Below are positions 1 to 64,000 of a stretch of 64,000 nucleotides of DNA, one piece after another. The DNA comes from Chryseobacterium cucumeris (GTDB lineage: Bacteria > Bacteroidota > Bacteroidia > Flavobacteriales > Weeksellaceae): positions 2,294,001 to 2,358,000 of the forward strand of contig NZ_CP068760.1 of the NCBI RefSeq assembly GCF_016775705.1. The letters run 5' to 3'. The stretch's first letter is position 1, and every line of letters begins with the position of its first letter. The translations under genes and the position numbers were made by a program. The notes beneath the pieces were generated by a model that saw nothing but the letters and a program-made list of their open reading frames with translations, did not search any database and was not told where the DNA came from.

Positions 1-955
1 ATTTTGTAGGGTGAATGTAAGAAGTGTCGGTATATTTTGTAGGCTCATTAAGATTGAAGATCATTTTAGAATCCATCACCTGTTCAGCTTTCGGAGCTAC
101 AATAATCGTTCTCCACGGAGTTACTGACGGTGTCTGAATATATCCTTTTGCTCCCTGTCTGTCAGCAGTCAAATGCGTTTTGAATTTATAATTCTGTGCA
201 TCTACTTCAAGATGTGAAGCAGGATAATCCAATACAGCAGCTTCAGCAACGTTGATATACAAAGGCTCTTTTCCTTCTTTTTTAAGCATTAAAGGAGACT
301 GAACTGCATTTTTCACCAATGACTGTGAAGCGTTGGCATCATATGCTTTATCCCATTTTGAAGGGATTTCAGATACTTTTGTTTCCTGATACTGATACTC
401 CTGAGAGTCATAATCTGCAACCATCCACCATGCCTTCATATCGGTAGGGAAATCGATTTCAGAATCTTCTTCTCTGATCACAAAGTAATTAAGATTTTTC
501 TGCTGTGGGAATTCATATCTGAAACCCAATCCATCATTGAATAATCTGAACTTTACCACAATACTTCTGTCTGTAGAAGCCTGATTCAGGGTGACTGCCA
601 GTTCGTTGTAATGGTTGATATAATTTTTCTTTTCTCCTAAAACCGGCTGCCAGGTTTCATTTTTGGAGTCTCTTTTTTCATCTGTCTTTGCAAAACCGTT
701 GTTCAGATCGTATTTTGCATCTTCTGGTTTGGCAATCTCAGAAGCGAATTTTATGGCTGTGTCTTTAAATAATCTCAATCCCAATTTAGAATCTTCCACC
801 ACTACTGCCCCATTGTATTTCAGGTTATAGTAAGGTACTCCTTCTTTCAGCTGAAAGTTCATTTCGAACTTTCCGTCCGGAGACTTTAAAGATTGGGCTT
901 TCACACCTGTAAACATCATTGAGAGCAAAAGCGCTCCAACTGTAATTTTCTTCAT
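1..955 (-). CDS. GH97 family glycoside hydrolase (SusB-like alpha-glucosidase), 3' part cut by window edge
   Basis: The ATG at 955-953 opens a reading frame that runs off the left edge, so only the first ~318 codons are visible. The protein begins with a signal peptide (MKKITVGALLLSMMFTGVKAQ) and continues with the beta-sandwich N-terminal domain typical of GH97, with recognisable stretches such as FRLFNDGLGFRYEFPQ and the region around WWMVADYDSQEY. GH97 enzymes are periplasmic calcium-dependent alpha-glucosidases or alpha-galactosidases, and SusB of the Bacteroides starch system is the model. The catalytic barrel lies outside the window, so retaining versus inverting chemistry cannot be judged. 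It follows the susCDE genes on the same strand but is separated from susE by a terminator-like hairpin, so it may be expressed at a lower level or from its own promoter. Family assignment is by recognition of the N-terminal domain. Confidence 0.85.
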   Translation of the reverse strand, partial: MKKITVGALLLSMMFTGVKAQSLKSPDGKFEMNFQLKEGVPYYNLKYNGAVVVEDSKLGLRLFKDTAIKFASEIAKPEDAKYDLNNGFAKTDEKRDSKNETWQPVLGEKKNYINHYNELAVTLNQASTDRSIVVKFRLFNDGLGFRYEFPQQKNLNYFVIREEDSEIDFPTDMKAWWMVADYDSQEYQYQETKVSEIPSKWDKAYDANASQSLVKNAVQSPLMLKKEGKEPLYINVAEAAVLDYPASHLEVDAQNYKFKTHLTADRQGAKGYIQTPSVTPWRTIIVAPKAEQVMDSKMIFNLNEPTKYTDTSYIHPTK

Positions 956-981
956 AATGACTATTTATTAACTTAAAAAAT

Positions 982-1007
982 AAAGTGCTGCGGTAAAGCA
1001 GCACTTT
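982..1007 (-). terminator. Intrinsic terminator after the susCDE genes
   Basis: A 10-bp perfect stem (AAAGTGCTGC / GCAGCACTTT) with a 6-nt loop is followed on the minus strand by a U-rich run. It sits between the susE-like gene and the GH97 gene and may attenuate read-through into GH97. Confidence 0.75.
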
Positions 1008-1036
1008 GCTTTATTTGAGTTTGATTTCTAATTGTT

Positions 1037-2107
1037 TTAAAATATTGGAATTGCCGAATATTCCGCAGTTATATCGTTGAAATATACGTCATACTTAAAG
1101 GTTTCACTTACCGGAATATTTCCTCCGCTGAGCTCAGCTACACCAAAAAACTCCTGAGCTTTCCCCCAGTTTGTTCCCCAATCATGATTTGCTCTGAACT
1201 TGAACTCACCTGAATTCAAAGTAACATTTTTCTTAACCCAAATGTGAGAATCAAAAGTTGACTTCTGTAAATCCAGATCTGTATTCCAATCTCCTGATGC
1301 AGTTCCGATCATTGAAATCGTATTATAGGTAACTGTTGGAGATCCAATTGAAGTAAAGGTATATGTTAAAGTATTGGTATCAACTGTCAGTTTATAATAT
1401 CCAGCAGCAGATACAGAAATATTTCCTGAAGTACCGCTTGTACTTAATGTACCTACAGTGCCCATTCCATATTGAGTATTCCAGGATCCTGGAGTTTTAA
1501 TCATTTTAAAACCGCCTTGTGCAAAATATCCGGTATAAGAATACACTCCTGCTGCAGCTGTTTTTTGTAATGGAAGAAACTTCGTATTTGTATCTGTATT
1601 ATCCCATCCTGCCGATGTAGCATCTCCAATCAGATATAGATCATTAAAATTGTAAACCGGCCCTAAAAGATAGGGCGTTACTGTTAAGGTCTTAACATCA
1701 GAATAGAAAGGTGCAGCACCAACCAAAGTTCTTAGCCGAACTTCAATCTCAGCAGCTACATTAGTAGCAGCTCCTAATCCTAATGCTATATTATTAAGCT
1801 GTTTATTAGTAAAGCTCAGGGGAGAAGTTGTCACTTCCATTGTAGAAGCATCCTTAAAGTTTTTGCCTTTTATTGCAAATTGTAACTGTTGTGTATAAAC
1901 TACAGGTACGTTAAAGGTTGATTTATTCCAAGTGATATTTAGAGCTACATTGTCAGGATTAGCCTTATCTAAAACAATAGTTGTCTTATCTGGTGTAATC
2001 TTACTTTTTACAGTTTCTGTAATAATTACCTGATCTTCATCTTTTTCACATGAAATAACAAAAATTCCAATACATGCTATTGCTAAAATTTTAAAAAAAT
2101 TTTTCAT
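1037..2107 (-). CDS. SusE/SusF-like outer-membrane starch-binding lipoprotein
   Basis: The 356-residue protein has a lipoprotein signal peptide with a Cys at residue 20 (FVISCEKDEDQ). An N-terminal SusE-type Ig-like domain (~25-145) follows, then two related C-terminal modules of about 95 residues, each beginning with LIGDA/MIGTA and ending in a segment such as FKFRANHDWGTNWG. This aromatic-rich pattern is that of SusE/SusF carbohydrate-binding domains. These surface lipoproteins bind alpha-glucans and assist the SusCD transporter without being catalytic. The gene is 20 bp downstream of susD on the same strand and is the last gene before a terminator hairpin. The substrate (starch or maltodextrin) is inferred from the module type and the GH97 neighbour. 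Confidence 0.85.
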   Translation of the reverse strand: MKNFFKILAIACIGIFVISCEKDEDQVIITETVKSKITPDKTTIVLDKANPDNVALNITWNKSTFNVPVVYTQQLQFAIKGKNFKDASTMEVTTSPLSFTNKQLNNIALGLGAATNVAAEIEVRLRTLVGAAPFYSDVKTLTVTPYLLGPVYNFNDLYLIGDATSAGWDNTDTNTKFLPLQKTAAAGVYSYTGYFAQGGFKMIKTPGSWNTQYGMGTVGTLSTSGTSGNISVSAAGYYKLTVDTNTLTYTFTSIGSPTVTYNTISMIGTASGDWNTDLDLQKSTFDSHIWVKKNVTLNSGEFKFRANHDWGTNWGKAQEFFGVAELSGGNIPVSETFKYDVYFNDITAEYSAIPIF

Positions 2108-2127
2108 TTTTAGATTCTGTTTAAAAG

Positions 2128-3726
2128 TTAATATCCAGGGTTTTGAACCAAGTTAGGATTAGCCACTATATCATTTGCCGGTATAGGGAAAAGATTTCTA
2201 TATTCATCTACACCTTTACCTTCCTTTACACCACCTTTCCAAGGCCATAGATATGAACCTGACGTAAATTTACCATAACGAATCAGGTCTGTTCTTCTCG
2301 TTGCTTCCCAAGACATTTCTCTAGATCTTTCGTCTAAGAAAAAATCGGTATTAACTGAAGCAACAGTAGTTCCCCCCGCTCTCGTCCTTAAGGCATTTAC
2401 ATATCCTAGTGCAGTGGCTGCGTCTCCTCCTGATCCACCTCTTGAAACAGCTTCACCATACATAAGATAAATATCCGCTAAACGATATAAAGGAATATCC
2501 GCGTCAACAAAATTACCTGATACATCTGATCCAGGAGCACCATTAGAATACTTTATATTTTTATATTTAATAAACGCATAGCCATCTGTAAATGTTGATA
2601 TATTATTTATTTCTAAATTTTGACCATTTGTATAGAAATTTCCTCTTTTGTCGCTTGGGGAACCAGCAAATAGATTAACAAAAGATTTTGTAGTTCTTAT
2701 ACCACCCCAACCTCCATTGATTCCGAATTCAGAAGCAGGCATAGAACCTCCAACTGCAGCGTGTACCATAAAAGTTGAACCTCCGTAAGTTTTTGTACTT
2801 GTACCATCGTAGTTTACAGATAAAATAACCTCAGGATTATTTACATTATTATCTGCCATAAATAATGATGAATAGTTTGACTTTAATGAATATCCAGCAT
2901 TTATTACTTTATTACAGTATGTGATACAATCCGTATACCTTGCTGTGCCCGTATAAACTTGTGCATTTAAATATAGTCTTGCTAATAAAGACCAAGCAGC
3001 AGCTTTATCCGCTCTGCCATATTCATTACTTCTTGCATCTTTAAGATCATTTGCACAAGCTAAAAGCTCAGACTCTATATATTTAAATAATTCTGCTCTT
3101 GCAATTCTCGGAGGAGGTGTATTAATGATATCAGTAGCCTCAGTTACCATTGGTACATTTCCAAACAAATCCATTGCATGATAGTAAGATTGAGCTCTTA
3201 GAAAACGAGCTTCAGCTCGCATATATTTCGCTTCTGTAAGATTACTTCCGGTGATTCCGTTTGTGGAAAGTTTTTCGTCAGTCGTATTTTTAATAAATTC
3301 ATTACTTACAGCAATTACATTGAATATTCTATAGTATATTGCTGCAACAAAAGGATTGGAAGCATTCCAAGTCATATTATGCATATCTGGAAGACCTGCA
3401 TCAGCCCAAGCAATAACAGCTTCGTCTGTTGTTAAAACCTGCATACTGTACATTTGACGAAGATAGTTTGAGAAACCACCGTCGATTCCACCTATATCCG
3501 TATTTCCATCTGCATTATTTTGATCTCCCTGCCCCCCGATTGCTAGCCCTGCATAAATTTTAGCTAAGGCAGGTTTATAGTTACTAAAATCTTTGTATAA
3601 CACGGTAGCTGTTAATCCTAAACTTGGTTCTCTTTCAAGATCTTGTGTACAAGAACCTGCAAAGAATAGAGCCCCTAGAGTAATAGACCCTATTATTATT
3701 TTTTTATATAAATATTTATTTCTCAT
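2128..3726 (-). CDS. SusD/RagB family nutrient-binding lipoprotein
   Basis: The 532-residue protein starts with a lipoprotein signal ending ALFFAGSC, which anchors it to the outer membrane through Cys26. The body shows the SusD layout: an N-terminal helical/TPR region (KYMRAEARFLRAQSYYHAMDLFG) and the typical C-terminal end with RREM/TRRTDLIRYGKF followed by FPIPANDIVANPNLVQNPGY. SusD proteins cap the SusC barrel and capture glycans for import. It lies only 5 bp downstream of the susC gene, as expected for a co-translated pair. Length is normal for the family. Confidence 0.95.
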   Translation of the reverse strand: MRNKYLYKKIIIGSITLGALFFAGSCTQDLEREPSLGLTATVLYKDFSNYKPALAKIYAGLAIGGQGDQNNADGNTDIGGIDGGFSNYLRQMYSMQVLTTDEAVIAWADAGLPDMHNMTWNASNPFVAAIYYRIFNVIAVSNEFIKNTTDEKLSTNGITGSNLTEAKYMRAEARFLRAQSYYHAMDLFGNVPMVTEATDIINTPPPRIARAELFKYIESELLACANDLKDARSNEYGRADKAAAWSLLARLYLNAQVYTGTARYTDCITYCNKVINAGYSLKSNYSSLFMADNNVNNPEVILSVNYDGTSTKTYGGSTFMVHAAVGGSMPASEFGINGGWGGIRTTKSFVNLFAGSPSDKRGNFYTNGQNLEINNISTFTDGYAFIKYKNIKYSNGAPGSDVSGNFVDADIPLYRLADIYLMYGEAVSRGGSGGDAATALGYVNALRTRAGGTTVASVNTDFFLDERSREMSWEATRRTDLIRYGKFTSGSYLWPWKGGVKEGKGVDEYRNLFPIPANDIVANPNLVQNPGY

Positions 3727-3731
3727 GTTGA

Positions 3732-6470
3732 TTAAAATTGGAAGTTAAACCCTACTGAATACACTTTCGGTCTTTGATAGAAACCATTGTCAATTCCTCC
3801 AAATACCTCAGGATCTACACCTTTATATTTTGTAATTACAAAAACATTTTGTGCCATTGCATTTACTCTTAAATTTGTTCCTTTTCCCATAAATTCTCCT
3901 GCATTATAAGCAATTGATAAATTATCCATTCTAAGAAAGGATGCATCTTCAATAAACATATCCGAGAAAAGTTGTGTTGTAGCAAACTGTGTTGTTAGAA
4001 CACTTGAATTTGTATTGCTCAAGAAATTATTCGCCTGAATATTTGCAATTGAACTATTAGATGCAGAATTATTATAAACGTAATTTCCTAAAACAGCTCT
4101 AAGCGATGTGCTAAATTCCCATTTTTTTACACTTACCTTTGTAGAAAAGCCCAAGATTACATCAGGATTTGGAGATTTATAGAAATATTTATCATCTTCA
4201 GTAGATTTTCCATCACCATTTCTGTCAACATAAGCTCCTTCTAAAGGCTTTCCATTACTATCATAAACTTGCTGGTAAACATAAAATGCATTAAGGGGCT
4301 GACCCACTGTAATTGCTTGAATATAGTTATTAATACCGGTAAGTGTCCCTACTTGAATTTTATATGATGAATCTACATATTGAGATAAGCTTGTAACCCT
4401 AGGATTAAATCTAGTAGCATTAAGATTTACATCCCAGGTTATACTTTCATTTTTTACAGGAACCAAATTCAAGTTAGCTTCAAAACCTTTGTTGGCAATA
4501 ATTCCAACATTTTTAATATTAAAGTTACTTAAATCACCTGCCCAAGTAGGTACTTTTGCAATAAGGTTTTCAGATTTTTTATCAAAATAATCTATTGAAC
4601 CACTAATTCTATTATTTAAAATCGCAAAGTCTAAACCTAAGTTTTTAGTAGTTGTTGTTTCCCAAACCAAGTTTGGATTGTAAACATCCGGACGAAGTAA
4701 TGTATAGAAACTATTACCAAACTGATACTGTGCAGTACTACTATTACTATAAGAATAAGAACCAAATGCAGGATAGAAATTACCGGTCTCTTGCTGACCG
4801 GTCTTACCCCAACCTGCTCTTATTTTTAATGAATTAATCGATGAAATACTTTTTAAGAAATTTTCTTCATTAATTTTCCATGCAACTGACACTGCTGGGA
4901 AATTACCCCATAACTGGTTCTTATCTGCTCCATTCCAGAATGTTGAAGAACCGTCTCTTCTGATAGAACCATTGATAATATACTTATCTGCTATGGTAAA
5001 AATACCTCTGGCGTAAAAAGATAGTAAAGTTCTCTGCGTATCTCCAGCAGTTGAAAAATCGGTCTTTTGACCATTTCCATAATATGTAGGAGCTGCTGGA
5101 GTAATCGATCGTGTATCTTGATAAGAGTAACCACCAATTATATCTACAGTGGTATTAATCGCATTAATCTTTTTTACATAATTTAGATAAGATTCAAATA
5201 ATTTACTTTTAATTTCCTGAGAATATGAACGATAAGATCCTAAAGTTCCAATACCTTGAGCGTATTCTTTATATGTGTTAACAGAACCATCACTTTTTGC
5301 ATAATCATAAGATCCTGTTATGTTCAATCTTAATTCAGGTAAAAAATGAAACTTATAATCTAGTTGTAAACTTGGAATAATCCTAAAGACAGATGAAATA
5401 TCTCTTTTACCATATAATAAACCTAATGGATTTCTTGTTCCATTTACGTTTAAACCTGTAGCAGTATTGGCAGGATCTAACCATTCATAATATCCTCCAT
5501 ACTTAGAATTCCCTGAATATACTGGTTGCGTTGGATCAAAATAAATAGAAGCGCCGATAGCTCCAGCATCTGGGAATCTGTTCTCAGAAAAAGTTCCTTT
5601 AAAATTACCATTAACAGTTAAATGATTATCAAAAAATTTTGGCGAAAAATTTAACCCTAATGAAGTTCTTCTGAATTCATTTGTCCTTACGATCCCGTTT
5701 TGCTCATTGTACCCCAAAGATACTCTATATGGCAAACCTTTTACACCACCTGAAAATGCGACATTATTATCTGTTCCCCAGGCTTGTTGATAAATTTTAT
5801 CCTGCCAATTAGTATTTGCAGTACCGAGATAAGACTTCTGAACATTTGTACCAAAAGTATTCACAAAACTTCTAAACTGATCTGCATCCAAAACATCTGC
5901 ATTACCCATTTTTGTAGACACAGAAAAATTAGTATTGAAATTAACTTTGAATTTACCTGCGGTACCTTTTTTCGTTGTAATTAATATAACCCCGTTCGAA
6001 GCTCTATTACCGTAAATAGCTGCAGAAGATGCATCTTTTAAAATATCAAATGTCTCGATGTCATTTGGATTAATCAATGATAACGGATTTGTTGCTCCAC
6101 TTAAATTGTTAAAATCAATAGGAACACCATCAATAACAATTAGCGGATCATTATTAATAAATGAAGAACCTCCTCTTACTCTAATTGTAGAACCTGAGCC
6201 AGGAGCACCGCTGTTGCCGGTAATTTGTACCCCAGGAGTTTTACCAACAATCAGTTGATCAGCAGTAGCTGCTCCACCATTGAAATCTTTTGATGTCACA
6301 GAAGAAATAGATCCTGTAAGATCTGTTTTTTTCTGCTTACCATATCCAATCAAGACAACCTCGTCAATCTTCTTCTCCTGAGGAAGAGAATCTTTTTTCT
6401 GCGCATGTATTACTGTACTGGCCAGTAAAAAAGCGGGCGCGATTTTTAATACTGTTGTAAAATTCTTCAC
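3732..6470 (-). CDS. SusC/RagA family TonB-linked outer-membrane transporter
   Basis: The 912-residue protein has a signal peptide ending near residue 23 (STVIHAQ). A TonB-box-like segment (KIDEVVLIGYG) and the SusC plug domain (~40-160) with RVRGGSSFINNDPLIVIDGVPID and the SSAAIYGNRASNGVILITTKKG signature follow. The rest is the 22-strand barrel, ending in an aromatic residue (SVGFNFQF). Most SusC proteins carry a CarboxypepD_reg-like domain of ~80 residues between signal and plug. It is absent here, so this is a short form. SusC imports oligosaccharides using TonB energy. It is the first gene of the susCDE cluster, transcribed away from metG. Confidence 0.95.
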   Translation of the reverse strand: MKNFTTVLKIAPAFLLASTVIHAQKKDSLPQEKKIDEVVLIGYGKQKKTDLTGSISSVTSKDFNGGAATADQLIVGKTPGVQITGNSGAPGSGSTIRVRGGSSFINNDPLIVIDGVPIDFNNLSGATNPLSLINPNDIETFDILKDASSAAIYGNRASNGVILITTKKGTAGKFKVNFNTNFSVSTKMGNADVLDADQFRSFVNTFGTNVQKSYLGTANTNWQDKIYQQAWGTDNNVAFSGGVKGLPYRVSLGYNEQNGIVRTNEFRRTSLGLNFSPKFFDNHLTVNGNFKGTFSENRFPDAGAIGASIYFDPTQPVYSGNSKYGGYYEWLDPANTATGLNVNGTRNPLGLLYGKRDISSVFRIIPSLQLDYKFHFLPELRLNITGSYDYAKSDGSVNTYKEYAQGIGTLGSYRSYSQEIKSKLFESYLNYVKKINAINTTVDIIGGYSYQDTRSITPAAPTYYGNGQKTDFSTAGDTQRTLLSFYARGIFTIADKYIINGSIRRDGSSTFWNGADKNQLWGNFPAVSVAWKINEENFLKSISSINSLKIRAGWGKTGQQETGNFYPAFGSYSYSNSSTAQYQFGNSFYTLLRPDVYNPNLVWETTTTKNLGLDFAILNNRISGSIDYFDKKSENLIAKVPTWAGDLSNFNIKNVGIIANKGFEANLNLVPVKNESITWDVNLNATRFNPRVTSLSQYVDSSYKIQVGTLTGINNYIQAITVGQPLNAFYVYQQVYDSNGKPLEGAYVDRNGDGKSTEDDKYFYKSPNPDVILGFSTKVSVKKWEFSTSLRAVLGNYVYNNSASNSSIANIQANNFLSNTNSSVLTTQFATTQLFSDMFIEDASFLRMDNLSIAYNAGEFMGKGTNLRVNAMAQNVFVITKYKGVDPEVFGGIDNGFYQRPKVYSVGFNFQF

Positions 6471-6680
6471 AATCTTATTTTTTTATAGTTTCGTTTTTTT
6501 AGTCATGTTCAGGCTTCAAGCCAGACTCGCAATTTAAAAAAAAATTAGAATTATTATAAATTTAATATAATTTTAGTTAAAATTATGTATATTACGAAAC
6601 CCATTTTAGTTAGTTTTTTAAGATACAATATTTTACAACGTCTTATGCATTACATAATATTTGTTTTAATTTAAGAAAAT

Positions 6681-6698
6681 GTTAAACAATTGTTTAAC
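6681..6698. promoter_or_regulatory. Perfect 18-bp palindrome (candidate operator)
   Basis: GTTAAACAATTGTTTAAC equals its own reverse complement. It lies 108 bp upstream of the metG start and 211 bp upstream of the susC start. This suggests a dimeric regulator site controlling the sus-like genes, but no regulator gene is adjacent in the window. Confidence 0.5.
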
Positions 6699-6778
6699 TT
6701 AATTTGGTGTTCGCCCCTTAAAATTTGTATTCTGCAGCATAATAACACCACCAATAGCGGTATTCAACAGATATTCCT

Positions 6779-6786
6779 TATCTTTG
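6779..6786 (+). promoter_or_regulatory. metG -7 box
   Basis: TATCTTTG matches the Bacteroidota consensus TAnnTTTG exactly and ends 20 nt before the metG ATG, giving a leader of roughly 15 nt. No clear -33 TTG was seen at the right spacing. Confidence 0.65.
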
Positions 6787-6806
6787 CAGTCAAAACTTTA
6801 CTATAA

Positions 6807-8843
6807 ATGTCAAACAGAAAGATGATTACGGCAGCTTTGCCTTACGCAAACGGGCCGGTTCATATAGGACATTTGGCAGGTGTTTATATTCCTGCGGATG
6901 TTTACGCAAGATTTCAGAGAAGATTAGGAAAAGATGTAGCGTTTATCTGTGGTTCAGATGAGCACGGGATTCCTATCACCATAAGAGCTAAAAAAGAAGG
7001 AGTAACTCCTCAGGATATCGTGGACAAATATCACGAAATCATCAAAAAGTCTTTTTCTGATCTGGGAATTTCATTTGATGAATATTCCCGAACAACATCT
7101 AAGAAGCATTATGAAACCAGCCAGGATTTCTTCAAGGTTTTATACGAGAAAGGAAAATTCACGGAAGAAGTTTCTGAGCAGTATTTTGATGAGCAGGCAG
7201 GAGAATTCCTTGCTGACCGTTATATTGTAGGAACATGTCCTAATTGTGGTAACGAAAACGCTTATGGAGACCAGTGTGAGAAATGTGGTTCTACCCTTTC
7301 TCCTTCTGAGCTGATCAATCCGAAATCAATGCTTAGCGGAAATGTTCCTATCCTTAAAGAAACAAAAAACTGGTATCTTCCATTAAATGAATACGAAGAC
7401 TTTTTAAATGAGTGGATCATTGAAGGTCATAAAGACGATTGGAAGCCTAACGTATACGGACAGGTTAAATCTTGGTTAAATGACGGTCTTAAGCCTCGTG
7501 CCATGACCAGAGACCTGAACTGGGGAGTTCCGGTTCCTCTTCCGAATGCTGAAGGAAAAGTATTATATGTATGGTTTGATGCTCCTATCGGGTATATCTC
7601 TTTCACCAAAGAATGGGCAGAGAAAAACGGAAAAGACTGGAAAGACTACTGGCAGAGTCCAGAAAGTGATCTGGTACATTTTATCGGAAAGGATAATATT
7701 GTATTCCACTGTATTATTTTCCCTTCGATGATGAAAGCACACGGAGATTATATCATGCCGGCTAATGTTCCTGCTTTTGAATTCCTGAACCTTGAGAACG
7801 ATAAGATCTCAACATCAAGAAACTGGGCAGTTTGGGCTCATGAATATGTGGAAGACTTCCCCGGACAGCAGGATGTTTTAAGATATGCGCTTCTTTCATC
7901 TGCTCCGGAAACAAAGGATAACAACTTTACATGGAAAGATTTCCAGACTAAGAATAATTCTGAATTGGTAGGGATCTTCGGAAACTTTATCAACAGAGTT
8001 GCTGTTCTTATTCATAAATATTATGACGGTATTGTTCCGCAAGGAGATGTAAACAGCCCTGAACTGCAGGAAATAAGTAAATCTGCAAAAGAAATTTCAG
8101 GATTCCTTGAAAATTACGAGTTCAGAAATTCATTAACAGCCTTAATGAACCTTGCCCGTTTTGGAAACCAGTATCTTCAGACTGAAGAGCCTTGGAAAAC
8201 CATCAAGGACAACCCTGAAAAAGCGGCTCAATCTTTATTCGTTGGGGCGCAAATAGCTGTTGCTTTAGCTCAGTTATGCGAACCTTTCATGCCATTCAGC
8301 TCTGAAAAGCTATTGAACATGTTCAATGTTGAGAAGAAAGACTGGAACTCTATTGAAAACCAATCAGTATTGATTGAAACAGGGCACAAAATCAACGAAT
8401 CTTCCCTTCTTTTCTCAAAAATTGAAGACGATGTCATCGAGGCTCAGATCCAAAAACTGGAAAACACAAAACAAAACAATAAAAAAACAAACCCTAACGC
8501 AAACCCTATGAAAGAGGAGATCACGTTTGATGACTTTACTAAAATAGACCTTAGAACAGCAACCATTTTAGAAGCTGAAAAAGTAGAAAAAGCAGACAAA
8601 TTATTAAAGCTTACTGTAGATACAGGGGTAGATGTAAGAACTGTTGTTTCCGGAATTGCAGAAAGTTTCACTCCTGAGGAATTAATCGGGAAGCAGGTAA
8701 TGATCCTTCTGAACCTTGCCCCAAGAAAAATCAGAGGAATTGAATCTCAGGGAATGTTATTATTAACAACAAAACCAGACGGAAAATTATCTTTCGTTAC
8801 ACCGGACGACAGCAATGTTGAAAACGGTATTGAAATCGGATAA
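6807..8843 (+). CDS. metG: Methionyl-tRNA synthetase with C-terminal tRNA-binding domain
   Basis: The 678-residue protein is a class I aminoacyl-tRNA synthetase that charges tRNA-Met in the cytoplasm. The HIGH motif is at residues 19-22 (VHIGHLAG). A zinc knuckle with four cysteines ([18 protein letters not shown]) is at ~148-165. The KMSKS-type signature appears as KISTS near residue 333. After the anticodon-binding helical domain a Lys/Asn-rich linker (~553-570) leads to a C-terminal OB-fold tRNA-binding domain of the EMAPII/Trbp111 type (~575-678), which supports dimerisation and tRNA affinity. The full-length organisation matches MetG of the long bacterial form. It is a single gene divergent from susC. 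Confidence 0.98.
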
Positions 8844-8906
8844 TGACCATCTTTATAAGATCACAGGCTGTTTCTCTGGAAGCAGCCTTTCTTTTATCTA
8901 CAGCTT

Positions 8907-9572
8907 ATGGTTAACAAAAATGTTTTAAGAAAGCTTTCCAATCTGGAATTAGAAGGATATTTAAAAGAAGGCAACCGCTTTGTTCCGGAGGCTGTTCAGG
9001 CAGCTTTGGAAATTCTGGAAGAAAGAGGATGGGTTTTCAGCGAGCAGGAAAAAACGGCTGTTCAGCAGTTGATTCAACGTAAAAAAGAAGAAGAGAAAGC
9101 AAAACATGCAGAAGAAGTAGAGGTCTGGAAAGATTATATTACAGAAGATCCGGATGCTATCAGGCTTTATTCACGAATGACTATTTTTGTCAGCAGTATT
9201 CTTTTCAGTACAATTCCCGGAGCTATTCTACTCGCGTTTAATTTAATCAAACTCAAAAAATACTTTCCTGCGTTTCTTACGGTGGTATTTGGCTTCCTTT
9301 TTTTAATATTTCAGAAGTACGTTCTGGTTTCTCATTTTAATTTTGGTACAACTTCCCGATACAGTCCCGAAATTGGGGTCATTGCAGCAGGAGCTTTGGG
9401 TTTACTTGTCATCAGCGTTTTAGTAACTCCTCAAAAACTCCCTTACCGTGCAAAATCCTATGTATTTCCGGTAATTTTATGTGCAGTAACTGTTGTTATG
9501 ATGTATTTCTATTTCCCGGAATGGTTTTCTTTTTATCCGCTGGCAACGGTTATCAATATATTCAGACAATAA
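8907..9572 (+). CDS. Hypothetical integral membrane protein
   Basis: The 221-residue protein is not assigned to a named family. Residues 1-85 are soluble, charged and helical (LSNLELEGYLKEGNRFVPEAV, then a Lys/Glu-rich stretch to ~75). They resemble the short degenerate helical repeats seen in front of Bacteroidota membrane proteins. Four hydrophobic segments follow (about 92-115, 118-137, 152-172 and 183-201). The start is the ATG 63 bp after metG, on the same strand, so it may be co-transcribed. Function is unknown. Confidence 0.75.
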   Translation: MVNKNVLRKLSNLELEGYLKEGNRFVPEAVQAALEILEERGWVFSEQEKTAVQQLIQRKKEEEKAKHAEEVEVWKDYITEDPDAIRLYSRMTIFVSSILFSTIPGAILLAFNLIKLKKYFPAFLTVVFGFLFLIFQKYVLVSHFNFGTTSRYSPEIGVIAAGALGLLVISVLVTPQKLPYRAKSYVFPVILCAVTVVMMYFYFPEWFSFYPLATVINIFRQ

Positions 9573-9604
9573 TTAAGAAGCTGATTCCCGCTATCAACTT
9601 TTAC

Positions 9605-9770
9605 TCCTCGCTCCCGGCCGTCACCCTGAGCGTAGTCGAAGGGCCTCTTCTTTGCTGTGGGGTAACCGTTTCTATCGCGGCTAGGATAAGTACAAAAAGT
9701 CATCCCGGTGTACAGAATGACAATGTATGAATTCATGAGATTGCTTCGCTTTCAGCTCGCAATGACTTGT
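9605..9770. repeat. Cluster of palindromic intergenic repeat fragments
   Basis: Three modules follow each other: a GTCACCCTGAGCGTAGTCGA-type unit (9620-9643), a GTCATCCCG...CAGAATGAC imperfect inverted repeat (9699-9722), and a GAGATTGCTTCGCT...GCAATGACT unit (9737-9767). From general knowledge these resemble REP-like intergenic sequences common across Bacteroidota genomes. One reverse-strand reading gives the frequent spurious peptide PFDYAQGD. No second copy was noticed in the window. Confidence 0.6.
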
Positions 9771-9777
9771 ATAAAAA

Positions 9778-10482
9778 TTATTTTTTGGTCAGTTTTGCCA
9801 GGTAAGAATCTTCATCTTTCAATACTCTTTCTATTTTGAAACCATTATTTATGGCAGCATTTTTCAAGGTATTAAAATCAAGATACAGCCAGGTAATCGG
9901 TTCCTCAGATTCTCCTTTATAATGAACCACATAATCCAGCTCGCCATAATATCCGCCTGCAGGAATGTACACTCCGCCATCTTTATCACGATCGAACATA
10001 TAAAGAATATCCGTACTATCAATTAAAACCTGTCCGCCATCATTCAGTAATGTATGCAGTTTCTGAAGATAGGTATCTATTTTTGCCAGGCTTTCAAAAA
10101 CTCCGGTACCGTTCATCAGCAATAAAATAGTATCAAAAGTTTCTCCGGAGAAATCAAGCATATTTTCGCAAACTGCCTTTTTAATTCCTCTCAGCTTACA
10201 AACCTCAACAGATTTTGGTGAAATATCCAATGCCGTCACCTCAAGATTTCTTTCATTCTGAAGGTATAAAGAATGAGAACCCGCACCTGCTCCGATGTCT
10301 AAAACCTTTCCTTCGGATAACTGCAGTGCTTTCTGCTCAATATCATTCATTTCTTCAAAATCTCTGAATAAATAATCCACCGGAAGTTCATCCAGCTCAG
10401 AAATTGACGTTTCAGTCTGCAGATCCTCCGGATTTTCATTGTGGTAATAATCCCAGATCGCTCTGCCCATTAAATCTTTCAT
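9778..10482 (-). CDS. SAM-dependent class I methyltransferase
   Basis: From the chosen start the protein is 234 residues. It contains the SAM-binding motif I VLDIGAGAGSHSLYL and later Rossmann elements VTALDISPKSVEVC and ETFDTILLLMNGTGVFESL, so it is a class I methyltransferase. The substrate cannot be inferred; UbiE/BioC-like small-molecule enzymes look alike. The frame stays open upstream to an ATG at 10503. The -7 box TATCTTTG (10494-10487) lies between that ATG and the one at 10482, so 10482 is the likely start. It leaves only 4 nt after the box, and the mRNA is probably leaderless. Confidence 0.85.
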   Translation of the reverse strand: MKDLMGRAIWDYYHNENPEDLQTETSISELDELPVDYLFRDFEEMNDIEQKALQLSEGKVLDIGAGAGSHSLYLQNERNLEVTALDISPKSVEVCKLRGIKKAVCENMLDFSGETFDTILLLMNGTGVFESLAKIDTYLQKLHTLLNDGGQVLIDSTDILYMFDRDKDGGVYIPAGGYYGELDYVVHYKGESEEPITWLYLDFNTLKNAAINNGFKIERVLKDEDSYLAKLTKK

Positions 10483-10486
10483 AGTG

Positions 10487-10518
10487 CAAAGATAATAGTT
10501 CAATGTTCAATGTTCAAA
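10487..10518 (-). promoter_or_regulatory. Promoter of the methyltransferase gene (TTTG-N20-TATCTTTG)
   Basis: On the minus strand TTTG (10518-10515) is followed after 20 nt by TATCTTTG (10494-10487), a full Bacteroidota promoter. The -33 element lies inside the first units of the heptamer repeat array, and the start codon follows the -7 box by 4 nt. Confidence 0.7.
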
Positions 10519-10651
10519 GTTTTTGGTTGAATGTTGCGGGTTTGCGAGGTACGGGTCACGAGTTTCGAGGTACAAGATTCGGTGTTCCTACAACCTTAAA
10601 CCTTAAACCTTAAACCTTAAACCTTAAACCTTGAACTTTAAATCCTTGCCT
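10498..10651. repeat. Heptamer-periodic intergenic array (about 21 units)
   Basis: Reading in 7-bp steps from 10498 gives GTTCAAT, GTTCAAT, GTTCAAA, then G-rich units (GTTGCGG, AGGTACG, GGTCACG, AGTTTCG), then five perfect TTAAACC units (10596-10630), TTGAACT and TTAAATC, all in one register. The right end touches the stop codon of the siderophore-interacting protein gene (10653). G-rich units lie at the left and C-containing units at the right, giving a loose inverted symmetry. Confidence 0.85.
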
Positions 10652-10652
10652 T

Positions 10653-11465
10653 CTACTCCATCGATTCCTTCTCCTTATGTCTGTCTGCCTGAGATTCGTT
10701 TTCTGCTACACCTGCCTTCCAGTAAGAATAGGCGTACAATTCCTGTGAAGTCCAGTTTTTCTCTTTTCTTAGATAAGTTCGGATTTCTTTTACACTTGAA
10801 AACTCACAGGCAACGTAACCGAATTTTGAAGTTTCAGGGATCTCAATACTTTTTACCGCATGGGTAATTTCACTGCTGATCTGAGGCTGCGCATTGTGCA
10901 GCCACTTAAAATCAATCTGTGCTTTAGTTTCAAGCAGCTGTTCGTCTTCTTTTCCATGAACTTCAATAATACAGGTTCCTTTTGCTGTTTCGGGAAGTGT
11001 TTCCAGAATAGCGCTGATCACCGGAATGGCCGTAGCATCACCGGCCAGCAGGTACCAATCTGCTGCAGGGTACAGCTCTTTACCTTCCATGCGCATCATC
11101 ACTCCCAGTTTGGAGCCTACTTCAGCTTCTCTTACCCATCTGGAAGCAGGTCCGCCGTCTCCATGATCTACAAAATCGATGATCAGCTCATTTTTTTCCA
11201 GATCAATTCCTCTGTGGGTATAGGTTCTGATGGAAGGAGCCACATCTTTTGGCGGATACACCCACTGATGGTTTTCATCCAGCGTCGGAAAATGAATCTC
11301 ATTGAGACCAGCCGGAGGAACTGCAATTTTATTATTATCACCCACCACCGTATTTTTGAATACCTGAACTTCCGGCGAGTAGAGATACACTCTGATAAAA
11401 TGGTCAGTAATGTATTCTTTTCTGGTGACTTCGGCAACGATCTGCCCTGTTGAAATTTTAGCCAT
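10653..11465 (-). CDS. Siderophore-interacting protein (NAD(P)H-dependent ferric-siderophore reductase)
   Basis: The 270-residue protein belongs to the SIP/ViuB family. The N-terminal FAD-binding barrel (~10-135) contains RTYTHRGIDLEKNELIIDFV and DHGDGGPASRWV, close to the family RxYTxR and HG.GPAS.W motifs. The C-terminal NAD(P)H-binding half (~140-265) includes YLLAGDATAIPVI and ends with the Lys-rich TSQELYAYSYWKAG signature. These cytosolic enzymes reduce Fe(III) in imported siderophores to release iron. It lies directly downstream of the TonB receptor gene on the same strand, consistent with a shared iron-uptake role. A terminator-like hairpin separates the two. Confidence 0.93.
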   Translation of the reverse strand: MAKISTGQIVAEVTRKEYITDHFIRVYLYSPEVQVFKNTVVGDNNKIAVPPAGLNEIHFPTLDENHQWVYPPKDVAPSIRTYTHRGIDLEKNELIIDFVDHGDGGPASRWVREAEVGSKLGVMMRMEGKELYPAADWYLLAGDATAIPVISAILETLPETAKGTCIIEVHGKEDEQLLETKAQIDFKWLHNAQPQISSEITHAVKSIEIPETSKFGYVACEFSSVKEIRTYLRKEKNWTSQELYAYSYWKAGVAENESQADRHKEKESME

Positions 11466-11483
11466 AACTGATTTTTTAAATTA

Positions 11484-11519
11484 AAATCCGGTTTCCGATC
11501 AAACTCAGAAACCGGATTT
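11484..11519 (-). terminator. Terminator-like hairpin between receptor and SIP genes
   Basis: A 12-bp perfect stem (AAATCCGGTTTC / GAAACCGGATTT) encloses a 12-nt loop and is followed on the minus strand by T-rich sequence. It lies downstream of the TonB receptor and may limit read-through into the SIP gene. Confidence 0.65.
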
Positions 11520-11569
11520 GAAATACAATATGTTTTCAGATCAGGGTATTTTAAATCCCGATCATTTTT

Positions 11570-13780
11570 TTAAAATTCAAAAGTGTAGGAAAGGTTGAAT
11601 GTTCTTCCTCTTCCTTTATAATTAAACAATTCCGGAAGTCCGTAAGTAGCATATAAAACCTGAGAACGTTTGCTCCAGATCGTCTGGTAATCGGTATTAA
11701 ACAGGTTCTGAATTCCTAAGTTGAATTTTCCCCAGTTGAAACGGTATCCCATCATCAGATCTGATGTATTATAGCCTTCCACTACATTATTAAGCTCGTC
11801 TTTCTGCGTGAAATTCTGTAACGACTGGAATCTGAATGACCAGTTCTTAATATTATACCCGATATACGTCACAAATTTGGAAGGGGAAGCATTGTAAATT
11901 TCCTGCTTCTGCCATTCTCCTTCCTTGTCTACCTCAGATTTGATCAAAAGTCCGCTGGCACCGAAATACACTCCATTGCTTAAAGAATAGGAAACCTCAG
12001 CTTCAATTCCCATGTTTCTTAATTTCAAATCATTCACAAGAATCTGGAACGTCTTTTTATCTACAGCAACGGTTTTGTCTGAATTACTCAAAAATCCGGC
12101 AATCTGCGCTCTTAGACCTCCTCTGTTCACACGGTATCCTACTTCAAACTGATTGGTTTTGATAGCCTGAAGCGGTTGTTCTTTCACATTGATACTGGAT
12201 ACTACATCCCAGTTTGTTCCTACCAATTTGTACTGTCCTATTCCATAAAATTTGGCAGGATCTGCTAAGCTTGCTCCCTGGGAAAATGTTCCCCAAACCT
12301 GATGCTGCTCATTGAATTTATATAATAAACCTGCATTAGCTAAAGTCACATTATAAGAACTTTCACCTCCCGGAATTGCAGATGCTGAACTTCCATAGCC
12401 CATTGCAATTTGGGTCTGCTGTTCAGAACCTACAAAATCATCCATTTTTACGTTAATATGCTGATAACGGATTCCGGCATTCAGTTGTAATTTGGGAAGA
12501 ATATTGTATTTTGCCTGAACATATCCTGCATAACTCTGTGAATGATTGGTTGGATATCTGCCAAGGCTGTATTTTGTTTCATTGATTAAACCTCCACTGG
12601 ACATTGTTTTGGCCATATCATAAACAGACTGTGTTCCTTCAAATTTTTCAAAATCGAAATCTGCTCCGTAAGTAACATTTAAGCCTCTCCATGATTTTGA
12701 CAACAAAGCTTTAATCCCGGAATAATAAGTATCTTGCTGAGAAGAAGACATATAAGGTATTTTTCCCGTCTGTAAGGTAACATTTCCCGGGAATGGATAG
12801 AATCCTAACTTTTCACCTCGGGTAGCCAATTGCACATATAAATCCTGGCCGCCTAAAATTCCGTTTCCGTTATACGCTACGGTTGCCATATAACGTTCCG
12901 TTCCTACATTTTTATCGGATGAGAAACCATCTCTCATTTCCAGCAATGAAGCATTTTTTGTAGTAAATGCACTTAAATTTTCACCTAGAAATAAGCTTCT
13001 GTCTCCATTAAATTTAGAGTTGTAATACTGAACAGAGGCTGTTATTTTATGTTTATTGTTAAACTGATATCCTCCCGTAGCCAAAATGTCAATAGACTGA
13101 TTATACTGAAGGTCAGTCTGGGTAATATCAGTAAAAAGCTGTTTCTGATCTGCCCCGTACACACCTCCATTCTGCTGATAGGCTAATCCCAATCTTCCAA
13201 AGAACTTATCTCCTTTAGCCGCAATAGACTGAGCAGCACGGAAGTCATGGTCATCTTTTCCCATAAATCCTGTACGTACACCCAGTTCAGTTTCACCGCT
13301 GATTCCTTTTTTGGAAGGTGTTTTTGTAATGATATTGATAATACCACCGGTAGCGTTACCTCCATAAATTGAACTTGCTCCTGAAAGCACTTCAATTCTT
13401 TCGATATTAAAAGGATCAATAGCATCCAGCTGACGGCTGATCGCACGGATACTGTTCAGAGAAACGCCGTCTATCATCACCAGGGCAGAACGTCCTCTCA
13501 TATTCTGACCATAATTGGTTCTTCCCTGCGGACCAATATCCATGGAAGGTATCAGAATTGATAACATTTCTTTGATCGGAACTCCGCTTTTGGCCTGTTC
13601 CTGAATCTTTTCTTTCTGTACTACCCAGACCGTTCCCGGAACTTCAGAGATTTTTGTAGGTTTTCTGGAGGCTACGATTACCACATCTTCAATACCTTTG
13701 GAGGCAATAGAATCTTTTACGGTCTGGGAAAGCATTAGTCCCGAAACTAAAAGACCTATGAATGCATACTGCTTTTTCAT
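11570..13780 (-). CDS. TonB-dependent ferric-siderophore receptor
   Basis: The 736-residue outer-membrane receptor has a signal peptide ending near residue 19 (LMLSQ). The TonB box region IEDVVIVASRKPTKISEVPGT and a plug domain (~45-160) with NMRGRSALVMIDGVSLNS and ASSIYGGNATGGIINIITK follow. The barrel ends in the terminal aromatic NLSYTFEF. Plug wording resembles hydroxamate/aerobactin (IutA/FhuA-like) receptors, but the exact siderophore is not certain. It transports Fe-siderophores into the periplasm. The SIP reductase gene downstream completes a small iron-uptake unit. Its promoter region carries an inverted repeat beside the -7 box that fits an iron-responsive operator. Confidence 0.9.
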   Translation of the reverse strand: MKKQYAFIGLLVSGLMLSQTVKDSIASKGIEDVVIVASRKPTKISEVPGTVWVVQKEKIQEQAKSGVPIKEMLSILIPSMDIGPQGRTNYGQNMRGRSALVMIDGVSLNSIRAISRQLDAIDPFNIERIEVLSGASSIYGGNATGGIINIITKTPSKKGISGETELGVRTGFMGKDDHDFRAAQSIAAKGDKFFGRLGLAYQQNGGVYGADQKQLFTDITQTDLQYNQSIDILATGGYQFNNKHKITASVQYYNSKFNGDRSLFLGENLSAFTTKNASLLEMRDGFSSDKNVGTERYMATVAYNGNGILGGQDLYVQLATRGEKLGFYPFPGNVTLQTGKIPYMSSSQQDTYYSGIKALLSKSWRGLNVTYGADFDFEKFEGTQSVYDMAKTMSSGGLINETKYSLGRYPTNHSQSYAGYVQAKYNILPKLQLNAGIRYQHINVKMDDFVGSEQQTQIAMGYGSSASAIPGGESSYNVTLANAGLLYKFNEQHQVWGTFSQGASLADPAKFYGIGQYKLVGTNWDVVSSINVKEQPLQAIKTNQFEVGYRVNRGGLRAQIAGFLSNSDKTVAVDKKTFQILVNDLKLRNMGIEAEVSYSLSNGVYFGASGLLIKSEVDKEGEWQKQEIYNASPSKFVTYIGYNIKNWSFRFQSLQNFTQKDELNNVVEGYNTSDLMMGYRFNWGKFNLGIQNLFNTDYQTIWSKRSQVLYATYGLPELFNYKGRGRTFNLSYTFEF

Positions 13781-13808
13781 TCTTTCTACTCAACGTTTTA
13801 TAATTCTA

Positions 13809-13835
13809 CAAAGATAATTCTTATTTAGAAAGAAT
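13809..13835 (-). promoter_or_regulatory. Receptor promoter with overlapping inverted repeat
   Basis: On the minus strand TATCTTTG (13816-13809) is an exact -7 box. It is abutted upstream by the inverted repeat ATTCTT-N7-AAGAAT (13817-13835). The placement between the -7 and -33 positions suggests a repressor site, plausibly Fur-type given the gene function. It is not a textbook Fur box. Confidence 0.5.
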
Positions 13836-13922
13836 AAAAATAACCAAACATGAAATTTTCCCTTATTTTATGATAGTAAACCTCTTTTACAGAAAAGTTT
13901 TCTAAATCCGGATATATATACA

Positions 13923-14040
13923 CCATTAAGAATGGATTTAAGGAATAAAGTATACTTAAGATAAATCATTCTGATTTTTAAGCTTAAGGCGAAGCTCATC
14001 TTAATACTCTAAACACCTTACTATAATCTTAATATTTCAA
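13923..14040 (+). repeat. Dispersed ~110-bp intergenic repeat, copy A
   Basis: This segment aligns with the reverse complement of 33119-33231. The two share the outer CCATTAAG, a near-identical core AAAGTATA(C/G)TTAAGATAAATCAT(T/G)CTGATTTT, and GCGAAGCT(C/T)ATCTTAAT. It holds many CTTAA/TTAAG inverted motifs and no ORF. It lies between the receptor gene and the efflux operon terminator. Confidence 0.75.
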
Positions 14041-14071
14041 AAAAGTTTAAAATTTGATATCTTCTTAAAAC

Positions 14072-14107
14072 GTAAAATCCCAGCCCAACTAAGGACCAGG
14101 ATTTTAC
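14072..14107 (-). terminator. Terminator of the efflux operon
   Basis: The stem GTAAAATCC / GGATTTTAC with an 18-nt loop lies just downstream of the MFS gene and is followed on the minus strand by a short U-rich stretch. Confidence 0.6.
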
Positions 14108-14128
14108 TGGTAAAAACAAGGTTTCTTT

Positions 14129-15721
14129 TTATACTGCAGGACCTGCAGCATCTTTTATTTCTTCTAATAATTTTTTTCTTTCGCGAAGTCTTCTTCTCGC
14201 AATGACCGATTTACCGCCAAGAACTCTTACAAATCTGAAATACTGGAATCGTTTTGCTCCGAAATGATGAGTCGCAACATAAATCAGCACTCCCAATCCC
14301 ACCAGAATAATATATCCGAATATCTTCTTGGTGGCGATGATAATGGCATTAAGCTGAATGGCTTTCATATTGGCTGCTACATTCTGAGGAGTCACCGTCA
14401 TTCCATCCATATAAACAGCAAGATCTCCTATTGCCGTAACCTGAAAACGGTATTGAAACCAGGAATATAAAGTTGAAAAAATTCCTACGGCGAGGAAGGT
14501 TCTCCAAACCAATACAAGCCCGATGGCCGCCAGCATTTCATCCATTTCAAGCTTATCCAGTGTATAAAACCATACGGAGATAAACAATGAACACATTCCG
14601 TAGCCTTTTAAAAACATAGGCAGATACCAGTTGTCATAACTGAACTCCAGCACCATGGAAAAATACATAATAATAGCATATCCAACCATAGCGGCAAAAC
14701 CGGAAAAAATATACATTTTCAATGGCTTTTCTTTTTTGAACCAGAAAATAGCAAGAGCTCCGGCTAAGATAATTCCGGGAATCATCAGTAGACTCAGCCT
14801 GGTATTGGTCAATTGATCATATCCCAAAACTCCTACCGCAAACGTATTCTGAATAGAAGCTGTTCCCAGAAACATTCCCAGCCAGAAAAGCATGAACAAA
14901 CCGTGCTGCACATTATTTTTTGTGAAAATTTTAAACGAAAGGTAGGGGCGTTTTAAAGTCAACTGACGGATAGAAAGTAGTGCAAAACTGACAAAAGCTG
15001 CAATACTTCCATAGATGATATTCCTGGAGTTGAACCAGTCCTGCTGTCTTCCAAATGAATACACATAAGCCGAAAACATGAATGTTGAAATGAAAAGCAA
15101 AATACTCAGCCAGTCAATATAGTGCAGCGGTACTTTTAATGCAAAATATTTGTCATGCATAAAAATCCAGTGTATCAATGCTAAAATAAAGCATAAAACA
15201 GCTGTAAGCAGGTAGAACTGCTGCCAGTTGTAAAGAAGGGCAAACTCAGCAGCATAATAGGTTGCCACCTGGTTCATTACAAGAACGAAGGTATAGAAAG
15301 CTCCGTAAAATACTCCACGATTTCCGATCATAACCATTAATGGCAGAAACAGTTCTATGGTAACCATCATTTTCATAAAGCCAATCATTAAAGAAGTAAA
15401 AATAAAAATCATTGGCTGTAAAGTAGTCCCGTTCACGTAGCTCAGCAACCCTAAAAGCACCAGAAGCAACACCATCTTGTCCCTTACTTTGAATCTCATT
15501 TTGATTCTCAGAACAACAGGCATGCAAGCTCCCATCCCAATGGTAGTGGCGTAATTGGCCCACATAAAATATTCTGTCATGGCGCCGGTACCGCTTACCA
15601 GAGAACTGATATTTCCTGTATACACCCCGCCGATGGGCATTACCACAGCAAGCAGTAATACAATCAGCAGCAGCTGTACGGGTTTCGGTACCCAATCGCT
15701 ATATAATCCTTTGTTGTACAT
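14129..15721 (-). CDS. MFS (DHA2-like) inner-membrane efflux transporter
   Basis: The 530-residue protein has about 14 hydrophobic segments from residue ~15 to ~495 and a basic C-terminal tail (RRRLRERKKLLEEI). This fits the EmrB/DHA2 drug:H+ antiporter group. It is the third structural gene in the order TolC-HlyD-MFS, so it is expected to be the inner-membrane pump of a tripartite exporter. The usual DHA2 motif C is not clear, so the family call rests on topology and context. A heptamer-type repeat lies between it and the HlyD gene. Substrate unknown. Confidence 0.8.
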   Translation of the reverse strand: MYNKGLYSDWVPKPVQLLLIVLLLAVVMPIGGVYTGNISSLVSGTGAMTEYFMWANYATTIGMGACMPVVLRIKMRFKVRDKMVLLLVLLGLLSYVNGTTLQPMIFIFTSLMIGFMKMMVTIELFLPLMVMIGNRGVFYGAFYTFVLVMNQVATYYAAEFALLYNWQQFYLLTAVLCFILALIHWIFMHDKYFALKVPLHYIDWLSILLFISTFMFSAYVYSFGRQQDWFNSRNIIYGSIAAFVSFALLSIRQLTLKRPYLSFKIFTKNNVQHGLFMLFWLGMFLGTASIQNTFAVGVLGYDQLTNTRLSLLMIPGIILAGALAIFWFKKEKPLKMYIFSGFAAMVGYAIIMYFSMVLEFSYDNWYLPMFLKGYGMCSLFISVWFYTLDKLEMDEMLAAIGLVLVWRTFLAVGIFSTLYSWFQYRFQVTAIGDLAVYMDGMTVTPQNVAANMKAIQLNAIIIATKKIFGYIILVGLGVLIYVATHHFGAKRFQYFRFVRVLGGKSVIARRRLRERKKLLEEIKDAAGPAV

Positions 15722-15730
15722 GATTTTTTA

Positions 15731-15830
15731 GGGAATAGATTTCAGATATCAGATGGCAGACTTTCAACATTCAGCGTTAGCTTTCCATACGCATAATACC
15801 CGGCATCTGATATCTTTCATCTTTTAGTCT
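15731..15830. repeat. Heptamer-periodic element with inverted arms
   Basis: The left arm reads GATTTCA, GATATCA, GATGGCA, GACTTTC in 7-bp steps. The right arm reads CGGCATC, TGATATC, TTTCATC, TTTTAGT. The arms include a perfect 12-bp inverted repeat, AGATATCAGATG (15744-15755) against CATCTGATATCT (15804-15815), separated by 48 bp. The right arm runs into the HlyD-family stop codon (15824). Confidence 0.7.
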
Positions 15831-16942
15831 TTATTAATATTCACATTCATATTCATTCCGGCGCTCAGCTTATCCAGATCTTCTTTTTTGTTAGAAGCTG
15901 TAAACTCAATTCTTACAGGGATTCTCTGTTGTACTTTGATAAAGTTTCCGGTAGAATTGTCTGTAGGCACGCTTGAGTATCTTGATCCGGTAGCCGCTGA
16001 AACAGCAGTCACAATTCCTTCGAATTGTTTCCCTCCTAAAGCATCCGCTGTCATAGAAATTTTTTCTCCTACTTTGATATTCGGCATCTGGCTTTCCAGG
16101 AAATTGGCAGTTACCCACTTCTGGCCGTTCAGAACGATTGTCGCAACCTGCTGTCCTGGTTGGATGAGCTGGCCTTCAGAAATAGTTCTTCTTCCCATTA
16201 CTCCATCATAAGGCGCTGTAATCACAGTATACGAAAGATTGATCCTCGCCATATCCAAAGCAGATTTTGTTCTTTTAATTTCAGCATCATTGATTCCCAA
16301 TCTGCTTTTTACTTCAGTTGTAGAAAGGTTTGCAGATTGCTTTTGATTGACTAAGGTTTCATAAGCAGCCTTCTGAGCATCATATTCTGTCTTCACCTGA
16401 TCATATTGTTGTCTCGTAACGGCTTCGGCTGCCAAAAGATTTTTATATCGGTTTAAATTCTGTTCGGCATTCCACAATCTTGCTTTTGCTCCTGCAATAT
16501 TGGACTGCATCACATTGATATTGTTGGAAACTGTGTTTACAGAAGAGCTGGTCGCTGTTTTTTGAGCCATAGCATTCTGATAGGCGGCTTCAGCCTGTCC
16601 CAGTTGCGTAAGGATTTCACGGTCGTCAAGAATGACCAAAGTATCGCCTTTTTTTACACGCTGATGTTCAATAAATTTAATTTCTTTGATATAGGCAGAA
16701 ACTCTGGTATTGATAGGATTGATAAATTCTTCTACCTGTGCTGCTTCCGTATAGGTTTTACTTCCGATATGAAAGTATTCTCGTATTAACCAGAATAATC
16801 CGAAACCGATCACCAGAAAAACGATGATATTGGATATAATGGCTCTGATTTTATTGGTTTTATTTTTCTTTTTCTTATGCTCTGCAGCAGATGTTGCCGG
16901 AGTAGGTGTTGTATTTTGAGTAGTTTGTCCCTTGTTTTCCAT
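15824..16942 (-). CDS. HlyD/EmrA family periplasmic adaptor
   Basis: The 372-residue protein has a Lys-rich cytoplasmic N-terminus and one transmembrane helix (~33-56). Two biotinyl-lipoyl-like half motifs follow: YIKEIKFIEHQRVKKGDTLVILD at ~77-100 and VITAPYDGVMGRRTISEGQLIQPGQ at ~235-260. An alpha-helical hairpin of ~110 residues lies between them (QNAMAQKTA to ALDMARINLSY). This is the membrane fusion protein layout that links an MFS pump to TolC. It lies 22 bp downstream of the TolC gene and upstream of the MFS gene. The N-terminal 30 residues are Thr/Lys rich without known function. Confidence 0.93.
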   Translation of the reverse strand: MENKGQTTQNTTPTPATSAAEHKKKKNKTNKIRAIISNIIVFLVIGFGLFWLIREYFHIGSKTYTEAAQVEEFINPINTRVSAYIKEIKFIEHQRVKKGDTLVILDDREILTQLGQAEAAYQNAMAQKTATSSSVNTVSNNINVMQSNIAGAKARLWNAEQNLNRYKNLLAAEAVTRQQYDQVKTEYDAQKAAYETLVNQKQSANLSTTEVKSRLGINDAEIKRTKSALDMARINLSYTVITAPYDGVMGRRTISEGQLIQPGQQVATIVLNGQKWVTANFLESQMPNIKVGEKISMTADALGGKQFEGIVTAVSAATGSRYSSVPTDNSTGNFIKVQQRIPVRIEFTASNKKEDLDKLSAGMNMNVNINKD

Positions 16943-16964
16943 TGTGTTGATTTTCAGTTTTAAA

Positions 16965-18275
16965 TTAAAGTGTTCCTGTAGATTTCAAAAGGTTGTAATA
17001 CTGATATAAAACATTGATTTCAGCATTGGCGTAATCAAGCTCTGCCTGCAGTTTCTGGTTCTGTGCATCAATCATTTCCGCCTGCACGGCCAGCTGATTC
17101 AGATATTTGGCTTCCGTAATCTTGTAGTTTTCTTCCGCCAGTCTTTTGGAATCATTCAGAATATCTGCCTGCTGAATCGCTTCCTGATATTTGGTATAGG
17201 CAGCATTCACTGCCATATCTACATTCTGCTGCACCAGAGTCATGGCATCATTTGCCTGATTCTTTTGCAGTTCTCCTAATTTTACTTTTTCTTTTGTTTT
17301 ATAGAGAGTATCAATGTTGTAACTCAGAGAAACCCCAGTCTGCCAGCCCCCTGAGTACATATCCAAAACAGGATTTCTCGTCGTGATCGGTCTTTGCAGC
17401 GTATATCCGCCAAATCCGGCCAGCGTAGGTGAATTGTCTGTTTTGATGATTTCAATATTCTTATCTGCTACCGCAATGTTTTTTTGAGCAGATTTCAGCA
17501 AAGGATTGCTTTCGTGTGCAAGATCTGTGTAGTAATCCATACCTATTCCTGCTTCTTTAGTCTCCAGACTTTCTGTAGGCACGATCTCTGTGTCAGAAGC
17601 TAAACCTAAAGCAATATTCAGATTATAATTAAGGATTTTTTTATTGTTGGTAAGGGTAAGAATCCCCTGATCCAGGTTTTTGATGGCCAATTCTCCACGA
17701 ATCACTTCGTTTCGCGTTACCATTCCCTGCTGATAGAACTTCTGGATATTTTTCAGACGTTCCAGAGCCAGTTTTTTGTTATTCTGAAATACTTCTTCCT
17801 GATTGATGATTTTATAGACATCCAGATAATTGGAAATCACTAAAAATTTCACATCCTGTTTATTTTTCTCTAAATCCAGTTCCGAAAGCTGTTCGCGAAG
17901 CCCAGCCATTTCAATAGATTTATTCACCAATCCTCCTTTGAAGATCAGCTGTGTTGCCTGTACCGCATACGAACTTCCGTAATGTGGCATCGGAACGTTT
18001 GTAGAATTTGAAAAATCTTTATCAATGGCTACTGCATCTCCTAAATAGAACTGGCTTGTAGAAGCTGTAATGGTAGGAAGTTTCTGAAGCTTAACCACAT
18101 TGGTGTTCTGCTTTGCAATATCAATATTCTGTGCGGAGACTTTGAGCTGCTGGTGATTCTGAACAGCGAGTTCCGTCACCTCACCTGCGGTCATCTGTTT
18201 GATCTGTTGTGAAAAAAACAGCGCAGGAAAAGCTGCTATCAATACTGATAGTGCTGTTTTTATTTTCTTTGTCAT
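16965..18275 (-). CDS. TolC family outer-membrane efflux channel
   Basis: The 436-residue protein has a signal peptide ending at AALFFSQ (~22). Two repeats of the outer-membrane efflux protein family follow, rich in long amphipathic helices (LEKNKQDVKFLVISNYLDVYK; ITEAKYLNQLAVQAEMIDAQNQ). It would form the outer-membrane channel of the tripartite exporter with the HlyD and MFS proteins encoded immediately downstream. It is the first gene of the operon. A full -33/-7 promoter and direct repeats precede it, next to the AraC regulator gene. Confidence 0.93.
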   Translation of the reverse strand: MTKKIKTALSVLIAAFPALFFSQQIKQMTAGEVTELAVQNHQQLKVSAQNIDIAKQNTNVVKLQKLPTITASTSQFYLGDAVAIDKDFSNSTNVPMPHYGSSYAVQATQLIFKGGLVNKSIEMAGLREQLSELDLEKNKQDVKFLVISNYLDVYKIINQEEVFQNNKKLALERLKNIQKFYQQGMVTRNEVIRGELAIKNLDQGILTLTNNKKILNYNLNIALGLASDTEIVPTESLETKEAGIGMDYYTDLAHESNPLLKSAQKNIAVADKNIEIIKTDNSPTLAGFGGYTLQRPITTRNPVLDMYSGGWQTGVSLSYNIDTLYKTKEKVKLGELQKNQANDAMTLVQQNVDMAVNAAYTKYQEAIQQADILNDSKRLAEENYKITEAKYLNQLAVQAEMIDAQNQKLQAELDYANAEINVLYQYYNLLKSTGTL

Positions 18276-18295
18276 TTTACCTTGTTTTACAGATG

Positions 18296-18326
18296 CAAAG
18301 TTAGGTCAGCAACAAAATCAATCAAA
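18296..18326 (-). promoter_or_regulatory. Promoter of the efflux operon (TTTG-N19-TAACTTTG)
   Basis: On the minus strand TTTG (18326-18323) and TAACTTTG (18303-18296) are 19 nt apart, an exact match to the Bacteroidota promoter. The TolC start codon follows ~20 nt later. Confidence 0.75.
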
Positions 18327-18367
18327 TGTTTGATTTTTGGAAAAAGATGTTCAAATGTAAGATTTTA
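18320..18367. promoter_or_regulatory. Direct repeats and palindrome, candidate AraC-regulator operator
   Basis: TCAAATGTTTGATTTTT (18322-18338) and TCAAATGTAAGATTTTA (18351-18367) are direct repeats 29 bp apart. The first is also part of the inverted repeat AATCAAA-TG-TTTGATT (18320-18335) that covers the -33 box. AraC-type regulators commonly bind tandem direct repeats. The adjacent gene 18365-19210 encodes such a regulator. Confidence 0.6.
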
Positions 18368-19210
18368 ATTTTCGAACTGATGTCTGTACTGTCTAGGGCT
18401 TACCTCAAGATGCTTCTTAAAAAAATGAGAAAATGAGTATTGATCGCTGAATCCGAGAATTGAGGAAATCTCCGAAACCGGTTTATTGGAAGAGTTTAAG
18501 AGCACTTTCGCTTCATTAATAACAATTAAAGCAATGATCTGACTTGCAGATTTTCCCGTAATGGTCTTTACTACAGAAGAAAGATGTCTGGTTGTAATTG
18601 ACTGCCGTTCGGCATAGAATTCAACGGTTCTTTCAGTAAGATGATGCTCTGCAAGATCGGTAAGAAAGACAAATACAATTTCTTCCTGTCTGGACATCTG
18701 GTTCATAGAGCTGTTATCCTCCTTGGAAATAATTCCTGCCATCTGATAGCAGAAAACAGAAAAAAGGTGCTCTACCATTTCCTTCTTATAAAGCATTTCG
18801 GTATCAGAATCCAGGATATATTTCAGGAAATTGACGCTTTTCCAAACGACTTCCATTTCGTCTTCAGGAAAAGGAACTCCTTTATTCATCTGCTGTCTGA
18901 AATATCGGTAAGTAATCAGACGATTAAATTTTAATGATAAGGCAGAAATAAATTCTCTTTTATAAGAAACCATCCTCGACTGAAAGTCAGCCGTTACTCC
19001 TACCACTTCATAAATAGTTTGGGGATCGGTTACCATAAACATGTTGGCAGAAACCTCCAGATCACTGAAGTGCTGGCGAAGTTTTATAGTTCCTGATTTA
19101 ATAAATATAAATGCAGGATTTTCGGGACGAAACGGTTTACCTACAGCTATTCGCTCGAAAATATTCCGTTCCGTAAAAATATCGACGCCAAATTTTTCCA
19201 GGGCAGACAT
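18365..19210 (-). CDS. AraC family transcriptional regulator of the efflux operon
   Basis: The 281-residue protein has an N-terminal cupin-like sensor region (~20-130) and a C-terminal AraC double helix-turn-helix (~185-278). The second HTH shows the family pattern VSEISSILGFSDQYSFSHFFKKHLEVSPRQYR. It sits directly upstream of the TolC-HlyD-MFS genes on the same strand. Tandem direct repeats lie between, one overlapping its own stop codon, so it is the probable local regulator. Its own -7 box (19222-19215) leaves only 4 nt before the ATG, which suggests a leaderless transcript. Inducer unknown. Confidence 0.92.
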   Translation of the reverse strand: MSALEKFGVDIFTERNIFERIAVGKPFRPENPAFIFIKSGTIKLRQHFSDLEVSANMFMVTDPQTIYEVVGVTADFQSRMVSYKREFISALSLKFNRLITYRYFRQQMNKGVPFPEDEMEVVWKSVNFLKYILDSDTEMLYKKEMVEHLFSVFCYQMAGIISKEDNSSMNQMSRQEEIVFVFLTDLAEHHLTERTVEFYAERQSITTRHLSSVVKTITGKSASQIIALIVINEAKVLLNSSNKPVSEISSILGFSDQYSFSHFFKKHLEVSPRQYRHQFEN

Positions 19211-19214
19211 AAGA

Positions 19215-19245
19215 CAAATGTAAGCAATCTTACCAGTGATTACAA
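19215..19245 (-). promoter_or_regulatory. Promoter of the AraC regulator gene
   Basis: On the minus strand TTG (19245-19243) is followed after 20 nt by TACATTTG (19222-19215), and the ATG begins 4 nt later. The 10-mer CAAATGTAAG at 19215-19224 is identical to 18352-18361 in the candidate operator, which hints at autoregulation. Part of that identity is the -7 consensus itself. Confidence 0.65.
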
Positions 19246-19284
19246 AATTTTATTATTTTAGCAGGAATCCAATTTCCCTTTAGT

Positions 19285-19758
19285 ATGAGAAAGGTTGATC
19301 TATTATTTGCAGAATACAGTAAAAGCCATAGAAACCCGACCAACAAGTTCATTCACTGGATTTGTGTACCCTTAATTTTCTGGACGATTCTGGGGTTCGC
19401 CTCCCTGATTCCTTCCCCTCATTTCTGCGCTTCCTATTTCGGATGTGCCAGTATCGTAAGCCTTATTGTGATTATTCTGATCACCCTTTTCTATATAAGG
19501 CTGTCTTTATTGATCGCTGTTATCATGATCGTGGTCATGCTCATGATGGAACATTTCATCTATCTGGCCAATATCAGTTTCGGAAGACAATCATGGATGG
19601 TTTACCTTTCTGTGTTTATCATCACATGGATTTTTCAGTTTATTGGGCATAAAATTGAAGGAAAAAAGCCTACTTTCCTTAAAGATCTCCAGTTTCTTCT
19701 GATAGGACCCATATGGCTTTTAGGCTTTGTTCTTAAAAAGACAGGAATCAGATATTAA
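19285..19758 (+). CDS. DUF962 / Mpo1-like membrane protein
   Basis: The 157-residue protein opens with DLLFAEYSKSHRNPTNKFIHWICVP, the conserved start of the DUF962 (Mpo1/YGL010w-like) family, with the N-terminal His residues expected for an Fe(II)-dependent dioxygenase. Four hydrophobic segments follow, together with a second His-containing signature FQFIGHKIEGKKPTFLKDLQFLLIGP. Yeast Mpo1 oxidises 2-hydroxy fatty acids. The bacterial substrate is not established, although sphingolipid-containing Bacteroidota make such a role plausible. It overlaps the convergent DUF2891 gene by 4 bp at its 3' end. Confidence 0.85.
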   Translation: MRKVDLLFAEYSKSHRNPTNKFIHWICVPLIFWTILGFASLIPSPHFCASYFGCASIVSLIVIILITLFYIRLSLLIAVIMIVVMLMMEHFIYLANISFGRQSWMVYLSVFIITWIFQFIGHKIEGKKPTFLKDLQFLLIGPIWLLGFVLKKTGIRY

Positions 19759-20822
19759 TCTTCCAGCGCATATACCGCAAAACTGGCCAGCCAGTGATCC
19801 CCGCCATAATTTCCCTGAAAAAGTAATGGTAATCCATTATTGAGAAATACATCAGCTGTTTTCTTAAAATCTTTTTTCAGGGGATGATTAGCGGGAAGTG
19901 CATTTGAGATTCCTTTCATACACCATGCTTTAGAAAAAGATAGCCCTACAAGATGAACGGTTTGGTAATCGCTCAGATCACTTACTACAGGAATTTTTTC
20001 AACATTTTCAAGACTTCTCTTTTCGTAGAAAGCATTCAGCCACTGTACAAATTCTTTTTGAGGAAGCACTCTTCGCATCAGGTCTGCAATTTCAAGACTT
20101 GGCGAAAAGAAATCGGATCCGTCCGGTTCCAGATAAGCAGGTGTTTTCTGTTCTTTCAAGAAAAAGTATTTTGCCTTTTCCGTCAACTGGCTTTCAAACT
20201 CCTTATCTTTATTGGCTCTGGCCCAATCGATGGCAAAAGACATGGCAAATGCCGTGTTAGGATGAACTCCGGTTCTGTTAGGATATGTTTGCTTTGGAAG
20301 ATAAGTTTTCCATGATTTCAGGATCTGATCTGTCAGCGGTTTCAGATTTTGGTGCCATATTTTAGCTTTCGGATGATCCCAGGTTGTGAGTTCTTCATCT
20401 AGTTTTAAGATCCACGCCCAGCCATAGGTTCTTTCAAAAGTTCCTGTCAGCTGATATTTTGTAAAGTAATCTGCTTCTGTCTGAAGTTTTTCTTTTTGAA
20501 ATGATTCATCCAGAATTTTTTCAATCTCTTTGGCATTGGAGAGATTGGGTTTCGTTTTCAAAAGTCTGGTCAGCATCCAATGACCGTGAACAGAGCTATG
20601 CCAGTCGAAACATCCATAAAAACTAGGGTGAAGATCTTTTGGAGTCAAAGGAACTTCGCCTGCATTATTGATGATATGGGCAGTTTTATTAGGATATTCC
20701 TGGTTGATACAGTGAAGAGGCTTGTCGGATAATTTCATTGCCATTTCGTCTGTAAGTTTCGGAGCTTCCTGGGCATACATCAGAAATGGAGAAAACGCTA
20801 ATGCTAAAAGACTTTTTTTCAT
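19755..20822 (-). CDS. DUF2891 family secreted protein
   Basis: The 355-residue protein has a signal peptide ending ~residue 17 (LMYAQ). It shows the DUF2891 hallmark FYGCFDWHSSVHGHWML (~70-86), then an all-helical barrel-like fold with TGVHPNTAFAMSFAIDWAR and a C-terminal GGDHWLASFAVYAL. The fold resembles (alpha/alpha)-barrel glycoside enzymes, but the reaction is unknown. Convergent with the DUF962 gene, with a 4-bp tail overlap. Confidence 0.85.
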   Translation of the reverse strand: MKKSLLALAFSPFLMYAQEAPKLTDEMAMKLSDKPLHCINQEYPNKTAHIINNAGEVPLTPKDLHPSFYGCFDWHSSVHGHWMLTRLLKTKPNLSNAKEIEKILDESFQKEKLQTEADYFTKYQLTGTFERTYGWAWILKLDEELTTWDHPKAKIWHQNLKPLTDQILKSWKTYLPKQTYPNRTGVHPNTAFAMSFAIDWARANKDKEFESQLTEKAKYFFLKEQKTPAYLEPDGSDFFSPSLEIADLMRRVLPQKEFVQWLNAFYEKRSLENVEKIPVVSDLSDYQTVHLVGLSFSKAWCMKGISNALPANHPLKKDFKKTADVFLNNGLPLLFQGNYGGDHWLASFAVYALED

Positions 20823-20966
20823 GAATTAAAAATAGAAATTATTTACCAGTCTCAGCAATTTTCAGATTGGTTTTACAGCGAATTATTTTTAAATTTTAAT
20901 CAATCTTACCTTATAATCATTTTTGAGCACACTTTTTGATCATACCCATAAAAAACTAATTAACCC

Positions 20967-21848
20967 ATGAAAAAAATTATTTTCCTGTTATCAGGTCTTA
21001 TTCTGATCAACTGCAGCAAATCAGGCGGCGAAAAACACGAAGCGAAAGCCGACATGATGGAAGTTATAACCGAGGATAAAGCGCCTTCTTCCGCAGCTTC
21101 ATATTCACCAATTTCTGTTTCCGAAAAGCTGGTATCTGATGAAAATGGAACCAACAAAGACGTTTATACCCCTAAGAAAACAGATACGGTATCCAAAAAA
21201 ATTATCAAAAACGGTGATATGAAGATTCAGGTGGGCGATATACAAAAAGCACAGAAACAGGTCAATGAAATTATCAGGAAAAACAGTGCTTATATCCAGA
21301 AAGAAGAATTTCAAAATACGGATATGGATGATAACCTTAGTCTGATTATCCGTGTACCTCATAAAAATTTTGATGCTCTGATCAATTCTTTTTCAGATGG
21401 CGTAGGAACTGTTTTATCTAAAAATATTTCATCCAATGATGTCACAGAGGAATATACCGATGTAGCGATAAAGCTGGCCAATAAAAAGATATATCTGGAA
21501 AAATACCGTGATATGCTTAGAAGTGCTGCTACCACAAAAGATATGCTGGAAATTCAGGAAAATATCCGTGAACTGGAAGATGAAATTGATGTAGCCGAAG
21601 GCAGACTTCGTTTTATTGATGACCGGGTAAATTACAGTACTCTGAATTTGAATTTATACAAAGAAAAAGTGAGAAGTTCCGCCACTTCAAAAATAGGTTT
21701 TGGGAGCCGTTTTGTAGATTCGGTAACGGAAGGCTGGAACAGTTTTGTAAGCTTTATGCTTGGAATCATTTCTCTGTGGCCTTTCTTTTTGCTTATTCCT
21801 GTTATTATTTTTATTTGGAGGAAATGGAGATCAAAGAAAAAAGAGTAA
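20967..21848 (+). CDS. DUF4349 family lipoprotein
   Basis: The 293-residue protein has a lipobox (LILINCSKSGG, Cys16). The DUF4349 domain (~75-245) begins with IIKNGDMKIQVGDIQKAQ and has a central coiled coil of about 50 residues (LANKKIYLEKYRDMLRS to LEDEIDVAEGRLRFI). A C-terminal transmembrane helix (~258-282) is followed by a Lys/Arg-rich tail. The topology is an envelope-anchored coiled coil. Its biochemical role is not established in the family. It has its own bidirectional terminator downstream. Confidence 0.88.
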   Translation: MKKIIFLLSGLILINCSKSGGEKHEAKADMMEVITEDKAPSSAASYSPISVSEKLVSDENGTNKDVYTPKKTDTVSKKIIKNGDMKIQVGDIQKAQKQVNEIIRKNSAYIQKEEFQNTDMDDNLSLIIRVPHKNFDALINSFSDGVGTVLSKNISSNDVTEEYTDVAIKLANKKIYLEKYRDMLRSAATTKDMLEIQENIRELEDEIDVAEGRLRFIDDRVNYSTLNLNLYKEKVRSSATSKIGFGSRFVDSVTEGWNSFVSFMLGIISLWPFFLLIPVIIFIWRKWRSKKKE

Positions 21849-21860
21849 AATTAACTTATT

Positions 21861-21892
21861 AAAAATCCGGGCATCGAAGATGCCCGGATTTT
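21861..21892. terminator. Bidirectional terminator
   Basis: A 14-bp perfect stem (AAAATCCGGGCATC / GATGCCCGGATTTT) with a 3-nt loop lies between convergent genes ending at 21848 and 21911. Confidence 0.85.
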
Positions 21893-21910
21893 CACTGCAT
21901 TATCTACAAT

Positions 21911-22294
21911 TTAACTATTAAAATATTCTTTTACTGTTTCAAGTACCTTTTCATCTGCCATTTTCTGTGAGGTTCCCAATGTAATTTTCAAATCTCTGAA
22001 CTGAGCCGTATCATGAAGGAAGTGCTTAAGTTCCTCTTGTGTTACACCCGGTCCTGTAATATACACTTCCTGAGAATTGGTCAGTAACTTTTCAATTTCT
22101 TTAAAAAACTTGTTTCTGTTGGTAATTTCAGCATTATTTCCTGCATTCTCACTGGAGTTCCCGTGCTGTATCTCCGCTTTCACCGGTTTGCAAAGGATAA
22201 ATTCAGAAACATTTTGTGCATCGTGATTCCTGGCTACAATGGCTTTCTCTGTATCAATCCAGATTCCTGCTAATTTTTTATCAGGCATAATCAT
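21911..22294 (-). CDS. Small protein resembling bacterial eRF1 domain-3-like proteins
   Basis: The 127-residue protein starts AGIWIDTEKAIVA, has a central EVYITGPGVTQEELKHFL and ends MADEKVLETVKEYF. These match in order the pattern of a bacterial family related to eRF1 domain 3 (GVWID..KA.IV, then IFGPGEAK.EL, then DKMT..QI..KV..YF). The glycine-rich loop is altered (GPGVTQ instead of GPGEAK). Role unknown; related proteins may interact with ribosomes or nucleic acids. A second in-frame Met at codon 3 could be the start. Confidence 0.6.
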   Translation of the reverse strand: MIMPDKKLAGIWIDTEKAIVARNHDAQNVSEFILCKPVKAEIQHGNSSENAGNNAEITNRNKFFKEIEKLLTNSQEVYITGPGVTQEELKHFLHDTAQFRDLKITLGTSQKMADEKVLETVKEYFNS

Positions 22295-22380
22295 ATAATT
22301 TTAAGTGATAAATACTTAAAAACAAGAATAATGCAATAGTCCTGTTAAGGGCTGTTAAATATTTTTATAATTCTGCAAAA

Positions 22381-22414
22381 AAAAACCATCCACAAAATAT
22401 GGACGGCTTTTTTG
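22381..22414 (-). terminator. Terminator of the LPMO gene
   Basis: On the minus strand a 7-bp stem including one G-U pair (CCGTCCA / TGGATGG) is followed by a run of nine T residues. Confidence 0.75.
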
Positions 22415-22433
22415 ATATTTCAGATCGTTTTTG

Positions 22434-24236
22434 TTATTTTCTGATGGTTTTAGTAATATTTTTTCCGTCCTTATAAAGGATTTTCACAAAATAGATTCCG
22501 GATTGAAGACGGCTGATGTTCATACTGTTTTTATCGGGATTTATAAAAGTCATGATCTGAAGTCCGTGAGGGGTAATGACATCTACCCTGCTTATTTGAG
22601 CATAATACGTTTCCGGTGCAAAATTGATCATATGTTCGGATACAATTACTGAAAGATCATTTTCTGTATTGGCAAGAGCTGATGTCTGACAGTTCTGTCC
22701 TTCATTGCAGTCGCTTACAATTTTCCAGACAGCATTATTTCCTGGTGTTTCCCCCGGATTTGCGTACCATTTGTTCTCCCAGATTTTGCAGGTGTGGAAA
22801 ACCTTTGTTCCTGCTGCTGAATATGTTTTTGCAGGATTATATTCCTGTGCGCCACAATAAGTAACCGCACCGCCTGATGCGCAGCCTGTCCCTTCAGTAC
22901 ATGTACTTATTTCCTCCCATACCATATTGGTTCCCGGCATTTCTCCCGGATTTGCGTACCATTTGTTTTTCCAGATTTTACAGGAGTAAAAAACTTTCGT
23001 TCCGGCTGCAGGATAAGCATTGGCAGCGTTATACTGCTCTGCTCCACAGTAAGCCTGGCCATTTCCTGATGTAATTTTTTTTGTTCTGACTTTTAATTCA
23101 TTACTTACATCAGAAAGCTGATCGTTCATTGCAACAGATTTTACCGTATAAGTATATTCTGTGTCCTGTGCCAATCCGGTTCGTAAAAAGCTTTTTTGCA
23201 CAGTCTCTCCTACTTTGATTCCATTCTCAAATACCTGGTAATTCTTGATTCCCTGCGAATGGGTGGAAGCTGTCCACATTAATGAAACAGAGTTTTCAGT
23301 AACTGCCATTGAATGCAGGTTGGAGGGTGCTGTTGGCTTTTCAGGAGTGCCCTCACTGTTTGTCTTTACATTGAGTGGCGCACTTTTCGCTGAAGTAAGC
23401 CCTGAAGATCCCTTCGCCTGAATTTCATAGGTATATGTCGTATTGGCTGTTAAACCAGTATCCTGGAATGTAGCCGTAGTTACCTGCTGAATGTTTTGTC
23501 CGTTGCGGAAAACGTTATAGGATACCGCGTCAGACTGTGCATTCCAGCTTATTTTGGCAGAAGTGCTTGTTATTCCTACCAGTGCTAAGCCTGTTGGGGT
23601 GGCAGGTGCAGAAACTCCTGTTCCGGAGGTTACGTTAACATCAATTACATTATAAAATGCATTGGTAGTATCTGCTACATCCCAGACCGCTAAAATAATA
23701 TGATAGCCGCTACGGTTTGCAGGAACGGTAATTTGATGAGAAACATTATCCTGCGGAGGTGTCCCATTATGTGCAACAGTTCCAATAAGCTCAAGATCCT
23801 GACGGGAAAGAGGCTGATTGGGATTCCAGCCCTGCTTTGTCATATAATAATGCCATTTTGCTGTCGCATGGTACGCCGAGTATTTCCAGATAAAGGCATT
23901 CACACCCGTGGTGATATTGGTTTTCTTCCAACGGTCGGCAGTCTGGATATCCAGTGTAGTGTCTCCACCGATGCTTCCATTAGCAGAGGCAATCTTTCCA
24001 TCTGCAGGACCCGCCGCAGGAAACCCTTTTGGGGCTTCAAGAGATCCAGGTTCATTAATAACAGATCCATAGATACTAAATGCGGCAGAATAGCCTAGTG
24101 AAGCCTTGTCCAGACTTCCCTGATATCCTCTTGAGGCAGGACTCAGAACATATCCGTGTGCAGACAGATGAATTAAAGATGGTACCAGCATCGCCAGCAT
24201 CAGCAATACCGGAAAAAAAATTTTACGTGTCATCAT
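22434..24236 (-). CDS. Secreted AA10 lytic polysaccharide monooxygenase with FnIII, CBM5/12 and T9SS domains
   Basis: The 600-residue protein has a signal peptide whose cleavage after Ala26 exposes His27 (AHGYVLSPASRG), the N-terminal copper ligand of the histidine brace. His122 (YHATAKWHYYMTK) is the second ligand. The LPMO domain spans ~27-205. Two fibronectin type III domains (~210-295 and ~300-388) and two tandem chitin-binding CBM5/12-like modules (~398-452 and ~463-517; NKWYANPGE in each) follow. The end is a type A T9SS sorting domain (~530-600; LQSGIYFVKILYKDGKNITK). It would oxidatively cleave chitin outside the cell or on the surface after T9SS export. PorT is encoded in the same window. 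The single gene has its own terminator. Confidence 0.95.
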   Translation of the reverse strand: MMTRKIFFPVLLMLAMLVPSLIHLSAHGYVLSPASRGYQGSLDKASLGYSAAFSIYGSVINEPGSLEAPKGFPAAGPADGKIASANGSIGGDTTLDIQTADRWKKTNITTGVNAFIWKYSAYHATAKWHYYMTKQGWNPNQPLSRQDLELIGTVAHNGTPPQDNVSHQITVPANRSGYHIILAVWDVADTTNAFYNVIDVNVTSGTGVSAPATPTGLALVGITSTSAKISWNAQSDAVSYNVFRNGQNIQQVTTATFQDTGLTANTTYTYEIQAKGSSGLTSAKSAPLNVKTNSEGTPEKPTAPSNLHSMAVTENSVSLMWTASTHSQGIKNYQVFENGIKVGETVQKSFLRTGLAQDTEYTYTVKSVAMNDQLSDVSNELKVRTKKITSGNGQAYCGAEQYNAANAYPAAGTKVFYSCKIWKNKWYANPGEMPGTNMVWEEISTCTEGTGCASGGAVTYCGAQEYNPAKTYSAAGTKVFHTCKIWENKWYANPGETPGNNAVWKIVSDCNEGQNCQTSALANTENDLSVIVSEHMINFAPETYYAQISRVDVITPHGLQIMTFINPDKNSMNISRLQSGIYFVKILYKDGKNITKTIRK

Positions 24237-24315
24237 ATTTTAATATTTTGGTGTTGATTGAGCTGAATTGATTGTAAGCAAAACGGAACTTACATCATTT
24301 GTAATTCAATAAATA

Positions 24316-24332
24316 CAAGTTAAATTAACTTG
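24316..24332. promoter_or_regulatory. 17-bp palindrome upstream of the LPMO gene
   Basis: CAAGTTAA-A-TTAACTTG has perfect 8-bp arms and lies ~80 bp upstream of the LPMO start codon. It shares the half-site core GTTAA/TTAAC with the susC/metG palindrome. A candidate operator. Confidence 0.4.
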
Positions 24333-24619
24333 CAGCGTTTAAATCAGTTTAATTATGATATGTATAATAAAAAATCAAACTATATAAAAAAAGATCATAA
24401 ATATTATCAATAACATTAAAATTTTAAAATTCATAATGCGTTATATTTAAATATAAAATTATAACATTTTACATTACAAAAATATATAAATGCTATGATA
24501 TTTATCACTAATTATTGAAATATTTTTAGTTAAAATTATACATCAATAAATGAAAGAACGAAAAAAGAAAACTTATAAATCGTATTTATAATATTCCAAC
24601 CCATTCTAAATAAAAAAGC

Positions 24620-24646
24620 AAAGGCCGCGAAATAATCACAGCCTTT
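24620..24646 (-). terminator. Terminator of the RsmI-like gene
   Basis: On the minus strand AAAGGCTGTG pairs with CGCGGCCTTT, including two G-U pairs, and is followed by a run of T residues. Confidence 0.7.
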
Positions 24647-24700
24647 TTCTATTTTGTACTCAAAAACTCTCGTACTTATTGTCAACTACAGGAGCAAAGT

Positions 24701-25399
24701 TTATTTCCCAAGTACGAATACTGCAGGAATTTTATGAAGTTCCGGCTTTTGTTTCTGCCAGTCTTTTATGGTTTTTGTTTTGATGAATTCATGTTCAGGA
24801 TCGTTGATATTGGCAGCAATACAAAGCTTTGTATTGGGTGATAAAAACTTGCATAAATCTTCAAAAAGCTGGTTATTTCTGTAAGGAGTTTCCATAAAAA
24901 TCTGTGAATATCCGGTTTTCTGAACAAGACTTTCAAGATTCATGATCTGTTTCTTTTTCTCTCCTTTATCAATAGGAAGATAACCATGGAAGGTGAATTC
25001 CTGCCCATTAAAACCACTGGAAATCAAGGCAAGAATAATGGATGAAGGCCCTGAAACAGGAACTACTCTGATATTTTTTTCATGACACCATTTCACAATC
25101 AGATTTCCGGGATCTGCAATACATGGCAGTCCTGCTTCTGACAGTAATCCGAAGTCCTCCCCTTTCAGCATGAGCTCCTGAGCCTCCTTAATATCTGCAT
25201 TTTCTGTGTATTTATCCAATAGAAATAACTTCAGATCAGCCTGTTTTTTTTCAGGAGCAAAAAATTTCACAACCTTTCGGGCAGTTTTCTCATTTTCCAC
25301 AAAGAAATAATCGGTCTGCATGATATAATCCTTCACAACAGGTGAAAAGTGGTTGATAGAAGTATTTTCTGATAAATAAGCAGGGAGTAAAAAAAGCAT
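24701..25399 (-). CDS. RsmI-related SAM-dependent methyltransferase (tetrapyrrole methylase fold)
   Basis: The 232-residue protein carries the YraL/RsmI signatures GLLSEAGLPCIADPGNLIVKWCHEKNI (~85-110), VVPVSGPSSIILALISSGFNG (~112-132) and FMETPYRNNQLFEDL (~165-180). RsmI 2'-O-methylates C1402 of 16S rRNA. This protein is shorter than E. coli RsmI (286 aa), lacks the C-terminal extension, and starts with a divergent LLFLLPAYLSE strand, so it may be a paralogue with another target. It is downstream of the phosphatase gene on the same strand. Confidence 0.85.
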   Translation of the reverse strand: MLFLLPAYLSENTSINHFSPVVKDYIMQTDYFFVENEKTARKVVKFFAPEKKQADLKLFLLDKYTENADIKEAQELMLKGEDFGLLSEAGLPCIADPGNLIVKWCHEKNIRVVPVSGPSSIILALISSGFNGQEFTFHGYLPIDKGEKKKQIMNLESLVQKTGYSQIFMETPYRNNQLFEDLCKFLSPNTKLCIAANINDPEHEFIKTKTIKDWQKQKPELHKIPAVFVLGK

Positions 25400-25465
25400 T
25401 GTATTATTTTTTTTGTTCTTTCGTTAAGTGAAGGTTGTGGGAAATATTTTGCATTTTCATGCTTA

Positions 25466-25915
25466 TTATTTTGATAATTGATTTTTGATAGCCTCACATC
25501 CTTTATCCAAAAGCTGGAAAACCTTTTCAAAATCGTTCATATCGCCCCAATAAGGATCCGGCACTTCAGCATTTTTGTGATCTCCCAATACTTCTAAAAA
25601 CAAGGATACTTTCTGACGTTCTTCTTCATTTTTAGTTTTAGAAACAACATCTCCGAGTACATCAACATCCATACAGTAGATCTTATCAAAGGTTTCAAAA
25701 TCTTTCCTGGTGATAGGTCTTGATCTTTGCTGCGATATATCAATATGATGATTGGCAGCAGTTTTAATGGCTCTTTTATCCGGATGTTCGCCTTCATGCA
25801 TTGAAATAGTTCCGGCAGAATCTACGAGATAATGATCCGGTAGTTTCGTTTTCATAATTCCTTCTGCCAGTGGGCTTCTGCATATATTTCCCAGACAAAC
25901 CATTAAAATTTTCAT
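25466..25915 (-). CDS. Low-molecular-weight protein tyrosine phosphatase
   Basis: The 149-residue protein has the N-terminal P-loop C(X)5R motif with Cys7 and Arg13 (VCLGNICRSPLAEG). The general-acid DPYWGD motif is near residue 121. Both are the catalytic hallmarks of the LMW-PTP fold. It dephosphorylates tyrosine-phosphorylated proteins, in bacteria often exopolysaccharide kinases, but no such kinase is in this window. Full length. Upstream of the RsmI-like gene with 66 bp between. Confidence 0.95.
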   Translation of the reverse strand: MKILMVCLGNICRSPLAEGIMKTKLPDHYLVDSAGTISMHEGEHPDKRAIKTAANHHIDISQQRSRPITRKDFETFDKIYCMDVDVLGDVVSKTKNEEERQKVSLFLEVLGDHKNAEVPDPYWGDMNDFEKVFQLLDKGCEAIKNQLSK

Positions 25916-25961
25916 ATCCTGTTTTTTAAAAAAAGTCTTTTATTACGACAAAACTAAATAA

Positions 25962-25991
25962 AAAATGAAGAATAAAACTATCCTTCATTTT
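25962..25991 (-). terminator. dnaA terminator
   Basis: The stem AAAATGAAG / CTTCATTTT with a 12-nt loop, followed on the minus strand by a T-rich run, lies just downstream of dnaA. Confidence 0.75.
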
Positions 25992-26014
25992 AATTTATGT
26001 AAGCTCAACCTTAT

Positions 26015-27469
26015 TTATTGTTTGATTCTTTCAGTAAGGTCTTTTACGTATTTCTTGATTTCTTTATCAATTTTCGAAACGTCTTTGATGGTATCACAAG
26101 CGTACATTACCGTAGAGTGATCTTTTCCTCCCATTTCCTCACCAATTTTGGTAAATGTAGAATTGGTAAACTCTTTGGAGAAGTACATCGCAAGCTGTCT
26201 TGGTAATGCAATCTCTCTTTTTCTTGTTTTTGAAAGCAGCTGCTCTTTTTTGATTCCAAAATAATCACAAACCACTTCCTGAATGTAAGGAATATTGATA
26301 ACTTTCTTTTGGTTAGCAGCAATTCTGTTGATGGTTTCTTTAAGCAACTCAAGACTAAGGTCTCTTTTATATACTGTAGAGTAAGCAATCACTGAGTTGA
26401 TAACCCCGATAAGTTCTCTTACATTCGTTTTTGCTTCAGCAGCAAGGAAGTCAAGCATATCGCCAGGAAGAACAATTCCGTCTCTGCTTAGCTTATCTTC
26501 AATGATCTGTCTTCTTGTAGATAGATCCGGAGATTTAATTTCTGCAGAAAGCCCCCATTTGAAACGGGAAACAATTCTGTCCTGGATATCCATAATATCT
26601 GCAGGAGCCTTATCTGAAGTAAGGATAATCTGTTTTCCATTCTGATGCAGGTGATCAAAAATATGGAAGAAACTGTCCTGTGTTGCCGATTTTCCGGATA
26701 GGAACTGAATATCATCAATAATCAGTACATCTACCATTTGATAGAAATTAGCAAACTCAGTCTGCTTATGAGCTTTAGCCGCAGAGATAAACTGCTGGAT
26801 AAATTTTTCAGAAGACAGATAAAGAACTACTTTATCAGGAAACTGATTTTTTACTTCAAGACCGACAGCCTGTCCCAGGTGGGTTTTTCCAACTCCATAA
26901 CCTCCATATAGGAATAACGGGTTGAAAGCTGTTGCTCCAGGTCTTTTGGCAATGGATCTGGCTACAGTGGCTGCAAATTTATTACTTTCTCCTTCTACAT
27001 AACTATCAAATGAATAGTCAGGCTTCAGGTTAGAATCTATATTTACTTTTCTAATTCCAGGAACGACAAACGGGTTTACAATATTAGCAGAAAAACCTTG
27101 CGGCATTGTTTCCTGTGTTTTCGGAGTAGGAACGCTTTGTCCCTTAATGTTCATGGTAACAGGTTTTTCTTCACCTTTTGGTCTGTTTTCCATCACAGAA
27201 TACCATAATTTCACTCCTTTTCCAATATTTTTCTTCAGGGCAGCAGAAAGTAAGGACAGGTAATTGTCCTCTATATATTCCTTGTAAAAATCACTCGGCA
27301 CGATCAGCGTAAGGTTGTTGGCCACCAATGAAAGCGGCTGAACCTTATCGAATAGCATATCGAAAGATTTTTCAAGTTTTTTAAGGTCAGAATTGTCTTC
27401 AGCAGCGTTCAGGTTATCGCGCATAAACTGAAGGCATTTCTGCCATATCATCATTAAATTGTCATCCAT
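26015..27469 (-). CDS. dnaA: Chromosomal replication initiator DnaA
   Basis: The 484-residue protein has all DnaA domains: N-terminal DnaB-interaction domain (~1-85), a linker (~90-140), the AAA+ ATPase with Walker A GGYGVGKTHLG (~189-199) and Walker B LIIDDIQFL, and the C-terminal DNA-binding domain. The last includes the DnaA signature GGKDHSTVMYACDTI near residue 455. It binds DnaA boxes at oriC and opens the origin. The surrounding intergenic regions (25916-26014 and 27470-27605) contain no TTATCCACA-type boxes, so the origin is probably not next to the gene. Confidence 0.98.
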   Translation of the reverse strand: MDDNLMMIWQKCLQFMRDNLNAAEDNSDLKKLEKSFDMLFDKVQPLSLVANNLTLIVPSDFYKEYIEDNYLSLLSAALKKNIGKGVKLWYSVMENRPKGEEKPVTMNIKGQSVPTPKTQETMPQGFSANIVNPFVVPGIRKVNIDSNLKPDYSFDSYVEGESNKFAATVARSIAKRPGATAFNPLFLYGGYGVGKTHLGQAVGLEVKNQFPDKVVLYLSSEKFIQQFISAAKAHKQTEFANFYQMVDVLIIDDIQFLSGKSATQDSFFHIFDHLHQNGKQIILTSDKAPADIMDIQDRIVSRFKWGLSAEIKSPDLSTRRQIIEDKLSRDGIVLPGDMLDFLAAEAKTNVRELIGVINSVIAYSTVYKRDLSLELLKETINRIAANQKKVINIPYIQEVVCDYFGIKKEQLLSKTRKREIALPRQLAMYFSKEFTNSTFTKIGEEMGGKDHSTVMYACDTIKDVSKIDKEIKKYVKDLTERIKQ

Positions 27470-27551
27470 TTTTTAAGCCCCGATTATTCTTTGTTTGTAC
27501 TGTGTTTAGAAGGAAGACAAAGGTCTAATTTTTTCTTTTCAAAAAAAAATA

Positions 27552-27583
27552 TTGCAGGTATTGATTATTTAAAAATATATTTG
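27552..27583 (+). promoter_or_regulatory. Promoter of the YbgC-like thioesterase gene
   Basis: TTG (27552-27554) and TATATTTG (27576-27583) are 21 nt apart. Transcription would start near 27588, which excludes an upstream in-frame ATG at 27585 and supports the ATG at 27606. Confidence 0.65.
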
Positions 27584-27605
27584 TATGTATAATTTAACAC
27601 CTAAA

Positions 27606-28016
27606 ATGATACACACAACACACTCAATACGAGTACGTTACGCAGAAACAGATCCAATGAAATACGTATACTACGGAAACTATGCAACGTACTTCGAAGT
27701 AGCGAGAGTTGAACTCTTCAGAAGCATAGGAATTTCATACGATGAAATTGAAAACCAAGGAATTTGGCTTCCCGTTTCGGACTACAAAATTAAATATATC
27801 CGCCCTGCTTTATATGATCAAAAATTAGAAATCCATACTTATGTTAAAAAAATTCCGGGGGTAAGGATTGAATTTGAATATGAAATTTACAATGAAGAGC
27901 ATATTAAAATAACAGAAGCTTCCACTACTCTATTCTTTTTAGATTCAAAAACTAATAAAGTAATCAGGTGTCCGGATTTTCTGATGGAACTGATTGAGAA
28001 GAACTGGAAAGGATAG
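27606..28016 (+). CDS. YbgC/FadM-family acyl-CoA thioesterase (4-HBT hotdog fold)
   Basis: The ~136-residue hotdog protein begins with HSIRVRYAETDPMKYVYYGNYATYFEVAR, where the Asp in AETD and the following tyrosines match the 4-hydroxybenzoyl-CoA thioesterase/YbgC signature (usually RYxETDxxGVVYHxNY). The usual H/N is replaced by YYGNY. It hydrolyses acyl-CoA or acyl-ACP thioesters; the substrate is uncertain. An ATG at 27585 in the same frame lies at the predicted transcription start, so the internal ATG at 27606 was chosen. A heptamer repeat begins one base after the stop codon. Confidence 0.85.
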   Translation: MIHTTHSIRVRYAETDPMKYVYYGNYATYFEVARVELFRSIGISYDEIENQGIWLPVSDYKIKYIRPALYDQKLEIHTYVKKIPGVRIEFEYEIYNEEHIKITEASTTLFFLDSKTNKVIRCPDFLMELIEKNWKG

Positions 28017-28227
28017 ATAGCAGGTAGTAGGTTGTAGGAATTAGGGAGATACCCGACGAAATATTGGGTAGAGGTTTTATAAAGGTGAAGGGTGAATTTT
28101 CAATAGAGTTAAAATATCTATCTCAAATTATCCGGTCACAAAATAAACCCGCAACTCGTAACCCGTAACTCGCAACTAAAAACATTACACTTTAAACTCT
28201 AAACTTTAAACTCTACACCCTCTCTGT
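28017..28227. repeat. Heptamer-periodic element, G-rich left and C-rich right arrays
   Basis: It starts immediately after the thioesterase stop codon with ATAGCAG, GTAGTAG, GTTGTAG, GAATTAG, and in the same register GGGTAGA, GGTTTTA, TAAAGGT, GAAGGGT (28066-28093). From 28151 a C-rich array follows: GCAACTC, GTAACCC, GTAACTC, GCAACTA, then TAAACTC/TAAACTT alternations to TACACCC (28220). The two halves have opposite strand composition. Confidence 0.8.
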
Positions 28228-28285
28228 TTATGAATTAATTCGCACCTTTGTACCATTATTTTAATCATCCCTTATATATTATATT

Positions 28286-29134
28286 ATGAAGATTGCATTT
28301 TTGGGACCTCATGCCAGTTTCACCCAGCTTGCTACAGCACAGCTTTTCCCTGATGACGAAATAGTACCTCAAGCCAGCATTCTGGATTGTTTTGATGCCG
28401 TTGAAAACGGAGAGGTAGTAAAAGCAGTAGTACCTTTGGAAAACTCTATTGAAGGAACCGTATCGATGACGCTGGATTATTTATATAAGACTCCGTCTAT
28501 TAAGATAGAAGCAGAAGCAGTAATGCCTATTGCGCATCACCTGATGATTCATCCGGAAAATTCTATTGAGAATATCGAAAGAATATATTCTCACCCACAG
28601 GCTCTTGCACAGAGCTTCCATTTTCTGGACACTCATTACAAAGAGATTCCGAAACAGGATTTTTCCTCCACTGCAGCGGCCGCAAAATTTGTTTCTGAAA
28701 ACCCGGAGACTCCTATTGCTGCAGTAGCCAATCAGTATGCTGCCAATTTATATGGCTTAAAAATTGTGAACCGTAATATTCAGGATTTTGAACAAAACCA
28801 TACCCGGTTTATCATTATTTCCAAAGAACAGAACCAATATCAAAATGACCAACTGGAAACACTGGGTGAAAAATCAGGAATGCTCATCACGCTTCCGGAA
28901 GATCATCCCGGTGGTTTACATCAGGTTTTATCGGTTTTTGCATGGAGAAAAATGAACCTTAGCAAAATAGAATCCAGAACCTTAAAAACAGGTTTGGGAA
29001 ATTATTTCTTTTTTATCAATGTGGAAGGACCATGGAAGGAGGTTTTGCATGAAAATGCACTCAAAGAGCTTGAATCAATCAACGCTAATGTAGATTTTCT
29101 TGGGAATTATAAAGAATTCCTGTTGGAAAGCTAA
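28286..29134 (+). CDS. pheA: Prephenate dehydratase
   Basis: The 282-residue monofunctional enzyme converts prephenate to phenylpyruvate in phenylalanine synthesis. The catalytic domain (~1-180) has the N-terminal IAFLGPHASFTQLA, the central VVPLENSIEGTVSMTLD and the catalytic Thr-Arg-Phe motif in NHTRFIII near residue 174. The C-terminal ACT domain (~195-280) includes GGLHQVLSVFAWRKMNLSKIESR, the Phe-binding allosteric signature. No chorismate mutase domain is fused. A hairpin terminator follows at 29157-29183. Confidence 0.96.
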   Translation: MKIAFLGPHASFTQLATAQLFPDDEIVPQASILDCFDAVENGEVVKAVVPLENSIEGTVSMTLDYLYKTPSIKIEAEAVMPIAHHLMIHPENSIENIERIYSHPQALAQSFHFLDTHYKEIPKQDFSSTAAAAKFVSENPETPIAAVANQYAANLYGLKIVNRNIQDFEQNHTRFIIISKEQNQYQNDQLETLGEKSGMLITLPEDHPGGLHQVLSVFAWRKMNLSKIESRTLKTGLGNYFFFINVEGPWKEVLHENALKELESINANVDFLGNYKEFLLES

Positions 29135-29156
29135 GAAAACAAATAAATCTGTTCAA

Positions 29157-29183
29157 AAACACTGTCGTTACGGCAGTGTTTTT
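29157..29183 (+). terminator. pheA terminator
   Basis: The stem AAACACTG / CAGTGTTT, extended by inner pairs around a TTA loop, is followed by a run of eight T residues. Confidence 0.85.
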
Positions 29184-29460
29184 TTTATTCATTTGAGAAA
29201 TATTAAATTCAAAAAAACTTTTATAATAAATTATCTATGGATAACACCTTCTGTTTAAACCAATAAATAACCCACACAATAGGGAGAATTATATTTCACC
29301 AAAACACTGATAAACAATATGTTAAAATAAAAATAAATATAATAAGTCGTAACCAAATTATGACTAAATATTAACTAAAATATAAACATATGTTTAAATA
29401 TATTACATCATAATAATGTTAATTTTAAAGATTTCACAATGCAGGGTATAATTTTTGTTG

Positions 29461-29468
29461 TATATTTG
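29461..29468 (+). promoter_or_regulatory. -7 box of the 29497 gene
   Basis: TATATTTG matches TAnnTTTG. It overlaps the 5' part of an upstream open frame starting at 29455, so translation must begin at the ATG 29497. Confidence 0.6.
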
Positions 29469-29496
29469 CTTAGCAACTAATTTAAAAATCTTGATC

Positions 29497-30207
29497 ATGA
29501 AAACTAAACTTTACAGCTTAATGTTAGCATGTGCAGCGTTACCATTATTCTCACAGGTGGGTATCAATACAGCCAACCCATCTGCAACTCTAGATGTTAA
29601 TGGAACTTTGAAAGTTCGTGATACCCCTGCCGCTACAGCCCTACCCGGATATCAGATTTTAGCTGTTAACCAGGGAACTACCCAGGTATTCTCAGTTGAC
29701 CCGTCATTGCTAAGTGCAGCTGCCGGAACCAACACTTCTGTATATTCTGCGAAAAAAACAACTGGTATAACCCTGCTGAATTTAGGGGTTTTACCTGCTG
29801 ATTTCCAGCCTGTCAGCTTTGTACAAGCCGACAGAACGATAGGAACTGCGGCGTTATTTACCAATGCTGATGGTTCTTATAATATTCCATCAACCGGAGT
29901 ATATGCTGTTGGATTTGCGTTCAGATATGGTACAGGTTTACAGGCTTCTTTATTGTCAGGATCTCCCGGTATCGCTATCGCAAGAACCAGATCTGCAGTA
30001 ACCACTTTGATAGACACTCGTCCATTCAGTGGGGTCAATCTTGCATTAGCAGTTAACTTAACACTTTCCGATTCCAGCATCAATTCTTTGTATTCATTCC
30101 AGGCGGGTGACAAAGTTTCTTTCGGACTTGTAGATTCCGGTGTTATCACGGCAGGATTATTAGGATCCAGTATTGCGTCATTCTACATTTACAAAGTATC
30201 AAACTAG
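29497..30207 (+). CDS. Secreted protein with tail-fibre-like head and C1q/TNF-like jelly-roll region
   Basis: The ~236-residue protein has a signal peptide ending LPLFS. It then shows QVGINTANPSATLDVNGTLKVRDT, the common N-terminal motif of flavobacterial secreted proteins that resemble phage tail-fibre heads. The C-terminal half contains YNIPSTGVYAVGFAFRYG and YSFQAGDKVSFGLVDSG, which recalls the C1q/TNF beta-sandwich. The fold call is by eye and tentative. No T9SS sorting domain is visible. Likely extracellular or surface exposed; function unknown. The gene is monocistronic with its own promoter and terminator. Confidence 0.7.
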   Translation: MKTKLYSLMLACAALPLFSQVGINTANPSATLDVNGTLKVRDTPAATALPGYQILAVNQGTTQVFSVDPSLLSAAAGTNTSVYSAKKTTGITLLNLGVLPADFQPVSFVQADRTIGTAALFTNADGSYNIPSTGVYAVGFAFRYGTGLQASLLSGSPGIAIARTRSAVTTLIDTRPFSGVNLALAVNLTLSDSSINSLYSFQAGDKVSFGLVDSGVITAGLLGSSIASFYIYKVSN

Positions 30208-30237
30208 TAAAACATATTGTTAGTTATCTATACCATT

Positions 30238-30267
30238 TAACCCATCGCTTATACCGCGATGGGTTAA
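30238..30267 (+). terminator. Terminator
   Basis: A 12-bp stem (TTAACCCATCGC / GCGATGGGTTAA) followed by a T-rich run lies downstream of the C1q-like gene. Confidence 0.8.
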
Positions 30268-30319
30268 TTTTTAAATAGCATTTGAAACATTTCTTTATAT
30301 TTGATAAAAAACTAATGAA

Positions 30320-32554
30320 ATGAATGAGTTTGTTGCAGTTATCATCTTTATAATTATCTTCATCATTTTCAATAATCTGAACAGCAAAATCAGAAAATTG
30401 AAAAAGGAGATTTCAGATCTTCATTATAAAATCAACGAGACTGCTCAGGCTCAGACAAAAGTAATTCATAAAACAACCTCAACGGAAAACAGTTTGATTC
30501 CGCAGCAAGAGGTACCTCAACAGGTTCAGCATGAAGATATACCATACCGTGAAAAAAGTGAAGAAACCTCAACACCAGTTCAAAAAGACTGGCTTGCTCC
30601 TGTTTCTGATTTTTTAAAACAAAATGTTCTTACCATTATCGGAATTTTTACCCTTGTTCTCGGAATTGGTTATTTTGTAAAATATGCCATTGATAAAAAC
30701 TGGATCGGCGAAGCAGCAAGAGCGGGAATCGGTTTTTGTACCGGAGTAGGAATCATCATCACCGGGCATTTTCTCAGAAAAAATTATCCGGCTTTTTCTT
30801 CCATCATTACAGGAGGCGGTGTTGCTGTTCTGTATTTCACAGCTACCATTGCCTTTCGTGAATATCATCTGTTTACCCAAAATACAGCTTTTATTATAAC
30901 GGCACTGATTACCGCAGCCTCTATCATCCTGTCCTATTACTATAAAAGTGAAGTACTGATTATCTTTTCACTGATAGGAGGTTTTGCAGCTCCTTTCATG
31001 ATCAGTACAGGACAAAGTAATTATCTTTTCCTTTTTATTTATATTACTCTTTTAAATACAGGAATGCTGGCTGCCTCTTTTCTGCAGCACTGGAAAAGTG
31101 TGGGATGGACAGCTTATATTTTTACAACAGGCTACCTTTTATTCTGGACTCATGAAAGCCCGGAGCTTTTAAGCATTACTTTTTATCTGATCAGTTATGC
31201 GATTTTCTATATTTTTGGTCTGTACGATTACTTCAGAAGAAATATCCTTTCAACCTCTGATATTTTAATACTTGCTCTCGCTAATTTTTCAAGTATTCTG
31301 GGGCTTCTTTACATTTTTGATACATTAAAATATGAACCCCCGATTGTTTTTCCGCTTATTTTTGCTGCTGTAAATGCTATTTTACTTTTCAGAGAATATA
31401 CCCGCAAAAGCTTTGGAGTAGCTTACTCTGTATTTGCAGGGCTTGTTACCAGCCTTATAACCATTGCGATTGCTATTCAGTTTAAAACGCATCTCATCAC
31501 CAGCATCTGGGCCATAGAAACCACCCTCCTTCTTTTTATCTGGAAAAAAACAGGTCATAAGATTTTCAAAACTTTCTTTTATATCCTGTTTCCATTGGTG
31601 ATGATCGCCCAGCTTATAACCTGGACTGAATATTTTGGAACAAAAGATTTCAATATCATATTCAATCCTCCGTTTATCACAAGTTCCTTTACTATTGTTT
31701 CCATCATGATTAATCTGTATTTGCTAAGGAATACCGTGAAAGAGACACAGGAAAAAAGCAATAACTTTTTTGAAGATCTTATTACTGTGATCAGTTATGG
31801 GGTTATCTATATTACTTTTCTTCTTGAAATCACTTATCATATTTCGGAAATGCCATGGTCAGCCATTACCAGCACAGGATTTTTATTCAGCATTTATTAT
31901 ATTTTTATTTTATTGCTTTTCAGGAAACTGCTGAGCATCAGAAATGATGTTCAAAACCTACTGATTTATCTGTTTTTCTTCCTGATCGTAATAAATACAT
32001 CGGTTTCGACTCTTCTGGTTGTGACCGCTGTCTTAACAAAAAAGCTCCATTTAAGCTTTTATTTCCTTCATCTTCTGCAATGGATTCCTTTTATATATAT
32101 AGGATACAGAATTATTCCTACTTCAGCGTTTCATAAGCAAAAGATTTCTTACTGGATACAGGCTCTGGCGCTAATCATTTCTGTAAGCTGCGAGCTGCAT
32201 CATTCTTATATTTTAATGGTTTCCAATGATCTCCCGCATTCTTATAAAGCAAGTGAACATTTCAATATTCTTTATCTGCCTGTTATCTGGACAATTCTTG
32301 CCAGTATTTTTATTTATACCGGTTTGAAAAAGAATATTCAGGAATATAACAAGATTGGTTTTGCATTGGTAGGCCTGATGGTATTGAAACTTTATGGTTA
32401 TGATGTATGGCAAATGGATAATATCTCAAGAATCAGCGCCTTTATTGTTCTCGGAGTTATTTTATTATTAAGCTCTTTTACTTTCCAGCGACTGAAAAAT
32501 ATGATCAGAAATATGGTAGATAAAAAGGATAAAAAAGATGAAAGCACAGACTGA
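30320..32554 (+). CDS. DUF2339 family multi-pass membrane protein
   Basis: The 744-residue protein has an N-terminal TM helix, a coiled-coil/linker region (~25-100) and about 20 hydrophobic segments to residue ~730. It matches the DUF2339 pattern WLAPVSDFLKQNVLTIIGIFTLVLGIGYFVKYAIDKNWIGEAARAGIG with the following GGGVAVLYFTATIAFREY. Members are large inner-membrane proteins with no established activity. The C-terminus is a short Lys/Asp-rich tail. Transcribed on its own; the next gene is 116 bp downstream. Confidence 0.9.
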   Translation: MNEFVAVIIFIIIFIIFNNLNSKIRKLKKEISDLHYKINETAQAQTKVIHKTTSTENSLIPQQEVPQQVQHEDIPYREKSEETSTPVQKDWLAPVSDFLKQNVLTIIGIFTLVLGIGYFVKYAIDKNWIGEAARAGIGFCTGVGIIITGHFLRKNYPAFSSIITGGGVAVLYFTATIAFREYHLFTQNTAFIITALITAASIILSYYYKSEVLIIFSLIGGFAAPFMISTGQSNYLFLFIYITLLNTGMLAASFLQHWKSVGWTAYIFTTGYLLFWTHESPELLSITFYLISYAIFYIFGLYDYFRRNILSTSDILILALANFSSILGLLYIFDTLKYEPPIVFPLIFAAVNAILLFREYTRKSFGVAYSVFAGLVTSLITIAIAIQFKTHLITSIWAIETTLLLFIWKKTGHKIFKTFFYILFPLVMIAQLITWTEYFGTKDFNIIFNPPFITSSFTIVSIMINLYLLRNTVKETQEKSNNFFEDLITVISYGVIYITFLLEITYHISEMPWSAITSTGFLFSIYYIFILLLFRKLLSIRNDVQNLLIYLFFFLIVINTSVSTLLVVTAVLTKKLHLSFYFLHLLQWIPFIYIGYRIIPTSAFHKQKISYWIQALALIISVSCELHHSYILMVSNDLPHSYKASEHFNILYLPVIWTILASIFIYTGLKKNIQEYNKIGFALVGLMVLKLYGYDVWQMDNISRISAFIVLGVILLLSSFTFQRLKNMIRNMVDKKDKKDESTD

Positions 32555-32670
32555 TAATCAGGAGAAAAGTTTTTATTTATAAATAGAATGTAAAACAATT
32601 CAAGATTTTATTCAGATTTTATAAAAAATAACTATATTTATCACGTTTTTAACAGTTACATATTCCAATT

Positions 32671-33108
32671 ATGAAAAAACTATTCTATTCTTTTTTACTT
32701 CTATCCTCTGCTACTTTATTGGCCCAGCAAAAAAATCCTGCTGTAAAGTTTGCAGTGGCTGACAATGCCATTGGGACAGTAGAATTGTTCAATACAAAAA
32801 AGAACGTATTACAGGTTTCTAAAGTATACAATACTCCAGCGAGTCTTCCCCAAAGCTTAAAAAAATACAGTTCTGTTTTTACAAAAGGCGTAACTGAATA
32901 TAAGTTTAAAAACGGAGAAAACGTACTTGACAGAATGGCATTATCCAATATGAATGCACAATACAATATTCCGGCAGATAACCCTGTATTTATTGAAGGA
33001 TATGAATTTACAGATACCAATACTTTGATATATCCTGAAATCAGGAAAAGAACTGAAACAAAAGATTACAACGGTAAGAAAACATTGTTTATTTACACTA
33101 CCGAATAA
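32671..33108 (+). CDS. Small secreted hypothetical protein
   Basis: The 145-residue protein has a signal peptide ending LLAQ (~19). The mature part includes NPAVKFAVADNAIGTVELFN and GVTEYKFKNGENVLDRMAL with no recognised catalytic motif. Probably periplasmic or outer-membrane associated. No family assignment is made. Confidence 0.7.
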   Translation: MKKLFYSFLLLSSATLLAQQKNPAVKFAVADNAIGTVELFNTKKNVLQVSKVYNTPASLPQSLKKYSSVFTKGVTEYKFKNGENVLDRMALSNMNAQYNIPADNPVFIEGYEFTDTNTLIYPEIRKRTETKDYNGKKTLFIYTTE

Positions 33109-33118
33109 TTTGATTTTT

Positions 33119-33231
33119 TGAAACATTAAGATCGTATTAAGATGTTAAGATTATTAAGATAAGCTTCGCTTTAACTTAAAATCAGCATGATTTATCTTAA
33201 CTATACTTTGATTCTTCAGTCTCCTTAATGG
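33119..33231 (-). repeat. Dispersed ~110-bp intergenic repeat, copy B
   Basis: The reverse complement of this segment aligns along its length with 13923-14040. The core around TTAAGATAAATCATGCTGATTTT and GCGAAGCTTATCTTAAT is nearly identical, with most differences in the flanks. It starts ~10 bp after the upstream stop codon and ends before the rarA terminator. Confidence 0.75.
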
Positions 33232-33306
33232 TTTAAAAATATTTACCACCATTTTTCACTTTATAATAGCTGAAATGGTACAGGTTAAAAAAAAACGATT
33301 TAATAT

Positions 33307-33340
33307 AAAAAAGGATGCCGTTTTTTCAGCATCCTTTTTT
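33307..33340. terminator. rarA terminator, bidirectional
   Basis: A 12-bp stem (AAAAAAGGATGC / GCATCCTTTTTT) with a 10-nt loop between convergent genes. Confidence 0.85.
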
Positions 33341-33343
33341 ATT

Positions 33344-34621
33344 TTAGTATTTATTATTCCATTTTTTCTTGAGCTCTTCATAGATTTTCTTCTCAGTAGA
33401 GTTATTTCCTGGCTCATATAGTTTCACATTTCGAATTTCTTCCGGAAGAAAATCCTGTTCCACAAAGTTTCCTTCGTAAGAATGGGCATATTTGTATTCT
33501 TTTCCGTAATCAAGGTCTTTCATCAATTTTGTTGGTGCATTTCTCAAATGAAGAGGTACAGGCAGATTTCCGGTCTGCTTTACCAGAGCCAACGCTTCAT
33601 TAATCGCCATATACGCAGAATTACTCTTAGGGGAAACCGCAAGATATACGGCTGTTTCACTTAATATAATCCTTGCTTCAGGATTCCCGATCACATTGAT
33701 CGCCTGAAAACAGTTGTTGGCAACCACCAAAGCGTTAGGATTCGCCAACCCTACATCTTCAGCAGCAAGAATAAGCATTCTCCTTGCGATAAACTTGATA
33801 TCTTCTCCCCCGGCAATCATTCTTGCCAGCCAATACACCGCTCCGTTCGGATCACCTCCACGCATAGATTTGATGAAGGCTGAGATGATATCATAATGCT
33901 GCTCTCCGTTTTTATCATACAAAGCCATCGTTTCCTGGAGAACTTCAAGAACATCAGAATTCAGGATTTCCGTTGTACCCGAATTTTTATATTGGTTCAA
34001 AACCAGTTCTACGGAATTGATCAGTTTTCTGGCATCACCACCGGAATACTGAATGAAAGCTTCTTTTTCAAGGATTTTAAAATCTGTTCCTTCATCTTTA
34101 TTGTATCTTTCTGATGCGATATCAATCAGTTCTTCCAGTTTTTCATAGCTCAAAGCTTTTAAAACATAGACCTGGCTTCTTGAAAGCAGTGCTGAAACCA
34201 CCTCAAAGCTTGGATTCTCCGTGGTGGCGCCAATCAAAACAATCCAGCCTTTTTCTACCGCATGCAATAATGAATCCTGCTGTGACTTATTAAACCTGTG
34301 GATCTCGTCAATAAACAAAATCGGTGATTTTCCGGAAAACAAATTCTGCTTCTTGGCATCCTCAATCACATCACGCACATCTTTCACCCCGGAAGAAACT
34401 GCAGAAAGCTTATAAAACTTTCTCCCCGACTGCTCAGAAATAATTTCAGCGAGTGTTGTTTTCCCCGTTCCCGGAGGCCCCCAGAATATCAGCGAATTCA
34501 GGGTATTGTTTTCAATCATCTTTCTGATTGTTCCTTTGTCGCCGGTAAGATGCTCCTGCCCAAGAACATCGTTCAGGGTTTTGGGTCTTAATTTTTCAGC
34601 TAATGGGATATTTTGATTCAA
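33344..34621 (-). CDS. rarA: Replication-associated recombination protein A (RarA/MgsA)
   Basis: The ~425-residue AAA+ ATPase shows Walker A WGPPGTGKTTLAEII, Walker B LFIDEIHRFNKSQQDSLL and the C-terminal tetramerisation domain with NPNALVVANNCFQAINVIGNPEARIIL and the HLRNAPTKLMK signature. RarA acts at stalled forks and in mismatch/recombination control. No ATG start exists. Two TTG codons are possible, at 34645 and 34621. The second gives the common family N-terminus NQNIPLAEKLRPKTL and is preferred, but the start is uncertain. Confidence 0.93.
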   Translation of the reverse strand: MNQNIPLAEKLRPKTLNDVLGQEHLTGDKGTIRKMIENNTLNSLIFWGPPGTGKTTLAEIISEQSGRKFYKLSAVSSGVKDVRDVIEDAKKQNLFSGKSPILFIDEIHRFNKSQQDSLLHAVEKGWIVLIGATTENPSFEVVSALLSRSQVYVLKALSYEKLEELIDIASERYNKDEGTDFKILEKEAFIQYSGGDARKLINSVELVLNQYKNSGTTEILNSDVLEVLQETMALYDKNGEQHYDIISAFIKSMRGGDPNGAVYWLARMIAGGEDIKFIARRMLILAAEDVGLANPNALVVANNCFQAINVIGNPEARIILSETAVYLAVSPKSNSAYMAINEALALVKQTGNLPVPLHLRNAPTKLMKDLDYGKEYKYAHSYEGNFVEQDFLPEEIRNVKLYEPGNNSTEKKIYEELKKKWNNKY

Positions 34622-34708
34622 AGTAATTCTATTTTTTAAGATCAATGTCCCGGATTTCCGATCTCCGAAACTTATAACAAAATTAAACTAATTTTCATTT
34701 TTTTACCC

Positions 34709-34716
34709 TATTTTTG
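34709..34716 (+). promoter_or_regulatory. -7 box of yidD
   Basis: TATTTTTG fits TAnnTTTG exactly and ends 7 nt before the TTG start codon of yidD, so the transcript would be nearly leaderless. Confidence 0.5.
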
Positions 34717-34723
34717 CATTGTT

Positions 34724-34975
34724 TTGAAACTTACATTTAATAAAATCATTACATTTCCGCTGGTAATTTTGATCAAATTTTACCAATGGTTCATCTCGCC
34801 CTTACTTCCCAAAAACTGCCGTTACGAACCTACCTGCTCTCACTATATGATCGAGTCGCTTCAGGTGCATGGTGTTTTTAAAGGTTTCTGGCTGGGATTT
34901 AAAAGAATTTTAAGATGCCACCCCTGGGGAGGAAGCGGTTATGATCCTGTTCCACCCAAACATAAATGTCAATAA
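34724..34975 (+). CDS. yidD: Membrane protein insertion efficiency factor YidD
   Basis: The 83-residue protein has the family core [28 protein letters not shown] and [24 protein letters not shown], with the conserved CRYxPTCS and RCHPxxxGGxDPVP motifs. YidD assists YidC in inserting inner-membrane proteins. The start codon is TTG at 34724; no ATG is available before the conserved core. It is followed 24 bp later by lgt on the same strand. yidD more often sits in the rpmH-rnpA-yidC cluster, so this placement is a lineage trait. Confidence 0.93.
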
Positions 34976-34999
34976 TCAAACTATTAAATCAATAGAAAA

Positions 35000-36274
35000 A
35001 TGAATACTATCTTTTTCAGAATTTATCTTGTGCTGTTTGCGTTCACCACGCAGCTTCTTTTTGCACAGGAATACCCTGGAGGTTTATCTGACGGAACTTT
35101 AGATATCAATGGAAGCAATGTTCCTGTAAAAATCTATTCTACCACAGAAATGGGAGACCTTACAGCTTTTCCGGACAGAGAATCAGACAAGAACCAGTCT
35201 TTCGTTGTGATTCTTAATGAATCCAATTTTGAACCTGCTTATTATAATTATGGGGCTTCCACTTTAGCAAAGTATAAGGATTCCAGGTATCAGTTTTTTG
35301 ATAAAAACTTTAAGTTGATTGATACTGGTGTTACCAAAGAAAATATCACCACTTTTAAATATGCAGTAAAGTCTGTAAAACCTATTACAGATTCTGATAA
35401 AGTAGAACTTAAGACTTCATTTAAAATATGGGATCCATCAAAAGGTATTCACATCGGATCATTTACGCTTCACTTTTATAGTTTGATGTTTGTTTTTGCA
35501 TTTGGATTCGGATATGTTTTAATGACGAGAATCTTTAAGATTGATAATGTGAACCAGAAATACCTTGAACCTCTGTTCACATGGACACTGATCGGGACTA
35601 TTCTGGGAGCAAGATTAGGACATGTTATCTTTTATCAGCCGGAACTATTTAAAGAGGATTTCTGGAGTGTATTTTTACCGATAAGCACAAAAAACGGTTT
35701 AAAATTCACAGGTTTTTCAGGACTGGCGAGCCATGGTGCTACAATTGCCCTGATCTTTACCACGCTTTATTATTCATTTAAAATCATTAAGAAAAATCCG
35801 TTTTGGGTATATGACAGACTTGGTATTGTCGTAGCTTTAGGTGGAGCGTTTGTAAGAATGGGGAATTTTTTCAATTCTGAAATTGTTGGTAAACCAGCTG
35901 ACCCGAATTCTCCGTTTGCTTTGCTTTTCCCACAACAAAGCAGTGAGTATGGTCTTACGGTACCCCGTTATCCAAGCCAGTTATTTGAAGCAGTAGGATA
36001 TGTTCTTCTCTTCATTTTACTATGGATATTGTACAGAAAAACAAATAAAAAATACCAGCAGGGATGGTTATTCGGTCTGTTTTTCATCATTCTTTGGGCG
36101 ATCAGGTTCTTTGTTGAGTTCCTTAAAGAGCCACAGGGAGATGAATTCATCCAGATCGGCGGTCTGAATACAGGTCAGGTTCTTTCGATTCCTTTTATGA
36201 TTGCAGGTGTTATCATCATGATCGTTTCCAAGAAATTTAAGATCACTGAGGCAGAAAACGAGAAACCGGAATAA
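35000..36274 (+). CDS. lgt: Prolipoprotein diacylglyceryl transferase with N-terminal periplasmic extension
   Basis: The 424-residue protein is much longer than the usual ~280. Residues 1-22 look like a cleavable signal peptide (LLFAQEYPGG). Residues ~23-155 form a soluble beta-rich domain of unknown type. The Lgt membrane domain begins at ~158 (GSFTLHFYSLMFVFAFGF) and keeps the key motifs GARLGHVIFYQ, the catalytic His segment GFSGLASHGATIAL, the RMGNFFNSEIVGKP loop and PRYPSQLFEA. Lgt transfers diacylglycerol from phosphatidylglycerol to the lipobox Cys of preprolipoproteins. The extra domain would sit in the periplasm. The frame is continuous, so it is not a sequencing artefact in this read. 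Confidence 0.93.
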   Translation: MNTIFFRIYLVLFAFTTQLLFAQEYPGGLSDGTLDINGSNVPVKIYSTTEMGDLTAFPDRESDKNQSFVVILNESNFEPAYYNYGASTLAKYKDSRYQFFDKNFKLIDTGVTKENITTFKYAVKSVKPITDSDKVELKTSFKIWDPSKGIHIGSFTLHFYSLMFVFAFGFGYVLMTRIFKIDNVNQKYLEPLFTWTLIGTILGARLGHVIFYQPELFKEDFWSVFLPISTKNGLKFTGFSGLASHGATIALIFTTLYYSFKIIKKNPFWVYDRLGIVVALGGAFVRMGNFFNSEIVGKPADPNSPFALLFPQQSSEYGLTVPRYPSQLFEAVGYVLLFILLWILYRKTNKKYQQGWLFGLFFIILWAIRFFVEFLKEPQGDEFIQIGGLNTGQVLSIPFMIAGVIIMIVSKKFKITEAENEKPE

Positions 36275-36293
36275 GCCATTTAAGCTGAAAAAT

Positions 36294-36331
36294 AAAAAGG
36301 CAAATTTGTAGAAATACAGATTTGCCTTTTT
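36294..36331. terminator. Bidirectional terminator between lgt and nnrDE genes
   Basis: A long stem (AAAAAGGCAAATTTGTA / TACAGATTTGCCTTTTT, one mismatch) with T-runs on both strands separates convergent genes. Confidence 0.85.
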
Positions 36332-36345
36332 TATTAGCTGTTTAC

Positions 36346-37863
36346 TTACAGATTTCTCTCCGCCTTTCTGTTCAGTTCTTCGAAAACAGACCCAAAGGCA
36401 TCAATGACATCAGTAGGCAGCATCGATTCTTTTGAATGTTTTTCTGAAGCAATATCGGCAGCGCTGCCATGCAGCCATACCCCAAGAATACAAGTCTCCT
36501 CTTCAGAGTATTTCTGAGCCAGAAGCGAAGTGAGAATTCCGGTAAGAATATCTCCGCTTCCTCCTTTCGCAAGACCTGCATTTCCGGTTATATTATAGAA
36601 TACTTTTCCCTGCGGAGTAACAACCTGGGTATGGTGGTCTTTAAGGACAATATAAAGATCAAGTTCTTTTGCCTTTTTCCTTGCCAGTTCAAGTCTTTCA
36701 AAAGAATTATCTGTACTTCCGAAAAGTCTTTCAAACTCTTTCGGATGAGGAGTTATGATTGATTTTTTGGGAATGAGTTTCAAATTTTTTGGATCAATTG
36801 AAATAATATTCAATGCATCTGCATCCAGAATCAATGGCTGAGAATAGTTTTTCAAAAAACTCAAGAAGCCTTTCTCTGTACCGGAATGCGTTCCCAGACC
36901 AGGACCGGCACCACAGGTAACATCTTTGTCCATCTCAAAATTTGTGATAAACTGCTCCCCTCCTTGTATAAACATGGCTTCAGGGCATGAAGTCTGCAAA
37001 ATATTATATCCGCATTCCGGAGCGAGTGTAAAGGTCAGCCCTGCTCCGGTTTTGAGAGCTGATCGTGTTGCCAGCACTGCCGCCCCTATTTTTCCATAGC
37101 TTCCTCCTATGATGGCAGCCTTACCATAACTGCCTTTATGGGAAAATTCCTGTCTTGGAATAAATATCGATCCCACCAGCTGATCATCAATTACAGAGTA
37201 ATCAGAATCAGTTGTATCTGCGTATATTTTGCTTAAATCAATATCCAGCTGTACTACTTTTCCGGTATATTTCCCTGTTTCAGGATGAAGGAAGGTTCTT
37301 TTCCAACATTGAAAGGTCAGTGTATAATCAGCTTTCAGAATAACCGGATTATTATCAAACATTTCATCTGCAGACAATCCGGAAGGAATATCGATGGATA
37401 TCTTAATATTCTTTTTAGTATTCAATTGTTCAACAAGCCTTTTATAATCACCTTCCAACGGTCTGGATAATCCCGTTCCGAAAAGAGCATCTACAATAAT
37501 GGTTTTCTCATCAAAATGATAGTGTTCTTCAGGATCAAATTTTCTGACGGTAATTCCCGACAAATCGCGGAGTCTTTTCAGGTTAACGGAAGCATCTTCT
37601 GAAAATTTCCTTTTGGAATCGCTTACAAATACATCTACATCAAAACCTTTCAGATAAAGTAGCCTTGAGACAGCCAGGCCGTCACCTCCGTTATTTCCGT
37701 TACCACAAAATACAGCCAGCTTTTTATGGTTTTTACAGTGTTCCGAAATCCAATGAGCTGCAGCCATTGAAGCTCTTTCCATTAATTGAATAGAAGAAAC
37801 CGGCTCATGGGAAATCGTAAACTGATCCCAGCTGCGTATCTGTTCTGCGGTGAAAATTTTCAT
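36346..37863 (-). CDS. nnrD-nnrE (nnr): Bifunctional NAD(P)H-hydrate epimerase / ADP-dependent NAD(P)H-hydrate dehydratase
   Basis: The 505-residue protein repairs hydrated NADH and NADPH. The N-terminal epimerase domain (~1-215) contains VFCGNGNNGGDGLAVSRLL and IVDALFGTGLSRPLEGDY. The C-terminal ribokinase-like dehydratase (~225-500) has the conserved TPHPKEFERLFG and GNAGLAKGGSGDILTGI motifs, including the GGSGD nucleotide-binding loop. The two-domain fusion is the usual bacterial form. It is convergent with lgt. Confidence 0.95.
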   Translation of the reverse strand: MKIFTAEQIRSWDQFTISHEPVSSIQLMERASMAAAHWISEHCKNHKKLAVFCGNGNNGGDGLAVSRLLYLKGFDVDVFVSDSKRKFSEDASVNLKRLRDLSGITVRKFDPEEHYHFDEKTIIVDALFGTGLSRPLEGDYKRLVEQLNTKKNIKISIDIPSGLSADEMFDNNPVILKADYTLTFQCWKRTFLHPETGKYTGKVVQLDIDLSKIYADTTDSDYSVIDDQLVGSIFIPRQEFSHKGSYGKAAIIGGSYGKIGAAVLATRSALKTGAGLTFTLAPECGYNILQTSCPEAMFIQGGEQFITNFEMDKDVTCGAGPGLGTHSGTEKGFLSFLKNYSQPLILDADALNIISIDPKNLKLIPKKSIITPHPKEFERLFGSTDNSFERLELARKKAKELDLYIVLKDHHTQVVTPQGKVFYNITGNAGLAKGGSGDILTGILTSLLAQKYSEEETCILGVWLHGSAADIASEKHSKESMLPTDVIDAFGSVFEELNRKAERNL

Positions 37864-38071
37864 AGGTGAAACAAACTTTTAAGCAAATTACAAAAGATTT
37901 TTCATTATGCTATCACCTCATTAATAAAAATAAAAAGTCATCATTAATGGCATAATGTATTGTTACAATGCTGAAATATTCATTAAAACTGTTAGCAGGA
38001 AATGAGCGTAAATTTCAATATTTTGGGAATAAAAAACGATTAAACGTAGTGTTTTTTACATTTTTTAATTA

Positions 38072-38079
38072 TATTTTTG
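38072..38079 (+). promoter_or_regulatory. mscL -7 box
   Basis: TATTTTTG matches TAnnTTTG and lies 29 nt before the mscL ATG. Confidence 0.6.
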
Positions 38080-38108
38080 TGTATATACTAATTAAAAAAA
38101 AATAAATT

Positions 38109-38486
38109 ATGGGATTTGTAAAAGAATTTAAAGAGTTTGCCTTTAAGGGCAATGTTCTCGATCTTGCTGTCGGTGTGATCATTGGGGCAGCATTTGGCAA
38201 AATTGTTTCCTCATTAGTGGAAGATGTAATCACTCCTCTTATACTCAACCCGGCATTGAAAGCCGCCGGTGCAGAAAACATTGCAAAACTTTCTTGGAAT
38301 GGTGTTGCGTACGGAAATTTCCTTTCAGCAGTAATCAGTTTCCTTTGTATTGCGATGGTTCTTTTCTGGATCATTAAATTCGCCAATAAAGTAAACAAAA
38401 AAGAGGCTCCTGCTCCTGCCGGACCTACAGAAGATCAAAAATTACTGATGGAGATCAGAGATTTGCTGAAAAGCAAAAATATCTAA
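38109..38486 (+). CDS. mscL: Large-conductance mechanosensitive channel MscL
   Basis: The 125-residue protein has the N-terminal FVKEFKEFAFKGNVLDLAVGVIIGAAFGKIV (amphipathic S1 helix and first transmembrane helix), a periplasmic loop (~50-70), a second TM helix (~75-97) and a C-terminal cytoplasmic coiled-coil helix with a Pro/Ala linker. MscL opens under extreme membrane tension to release solutes on hypo-osmotic shock. Length and motif order match the family. The gene stands alone with its own promoter and terminator. Confidence 0.97.
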   Translation: MGFVKEFKEFAFKGNVLDLAVGVIIGAAFGKIVSSLVEDVITPLILNPALKAAGAENIAKLSWNGVAYGNFLSAVISFLCIAMVLFWIIKFANKVNKKEAPAPAGPTEDQKLLMEIRDLLKSKNI

Positions 38487-38514
38487 TCTTTTAAACAACA
38501 GTTTTAAAAATAAA

Positions 38515-38545
38515 AAAGCACTCCAGTCTAAGGCTGGAGTGCTTT
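38515..38545. terminator. Bidirectional terminator (mscL/serA)
   Basis: A perfect 12-bp stem (AAAGCACTCCAG / CTGGAGTGCTTT) with a 7-nt loop lies between convergent genes. Confidence 0.88.
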
Positions 38546-38564
38546 ATTTATGATCTTTTTCAAG

Positions 38565-39524
38565 TTATTGAATCTGTAAGATACTTGAAATCTGCTCTGC
38601 CAGGGAAAGCCCTATTCTATCCTGCGCTTCAAGAGTAGAAGCTCCCGTGTGAGGGGTAAGGGAAATTTTAGAATGAGTAAGGATTTCTTTTGATGGTGTT
38701 GGCTCATTAATGAAAACATCTAAACCGGCAAATCGTACTTTTCCTGAATCTAAAGCCTGAATTAAAGCTGCTTCATCAATAACTCCACCTCTTGAACAGT
38801 TTACAACAGCTACTCCGTCTTTCATTATTTCAAACTCATCCTTTCCGATCATATAACCGTCCTTCTGTGCAGGAACGTGTAAAGTAATGAAGTCTGAATG
38901 TTTTAAAACATCCTGTAACGGCTCTGTTTCGATATCAACATTGATGAACTGGTTGTTGTAAAATTTCACTTTGATACTTGCTCTTCCGACGTTATTATCA
39001 GCGGCAATCACTCTCATCCCAAGTCCTAAAGCAATTCTTGCCACTTCCTGGCCGATTCTTCCCATTCCTACAATACCGATGGTTTTTCCTCTCAGTTCGA
39101 TACCTGCAGCATATGCTTTTTTAAGACCTGCAAATTCAGTATCTCCTACAACTGGCATTTTTCTGTTAGAATCCTGAAGAAATCTCGCCCCGGAAAACAA
39201 ATGGGCGAAAACAAGCTCAGCCACAGATTCCGATGATGCTGAAGGAGTGTTGATCACATGAATCCCTTTTTCTCTTGCATAATCTACGTCAATATTATCC
39301 ATACCAACACCTCCTCTTCCAATAATGTCGATAGACGGACATCCATCAATAATATCTTTTCTTACCTGTGTGGCACTTCTCACCAATAAGGTGCGGATTT
39401 TGTGCTCATTAATATAATCTACTAAAAATTCCTGGGGAACTTTTGTAGTAATCACCTCAAAGCCTTTTTCTGTCAATGCATCTATTCCAGATTGATCCAG
39501 GCCGTCGTTTGCTAAAACTTTCAT
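38565..39524 (-). CDS. serA: D-3-phosphoglycerate dehydrogenase
   Basis: The 319-residue D-2-hydroxyacid dehydrogenase has the NAD-binding TIGIVGMGRIGQEVARIALGLGM (~146-168), the catalytic-arginine region VVNCSRGGVIDEAAL and the His-containing LTPHTGAST near residue 300. It lacks the C-terminal ACT regulatory domain present in long SerA forms, so Ser feedback inhibition would differ. It is the first committed step of serine synthesis, although other D-hydroxyacid substrates cannot be excluded. It follows the HAD-family gene on the same strand across a heptamer repeat. Confidence 0.9.
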   Translation of the reverse strand: MKVLANDGLDQSGIDALTEKGFEVITTKVPQEFLVDYINEHKIRTLLVRSATQVRKDIIDGCPSIDIIGRGGVGMDNIDVDYAREKGIHVINTPSASSESVAELVFAHLFSGARFLQDSNRKMPVVGDTEFAGLKKAYAAGIELRGKTIGIVGMGRIGQEVARIALGLGMRVIAADNNVGRASIKVKFYNNQFINVDIETEPLQDVLKHSDFITLHVPAQKDGYMIGKDEFEIMKDGVAVVNCSRGGVIDEAALIQALDSGKVRFAGLDVFINEPTPSKEILTHSKISLTPHTGASTLEAQDRIGLSLAEQISSILQIQ

Positions 39525-39544
39525 AAAATATCAAGTATATTAAA

Positions 39545-39608
39545 AAATGAAAGATTTAAAAATTAAAGGTACTGGTTCACATTTAATCTTTAAATCTTTG
39601 AATTATAT
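39545..39608. repeat. Heptamer-like inverted repeat at a gene 3' end
   Basis: The left arm GAAAGATTTAAAAATTAAAG (39549-39568) pairs with the right arm around TTTAATCTTTAAATCTTTGAA (39582-39602). Both show the 7-bp step AAAGATT/TAAAGAT. The right arm ends a few bases from the stop codon of the HAD gene (39611). It is the AT-rich version of the element seen elsewhere. Confidence 0.6.
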
Positions 39609-39610
39609 TT

Positions 39611-40021
39611 TTATTCGCCGTCTTCTTTGAATACCTCAATGGTCACTTGTTTTTCTACCAAATCCGTAAATCTTCCTTTGTATCTTGTAGCTCTTACCAG
39701 ATGGTTGTCTATCCAGTGATAATTTCCTCCTCTTGGTTTTCCGCAAAGCACGCTGTGGTATTTGAAGCCATGCTTATCCAGCCAGTCGATCGTAATTTGT
39801 TTCAGATTTTCGGTTCTTGAAGTAAAAAAGCAGATCTGATGTCCTTCGTCATACCATCTGTTGATCGTTTCCAGAGCATCAGGGTAGGGTTCGCAGGTAA
39901 CCATTCTTTCCGGCTCTTCATTGGGAACGTCATCAGTAATGGTTCCGTCGATATCTATTAAGTAATTTTTTATTCCATCCTTTAGAATAGGACTAATGTG
40001 TTCAATGTATTCTAATTCCAT
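39611..40021 (-). CDS. HAD-superfamily phosphatase-like protein
   Basis: The 136-residue protein has HAD motif I DIDGTI with nucleophile Asp23 and acid Asp25, motif II at CFFTSRT (~78-84), and a C-terminal segment with IDNHLVRATRYKGRF where Lys and Asp residues could form motifs III/IV. It lacks a cap domain and is short. Homologues in Flavobacteriia are often annotated as phosphoheptose isomerase by name transfer, which the sequence does not support. Substrate unknown. It is upstream of serA in the same direction and could be part of a serine-related operon. Confidence 0.8.
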   Translation of the reverse strand: MELEYIEHISPILKDGIKNYLIDIDGTITDDVPNEEPERMVTCEPYPDALETINRWYDEGHQICFFTSRTENLKQITIDWLDKHGFKYHSVLCGKPRGGNYHWIDNHLVRATRYKGRFTDLVEKQVTIEVFKEDGE

Positions 40022-40038
40022 TACTAAATATTAAAAAA

Positions 40039-40046
40039 CAAAGTTA
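40039..40046 (-). promoter_or_regulatory. -7 box of the HAD-serA transcript
   Basis: TAACTTTG on the minus strand ends 17 nt before the HAD start codon. Confidence 0.6.
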
Positions 40047-40336
40047 GCGTTTTTACCATTATCAGGCATATTAATCTTGCTTTATGTTAATATTTTACTA
40101 TAAAAACTTATTTTCAAAGAATAATATCAATATTTTATCAACCATTCAAGCCGAATTAGTTAAAAATTTTCATTTCACATTTTATTTTTACATCATAAAG
40201 TGGAGATCTGAAAAGCAACTACTCAGTGAATGGACAAATTTACCTGCCAGTCTTTTCTGACTTCCTCAATTTCATTGCCATGATTACAAAAAGCATGATG
40301 TTTATCTAAAAATTTCCAAAATACATTTATTACTCT

Positions 40337-40344
40337 TACATTTG
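40337..40344 (+). promoter_or_regulatory. idi -7 box placed next to the start codon
   Basis: TACATTTG matches TAnnTTTG and ends 5 nt before the ATG at 40350, so transcription is expected to begin at or beside the start codon. Confidence 0.55.
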
Positions 40345-40349
40345 TAGGA

Positions 40350-40859
40350 ATGGAAGAATTTGTTGTTTTAGTAAATCCTGAAGATGAGGTTTTAGGGCTG
40401 ATGGAAAAGCAGCAGGCTCACATCAATGGCCTGTTACACCGTGCTTTTTCTGTATTTCTTTTCAACAGTAAAGGAGAAATGCTTCTTCAGAAAAGGGCTT
40501 CAGGAAAATATCATTCTCCTAACCAATGGACCAATGCTGTATGCTCGCACCCGCGTGACGGGGAAACTTATCAGCAAGGAGCGGTACGCAGACTAAAGGA
40601 AGAACTGGGAATTGAAGCAGATCTTTCTGAAAAATTCCATTTTATTTACAAAGCAGATGTAGGCGGTGGTCTTTGGGAGCACGAGCTGGATCATGTATTT
40701 GTGGGAAATCATGAAACTGATTTCAATTTAAATAAAGAGGAAGTGGAAGAAGTAAGATTCATTTCCATGGAAGATCTGGATAAGGAAATTTCCAAACATC
40801 CTGAAAACTTTACAGAATGGTTCAAAATCATCCTTGAAGAATATAAACACCATTTTTAA
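40350..40859 (+). CDS. idi: Isopentenyl-diphosphate delta-isomerase, type 1
   Basis: The 169-residue Nudix-fold enzyme interconverts IPP and DMAPP in isoprenoid synthesis. The catalytic Cys65 lies in TNAVCSHP. The Glu-containing GLWEHELDHVF (~113-123) carries the second catalytic residue, and LLHRAFSVFLFN is the metal-binding N-terminal part. The start ATG follows the -7 box almost directly. The next gene begins 2 bp after the stop, and gcvT follows, so the three may form an operon. Confidence 0.95.
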   Translation: MEEFVVLVNPEDEVLGLMEKQQAHINGLLHRAFSVFLFNSKGEMLLQKRASGKYHSPNQWTNAVCSHPRDGETYQQGAVRRLKEELGIEADLSEKFHFIYKADVGGGLWEHELDHVFVGNHETDFNLNKEEVEEVRFISMEDLDKEISKHPENFTEWFKIILEEYKHHF

Positions 40860-40861
40860 CG

Positions 40862-41332
40862 ATGAAAAAAATATTGCTTTTTTCTGCACTTTTGACGGGA
40901 AGTCTGTTTTTTGCCCAAAAAGCAAAGGTCTATGAAAATTCCAATTATTCTATTACTGTTCCTGAAGGCTGGAAATCTACCAACGACAGTGAAATTGTTA
41001 ATATTTTCCCTACCAGCCAGATAGGGGCAATTACCATTTCGGAATATCATGATCTTCCCCTTCCCAAAGCGGAAGTAAAAAAATTTATGCTGGCACTTTA
41101 TCAATCCCAAGACCCGGAGGATAAAGTAAAAGAAAAAAAGAGCCAGAAAGGATATACAGAATATTTCTATGAGCATTTCGATGAAAAAGAGAAGCTGTTC
41201 TGGGTAACCAAAGCTTTTCAAAAAGATAAAAACTTATATTTGGTTTCCATTAATTGCGGCCAGAAATACTGGAACGGAAACTATATGACCCTATTCAATG
41301 AGACTTTTAACAGTTTTAAAATAAAGAAATAA
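40862..41332 (+). CDS. Small secreted hypothetical protein
   Basis: The 156-residue protein has a signal peptide ending SLFFAQ (~19). It has the pattern YSITVPEGWKSTND, typical of small periplasmic PsbP/DUF1795-like proteins, then a single beta-rich domain. No catalytic residues are evident. The start is 2 bp after idi and the end is 9 bp before gcvT, so it is co-transcribed. Confidence 0.75.
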   Translation: MKKILLFSALLTGSLFFAQKAKVYENSNYSITVPEGWKSTNDSEIVNIFPTSQIGAITISEYHDLPLPKAEVKKFMLALYQSQDPEDKVKEKKSQKGYTEYFYEHFDEKEKLFWVTKAFQKDKNLYLVSINCGQKYWNGNYMTLFNETFNSFKIKK

Positions 41333-41341
41333 AAATTAAAT

Positions 41342-42418
41342 ATGAAGAAAACAGCCTTGTACGACAAACATGTTTCTTTGGGAGCTAAGATCGTACCTTT
41401 CGCAGGTTTTGAAATGCCTGTTCAATATTCAGGGGTTACAGAGGAGCATTTTGCAGTAAGAGAAAAAGCAGGATTATTTGATGTTTCCCACATGGGACAG
41501 TTTTTCATCGAAGGGCCGGGTTCAAAAGACCTTTTGCAGTATGTAACTACCAATAATGTAGATGCACTTGAAAACGGAAAAGCTCAATATTCCTGCCTTC
41601 CGAACGAAAACGGCGGAATTGTAGATGACCTTATCGTTTACAAAATGGAAGATGACAAATATTTTGTAGTAGTAAACGCATCCAACATCGACAAAGACTG
41701 GAATCATATTTCAAAATACAATACTTTCGGGGCTAAAATGACCAATGCTTCTGATGAGATGTCATTATTGGCAGTTCAGGGGCCTAAAGCTACTGAAATT
41801 CTTCAAAAACTTACAGACGTAAATCTTTCAGAAATTCCTTACTATCATTTTACAGTAGGAACCGTTGCCGGAGAAAATGATGTGATTATTTCAAACACAG
41901 GATACACAGGAAGCGGTGGTTTTGAGATTTATTTCAATAACGAAAGTGCTGAAAAACTTTGGGATGCCGTAATGGAAGCTGGTAAAGAAGAAGGGATCAT
42001 TCCTTGCGGATTGGCTGCCAGAGACACTTTAAGATTAGAAAAAGGATTCTGCCTGTACGGAAATGATATTGATGATACAACGTCTCCAATTGAAGCCGGT
42101 TTAGGGTGGATCACTAAATTTGATAAAGACTTCGTTTCTAAAGATGTTTTCGCAAAACAAAAAGAGGAAGGAGTTACAAGAAAACTAGTAGGTTTCGAAC
42201 TGACAGATAAAGGAGTTCCAAGACATGACTATCCTGTGGTGGATGCTGAAGGAAACGTGATCGGAAAAGTAACTTCCGGAACACAGTCTCCAATGAAAAA
42301 AGTAGGATTAGGTCTTGCTTACGTAGACAAACCTCACTTCAAATTAGGATCTGAAATCTTTATTCAGGTAAGAAACAAGAACATTCCTGCAAAAGTGGTG
42401 AAAGCTCCTTTTGTATAA
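41342..42418 (+). CDS. gcvT: Aminomethyltransferase (glycine cleavage T protein)
   Basis: The 358-residue enzyme transfers the methylene group from the H-protein aminomethyl arm to tetrahydrofolate. It begins [28 protein letters not shown] and contains [15 protein letters not shown], the [12 protein letters not shown] loop, [21 protein letters not shown] with the catalytic-region Asp/Arg, and C-terminal [18 protein letters not shown]. gcvP and gcvH are not nearby, so the system is split in this genome. It is terminated by a strong hairpin at 42435-42467. Confidence 0.97.
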
Positions 42419-42434
42419 TTGAAAAAAATAGCAA

Positions 42435-42467
42435 AAAAGAGGCTGTGAACAAATCACAGCCTCTTTT
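42435..42467 (+). terminator. gcvT terminator
   Basis: A 14-bp perfect stem (AAAAGAGGCTGTGA / TCACAGCCTCTTTT) with a 5-nt loop directly after gcvT. Confidence 0.88.
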
Positions 42468-42479
42468 GGGTTTATATCC

Positions 42480-42512
42480 AAACCTTATAGGTTTTAAAAA
42501 CCTATAAGGTTT
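42480..42512. repeat. 33-bp perfect palindrome
   Basis: AAACCTTATAGGTTTT and AAAACCTATAAGGTTT are 16-bp arms around one A. It follows the gcvT terminator closely. It resembles dispersed palindromes seen in flavobacterial intergenic regions; no second copy was noticed here. Confidence 0.75.
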
Positions 42513-42542
42513 ATTATTTGCAAAATTAGTTTCCAGTTAAAT

Positions 42543-42899
42543 TTATTCATTTACGCCAAAGAACTTCTGCAGTTCTTCAACATTTTTTTTGTCATTACCC
42601 ACGAAAATCTCTTTATCGGTAACAAATACAGGTCTTTTCAGGAAAGTATAATGGTCCAGCAGCAATTCTTTAAAATCTTTTTCTGTTAATGATTTTACAT
42701 CCAGACCTCTCAGTTTGATCTGAGTAGATTTTTTACTGAATAATGCTTCGTATGACTTTGTTTTTTTATGCATTTCCGCCAATTCCTCTTTTGTAATTGG
42801 TTCTTTTTTAATTTCACGGAGTTCCCAGTCTGTAAGGTCAAATTGGGCTAAAATTTTTCTGCATGTATCGCATGTATTGAGATAAAATACTTTCTTCAT
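42543..42899 (-). CDS. ArsC/Spx family protein (arsenate-reductase-like)
   Basis: The 118-residue thioredoxin-fold protein carries a CX2C motif (Cys10, Cys13; LNTCDTCRK) near the N-terminus and the ArsC-family segments TKEELAEMHKKTKSYEALFSKKS and HYTFLKRPVFVTD (with the R-P pair that contacts substrate). Spx-type regulators share the fold. No RNA polymerase regulator hallmark or ars operon is nearby, so neither arsenate reductase nor Spx function is established. Confidence 0.85.
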   Translation of the reverse strand: MKKVFYLNTCDTCRKILAQFDLTDWELREIKKEPITKEELAEMHKKTKSYEALFSKKSTQIKLRGLDVKSLTEKDFKELLLDHYTFLKRPVFVTDKEIFVGNDKKNVEELQKFFGVNE

Positions 42900-43020
42900 T
42901 ACGGGTTCTAAATCTGTTATGGGTTAAAATTCTCTTTCATTGAAAGTTTCGTCTTTCAAAAGTAGGATTTAATCTAAAACTTTGGAAATTATTAAATAAC
43001 TTTATTCAAATTTTATAAAG

Positions 43021-43488
43021 ATGCAGAACAAGCCTATTACTTTTCAGTTTATTTCGGAGCCTTCAGATGTTAATTACGGAGGAAATGTACATGGAGGAAG
43101 TGTTATGAAATGGATTGACCAGGCCGGTTATGCATGCGCGACAACCTGGAGTGGTAATTATTCTGTCACTGTTTATGTGGGCGGAATCCGTTTTTATGAT
43201 CCTATTAAAATCGGTGAAGTAGTAAAAGTAGACGCTCAGGTGATCTATACCGGAACTTCAAGCATGCATATTGCCATCAATGTTTTTTCAAGAAATTTAA
43301 AACAGCCCAACTTTGAGAAGAAAACACATTGTATTATCGTATTTGTAGCTGTGGATGAAAATGGAAAAAAACTCCCTGTTCCAAAATGGACACCGGAAAC
43401 AGAGGAAGAAAAACAGCTTGAAATGTATGCCAAACGCCTGATGGAGCTGAGAACGCAGATTGAAGATGAAATGAAACCTTTTTTGTAA
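43021..43488 (+). CDS. Acyl-CoA thioesterase, hotdog fold (BFIT/YciA-like)
   Basis: The 155-residue protein has the pattern VNYGGNVHGGSVMKWIDQAGYACATTW with Asn/Gly/Asp residues at the active-site helix (usual form: N..G.vfGG.ll.wmD), followed by VGGIRFYDPIKIGEVVKVDAQV. This is the broad acyl-CoA thioesterase group. Substrate unknown. A heptamer-periodic repeat starts right at its stop codon. Confidence 0.9.
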   Translation: MQNKPITFQFISEPSDVNYGGNVHGGSVMKWIDQAGYACATTWSGNYSVTVYVGGIRFYDPIKIGEVVKVDAQVIYTGTSSMHIAINVFSRNLKQPNFEKKTHCIIVFVAVDENGKKLPVPKWTPETEEEKQLEMYAKRLMELRTQIEDEMKPFL

Positions 43489-43551
43489 GAGCAGGTTTCG
43501 GGATGCGAGATTGCAGGATTTAAGGTTTAAGGTTTTGGGAAACCAGTAACA
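43489..43551. repeat. Heptamer-periodic element after the thioesterase stop codon
   Basis: In 7-bp steps from 43489: GAGCAGG, TTTCGGG, ATGCGAG, ATTGCAG, GATTTAA, GGTTTAA, GGTTTTG, GGAAACC, AGTAACA. The first unit begins one base after the stop codon (43486-43488). Confidence 0.7.
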
Positions 43552-43572
43552 ACAAACGACCAATCACATGAT

Positions 43573-44412
43573 ATGAAAAGTTTTTTTACTTTATCAGCAT
43601 TGCTTGTAACAGCTTTGGTGCAGTCTCAGACACACCGGTTTATTTATGAGCTTCAGTATAAAATGGATTCTACCGAGGCTGGATATGAAAAAGTGAATAT
43701 GATCCTGGATATCACCCCGAAGGAGGTAAAATTCTATGGAAAAGATCTCGCTATCAGAGACTCACTGAATAAAAAATTCGGAACGAACTTCAGCTATACT
43801 GATATGACCGGACAGGTAGTTAAAAGAAAGATCAATTCTTTTGATAATGAAAATTTCATCAACATTAAAAATGGATATTATACATTTAAAACTACGGATA
43901 AGATCAATTGGACAATTGCTGATGAGATTAAAAAGGTAGAAAACTATACTTTACAAAAAGCAACTACAAAATTTGGAGGGAGAAGCTGGACGGCCTGGTT
44001 CTGTAAAGACATTCCATTTAATGAAGGACCATTTAAACTGCGTGGATTACCCGGTTTAATCTTTGAGCTATCAGATGCTAAGAAAAATTTCCTTTATACG
44101 CTCGTTAAAAGCAGAGAACTTCCGGAAGTCTCCTCTACTTCAGATTTCCTGGAATCCAGCTTTGGTAATAAAGCAATTCCTATTAACGAAAAGCAAAAAC
44201 ATAAGCTGCTTATGGAATTTTATAATGATCCTTTTGCTTTTGAAAGAAATAATATCAGCAAATCCAATAATGACCTTAGAATTAATATCAATGGAAAGGA
44301 AATTCATAATGTTGATGAACTGAATACCCAAACCAAAAGCATGCAGGAGGTTATCAGAAAATATAATAACCCAATTGAAATCAATAAGGCGATGCATTAT
44401 CCGGTATATTAA
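43573..44412 (+). CDS. GLPGLI family secreted protein
   Basis: The 279-residue protein has a signal peptide ending LVQSQ (~19). It contains the family-defining motif FKLRGLPGLIFELSD (~155-169) and the preceding FGGRSWTAWFCKDIPFNEGPFK. GLPGLI proteins are restricted to Bacteroidota, are secreted, and have no established function; they often occur beside TonB receptors, although not here. It is followed by short repeat units and the fluoride riboswitch region. Confidence 0.9.
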   Translation: MKSFFTLSALLVTALVQSQTHRFIYELQYKMDSTEAGYEKVNMILDITPKEVKFYGKDLAIRDSLNKKFGTNFSYTDMTGQVVKRKINSFDNENFINIKNGYYTFKTTDKINWTIADEIKKVENYTLQKATTKFGGRSWTAWFCKDIPFNEGPFKLRGLPGLIFELSDAKKNFLYTLVKSRELPEVSSTSDFLESSFGNKAIPINEKQKHKLLMEFYNDPFAFERNNISKSNNDLRININGKEIHNVDELNTQTKSMQEVIRKYNNPIEINKAMHYPVY

Positions 44413-44434
44413 AGCTATGGTTATTTTTAAGTTT

Positions 44435-44482
44435 GGGCTAAAGCCAATGGGATTTAAAATTTATTTGGCTGGGCTAAAGCCC
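44435..44482. repeat. Paired GGGCTAAAGCC hairpin units
   Basis: GGGCTAAAGCC (44435-44445) and GGGCTAAAGCCC (44471-44482) are two near-identical small hairpins (GGGCT-AA-AGCCC) with similar flanks, 36 bp apart, between the GLPGLI gene and the riboswitch. Confidence 0.6.
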
Positions 44483-44506
44483 ACCCCTATTGAATTTTAA
44501 CAATAA

Positions 44507-44534
44507 GATCTTTTATCTTTTATCTTTTATCTTT
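44507..44534. repeat. Short 7-bp tandem repeat (TATCTTT)
   Basis: GATCTTT followed by three TATCTTT units in register, just upstream of the antiporter promoter. Confidence 0.75.
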
Positions 44535-44547
44535 TTACCATAATTCA

Positions 44548-44555
44548 TATATTTG
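44548..44555 (+). promoter_or_regulatory. -7 box of the fluoride riboswitch/antiporter transcript
   Basis: TATATTTG (TAnnTTTG) ends ~8 nt before the first base of the riboswitch stem, so the aptamer would begin within a few nucleotides of the transcription start. Confidence 0.7.
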
Positions 44556-44562
44556 CATCATC

Positions 44563-44618
44563 AAAAGGAAATGGTGTTCTTCCTTACCCAACCGCTTTAT
44601 AAAAGCTGATGACGCCTG
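44563..44618 (+). promoter_or_regulatory. Fluoride riboswitch (crcB motif)
   Basis: The aptamer can be drawn directly. P1 is AAGGA (44565-44569) with TCCTT. The P1 loop contains ATGGTGTTC, followed by CCCAACCGC. P2 is GCTTT-ATA-AAAGC. The 3' segment TGATGACGCC is typical of the motif. GGTGTT in the loop pairs with GACGCC to form the required pseudoknot. It precedes a CLC-F-type fluoride antiporter gene, the expected target. The last CC of the aptamer is shared with the downstream hairpin at 44615-44650. Confidence 0.9.
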
Positions 44619-44650
44619 ATTAAAAGATTATTAACAAATAACTAATCAGG
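44615..44650 (+). promoter_or_regulatory. Riboswitch expression platform hairpin
   Basis: CCTGATTA (44615-44622) pairs perfectly with TAATCAGG (44643-44650), which ends 6 nt before the ATG. The left arm reuses two Cs of the pseudoknot, so ligand binding and this hairpin compete. Translation would be the controlled step, with the ribosome landing region sequestered when fluoride is absent. Confidence 0.65.
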
Positions 44651-44656
44651 ATTATT

Positions 44657-45964
44657 ATGTCAAAAAGTCAAAGAACACCAGGTAAAAAAGCAGTTTTTTA
44701 TACTCGTTTTTTCTTCAGAAAATTTCCGGCAATTCCTTATATTTTAAAATGGCTGTGTATCAGTATCATCATTGGTGCATTGGTAGGAACCGCATCTGCA
44801 GGATTTCTTCAATCTTTAGAATGGGCAACACACTTCAGAGAAAATCATCTCTGGCTGATTGCTTTACTTCCTGCTGCAGGATTTCTGATAGGGCTTCTTT
44901 ATTATTATTTCGGAAAAGATGTGGAGGCTGGAAATAATCTGTTGATCGATACCATCCATGAACCCAAGGGAATTATTCCTTTTAAAATGGCTCCTTTTGT
45001 GTATCTGGGAACAATTGCAACGCATTTCTTCGGAGGTTCTGCCGGCCGTGAAGGAACAGCTCTTCAGATGGCGGGAGCCATCGCGGATCAGCTCACCAGG
45101 CCTTTTAAGCTTGACAGAAATGAAAGAAAAATATTAATTATTGCTGCTATTGCTGCCGGATTTGGCTCCATTTTCGGAACACCGCTGGCAGGAGCCGTTT
45201 TTGGTCTTGAAGTTTTTCTGATCGGAAGGATTCGTTACAATGCGATCTTTCCGGCATTTGCTTCTGCCATTCTGGCGGACTGGGCTACCAATCTCTGGAA
45301 TGTAAAACATACCCATTACCATATTGATTTTATTCCTAAACTTGAGTTCTTACCAATTCTATACAGCATTCTGGCAGGAATAGCTTTTGGAATCTGCGCT
45401 GCTGCTTTCAGTAAAATCATCCACTGGATGAGCTCTCTTTTTAAATCAAATATCAAATATCCTCCACTTCGTCCAGTAGTGGGAGGAATTATTATAGCAC
45501 TTGCCGTTTTTGCAATGGGAACAACCCGTTATATAGGACTGGGAGTTCCTGTAATTGTGGAATCTTTTGAAAAGCAGCTTCCACTGTATGATTTTGCTCT
45601 AAAAATGATTTTTACCATTGTTACGCTTTCGGCCGGATTCAAAGGTGGAGAAGTGACACCTTTGTTCTTCATTGGTGCTACCTTAGGCAGCGCTCTGTCA
45701 CTATTCATTCCTTTACCCTTCGGATTATTAGCAGGAATGGGGTTTGTAGCGGTATTTGCAGGAGCCACCAATACGCCTTTAGCCTGTATGCTGATGGGAA
45801 TTGAATTATTCGGGGCAGAATGCGGTGTATATGTAGCTATTGCGTGTGTCGTTTCTTATCTTCTTTCAGGACATAACAGTATTTATTCCAGACAGAAAAT
45901 CGGAGAAGCAAAAAACAGAAGATATGAAAGTCAGCAGGACAAGTCTGTTTCGGATTTTTTATAA
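44657..45964 (+). CDS. CLC-F type fluoride/proton antiporter
   Basis: The 435-residue CLC-family transporter has about ten membrane helices. It lacks the GSGIP motif of chloride CLCs and carries GNNLL (~92-96) instead, the CLC-F form. The gating Glu132 is in GREGTALQM, and the second motif is GGEVTPLF with Glu332 and Thr334, also as in fluoride antiporters. It would expel F- in exchange for protons. The fluoride riboswitch directly upstream supports this strongly. No CBS domain is attached. A G-rich heptamer array begins 3 bp after the stop codon. Confidence 0.9.
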   Translation: MSKSQRTPGKKAVFYTRFFFRKFPAIPYILKWLCISIIIGALVGTASAGFLQSLEWATHFRENHLWLIALLPAAGFLIGLLYYYFGKDVEAGNNLLIDTIHEPKGIIPFKMAPFVYLGTIATHFFGGSAGREGTALQMAGAIADQLTRPFKLDRNERKILIIAAIAAGFGSIFGTPLAGAVFGLEVFLIGRIRYNAIFPAFASAILADWATNLWNVKHTHYHIDFIPKLEFLPILYSILAGIAFGICAAAFSKIIHWMSSLFKSNIKYPPLRPVVGGIIIALAVFAMGTTRYIGLGVPVIVESFEKQLPLYDFALKMIFTIVTLSAGFKGGEVTPLFFIGATLGSALSLFIPLPFGLLAGMGFVAVFAGATNTPLACMLMGIELFGAECGVYVAIACVVSYLLSGHNSIYSRQKIGEAKNRRYESQQDKSVSDFL

Positions 45965-45966
45965 GG

Positions 45967-46222
45967 GGTTTCGAGATGCGGGATGCGGGTTACGAGTTAC
46001 GGGATGCGGGGTGCGAAGTGCGGGGTCACAATTATTTGTTTATTTTGTTGCCGGATGCTGGTTTTTAATGGTTCTTTGTTCTTCTTCACTTATAATATCT
46101 CGAACCCAAAATCCCTCAAACTCAAAACCCCGAAACTCGCAACACGCATCTCATTACCCTCAAACCCTCCCACTCTCAAACTCTCAAGCTCTCTTCACCA
46201 TTTCCAACTATAATTCGTAATT
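45967..46222. repeat. Heptamer-periodic element, G-rich left array and C-rich right array
   Basis: The left array from 45967 reads GGTTTCG, AGATGCG, GGATGCG, GGTTACG, AGTTACG, GGATGCG, GGGTGCG, AAGTGCG, GGGTCAC, all in register with the pattern NNNTNCG. The right array (~46098-46200) is pyrimidine-rich with units such as CTCGAAC, CCCTCAA, ACTCAAA, AACTCGC, AACACGC, ATCTCAT. Its ACTCGCAACACGC part is complementary in type to the left array. Open frames here are by-products of the periodicity. Confidence 0.85.
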
Positions 46223-46229
46223 TTACCCC

Positions 46230-47105
46230 ATGTTCGATTACAGATTAAAAGTTTTCCATACGGTGGCTACCCGATTAAGCTTCACCAAGGCTTCAGAGGA
46301 GCTTCACATTTCCCAACCCGCTGTTACCAAACATATTAAAGAGATTGAAACTCAGATAGGTGCTAAGCTATTTGACCGTAAAGGAACTTCTATCCAGCTG
46401 ACCCAAAGCGGAAAAATTCTGTTTGAACATGCAGAAAAGATCAGAAACATCTATCGTGACATGGAATTTGAGATCAGCCAGATCAGTCAGCAGCATAAAG
46501 GAAAGCTGATTATCGGGGCGAGTACAACCGTTGCACAGTATATTTTACCAGAGATTTTGGCCAAATTCAATTCTTATTATAAAGATATTAAGATTGAGCT
46601 TCTTACCGGAAATACGGAAACCATCTCAACACTTTTAAAAGAAGAAAAAATTGACCTGGGTATCATTGAAGGGGAATCACAGTCTTCTTATTTTGAATAT
46701 AAAACTTTTAAACCTGATGAAATTGTTCTCGCAGCAAAATCAGATCATCCTCTTGCCCATAAAACATTAAGCTTAAAAGATCTTTATCAGCTGGATCTTA
46801 TCTTCAGGGAACAGGGTTCCGGTACGCTGGAATTCATCCAAAACAGGCTTAAAGAAAAGGAAATTAATATCCATGAATTGAATACTGTCATACAGTTGGG
46901 AAGCAGTGAAAGTATTAAAAATTACCTTCTTCACTCCGAATGTTTGGCATTTCTTTCTATCAGCACTATTCTTAACGAACTTAAAAACAACATCCTTACA
47001 GTGATTGATATTAAAAATTTCAGTATCGAAAGAGATTTTCATTTTATCCTTCCCAAAGGAGAACAATCTGAACTGATCAAACTTTTTTTGAGGTTTGCAG
47101 AATAA
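46230..47105 (+). CDS. LysR family transcriptional regulator
   Basis: The 291-residue protein has the N-terminal HTH (FDYRLKVFHTVATRLSFTKASEELHISQPAVTKHIKEIE, ~1-45) and a periplasmic-binding-protein-like effector domain (~90-290). It is of the CysL/YwfK type. LysR genes are usually divergent from their target; here the adjacent YeiH-type permease is downstream on the same strand, separated by a 14-unit tandem repeat. Regulation of that permease is likely. In E. coli the yeiE/yeiH pair is the analogous arrangement. Confidence 0.92.
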   Translation: MFDYRLKVFHTVATRLSFTKASEELHISQPAVTKHIKEIETQIGAKLFDRKGTSIQLTQSGKILFEHAEKIRNIYRDMEFEISQISQQHKGKLIIGASTTVAQYILPEILAKFNSYYKDIKIELLTGNTETISTLLKEEKIDLGIIEGESQSSYFEYKTFKPDEIVLAAKSDHPLAHKTLSLKDLYQLDLIFREQGSGTLEFIQNRLKEKEINIHELNTVIQLGSSESIKNYLLHSECLAFLSISTILNELKNNILTVIDIKNFSIERDFHFILPKGEQSELIKLFLRFAE

Positions 47106-47108
47106 CAG

Positions 47109-47210
47109 GCAATAAGCAATAAGCAATAAGCAATAAGCAATAAGCAATAAGCAATAAGCAATAAGCAATAAGCAATAAGCAATAAGCAATAAGCAATAAG
47201 CAATAAGCAA
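47109..47210. repeat. 14 perfect copies of GCAATAA (7-bp tandem repeat)
   Basis: Units run from 47109 to 47206 without a mismatch, followed by the partial unit GCAA. The array begins 3 bp after the LysR stop codon and ends ~95 bp before the permease start. Perfect copies suggest recent expansion by slipped-strand replication and likely variation in copy number. Confidence 0.97.
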
Positions 47211-47304
47211 AGATATAACTTTTAGTTATCCGATATAACAAAATACGATTTACTTTGTAATACTTTATTTCGGACTTTTGATGCTCATTTTAAAAGTTCG
47301 CATT

Positions 47305-48240
47305 ATGAAAGATTTCATTCAAAATGAAATAACAAGGAAAGTATTTTTTATTGTTTTGGCTGTATTATGCCTTACACCTTTTATATCTTCTCCAATTGCT
47401 CTTGCTTTGGGATTTGCCCTGGCTGTTTTTATCGGAAATCCTTTTGAAAAACACCTTCATCAATATATTCATTTACTGCTGCAGATTTCAATAGTAGGTC
47501 TTGGATTCGGGCTGAAGCTTGATGAAGCGCTTCATGCCGGAAAAACAGGCTTGATGCTGACTGTTGTAAGTATTGTCACCGTTATGGTTTTAGGATATTT
47601 TCTGGGAAAATTATTTAAACTGGAAAGACCTTTATCTTATCTTCTCTCCGCAGGAACTGCTATTTGTGGCGGGAGTGCTATTGCTGCTGTTTCTCCCATC
47701 ATTAAACCTAATACAAAACAAATTTCTCTTGCGCTGGCTATTGTTTTTACCTTAAATTCGGTTGCCTTGTTTGTATACCCTGCAATAGGACACCTGCTGA
47801 ATCTTTCACAGGAGCAGTTTGGGCTTTGGTGTGCAGTGGGAATTCATGACACAAGTTCTGTAGTGGGTGCTGCCAGTAAATATGGAGATGAAGCTTTGAA
47901 AATAGCCACCACAGTGAAGCTGGCCCGTGCTTTATGGATTATTCCTGTCTCACTGATAACCATGTTTATTTTTAAAAGTAAAGATTCCAAAATAAAGATT
48001 CCCTGGTTTATCGGATATTTCATTGCAGCAATCCTTTTGAATACTTATTTCCCCTTTCTTGACCGATTCAGTACTTCGATTACTGTTCTGGCAAAATCCG
48101 GTCTGAATCTGACCTTATTTTTGATTGGTTCTACCCTTTCTATTCAAACGCTGAAATCAATCGGATTAAAACCTTTGGTAATGGCAATTATACTATGGGT
48201 AACGATAAGCATCGGCAGCCTTCTTTACATTATCCGTTAA
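47305..48240 (+). CDS. YeiH/UPF0324 family putative anion permease
   Basis: The ~312-residue membrane protein has about ten helices and the UPF0324 signatures SAGTAICGGSAIAAVSPII and VGIHDTSSVVGAASKYGDEALKIATTVKLARALWIIP. Family members are proposed sulfate/sulfonate or other anion exporters; function is not proven. In-frame TTG 47278 and ATG 47281 exist upstream, but the ATG at 47305 gives the normal N-terminus. It is paired with the LysR gene upstream. The hairpin at 48245-48276 follows. Confidence 0.88.
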   Translation: MKDFIQNEITRKVFFIVLAVLCLTPFISSPIALALGFALAVFIGNPFEKHLHQYIHLLLQISIVGLGFGLKLDEALHAGKTGLMLTVVSIVTVMVLGYFLGKLFKLERPLSYLLSAGTAICGGSAIAAVSPIIKPNTKQISLALAIVFTLNSVALFVYPAIGHLLNLSQEQFGLWCAVGIHDTSSVVGAASKYGDEALKIATTVKLARALWIIPVSLITMFIFKSKDSKIKIPWFIGYFIAAILLNTYFPFLDRFSTSITVLAKSGLNLTLFLIGSTLSIQTLKSIGLKPLVMAIILWVTISIGSLLYIIR

Positions 48241-48244
48241 AAGA

Positions 48245-48276
48245 GCAGAACCCTTTTGAAATCAAAAGGGTTCTGC
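48245..48276 (-). terminator. Hairpin between the permease and peptide genes
   Basis: A 15-bp perfect stem (GCAGAACCCTTTTGA / TCAAAAGGGTTCTGC) with a 2-nt loop is followed on the minus strand by CTCTTTTAA, a T-rich tail. It would terminate the peptide gene and may also act on the permease mRNA. Confidence 0.75.
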
Positions 48277-48318
48277 ATATTAAATGTGGAAATGTTTATT
48301 TCTAATTGAAATAATTTC

Positions 48319-48492
48319 TTAGATCTCCCCACAAGTATAAACCTGTGGACAGCCAATATATTGTACACAATACCAAGGTCCGGTTACTGCTCCTGAGCAG
48401 CTGCATCCGCAAAGTGATAAATCAGGGTTTCCGCTTATTCCTCCGGTAATGTTTTTCAGATCCTGTTTTCTTAATTTTTTAGCGTTTTTCAT
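48319..48492 (-). CDS. Small double-glycine-leader, Cys-rich peptide (bacteriocin-like)
   Basis: The ~57-residue peptide starts MKNAKKLRKQDLKNITGG, a typical leader ending in Gly-Gly, and has a 39-residue core with six cysteines (first three as CGCSC). Similar leader peptides (KL.R..LK.I.GG) are frequent in Chryseobacterium and are called bacteriocin-like. Export and leader cleavage would need a peptidase-containing ABC transporter, which is not encoded in this window. A second in-frame ATG at 48501 gives a 60-residue version. It has a strong promoter and a terminator, so it is a discrete gene. Confidence 0.75.
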   Translation of the reverse strand: MKNAKKLRKQDLKNITGGISGNPDLSLCGCSCSGAVTGPWYCVQYIGCPQVYTCGEI

Positions 48493-48541
48493 AATGTTCA
48501 TGAGATTTAGTTTGATTAAAAATATAGTTTTAGTTACCTTT

Positions 48542-48571
48542 CAAAGTTAAACAAATATTAAATACTCGCAA
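48542..48571 (-). promoter_or_regulatory. Promoter of the Cys-rich peptide gene (TTG-N19-TAACTTTG)
   Basis: On the minus strand TTG (48571-48569) and TAACTTTG (48549-48542) are 19 nt apart, a good match to the Bacteroidota consensus. The leader to the ATG is ~45 nt. Confidence 0.7.
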
Positions 48572-48668
48572 CAAAAATTAATGTAAAATTGAATAATTTA
48601 TTGATAATAACCCTATTATTACGTTCAAAATAAGGAATAGCACTATGTTATTTATTAAACAAGTTAAA

Positions 48669-49910
48669 TTATTCCGTAAATTCAAGATCTCTGTCGTGGG
48701 TTTCTGAAATGGTAAGTGAAGAATAAAATGCCAGCCCGAATACCACCACCCCTACTATGGCAGCACTTTCCACAACCGGGAAATGTCCTTTAAGAGAATC
48801 AAAAGCAAATATCATTACCGGCACCAGACCTCTTACCATGTTGGGAACGGTAGTTGTTGCCGTATTTCTGATATTCGTCCCGAACTGTTCTGCTGCCAAC
48901 GTTACAAACATAGCCCAGTATCCTGTTCCAAATCCCAGCCATACACAAAACAGGTAATATCTGGTTTCCGTGTTGGTATTTCCGAATAACATAATTGCCA
49001 CCCCGATCAACGTAAAAATCAGCATATAAAAGATGGCCATTTTACGGGATTTTAAAGCATGGGAAATAAAACCACTCAACAGGTCACCGACAGAAATACC
49101 TACATAAGCCCACATAATGGCTTTTCCGGGGTTGATATCCTTTATGCCTAATTCAGGGGCAAACTGATTGGCTAAAACAGCCAGAATGCCTATGCAATAC
49201 CACGTAGGTAATCCCACTGCAATACATTTTAAATATCTTATCAGTCTGTCTTTATTGGTAAAAAAGGAGAGAAAGTTTCCTTTGGAGATATTTTTATGCT
49301 CAAGATTCTTATAAATTCCGGATTCCGATACGCTTATTCTCAGTATCAATAACATAATTCCCATGATCCCACCGATAATGTAAGAAATATTCCATCCTCC
49401 GGCCAGCTCTACAGTTAGCTGAGCTACAACGGCGCCCATTAATCCAAAACCGGCAACAACCGAAGTCCCGATGGCTCTTAAATTCTTCGGCAGACTTTCA
49501 GAAACCAGTGTAATTCCGGCTCCAAGCTCTCCGGCAAGTCCTATACCTGCAATAAACCTTAAGCCGGCATATTGGTATATCAAATGCTCTTTCGGAAAAT
49601 AAGGCAGAAAACCACAGGCAATATTGGCTAAAGAATACACTAAGATGGATCCAAAAAGTACGGAAAGCCTTCCCTTTTTGTCTCCAAAGATTCCCCAGAA
49701 CACCCCTCCTATGAGAAGTCCTACCATCTGGCAGTTCAGTATGAAGGTTCCGTCTGCATCCGGATTAAGCCCCAAAGCTTTTAAACTGGGTATTCTAACG
49801 ATACCGAATAAAAGAAGGTCATAGATATCTACAAAATAGCCAAGGGCGGAGATAATAACGGGAATAGAGAAAATGTACTTCAGTTTTGAAGACAGGGACA
49901 GTTCTTGCAT
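48669..49910 (-). CDS. MFS transporter, metabolite:H+ symporter type
   Basis: The 413-residue protein has 12 predicted helices, the MFS loop motif GDKKGRLSVLF (~74-85) and the GLRFIAGIGLAGELGAG segment of the sugar/organic-acid symporter families. No substrate-specific motif was recognised. It is transcribed in the same direction as rny, but the rny terminator lies between. A role in uptake of a small carboxylate or sugar is possible. Confidence 0.88.
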   Translation of the reverse strand: MQELSLSSKLKYIFSIPVIISALGYFVDIYDLLLFGIVRIPSLKALGLNPDADGTFILNCQMVGLLIGGVFWGIFGDKKGRLSVLFGSILVYSLANIACGFLPYFPKEHLIYQYAGLRFIAGIGLAGELGAGITLVSESLPKNLRAIGTSVVAGFGLMGAVVAQLTVELAGGWNISYIIGGIMGIMLLILRISVSESGIYKNLEHKNISKGNFLSFFTNKDRLIRYLKCIAVGLPTWYCIGILAVLANQFAPELGIKDINPGKAIMWAYVGISVGDLLSGFISHALKSRKMAIFYMLIFTLIGVAIMLFGNTNTETRYYLFCVWLGFGTGYWAMFVTLAAEQFGTNIRNTATTTVPNMVRGLVPVMIFAFDSLKGHFPVVESAAIVGVVVFGLAFYSSLTISETHDRDLEFTE

Positions 49911-49931
49911 TTTTAAGTTTTGATAAAAATA

Positions 49932-49961
49932 AAAAACCTTTCAATTTCTTGAAAGGTTTTT
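49932..49961 (-). terminator. rny terminator
   Basis: The stem AAAAACCTTTCAA / TTGAAAGGTTTTT with a 4-nt loop is directly downstream of rny and followed by T-rich sequence. Confidence 0.88.
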
Positions 49962-49983
49962 ATCAAATATCTTTTTCTGATTA

Positions 49984-51549
49984 TTATCTGGCAATATTGA
50001 CAGCTCTCGTTTCTCTGATTACTGTTACTTTTACCTGTCCCGGATAAGTCAGTTCATTCTGGATTTTCTCAGAGATGTCGTAAGAAAGCTGAGAAGCTAC
50101 TTCGTCATTTACTTTTCCACTCTCTACCATTACTCTCAGTTCTCTACCTGCCTGAATTGCATAAGCACTGGATACTCCATCGAAGCTTAATGCTGCAGAT
50201 TCAAGATCTTTTAATCTCTGGATGTAAGACTCCAATACCTGTCTTCTTGCTCCCGGTCTTGCTCCTGAGATCGCATCGGCAACCTGAATGATCGGAGATA
50301 ATAATGACTTCATTTCAATTTCGTCGTGGTGAGCTCCGATTGCGTTTACAACTTCAGGGTTTTCACCATATTTCTCAGCCCACTGCATTCCTAAAAGCGC
50401 GTGTGGTAATTCTGATTCCTGCTCAGGAACTTTACCGATATCGTGTAAAAGACCTGCTCTTTTTGCTAATTTTACGTTTAATCCTAATTCAGCAGCCATC
50501 GTTGCAGCAATGTTGGCTACTTCTCTTGAGTGCTGTAGTAAGTTTTGTCCGTAAGAAGAACGGTATTTCATTCTACCTACGATTTTGATCAGTTCAGGGT
50601 GTAATCCGTGGATTCCTAAATCAATGATGGTTCTCTTCCCTACTTCAATGATTTCCTCCTCAATCTGCTTTCTTGTTTTTTCTACCACTTCTTCGATTCT
50701 TGCCGGGTGAATTCTACCATCGGTTACCAATCTGTGTAGGGATAGTCTTGCAATTTCTCTTCTTACCGGATCAAAGCATGAAAGAAGAATAGCTTCAGGA
50801 GTATCATCAACGATAATTTCTACTCCGGTTACCGCTTCCAAAGCACGGATATTTCTACCTTCTCTACCGATAATTCTACCTTTTACTTCATCAGACTCGA
50901 TGTTGAAAACGGATACTGAATTTTCGATTGCCTGCTCCGTTCCGATTCTCTGGATTGTCTGGATAACAATCTTTCTCGCTTCGTTTTTAGCATTCATCTG
51001 AGCTTCTTCCATGATGCTCTGAACATGTGCCTGTGCTCTTGTTTTGGCCTCTGCTCTCATGGTTTCTACCAATTCTGCTTTAGCTTCCTCAGCGGTGTAA
51101 TTAGAGATTTTTTCAAGTATTTCTACTTTCTTGGCAGTAGCCGTATCTAATTCCTGCTGTTTTCTATCCAGAATTTCGTTCTTCTTGGCATAATCTGCAA
51201 TCTGTCTGTCGAGATCTTTTTCAAGCTTCCCAGTCTTGCTAAGCTCGTCATTCAGCTTGTGTTCCTTGTCTTTGATTCTTTTCTCAACTTCCTGCATTTT
51301 CTTTTCGCGGGACTGAATATCAGCGTCATGCTGTGATTTCAGTTCCAGGAATTTTTCTTTAGCCTGAAGATTCTTTTCTTTCTTTATGGATTCAGCCTGT
51401 ACATTAGCTTTTTCTATAAGGTTTTCGGCATTTTTCTTGGCATCATCTATGATGAATTTTGCTTTAGTATTCAGAGAACTTCTGGAAAAAAACATTCCCA
51501 CGACAGCTCCGATTACCAAACAAACAACACCGACTATAACTTCTATCAT
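49984..51549 (-). CDS. rny: Ribonuclease Y
   Basis: The 521-residue endoribonuclease has one N-terminal transmembrane helix (~2-22), a long coiled coil (~30-195), a KH domain (~205-275; [22 protein letters not shown]) and an HD domain with [12 protein letters not shown] (~355-370). RNase Y starts mRNA decay at the membrane in many bacteria. It is downstream of zapA and a 6S-like RNA on the same strand. Confidence 0.97.
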
Positions 51550-51591
51550 AATTTATATTGAGTTTTAATTGTATTCATATCCTTGTTCAAT

Positions 51592-51760
51592 AAAAAAAGC
51601 CCACAATAATCCAGAGATTGAGAGTAAACTCCTAATCAACACGATTTGAACTGATTTCCACTGTCTGTAATCCGGAAGCCCGGCACGCCATTCAATGGAC
51701 ATTTGTTCGGTAATTGTTTAGCGTTGAGTTTACCTTTAATGTGTTAGAATTATTGTAGGC
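51592..51760 (-). ncRNA. ssrS: 6S-like regulatory RNA (6S-Flavo type)
   Basis: Read on the minus strand, the first bases CCTACAATAAT pair with the last bases ATTATTGTGGG. Inside them GTAAACTC (51733-51726) pairs with GAGTTTAC (51631-51624) as a perfect 8-bp helix. A central less-paired stretch and a GC-rich apical part (GCCGGGCTTCCGG) follow. The 3' end runs into a poly-T tract (51599-51593), as an intrinsic terminator. This long hairpin with a central bubble is the 6S RNA shape, which binds sigma-70 holoenzyme. Location directly 3' of zapA matches the zapA-ssrS order in other bacteria. Size ~169 nt. Exact ends are estimated. Confidence 0.75.
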
Positions 51761-51782
51761 AGTAATTTTCAGGAAAAAAAAT

Positions 51783-52070
51783 CTATTTCCCGATTTCATT
51801 CAACGACTGATTAATCTGCTTTAACCTTTCGTTGGTAGAATTAATATTTTTTTCGTAGTTCAGAGAAACTACTTCCGCATTGGTTCCCAGTTTAAGGGCA
51901 CACATAGCCAAAGCATCCTGTTTATCTCTTACATCGAAGTTTTGTTCAAAATCTTTAATCATATTCTCGATCTGCTTCCCTACTTTACGCAAAGTTTCTT
52001 CCTCTGCTGCCGGTACGTTCAGCGGATACACTCTTCCTGCAATGTTGACGGTTATTCTCCTTATCTCCAT
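51783..52070 (-). CDS. zapA: Cell division protein ZapA
   Basis: The 95-residue protein matches ZapA: N-terminal VNIAGRVYPLNVPAAEEETLRKVGKQIENMI, the DKQDALAMCALKL core and a C-terminal coiled-coil helix. ZapA bundles FtsZ filaments. Its start overlaps the preceding gene by one base (TAATG), so the two are translationally coupled. The 6S-like RNA follows. Confidence 0.9.
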   Translation of the reverse strand: MEIRRITVNIAGRVYPLNVPAAEEETLRKVGKQIENMIKDFEQNFDVRDKQDALAMCALKLGTNAEVVSLNYEKNINSTNERLKQINQSLNEIGK

Positions 52071-52372
52071 TATAATCCACTGTTTTGAAGCTGAGCAATA
52101 CAGAAATCAATTTCTTTTACCAATCTGTTGATATGGTTTTTCATTAACCTATTGTGTTCAGGATTTCCTGATATTGCTGAATAAAGTTTTATATTTTTTT
52201 GTTCTTCTGCTAATACCTGATTCTTTCTTCTTTCCTCATCATATTTCTTCTTCAACTCTTCATGCTCAATACTTAATTCTTTTAAATTTTCCGTAAGATT
52301 TTTATAGTTCTTTTGCAGAGTCGAAATCTTTCTCTCTAATTCTGAAAAATTGTTTTCTAAATCTTGAAGCAT
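52070..52372 (-). CDS. Short coiled-coil protein coupled to zapA
   Basis: The likely start is the ATG at 52372, giving ~100 residues. The product is almost entirely a coiled coil (LENNFSELERKISTLQKNYKN to YDEERRKNQVLAEEQ), followed by a helical tail ending QLQNSGL. The longer frame to 52519 runs through the porT terminator and is rejected. It overlaps zapA by one base. Size, composition and coupling suggest a ZapB-like division factor, but similarity to ZapB is only in style. Confidence 0.75.
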   Translation of the reverse strand: MLQDLENNFSELERKISTLQKNYKNLTENLKELSIEHEELKKKYDEERRKNQVLAEEQKNIKLYSAISGNPEHNRLMKNHINRLVKEIDFCIAQLQNSGL

Positions 52373-52465
52373 TTCAGGTTTGTATATTCTAACTAAAAGC
52401 AAAAATAAAAAAATAATAACACTAACAAAAATAAAACACTCTATATTTTGATATAACAATAAAAA

Positions 52466-52487
52466 AGGAGGTGCCAGCGCACCTCCT
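52466..52487 (-). terminator. porT terminator
   Basis: A 9-bp perfect stem (AGGAGGTGC / GCACCTCCT) with a 4-nt loop is followed by T residues on the minus strand. Confidence 0.85.
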
Positions 52488-52511
52488 GTGTATTTTTCAG
52501 TGAAAATATTT

Positions 52512-53294
52512 TTATTCAAATTTCAGAACGAACATTACTGCTCTTGTCTGCAATGTAGAGATTGCAGATGACCAGTAAGGAGGTGTAGTAGCGTTATCCG
52601 CCACTTTTTCATTGTTCATGAAGAATGTTCCTCTTACGGCAGGAGTCAGTTTAAATTTGTTGAAATAAAACTGGATTCCCATTTCTGCAGACCATGCAAA
52701 GTTGTGCGTAGTAGATCTGAAGATTCCCTGCATGTTGTCGTCTGTAGAAGTTGCATTAGACTGAAGGTTTACGACGTAATTCACCCCTGCTGCAACATAA
52801 GGTCTTGAGTTGTACCATCTCTGGCCGTGAAGCTCCAAAAGTACCGGAATATCGATCAACGTAGATTTAATTTCTCTTACTTTATCCTTTTCCTGTAAAG
52901 GGAATGGCATAAAAGGATCATTCGTTAAAGATCCCCCTGCATATATGTCATTGGATTGTGTATTAAAAGTCAACTGTCTTTGTGCAAACTGTAAACCTGG
53001 TTCTATTCTTACGTCAAGATAGTCATTCAGTCTCCATTTTGCAATAAGCCCGGCACCGAAACTATAGCTTTCCTTAGAGGTAACAAGGTTTTCATTATCA
53101 TTCATCCCGTATTTCGGATGTAAAACAATGCGGTAATCCAGTCTGTTCCCGTTCAAATAAAACCCCCAACTGAATTTCTGTTCGTCGAAATCTTCCAACT
53201 TGTCCATTCTGTTTCGGGTTCTGAATTGCGCGTTTGCAAAAACGGCAACATTTACTGAGGTTAAAACCAGTGCTTTTAATAGAAATTTATTCAT
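52512..53294 (-). CDS. porT: PorT family outer-membrane protein of the type IX secretion system
   Basis: The 260-residue protein has a signal peptide ending FANAQ (~23). It is an eight-stranded-type beta-barrel with segments such as FSWGFYLNGNRLDYRIVLHPKYG and PYVAAGVNYVVNLQSN, ending in a strand that finishes with Phe-Glu. PorT is needed for T9SS function and gliding in flavobacteria. Placement 3 bp downstream of ubiE is the known flavobacterial arrangement. The LPMO in this window carries the matching C-terminal secretion domain. Confidence 0.9.
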   Translation of the reverse strand: MNKFLLKALVLTSVNVAVFANAQFRTRNRMDKLEDFDEQKFSWGFYLNGNRLDYRIVLHPKYGMNDNENLVTSKESYSFGAGLIAKWRLNDYLDVRIEPGLQFAQRQLTFNTQSNDIYAGGSLTNDPFMPFPLQEKDKVREIKSTLIDIPVLLELHGQRWYNSRPYVAAGVNYVVNLQSNATSTDDNMQGIFRSTTHNFAWSAEMGIQFYFNKFKLTPAVRGTFFMNNEKVADNATTPPYWSSAISTLQTRAVMFVLKFE

Positions 53295-53297
53295 AGG

Positions 53298-54029
53298 TTA
53301 CTTTGTTGCTTTATAAATTGTGGCTATACCTAAACTTAATTTTTTATATTCAACTTTCTTAAATCCCGTATCTAAAAGAATTTGCTTCATCTTCTCCCCG
53401 AAAGGAAAAGCATTTACAGAATCCGGAAGGTATGTATACGCCCTATTATCCTTAGAAACCAATCTGCCGATGGCAGGTAATATATTTTTGAAATAAAACA
53501 TATAAAATGGTCCCATGAAACCCTCAACCTTTGAAAACTCCAGTATATAAACACTTTTGTTATCTTTAACTACTCTTCTTAACTCTGCCAAACCTTTGGT
53601 AAGGTTTTCAAAATTCCTTACTCCAAATGCAACGGAAACAGCATCAAATCTATTGTCCTCGAAGGGTAAATTTTCTGCATCTCCTTTTTGCATGGAAATT
53701 TTGCCGTCTAATTTAAGTTTTTTTATTTTAATAACGCCAACATTCAGCATTTGTTGTGATAAATCTAATCCAACTACTTTAGAACCGGTTCCTTTTTCAA
53801 TAGTAATTGCCAGATCTCCTGTTCCTGTAGCTACATCCAGCACTTCCTGCGGATTATCATTTTTCATCCATTTTACCAGTTTATTTCTCCATAGAACGTC
53901 AATTTTCATGGATAAAACATGGTTCAGAAGGTCATACTTCGGTGCAATGTTGTCGAACATATCCTCTACCTGGCTTTTTTTGGTAGCCTCTGAATTGTAG
54001 GGAGTAACTTTGGTGATATCTTTTGTCAA
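53298..54029 (-). CDS. ubiE: Demethylmenaquinone methyltransferase (UbiE/MenG)
   Basis: The 243-residue enzyme contains MFDNIAPKYDLLNHVLSMKIDVLWR (family signature), the SAM motif VLDVATGTGDLAITIEKG and the second UbiE signature AVSVAFGVRNFENLTKGLAELRRV. It makes menaquinone from demethylmenaquinone, the only quinone in this phylum. It lies between the downstream porT and the upstream hypothetical gene. Confidence 0.97.
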   Translation of the reverse strand: MTKDITKVTPYNSEATKKSQVEDMFDNIAPKYDLLNHVLSMKIDVLWRNKLVKWMKNDNPQEVLDVATGTGDLAITIEKGTGSKVVGLDLSQQMLNVGVIKIKKLKLDGKISMQKGDAENLPFEDNRFDAVSVAFGVRNFENLTKGLAELRRVVKDNKSVYILEFSKVEGFMGPFYMFYFKNILPAIGRLVSKDNRAYTYLPDSVNAFPFGEKMKQILLDTGFKKVEYKKLSLGIATIYKATK

Positions 54030-54032
54030 AAC

Positions 54033-54602
54033 TTAAAACTTGTAATATTCTTTGTAATAATTTAGGTAATCCTGCTTTCTGAAGATTTTGGATCGTGATT
54101 CCACTTTCTGGATATTTTTGATCACTTTGTCATAGTCTTCATCTACATTGTAATAAAAATCTTCTGTGTAAAGCTTATTGAAGCGTCTTGCTCCTCCGTA
54201 ATAATCCTTTCCGTCGATAACCGTTTTATCAAGTGCTGTCAGCAACGAATCTTTTTTAAGATTATATCCGTAATACTGATCATTTACGTAGTAATCCTGA
54301 TGGGTAATATTAATCAGACCGCGAAGTTTATTCACTTCAAATGCTGAATCGTAAAGCATTTTCTTGTTCTGATCAAAAACCTGAATAGAGTTTTTCCCTT
54401 TATTCAAATCCACATGCACATACTGCCCCGCAGAAATAATTCCTTCAGATCCGTTATTGATCTTAAAATAATACGTATTCGGGGTAGGATTATCTACAAC
54501 ATAATAATTCTTCTTGGCTAAAAAAAGGAAGTAGATCCCAAAGGCAACGATAAACGCCACAGCTGCAATAAGTAAGCCTTTTAAGGACGAGTTGTTTTTC
54601 AT
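54033..54602 (-). CDS. Hypothetical membrane-anchored protein
   Basis: The 189-residue protein has one N-terminal transmembrane helix (~8-28) and a mainly charged periplasmic domain with DYYVNDQYYGYNLKKDS and repeated Tyr. It is 3 bp upstream of ubiE, so it is the first gene of the ubiE-porT run. Not assigned to a family. Its promoter box is at 54632-54625. Confidence 0.75.
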   Translation of the reverse strand: MKNNSSLKGLLIAAVAFIVAFGIYFLFLAKKNYYVVDNPTPNTYYFKINNGSEGIISAGQYVHVDLNKGKNSIQVFDQNKKMLYDSAFEVNKLRGLINITHQDYYVNDQYYGYNLKKDSLLTALDKTVIDGKDYYGGARRFNKLYTEDFYYNVDEDYDKVIKNIQKVESRSKIFRKQDYLNYYKEYYKF

Positions 54603-54624
54603 AGATTGTAAAGTACAATTTTTG

Positions 54625-54632
54625 CAAATTTA
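54625..54632 (-). promoter_or_regulatory. -7 box of the 54602 (ubiE-porT) transcript
   Basis: TAAATTTG on the minus strand fits TAnnTTTG and ends 22 nt before the start codon. Confidence 0.55.
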
Positions 54633-54669
54633 ATAATATTTTTAATTCTCCGTTATTAATATTAATTAT

Positions 54670-54677
54670 TAACTTTG
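54670..54677 (+). promoter_or_regulatory. -7 box of the KAS III-like gene
   Basis: TAACTTTG (TAnnTTTG) ends 26 nt before the ATG at 54704. Confidence 0.6.
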
Positions 54678-54703
54678 CATCTTTAAAAAAATCATATAAA
54701 CGA

Positions 54704-55777
54704 ATGCCGAATACGATCATTATTGGCTCTGGATGTTATATTCCGAACAGAGTTATTGGTAGAGATTACTTCATGAATTCCGAGTTTTACACTGAAGACG
54801 GGGTAAAGATTGAAAAGCCTGTGGAAGAGACCATTGCGAAATTTGTAGAGATTACAGAAATCGAAAACAGGAGATTCATTGAGGATGATCTTTCCAACTC
54901 ACAAATCGGTTATGAAGCTGCAAAAATTGCCCTTGAGGACGCAAAAGTAGACGGCGAAGACCTGGATTATATTATTTATGCAAGCAATTTCGGGGAAGTT
55001 ACTGAACACGGATATGCTGATTTTATGCCTACAATGGCAGCGAGAGTGAAGAATAAACTGGGAATCAAAAACAGAAAGTGCGTAACCTACGATATGCTTT
55101 TCGGATGCCCGGGATGGGTAGAAGCAATGATTTTAGCGGATAATCTTATTAAAGCTAAAGTAGCCAAAACCATACTTGTTATCGGAGGAGAAACTTTAAG
55201 CAGAGTAACAGATCCGCATGACAGAAACAGAATGATCTTTGCAGACGGTGCCGGAGCTGTAGTGGTAAAAGCTACAGATGAAGAGAATGTTGGAATTATT
55301 GCCCACAACACAATTTGTGATAACGGACCGGAATTAAACTATCTTGAAAACGCTCCTTCCATCAATAAAGAAGTAGATCAGAGACGTCTGTATGTAAGAA
55401 TGTTAGGAAGAAAAATCTACGAATACGCTCTAAAAAATGTACCGGTTGCGATCAAGGATACCATTACTGATGCCGGTCTTTCTATTGAAGATATAGACAA
55501 AATCTTAATTCACCAGGCCAATGCTAAAATGGATTATGCAATGATTGAAAGACTTCATAAGCTTTATGACGTGAAAGAATACGATCATGCCATCTCTCCT
55601 ATGACTATCCAGGATTTCGGAAACACTTCCGTGGCAACGATTCCTACTATGTATGATTTAATAATTAAAGGAAAAATGGAGGGTCAATCGTTTAAAGATA
55701 ATGGTAACATTGTGATGACTTCGGTAGGTGCCGGAATGAACATCAATGCTATCGTTTATAGATTTCCTAAAAAGTAA
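54704..55777 (+). CDS. Beta-ketoacyl-ACP synthase III family protein
   Basis: The 357-residue thiolase-fold enzyme has the catalytic triad of KAS III: Cys135 (MLFGCPGWVEA), His270 (LIHQANAKM) and Asn307 (FGNTSVATIP). It is longer than FabH (~317) and has an insertion at ~25-45 and a non-canonical approach to the Cys (usually AACAG). This suggests a special condensing enzyme, such as those used for secondary or aryl polyene metabolites, rather than housekeeping FabH. Substrate unknown. A terminator follows. Confidence 0.88.
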   Translation: MPNTIIIGSGCYIPNRVIGRDYFMNSEFYTEDGVKIEKPVEETIAKFVEITEIENRRFIEDDLSNSQIGYEAAKIALEDAKVDGEDLDYIIYASNFGEVTEHGYADFMPTMAARVKNKLGIKNRKCVTYDMLFGCPGWVEAMILADNLIKAKVAKTILVIGGETLSRVTDPHDRNRMIFADGAGAVVVKATDEENVGIIAHNTICDNGPELNYLENAPSINKEVDQRRLYVRMLGRKIYEYALKNVPVAIKDTITDAGLSIEDIDKILIHQANAKMDYAMIERLHKLYDVKEYDHAISPMTIQDFGNTSVATIPTMYDLIIKGKMEGQSFKDNGNIVMTSVGAGMNINAIVYRFPKK

Positions 55778-55799
55778 TATTTAAACCATTAAAAATATA

Positions 55800-55836
55800 A
55801 AAGCACAGGGAAGTTTATTCTTTGTGCTTTTTTTTG
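55800..55836 (+). terminator. Terminator of the KAS III-like gene
   Basis: The stem AAGCACA / TGTGCTT with a 15-nt loop is followed by a run of T residues. A GTG upstream of the next gene falls inside it, which supports the ATG start at 55845. Confidence 0.8.
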
Positions 55837-55844
55837 ATCAGAAC

Positions 55845-57050
55845 ATGCAAAAGAATTTTTTAATCATCGCCGCAATCTTCCTTTTTCTGGAAGTGTATAT
55901 TTATCAGGCCGTCAGAACACTTACCGATAATTTCTGGATCAGAATCGGATACTGGGTCATATCTTTAGCCGTGTATGGAATTTTCGCGTATGAAGTTACC
56001 CACTACCAAAGATCAGACAGAAGTATGGTAAGAGCTCAGATCATGATTTCGTTATTTTTAATCTTCATCCTTCCAAAGATCTTTATCGTTTTATTTTTAT
56101 TGATTGATGATATTGTCCGAACGGGCGGTTACCTGATCGGTTTCGCCAAGCCATCGGAAAATTTCTTCCCGGAAAGAAGAAAGTTCCTGAGCCTGGTTGG
56201 ATTGGGAATGAGCGGCGTTCTTTCCGCTCTTTTCATAGACGGGATTACATTTGGAAAGTACAGGCATAAGGTAAGAAGGGTAAGAGTAAATTTCGCCAAC
56301 CTTCCGAAAAGTTTTAAAGGATACAAAATCATCCAGATTTCTGATGTTCACAGCGGCAGTTTCTCTGATCCCGGCAAATTAGAGCATGCCATCGAGCTGA
56401 TTAATGAACAGAAGCCGGATCTGGTATTATTTACCGGAGATATGGTGAATAACGTTGCTGATGAATTTAAACCTTTTATTCCTCTGTTTTCAAAAATCCA
56501 GGCTAAGGACGGCAAGTTTGCGGTATTGGGAAACCACGATTACGGAGATTATGTAAGCTGGGAATCACCTGCAGCTAAAAAAGAAAACCTTGACACATTG
56601 ATTGATTATGAAAAGCAAGCCGGATTTGATATGCTGAGAAATGAACACAGAGTGATTGAAAAAAACGGTGAAAAATTGTATATCCTAGGTGTTGAGAACT
56701 GGGGTTTGAAGCCATTCCCACAATTCGGAAAGATTGATGATGCTCTAAAAGGAGTACCAGAATCTGCCAATAAGATTCTGATGAGCCACGACCCTACCCA
56801 CTTTGATTATGTGGTAAAAAAGCACCCCGCAAACATTCACCTGACACTTTCGGGACACACGCACGGGATGCAGTTTGGGCTGGATCTTAAGAATGTAAAA
56901 TGGTCACCGGTACAATACAAATATCCAAAATGGGCCGATTTATACGAAAGTGAAGGGAAACTGCTGTATGTCAACAGAGGATTCGGAGTATTGGGCTATC
57001 CGGGAAGAGTAGGTGTATTGCCAGAGATTACGCTTTTTGAGTTGAGCTAG
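55845..57050 (+). CDS. Metallophosphoesterase, membrane anchored
   Basis: The ~401-residue protein has four N-terminal hydrophobic helices (~1-120) with a Tat-like RRKFLSL segment (~112-118). A calcineurin-like phosphoesterase domain (~150-395) follows with the metal motifs DVHSGSF, LFTGDMVNN, GNHDYGD, MSHDPTHF and LSGHTHGMQ. It hydrolyses phosphoesters, perhaps a phospholipid precursor like LpxH or YkuE. Substrate unknown. A 7-bp-periodic repeat begins 3 bp after its stop codon. Confidence 0.92.
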   Translation: MQKNFLIIAAIFLFLEVYIYQAVRTLTDNFWIRIGYWVISLAVYGIFAYEVTHYQRSDRSMVRAQIMISLFLIFILPKIFIVLFLLIDDIVRTGGYLIGFAKPSENFFPERRKFLSLVGLGMSGVLSALFIDGITFGKYRHKVRRVRVNFANLPKSFKGYKIIQISDVHSGSFSDPGKLEHAIELINEQKPDLVLFTGDMVNNVADEFKPFIPLFSKIQAKDGKFAVLGNHDYGDYVSWESPAAKKENLDTLIDYEKQAGFDMLRNEHRVIEKNGEKLYILGVENWGLKPFPQFGKIDDALKGVPESANKILMSHDPTHFDYVVKKHPANIHLTLSGHTHGMQFGLDLKNVKWSPVQYKYPKWADLYESEGKLLYVNRGFGVLGYPGRVGVLPEITLFELS

Positions 57051-57052
57051 TG

Positions 57053-57199
57053 AAGTTCAAAGTTCAAAGTTCAAAGTTTAATGTTAGAGGTTTAGAAATT
57101 GAGTATTGTTGAACATGTGAATAGTTCTCCCTAATCCCTTTAATCTAATAGCTGCTACCTAACACCTAATATCTGCAACCTATAACCTGCAACCTAAAA
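57053..57199. repeat. Heptamer-periodic element in one register across an intergenic region
   Basis: In 7-bp steps from 57053: AAGTTCA three times, AAGTTTA, ATGTTAG, AGGTTTA, then AT-rich units. From 57130 it reads CCTAATC, CCTTTAA, TCTAATA, GCTGCTA, CCTAACA, CCTAATA, TCTGCAA, CCTATAA, CCTGCAA, CCTAAAA. All 21 units keep one register. The left half (AAGTTCA/ATGTTAG) is the reverse-complement type of the right half (TCTAACA-like). It fills the whole gap between two convergent genes (stop at 57050, stop at 57194). Confidence 0.88.
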
Positions 57200-57946
57200 A
57201 ATATAATCTTTCATACGGGAAGTAGCCATTTCCCTGTCGTTAAGAAAAGTAAGGAGGGCATCTAATTTGTCCTCCATTTTTTTGCCCGAAAATAAGCTTC
57301 GGTAAAATGGAATATCAAAACGGTATTTCTTGAAATCCGTAAACTGCCATGTGTTCAGGTAGATCAGCACAAATTCTTCATTCTGCAAAGTTTCCAGTAC
57401 CATATTCTGATAGTACTTCATCGGCAGAATCTGAAATACAAAATCATTATAGGGAAGCTGACTGTACGGAGAAATACTTTCCGGGACAATACTCAGCCCA
57501 TCCTCCTCTATAATTTCAGTATCTCTTTTAAGCCTTTTGAAAGGAAAAAGAATATTGGCATTATCAATATTGGAGACATAATTGAATTCCATCATCTTTA
57601 ACATTTCGTGAGAAACCTTTATGTCTTTCTGACGGATTCCTCTGATTTGTTTTTCCAGAAGATCCTGAATATTCTTCTTGGCATTTTCAATTTCTTCAGG
57701 ATTTGAACCTTTGTTATAAAAAGCAATTTCATGCCCTTTGGATGAAATTGCTTTTATTAAATGATGAAGTTTTTCAGTAATAGAAACCTCTACAAAAAAA
57801 CTTGATTTAACATCATGAATATCTAAAATTCTCAGAATCGCTCTGGTATTATCTTCAGTGATTTTTAATCGTTCTTCATCAGAAATTTGAGAGCCGTTTT
57901 TTACTCCAGCTTCAATACAAGTGATGTTAAAAGTCAATAATACCAT
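57194..57946 (-). CDS. Degenerate NodB-type polysaccharide deacetylase-like protein
   Basis: The 250-residue protein shows the polysaccharide deacetylase framework (VLLTFNITCIEAGVKNGSQI, SSFFVEVSI, GHEIAFYNKGSNPEEIENAKK, IRGIRQKDIKVSHEML) but lacks the metal-binding residues. The usual D-D of the N-terminal strand is Asn/Ile, and the HxxH motif after GHEI is missing. It is therefore likely inactive as a deacetylase, with a binding or scaffolding role. It is convergent with the metallophosphoesterase across the heptamer element. Confidence 0.75.
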   Translation of the reverse strand: MVLLTFNITCIEAGVKNGSQISDEERLKITEDNTRAILRILDIHDVKSSFFVEVSITEKLHHLIKAISSKGHEIAFYNKGSNPEEIENAKKNIQDLLEKQIRGIRQKDIKVSHEMLKMMEFNYVSNIDNANILFPFKRLKRDTEIIEEDGLSIVPESISPYSQLPYNDFVFQILPMKYYQNMVLETLQNEEFVLIYLNTWQFTDFKKYRFDIPFYRSLFSGKKMEDKLDALLTFLNDREMATSRMKDYIF

Positions 57947-58030
57947 TTAAATTAAATTTTATGTAAATTCTACAAAATATTAAAAATCAGATGTTAAATA
58001 TATTTTTAATTAAAGTATTACTTTACATTA

Positions 58031-58996
58031 TTAATCCTTGGCTAATTTTACCTTCAGATTCTTAATCATATCTTTTGTCATCTCAGAAATTCCGAAATCA
58101 TACGTCAGACCCCAGTCTTTTTTAGCTACGGAATCGTCAATTGATGCCGGCCATGAATCTGCAATTGCCTGTCTGAAATCCGGGTTATAATCGATTGTAA
58201 AATCCGGAATTTCTTTTGTGATTTCTTCCGCCAGTTCTTTTGGAGTAAATGACATTCCGCCCAAATTATAAGAAGAACGAACCGTTAAACTTTCTTTAGG
58301 AGCCTCCATAAGTTTCAGGGTTGCATTGATAGCATCATCCATATACAACATCGGCATTCCTGTATTCTCCGAAATGAAACTTGTATACTTTCCGTCTTCA
58401 ATTGCTTTGTAGAAAATCTCAACAGCATAGTCGGTTGTTCCACCTCCCGCCGGAGTCTTCCATGAGATCAATCCTGGATATCTGATACTTCTTACATCCA
58501 CACCATATTTATCGAAATAGTACTCACACCACTTCTCCCCTGCCATTTTGGAGATTCCGTAAACGGTTGTTGGGTTCAACACCACATCCTGTCCTACGTC
58601 ATGCTTTGGAATTCCTTTTCCAAATACTGCGATTGAACTTGGCCAGAAGATCTTTTTAAGAAGTCCTTCTTTTGCCATTTCACAAAAATGAAGCAGCGGT
58701 TCAAGATTCAGCTTCCACGCAAAAATTGGCTGCTTTTCCGAAGTCCCGGATAAAAGCGAAGCAAGGTGGTACACTGTAGTAATATCATAATCTTTGATCA
58801 CCTGCCTTACCAACTGGGTATTGGTAACATCCATTCTTTCATAGTGTCCTGCAGAGGTAATTCCTTCCTGCCATCTGTCCAATCCTGAAGCAACAACGTT
58901 TTCCGCTCCGTGGATTTCAACAAGTCTGTTCGTCAATTCGGTACCAATTTGTCCCAAGGCACCTGTAATCAGTATTCTTTCCGTATAGGATTCCAT
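58031..58996 (-). CDS. tdh: L-threonine 3-dehydrogenase, SDR type
   Basis: The 321-residue extended SDR starts ERILITGALGQIGTELTNRL (GxxGxxG NAD-binding loop) and has the catalytic YGISKMAGEKWCEYYF (YxxxK). The FISENTGMPMLYMDDAINA and C-terminal DSWPASIDDSVAKKDWGLT segments match epimerase-like threonine dehydrogenases, as in the Flavobacterium enzyme. It oxidises threonine to 2-amino-3-ketobutyrate. A UDP-sugar epimerase cannot be fully excluded. The -7 box is at 59029-59022. Confidence 0.9.
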   Translation of the reverse strand: MESYTERILITGALGQIGTELTNRLVEIHGAENVVASGLDRWQEGITSAGHYERMDVTNTQLVRQVIKDYDITTVYHLASLLSGTSEKQPIFAWKLNLEPLLHFCEMAKEGLLKKIFWPSSIAVFGKGIPKHDVGQDVVLNPTTVYGISKMAGEKWCEYYFDKYGVDVRSIRYPGLISWKTPAGGGTTDYAVEIFYKAIEDGKYTSFISENTGMPMLYMDDAINATLKLMEAPKESLTVRSSYNLGGMSFTPKELAEEITKEIPDFTIDYNPDFRQAIADSWPASIDDSVAKKDWGLTYDFGISEMTKDMIKNLKVKLAKD

Positions 58997-59021
58997 TTTT
59001 CAGATTTTTTTTAGAATTGTA

Positions 59022-59029
59022 CAAAAGTA
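59022..59029 (-). promoter_or_regulatory. tdh -7 box
   Basis: TACTTTTG on the minus strand matches TAnnTTTG and ends ~25 nt before the ATG. Confidence 0.55.
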
Positions 59030-59051
59030 AAAAAAACATGCCAACCATAAT

Positions 59052-59080
59052 AAAAAAGGTATACTTTCGTACACCTTTTT
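59052..59080 (-). terminator. Terminator of the large TonB receptor gene
   Basis: The stem AAAAAGGTATAC / GTACACCTTTTT (one mismatch) with a 4-nt loop lies directly downstream of the receptor gene. Confidence 0.8.
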
Positions 59081-59099
59081 ATATTCCTGAAATTTGTAA

Positions 59100-61952
59100 T
59101 TAAAAAGTAAGATTTACTCTGGCAAAAAGAAATCTGCCGTTCATCCCGAACTGAGAAACATTTCTCGAGTATACAAACTGATTCTGATTAGACAGATCGA
59201 TAGTAGACGTATTAACATACACAAGGTTACCGGAAGCATCCAGAGAAGGAGTTTTTACCGTTGCCGGGCCGTAGTTTTTATCAGGATAAATATCAAACAA
59301 ATTATTCGCCCCGATTGTCAGTTTAAAGTTTTTATTAAAATTATATCCAACAGACAGGTCGGTAATTATTTTTCCTCCCCAAACCGGATGTTCAGTAGCG
59401 ACAGCCTGGCCGTTAATGATTTCTCCGCTTACGATTCCGTCCCCGTTAGCATCCATCGTATTAGGGTCGGTAACTTTCCCGAAATAAACATTTCTTAGCA
59501 GCACACTGAATTTATTAATCTCCAGAGCATTATTCAGGGAAGCTTTAAACCTTGGAATAGCTTCTTCAAGGTAAACACGGCTGGATTCCGAATAATACCT
59601 GTTGATCTGCCCTGCATTGATTAAAATATCAGAACCATGTATATCGCCTATCCTGTTCGTCTTTGACACCGTAACTGCAAAATCAGAATTCAAAGCTACC
59701 GACTGAGAAAACCTTGCTTTATGTGAAATCACCCCTTCAATACCCTTAGTCTGAGTATCAATCGCATTTGCGAAGAAAGTGGCAGCATTTGCATTGGCCT
59801 TATCAAAGGCAGTCTGTAATTTAGCAAGATCACTTCCCACCGGATAGGTTCCCGTCGGTCTTGAAAACTGATCTGTTAAGACCACCCTGTTTTTAATCTT
59901 AATGTAATAACCGTCTACTGTGAATGTAAGATTCGCCTGTGGAATCTTAGCCGTAAAACCGGCAGAATAACTCACCGACTCCTCCTGTTTCAATTGTGGA
60001 ATTCCAAGAATATGTGCTACATCGGAATCATTAGAAAACGCGCCTACTTCATATGCTGTTCCGCCCACAAACTGTGTCGCTGTAGCATTAAAATAAATCT
60101 GCTGTAAAGATGGAGCTCTGAATCCCGTGGAATGTGCCGCCCGGAGATTGATATGATCCGTCAGCTTATATCTTGTTGCCAGCTTATAGTTGAATGTAGA
60201 ACCAAAGTCTGAATAGTTTTCATATCTCAAAGCAGCACTCACCAACCATTTATCCGTAACATCCAGCTCCGTATCCACATAAGCAGCTACGGAATGCCTT
60301 CCTTTATTTAAAGCATTTTCAGGACGAAAACCAGGGAATACCTGAGCTCCTCCGGGCCTTGTGTTTCCAAAAAAATCAGTAGGCTTTAGCGCAGCAGCTG
60401 TTGCAGGGTTCTGAATCTTCCCATTAATATCATAAAGAGCCCATGAAGCTTCTTCGCCATTTTCTATTTTGTATTTTTCAAACCTCATTTCTCCTCCAAA
60501 GGCAATATTAAATCCTTTTAACCAGTCTAACTTTGTATCGAAATCTGCATTGATGGTATTTTGAGAGAATCCCAAGCCACCAGCATTAAACTCTCTTTTA
60601 CCAGGATACAGCATGGATGCATTGGCTGTATTTTTTATTGTATAGTCAAAAGTATTGCTTCCGAAAGTGTTACTGAGATCATAATTAATATTTCCTAATT
60701 TTCCTTTAAATCCTGCTGCAAAAGAGAGATCTATAACATCAGAAGCAATTTCCGGTAAAAAACCATTAGGATATATTGACGTTGAAGTTCTGTTTTGATT
60801 GGGCCTTCTGTAAAACCCTGCTGCATTTCCTGCTCTGTAGGAGATTCCTCCAAAAGCATATCCCCGGATTGTTGAGGACAGATCAAATTCGGAGTTCATA
60901 AAAAACTGACCGGACCCTAACCTGGACTGCCCCACCCTCATATTAAAGTCGTCTCTTGTTAACCCTCTGTAAGCAAGTTCATTTTCAGTTACATCACCCT
61001 TCAGCAGATTCTGCAGGGCTGTAATTGTATTTGCCGACTGAATATCAGCCTGCTGTGCTGCAGTAAAATAATTTACATGCGGAGCATACTGATGTATATA
61101 ATCTATGATTTGCTGCGTATTGGAAGTATTATTGATATTCCCGAAAAGAGCGGAAATATTCACTTCATTTTCTAATGCTCTTTGCTCAATAGCATTATAT
61201 GCATTAAAAATATCACCTGCCGCCGACCTGGCTCTTCCGGTATCATTTCTGTTCAGAAAGCTTGCCGTAAAATTGACGAACCCATTATGACCAATTTTAG
61301 TTCCGTAATTAAGATCAAGCTGATATTTCTCTCCATCCCATCCTCCGGTATGATCATTAGCTCCTTTCGAATTAAATCCACCTCCCATAATTGCTGCGGT
61401 AAATGCATTGGTATTTTTCTTCATGATCACATTAATGACTCCGGCAATTGCATCAGAGCCGTATTGCGCTGAAGCCCCATCCCTCAATACTTCCAGCCTT
61501 TCAATAGCAAAAGCAGGAATAGCATTCAGATCGGTCCCTACAGAGCCTCTACCCGGAGAACCGTTAATATTAACCAGTGATGAAGTATGCCTTCTCTTTC
61601 CATTAAGTAAAACAAGTACCTGATCCGGCCCGAGCCCTCTCAATTGAGCTGGATCAACATGATCCGTACCATCTGCTACAGTTGTTGAATTGGAAGTAAA
61701 AGACGGTGCAGCATAGTTTAAGATCTGATTAAGATCGGTTTGCGGACTTAGTACAGATTGTGATCCAATATTGATAACATCCACAGGAACAGGTGTATCG
61801 GTTGCAACTCGGCTTTTATTTCTGGATCCTACAGTAATTTTAACTTCATCTACTGCCTTTACTTTTATAGAATCTTTCGTTTGTGCATTTAGGCTGGCTG
61901 ACACAAAGACCAAGGTTCCCAAAAAGATAATTTTCTGGTAATTTTTTTTCAT
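59100..61952 (-). CDS. TonB-dependent outer-membrane receptor
   Basis: The ~950-residue receptor has a signal peptide (FVSASLNAQ). A TonB-box-like VDEVKITVGSRN and a plug with DPAQLRGLGPDQVLVLLNGKRRHTSSLVN and SAQYGSDAIAGVINVIMKK follow; the barrel ends RFLFARVNLTF. The LNGKRRH motif and length place it with the large group of receptors of unknown ligand, often near peptidases. A TTG at 61967 lies inside the -7 box, so the ATG at 61952 is the start. The next gene, divergent, encodes gamma-glutamyltransferase. Confidence 0.93.
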   Translation of the reverse strand: MKKNYQKIIFLGTLVFVSASLNAQTKDSIKVKAVDEVKITVGSRNKSRVATDTPVPVDVINIGSQSVLSPQTDLNQILNYAAPSFTSNSTTVADGTDHVDPAQLRGLGPDQVLVLLNGKRRHTSSLVNINGSPGRGSVGTDLNAIPAFAIERLEVLRDGASAQYGSDAIAGVINVIMKKNTNAFTAAIMGGGFNSKGANDHTGGWDGEKYQLDLNYGTKIGHNGFVNFTASFLNRNDTGRARSAAGDIFNAYNAIEQRALENEVNISALFGNINNTSNTQQIIDYIHQYAPHVNYFTAAQQADIQSANTITALQNLLKGDVTENELAYRGLTRDDFNMRVGQSRLGSGQFFMNSEFDLSSTIRGYAFGGISYRAGNAAGFYRRPNQNRTSTSIYPNGFLPEIASDVIDLSFAAGFKGKLGNINYDLSNTFGSNTFDYTIKNTANASMLYPGKREFNAGGLGFSQNTINADFDTKLDWLKGFNIAFGGEMRFEKYKIENGEEASWALYDINGKIQNPATAAALKPTDFFGNTRPGGAQVFPGFRPENALNKGRHSVAAYVDTELDVTDKWLVSAALRYENYSDFGSTFNYKLATRYKLTDHINLRAAHSTGFRAPSLQQIYFNATATQFVGGTAYEVGAFSNDSDVAHILGIPQLKQEESVSYSAGFTAKIPQANLTFTVDGYYIKIKNRVVLTDQFSRPTGTYPVGSDLAKLQTAFDKANANAATFFANAIDTQTKGIEGVISHKARFSQSVALNSDFAVTVSKTNRIGDIHGSDILINAGQINRYYSESSRVYLEEAIPRFKASLNNALEINKFSVLLRNVYFGKVTDPNTMDANGDGIVSGEIINGQAVATEHPVWGGKIITDLSVGYNFNKNFKLTIGANNLFDIYPDKNYGPATVKTPSLDASGNLVYVNTSTIDLSNQNQFVYSRNVSQFGMNGRFLFARVNLTF

Positions 61953-61964
61953 GTATTTTTTTTT

Positions 61965-61972
61965 CAAATGTA
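61965..61972 (-). promoter_or_regulatory. -7 box of the large TonB receptor gene
   Basis: TACATTTG on the minus strand is an exact TAnnTTTG box and ends 12 nt before the ATG at 61952. A short inverted repeat ATGAAA-N4-TTTCAT lies just upstream (61992-62007). Confidence 0.6.
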
Positions 61973-62157
61973 ATAATTCAATTTTTAAAAAATGAAAATA
62001 ATTTCATAAAAAATCTAAATTAATTAAATATTACATAATAAAATTGAATAAATAAATACATTAATCAAATAAAATTTAAAAAATATTAACAAATGAAAAA
62101 AGTAAAGTATAATTTTCATATTCCTAATAAAAACAGCTATTTACACAAAAAATTCAA

Positions 62158-62165
62158 TAATTTTG
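62158..62165 (+). promoter_or_regulatory. ggt -7 box
   Basis: TAATTTTG matches TAnnTTTG and ends 20 nt before the ATG at 62186. An upstream in-frame ATG at 62093 would lie before the transcript start. Confidence 0.6.
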
Positions 62166-62185
62166 TTGTAAGAAAAAACAATCAT

Positions 62186-63874
62186 ATGAAGAAGATTTTA
62201 ATTGCTTCGATGCTTTTGGCTGCACAGCTCAGCTGGGCACAATTTACTGACATCAATATTATCAAAGAAGTACAGGTAAAAAAGAAAGGTGTTGTAGTCT
62301 CTGCACATCCGTTAGCCAGTGAAGCAGGAGCCAAAATCTTAAAGATGGGCGGAAATGCCTACGATGCTGTTACCGCAACACAATATGCCCTTGCTGTAGT
62401 GTATCCGCAGGCCGGAAACATCGGTGGCGGAGGATTTCTGGTAGGTGTAAAGAATAATGGTGAAAAATTCACACTGGATTACAGGGAAACAGCTCCGAAA
62501 AAGGCTTCCCGTGATATGTATATTGATAAAAAAGGAAAGGCAGATACAGATTTATCCCAGAACGGCAGACTTGCAGTAGGCATCCCGGGAAGTGTAGCAG
62601 GATTTTTTGCTACGTTGAAATACTGTAAACTTCCTATGGAAAAGATTATTCAGCCCGCCATTGATCTTGCTGAAAAAGGATTTGCCATCACAGACAAAGA
62701 GGCAGAAATGCTGAATAACCAAAGAGAAAAATTCCAGAAACATAATAAATCTTCCATCATTTTTGTAAAAGATACCCCATGGAAAGCCGGAGATCTATTG
62801 GTTCAAAAAGATTTAGCTGAAACTTTGAAACTGATCCAGAAACAGGGAGCTAAAGGTTTTTATGAAGGAAAAACAGCTGAACTTTTAGTTGCTGAAATGA
62901 AAAGAGGGAACGGAATCATCACATTGGAAGATCTTAAAAACTATAAAGTTGCTGAGAGAAAAGCATTGGAATTTGATTACAAAGGAAACGATGTTGTCAC
63001 CATGCCTTTACCATCAAGCGGCGGAGTGCTACTTGCCCAGATGCTCAGAATGGCCAGTTTTGAAAACCTTGAAAAATATCAGCAGAACTCAACAAAAGCA
63101 GTTCAGATTATGGCTGAAGCAGAAAGAAGAGCGTTCGCAGACAGAGCTGAATATATGGGTGACCCGGATTTTATTCAGGACAAGACCTCTTACCTGATCT
63201 CTGATGATTATCTGAAAGGGAGATGGAAAAGTTTTAGTTTTGACAAAGCAACACCAAGTGCAGAAGTCGGTAAAATCATAGCACAACCGAAAGAATCAAT
63301 GCAGACCACACATATTTCCGTATTGGATAAGGATGGAAATGCAGCTTCTGTAACCACGACTCTTAACGGATATTACGGAAGTAAAGTTTTAGTTACGGGA
63401 GCAGGATTCTTTTTAAATAATGAAATGGATGACTTTTCAATCAAACCCGGAGTACCGAATATGTTCGGAGCTGTGGGTGGAGAGGCCAATTCAATACAGC
63501 CCAACAAGAGAATGCTTTCTTCAATGACGCCAACGATTATTCTTAAGAATGGAAAACCTTTTATGGTTGTGGGAACTCCCGGAGGCACTACAATACCGAC
63601 TTCAGTATACCAATCCATTGTGAATGTGGTTGATTTTAAGCTAAATGCGAATATGTCGGTCAATGCACCAAAATTCCATCACCAGTGGCTTCCTGAAACC
63701 ATAACGGTTGAAAATAATTTTCCGGAAAGTACTATTTCTGAACTGAAAAGCAAGAATTACGTCATTGAAAAGACGAAGTACATCGGAAAAACAGAAATGA
63801 TTGTTCTTGATGAAAACGGAAATATTCACGCAGTAGCAGACGGCCGTGGAGATGATTCTGTAGCAGTGGAATAA
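62186..63874 (+). CDS. ggt: Gamma-glutamyltransferase (self-processing)
   Basis: The ~562-residue precursor has a signal peptide ending SWAQ (~19). The large subunit carries YPQAGNIGGGGFLVG and DYRETAPKKASRDMY with the substrate-binding Arg. The small subunit begins at the catalytic Thr near residue 374 in MQTTHISVLDKDGNAASVTTTLN, the self-cleavage site. The oxyanion-hole region is KRMLSSMTPTIILKNGKP. It hydrolyses or transfers gamma-glutamyl groups from glutathione in the periplasm. The ATG at 62186 is chosen over 62093 because of the signal peptide and the -7 box between them. Confidence 0.95.
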   Translation: MKKILIASMLLAAQLSWAQFTDINIIKEVQVKKKGVVVSAHPLASEAGAKILKMGGNAYDAVTATQYALAVVYPQAGNIGGGGFLVGVKNNGEKFTLDYRETAPKKASRDMYIDKKGKADTDLSQNGRLAVGIPGSVAGFFATLKYCKLPMEKIIQPAIDLAEKGFAITDKEAEMLNNQREKFQKHNKSSIIFVKDTPWKAGDLLVQKDLAETLKLIQKQGAKGFYEGKTAELLVAEMKRGNGIITLEDLKNYKVAERKALEFDYKGNDVVTMPLPSSGGVLLAQMLRMASFENLEKYQQNSTKAVQIMAEAERRAFADRAEYMGDPDFIQDKTSYLISDDYLKGRWKSFSFDKATPSAEVGKIIAQPKESMQTTHISVLDKDGNAASVTTTLNGYYGSKVLVTGAGFFLNNEMDDFSIKPGVPNMFGAVGGEANSIQPNKRMLSSMTPTIILKNGKPFMVVGTPGGTTIPTSVYQSIVNVVDFKLNANMSVNAPKFHHQWLPETITVENNFPESTISELKSKNYVIEKTKYIGKTEMIVLDENGNIHAVADGRGDDSVAVE

Positions 63875-63897
63875 ACTACATATTAATATATAAATAG

Positions 63898-63932
63898 AGT
63901 CATGGCTTCATTCTTCGAATGAAGCCATGACT
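63898..63932 (+). terminator. ggt terminator
   Basis: A 16-bp perfect stem (AGTCATGGCTTCATTC / GAATGAAGCCATGACT) with a 3-nt loop is followed by five T residues. Confidence 0.92.
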
Positions 63933-64000
63933 TTTTAATTAATTTATAAAACAAGGTCAACAGATTCTTTTGAATGACTTTTGTCATGTTTTCAGATAAA

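Follow-up and report, generated by a model that had tools for sequence, protein, structure and literature searches.

Tandem heptamers occur in cyanobacteria as the STRR heptanucleotides and long simple sequence repeats, for which slippage has been proposed, and the REP/BIME palindromes are extragenic, often near stop codons and of one conserved palindrome type. The arrays described here from Chryseobacterium resemble the STRRs in being tandem heptamers, although STRRs are not known to have inverted arms or to follow a gene-edge rule. They differ from REP/BIME elements in that the word families change between sites and in that the focal site, an intergenic region between convergent genes, does not fold.

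The available text of Rehm et al. (2015, PMC4692102) describes arrays of the heptamers GGGNATC and GGGGA(C/T)T in Xanthomonas and Nostoc, with a function that was not established. These arrays form inverted pairs (70 in one Xanthomonas genome and 75 in another), lie with the sense strand near stop codons and the antisense strand near start codons, and are under-represented between divergent genes. As far as the same text goes, the Chryseobacterium arrays share their degenerate 7-nt tandem units, mostly intergenic location and variable length among relatives, as well as the inverted pairing, the sense-near-stop and antisense-near-start placement and the scarcity between divergent genes. A first-pass annotation of the DNA had proposed a new repeat class, with inverted arrays and stop-codon anchoring that lay outside known descriptions; neither proposal can be retained, as heptamer arrays with inverted pairs and a stop-codon preference were already described by Rehm et al. 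(2015, PMC4692102). In the text available, the arrays of Xanthomonas and Nostoc have one G-tract word type with G-quadruplex potential. What sets the present arrays apart is the many word families, the octamers, the small G-quadruplex potential (four G3 tracts in 2 of 101 arms, four G2 tracts in 19 of 101), the change of family at one orthologous site and the TAG codons beside G-rich arms. A single tandem pair of GGGNATC was found in the 1.66 Mb sampled here.

The second related system, in the part of MacGregor (2015, PMC4679880) that was available, consists of TAACTGA arrays in Beggiatoaceae, Cyanobacteria and five Bacteroidetes. These are also intergenic tandem heptamers, other heptamers are mixed with them in Elizabethkingia and Gramella, and close relatives may lack them. 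Unlike the present arrays they have one fixed word and lie, in the main genome of that study, mostly just upstream of start codons; tandem pairs of TAACTGA numbered zero both in 1.66 Mb here and in 80 related loci. In the accessible part of the SPADE survey intergenic heptamers are the most abundant of the tandem repeats and have no known function, heptamer satellites in bacteria are mentioned in the available text of PMC6749651, and the portion available of a study of Flavobacterium transcripts (PMC9723704) has no bearing on the arrays.

Materials and Methods

The window, the whole stretch of 64,000 nucleotides at positions 2,294,001–2,358,000 of a one-contig genome of 4.81 Mb, was combined with 80 further 20 kb stretches to give a genome sample of 1.664 Mb in total, about a third of the genome. 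The regular 60 kb grid held 78 of the 80 stretches; L041 and L042 were placed off the grid close to the window, where pattern matches had already been seen, so that density near the window is inflated and was not used. Genes were called with a simple in-house codon-score caller and 984 intergenic regions of at least 30 bp were taken. Periodicity was scored as a Dirichlet-multinomial log-likelihood ratio (LLR), with shuffled intergenic DNA as control; by these shuffles about one tenth of the period-7 segments and one seventh of the period-8 segments with LLR of at least 10 may be due to chance. Window sites were scored over the whole intergenic region around each earlier-named stretch, against 100 shuffles of that region.

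Layout tests used 109 arms with a clear excess of G or C and LLR of at least 10.5, drawn from 148 segments with LLR of at least 10, and the rest were dropped. A genome contig search gave 106 loci related to the focal site, of which 80 were kept, all from Chryseobacterium, and counts across species overstate the evidence because related species and loci are not independent trials. Nine other gaps were scored in the focal loci, four of them shorter than 25 bp in all loci. Five relatives from the genus, with 400 kb syntenic with the window, provided a partial repeat of the genome-sample results. U-tailed hairpins were called with a simple in-house predictor.

Results

Excess of 7 and 8 bp Periodicity

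With LLR of at least 12, the 984 intergenic regions of the 1.664 Mb sample contained 76 period-7 segments, compared with 7 and 2 in two shuffles, and 30 period-8 segments, compared with 1 and 2. The 7-bp periodicity that the first-pass annotation had read from the window is therefore in excess of shuffled intergenic DNA across the third of the genome that was scanned. At this threshold periods 4, 5, 6, 9, 10, 11, 12, 13, and 15 gave 13, 12, 15, 2, 5, 7, 9, 3, and 8 segments, respectively, with 0–8 in the shuffles; the excess was mild for periods 4, 6, 12, and 15, and the 2 segments of period 9 compare with 5 and 4 in shuffles. Lag-7 segments numbered 37 in 0.21 Mb of intergenic DNA and 4 in 1.44 Mb of coding DNA. 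At least one segment with LLR of at least 10 was present in 102 of the 984 intergenic regions, or about one in ten. By gene arrangement these were 73 of 665 codirectional, 17 of 156 convergent and 12 of 163 divergent regions, and divergent gaps were array-poor, with 0.24 per kb compared to 0.56 and 0.57 per kb for the other arrangements.

Arrays in the Window

Nine stretches of the window had been named as periodic (Table 1). Seven of these, with periods of 7 or 8 bp, scored above all 100 of their own shuffles, while those at 39545 and 43489 scored above 96. The region at 39525 has a steady length of 85–87 bp in six species, unlike arrays, and the counterparts of the weak array at 15722–15823 reach LLR 12.3–17.3 in five relatives. 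Arrays at 28017 and 45965 end near the start of a conserved stretch that is promoter-like by inference. At the first of these the stretch, TTTATGAATTAATTCGCACCTTTG, begins a few bases past the right arm and is kept in four of five relatives, and reading of its letters suggests a promoter. The region at 57053–57199 had been described as holding one register through 147 bp; it consists instead of two arrays that are built of different words and lie 30 bp apart.

A separate dispersed palindromic repeat of about 75–90 bp (TTTTGGCTAAAGCCAA ... GGGCTAAAGCCC ... CCTATTGA) is present at about 44430–44500 of the window and in L005, L041, L053, L055, L074, and L082, in intergenic DNA. The same repeat (TTTTGGCTAAAGCCAA to CCTATTGA), together with an (ATCTTTT)n array, occupies the site of this genome's (GCAATAA)n array in G029 and G095.

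Table 1. Array features of the window, with positions counted from its first letter.
Feature	Positions	Strand	Observation
Intergenic region	10483–10652		LLR 38.6, above all 100 shuffles
Left arm, GTTCAAT	10483–10536	+	LLR 18.6
Right arm, AACCTTA, 10 bp from stop codon	10587–10642	-	LLR 38.6
Weak array, GATTTCA/GATATCA, in region 15722–15823	15736–15786	unassigned	LLR 11.0, reached by 0 of 100 shuffles
Intergenic region	28017–28285		LLR 36.2, above all 100 shuffles
Left arm, GCAGGTA, after stop codon ending at 28016	28018–28048	+	LLR 13.5
Right arm, AACCCGC then AACTCTA	28144–28222	-	LLR 36.2
Intergenic region	39525–39610		LLR 7.3, period 8, reached by 4 of 100 shuffles
Short array, GATTTAA/GGTTTAA	43515–43539	+	LLR 10.3 (region 43489–43572), reached by 4 of 100 shuffles
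Intergenic region	44413–44656		LLR 16.6, above all 100 shuffles
(ATCTTTT)4 in region 44413–44656	44508–44535	-	Exact-run copies vary in six species
Intergenic region	45965–46229		LLR 46.5, above all 100 shuffles
Left arm, GGTTACG/GGATGCG words, 1 bp past stop codon	45966–46026	+	LLR 46.5
Two C-type octamer arrays (46099–46138, 46156–46193), heptamer words between	46099–46193	-	LLR 13.3 and 22.2
Intergenic region	47106–47304		LLR 105.8, above all 100 shuffles
(GCAATAA)14.6, 3 bp past stop codon	47109–47210	+	Present or absent by species
Focal intergenic region between two convergent stop codons, array-filled	57051–57193		LLR 26.7, above all 100 shuffles
Left arm, G-type AAGTTCA then GTTTAAT, 1 bp past stop TAG	57052–57094	+	LLR 19.7
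Right arm, C-type on + (ACCTGCA/ACCTAAC), ends at stop codon of minus-strand gene	57125–57193	-	LLR 26.7

Placement and Orientation at Gene Edges

The placement near stop codons that had been noted in the window was borne out in the genome sample, with a left stop codon no more than 10 bp away for 16 of 25 G-arms (random mean 1.8) and a right stop codon equally close for 15 of 25 C-arms (random mean 2.8). On the start-codon sides the same test gave 8 of 29 (random 3.3) and 7 of 30 (random 4.4), within the range of the random runs. The order of a G-rich half followed by a C-rich half was also confirmed; among 38 regions with several segments the order was G-then-C in 25 and C-then-G in 1, and the other 12 were of the same type or unskewed. 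In codirectional gaps the sense strand was G-type 25 times near the stop codon and 5 times near the start codon, while C-type arms were found 23 times near the start and 9 times near the stop (Fisher 1.4e-5). The rule in this genus is that at both edges of a gene the C-poor (G-rich) strand points outward in the 5' to 3' direction.

At stop edges of this genome 30 arms agreed with the rule and 6 were against it within 10 bp, and 12 and 11, respectively, lay beyond. At start edges the ratio was 18:0 within 40 bp, 14:1 at 41–100 bp and 6:5 beyond. In the five relatives it was 23:0 at stop edges within 10 bp, 12:7 beyond, and 17:0 at start edges over all distances. The fade with distance rests on few arms, and the 17 start-edge arms of the relatives, three of which are beyond 100 bp, all conform. 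In the 80 focal loci G-type arms were on the left in 27 cases and on the right in 3, and C-type arms on the left in 1 and on the right in 46. Ten oriented arms from samples of the family, order and class outside the genus gave 4 for the rule and 6 against, which is a small sample.

GC skew measured outward from stop codons was +0.40 and +0.38 at array edges and -0.02 and -0.03 at non-array edges. A general skew of gene edges was thereby rejected as the cause at stop codons, and since non-array stop edges are unskewed the polarity there belongs to the arrays. At start codons the skew was +0.28 and +0.33 at array edges and +0.11 at non-array edges. Start triplets in 21 arms occurred at 0.54 per 100 nt as oriented and 8.78 when flipped, compared with 3.8 in non-array leaders. 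Orientation at start edges would then be filtered because the opposite one would bring start triplets into the leader.

Back-up stop codons were considered as a separate candidate and rejected; one was found within 10 codons in 20 of 30 G-arm ends compared with 53% of 723 non-array ends, and in 18 of 30 when the arms were flipped. Stop triplets were not enriched in the array words, at 9.83 per 100 nt and 9.64 after column permutation.

Word Families

The unit had been thought to be different at each site. The families in fact recur, and among 86 oriented arms 81 pairs had at least three cyclic words in common, compared with 5–15 pairs after column permutation. The recurrent words include AAGCTGG, AAAGTTT/AAGGTTT, ACGGGTT, AGGTTGC/AGCAGGT, AAATGAT, and the octamer AGAGTTTG. 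Matches to the AAGCTGG-family pattern were found in 16 of 17 genomes of the genus, 9 of 13 others of the family and 8 of 116 others of the order, with one match for the reversed control. The AACCTTA-family pattern was matched in 9 of 17, 2 of 13, and 12 of 116 genomes of these groups, with a reversed control that is unclean at 14 of 146. In nine genomes outside the genus, sampled at 80–100 kb each, there were 0–4 period-7 segments with LLR of at least 10 (shuffles 0–1), and G191 had 7 period-8 segments.

The reversed AACCTTA control (TTCCAARTTYCAAATTCCAA) occurs up to 21 times per genome in family f2 (G154, G184, G293, G296, G308, G312, G319, G322, G332, and G336), and this family supplies most of the 14 genomes hit. 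The reversed pattern is probably a heptamer array in its own right, which makes the control unclean there, and a separate heptamer family is probably present. Arrays of the GGAAGCTG family lie near positions 128452, 971315, 1025444, and 1684635 of G250:C1 with an identical spacing of 364 bp, as if within a multi-copy element. Elements of the octamer AATGTAAC at L075:9865-9975 and L075:13304-13409 have a common REP-like stretch, ATGCTTCGACAAGCTCAGCATGAC, between the arms. The intergenic regions L039:10064-10839 and L074:4649-5396 have 91 bp of 99% identity outside the arrays and, with similar GC-rich blocks (near GAGGAGTATGAGCGGATAGCGGG) in L046 and L055, represent another dispersed repeat.

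The Focal Region and Turnover between Species

An array with LLR of at least 10 was present in the orthologous focal region of 38 of the 80 Chryseobacterium loci. The five other gaps of these loci that were long enough gave 0 of 79, 0 of 79, 2 of 80, 0 of 21, and 1 of 21. The type of the left arm differs by species (GGATTCG, GTTTAAG, GAGTTTGA, or GTTGCTG) and some species are arrayless, while the end of the adjoining gene, PEITLFEL(S/A/G)*, remains constant (67 of 80 loci parsed, 13 not). In the loci L115 and L190 gene B is 97% identical, yet the arrays are unrelated and of equal layout, a pattern that exchange between lineages by recombination would account for.

When six species were compared along the window, the length and family of array regions were seen to change, while most non-array regions hold their length. 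The longest exact run of (ATCTTTT)n was 4, 3, 13, 9, 0, and 1 copies in the six species, and that of (GCAATAA)n was 14, 0, 10, 0, 0, and 0. At the (GCAATAA)n site G069 has the 10 copies and four other relatives have none, with (ATCTTTT)n in the region in G029 and G095. Close pairs at the focal site differ by blocks of whole units. Slippage, which the first-pass annotation had offered as an alternative, fits these runs of variable copy number and whole-unit differences best.

In a loose test of array columns the fully conserved columns had threefold lower substitution, and in a strict test on 19 array pairs the counts from conserved to variable columns were 24/283, 39/340, and 25/170. Constraint on columns within the words was not relied on, as shifted units can imitate a conserved-column effect. 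Writing of the arrays by a telomerase-like or other reverse transcriptase was also rejected. A match to the reverse transcriptase model PF00078 is absent from 10 of 25 genomes of the genus, and of three such genomes whose focal site was examined, arrays are present in G015 and G019 but G014 has no clear array; a reverse transcriptase is therefore not needed, unless one was missed by the PF00078 model.

Stop Codons beside Arrays

G-arms that touch a stop codon were next to TAG in 11 of 30 cases, compared with 170 of 1345 genes of the sample (Fisher 6e-4), and all 15 touching arms of C-type or without skew were next to TAA. The focal site, where an edge was termed G-skewed from the 40 bases next to the stop codon and 76 of the 80 loci were usable, gave the same picture at both genes. 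Where the edge was G-skewed, gene A ended in TAG in 29 of 41 loci and gene B in 34 of 38; where it was not, the counts were 6 of 35 and 13 of 38, respectively. For 30 G-arms the stop codon matched the phase of the array at 0.347, and the 14 bases upstream of it gave 0.268 and 0.275; composition predicts about 0.27. In seven C-arms beside stop codons the 7 bases before the stop codon match the array at 0.351, somewhat above chance, so that a sharp edge at the stop codon is clear for G-arms only. The G-arms would thus extend into the final silent position of the stop codon and halt, like an otherwise neutral spreading sequence bounded by selection. A search of the heptamer/tandem-repeat, Chryseobacterium/Flavobacteri and terminator literature, largely outside subscription papers, found no description of the TAG shift or of multi-family arrays in Chryseobacterium.

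Folding of Paired Arms

The arrays had been proposed to fold as large imperfect hairpins, and this holds for part of them. In 17 of 27 genome pairs the own C-arm was among the six best of 27 partners for the G-arm, with a mean of -20.1 for own and -13.8 for swapped partners; the other 10 pairs, including the focal one, do not fit in this way. Folding of the focal region was on a par with that of its own shuffles (z -0.07), and a test for REP-like hairpins on eight regions of the window gave fold z of -1.66 to 0.71 compared to shuffles. Co-evolving hairpin arms were rejected for the focal site, where own arms outdid the average of swapped ones in only 19 of 35 species, with a small gain in mean energy (-26.1 compared to -23.9).

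Discussion

The reading that we consider somewhat better than even is that the arrays are a genome-wide class of slippage-grown, recombining 7–8 bp arrays that occupy unconstrained intergenic DNA as far as selection allows, with an orientation filtered by the neighboring gene. Arrays often start at the stop codon, and those read closely extend as far as the stop codon on the other side or a conserved stretch ahead of the next gene. They would arise and turn over through slippage or unequal exchange in steps of 7–8 bp and may spread between loci and strains by recombination. At gene ends they would claim the final silent position of the stop codon and halt where change would damage the gene, and selection from the neighboring gene would filter their orientation. 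Slippage alone does not account for the common words at unrelated loci, nor for the orientation at stop edges (30:6, and 23:0 in relatives).

An alternative that we regard as unlikely, though worth weighing, is that the arrays are two-way elements for transcription ending, or insulators, in which RNA leaving a gene would first pass through a C-poor arm, followed ahead of the next gene by an arm rich in C and poor in G on which Rho could load. The arrangement on the sense strand of codirectional gaps, with 25 of 30 G-arms near the stop codon and 23 of 32 C-arms near the next start codon, is as this reading predicts. The array sites had been said to lack U-tailed hairpins, and in the window such hairpins were called in 0 of 8 array regions and 18 of 25 others (Fisher 5e-4), an absence that could mean function. 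The statement is weaker in the genome sample, where 22 of 60 array regions have a hairpin. The deficit was found there between convergent genes (7 of 11 array regions compared with 110 of 116 others, Fisher 0.005), but the share between codirectional genes was little different (15 of 49 compared with 210 of 493, p 0.13), and all of these counts depend on the simple in-house predictor. At the focal site, leaving out 23 of 80 loci that were too long or short to score, species with an array had a predicted terminator in 9 of 33 cases, those with a weak array in 0 of 10 and those lacking an array in 2 of 14. As arrayless species have so few terminators the loss of the array is not compensated, and the array is not clearly a terminator substitute.

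It is improbable that the arrays are decayed inverted-repeat mobile elements, similar to MITEs, with ends made of heptamer arrays. Many arm pairs form stems, for example the GAAGCTG arms with a spacer of about 75–110 bp, and the equal 364 bp spacing of the GAAGCTG-family arrays at four places in G250 would be expected of such an element. Against this, the arms of 10 of 27 pairs have no special mutual fit, and arms often begin 0–1 bp past stop codons, which random insertion does not predict. Comparison of the masked spacers of 76 regions gave 75 hits and 12 when shuffled, but the best 25 of the 75 were mostly the separate palindromic repeat.

We consider it very doubtful that a strand-aware process, acting through enzymes or through selection, writes C-poor heptamers from the gene edge outward regardless of word or G-quadruplex potential, with the arrays as its fast-evolving product; the 4 arms for and 6 against the orientation rule outside the genus count against it. 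If two 3' ends facing each other across a gap were extended, the G-rich 3' polarity would point outward on either side, as it does here. G-quadruplex elements, the proposal made for Xanthomonas and Nostoc, are hardly credible in Chryseobacterium, as four G3 tracts are present in 2 of 101 arms and yet the arms generally obey the orientation rule, even though placement and strand preference are as in the available text of Rehm et al. (2015, PMC4692102) and a few arms such as 45966–46026 have GGG tracts.

With slippage-grown arrays bounded by selection as the preferred reading, the orientation and stop-codon rule is separated here from G-quadruplexes, and G-arms accompany a shift in the last silent base of the stop codon. 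If outward writing of heptamers were true, it would span three phyla together with the Xanthomonas and Nostoc arrays of Rehm et al., and would represent a common layer at gene ends that has been overlooked as filler. Since one site can be traced through 80 related loci with different families, the rule is freed from G-quadruplexes and the TAG shift accompanies the G-arms, the origin of the arrays as opposed to their function is directly testable in a culturable genus.
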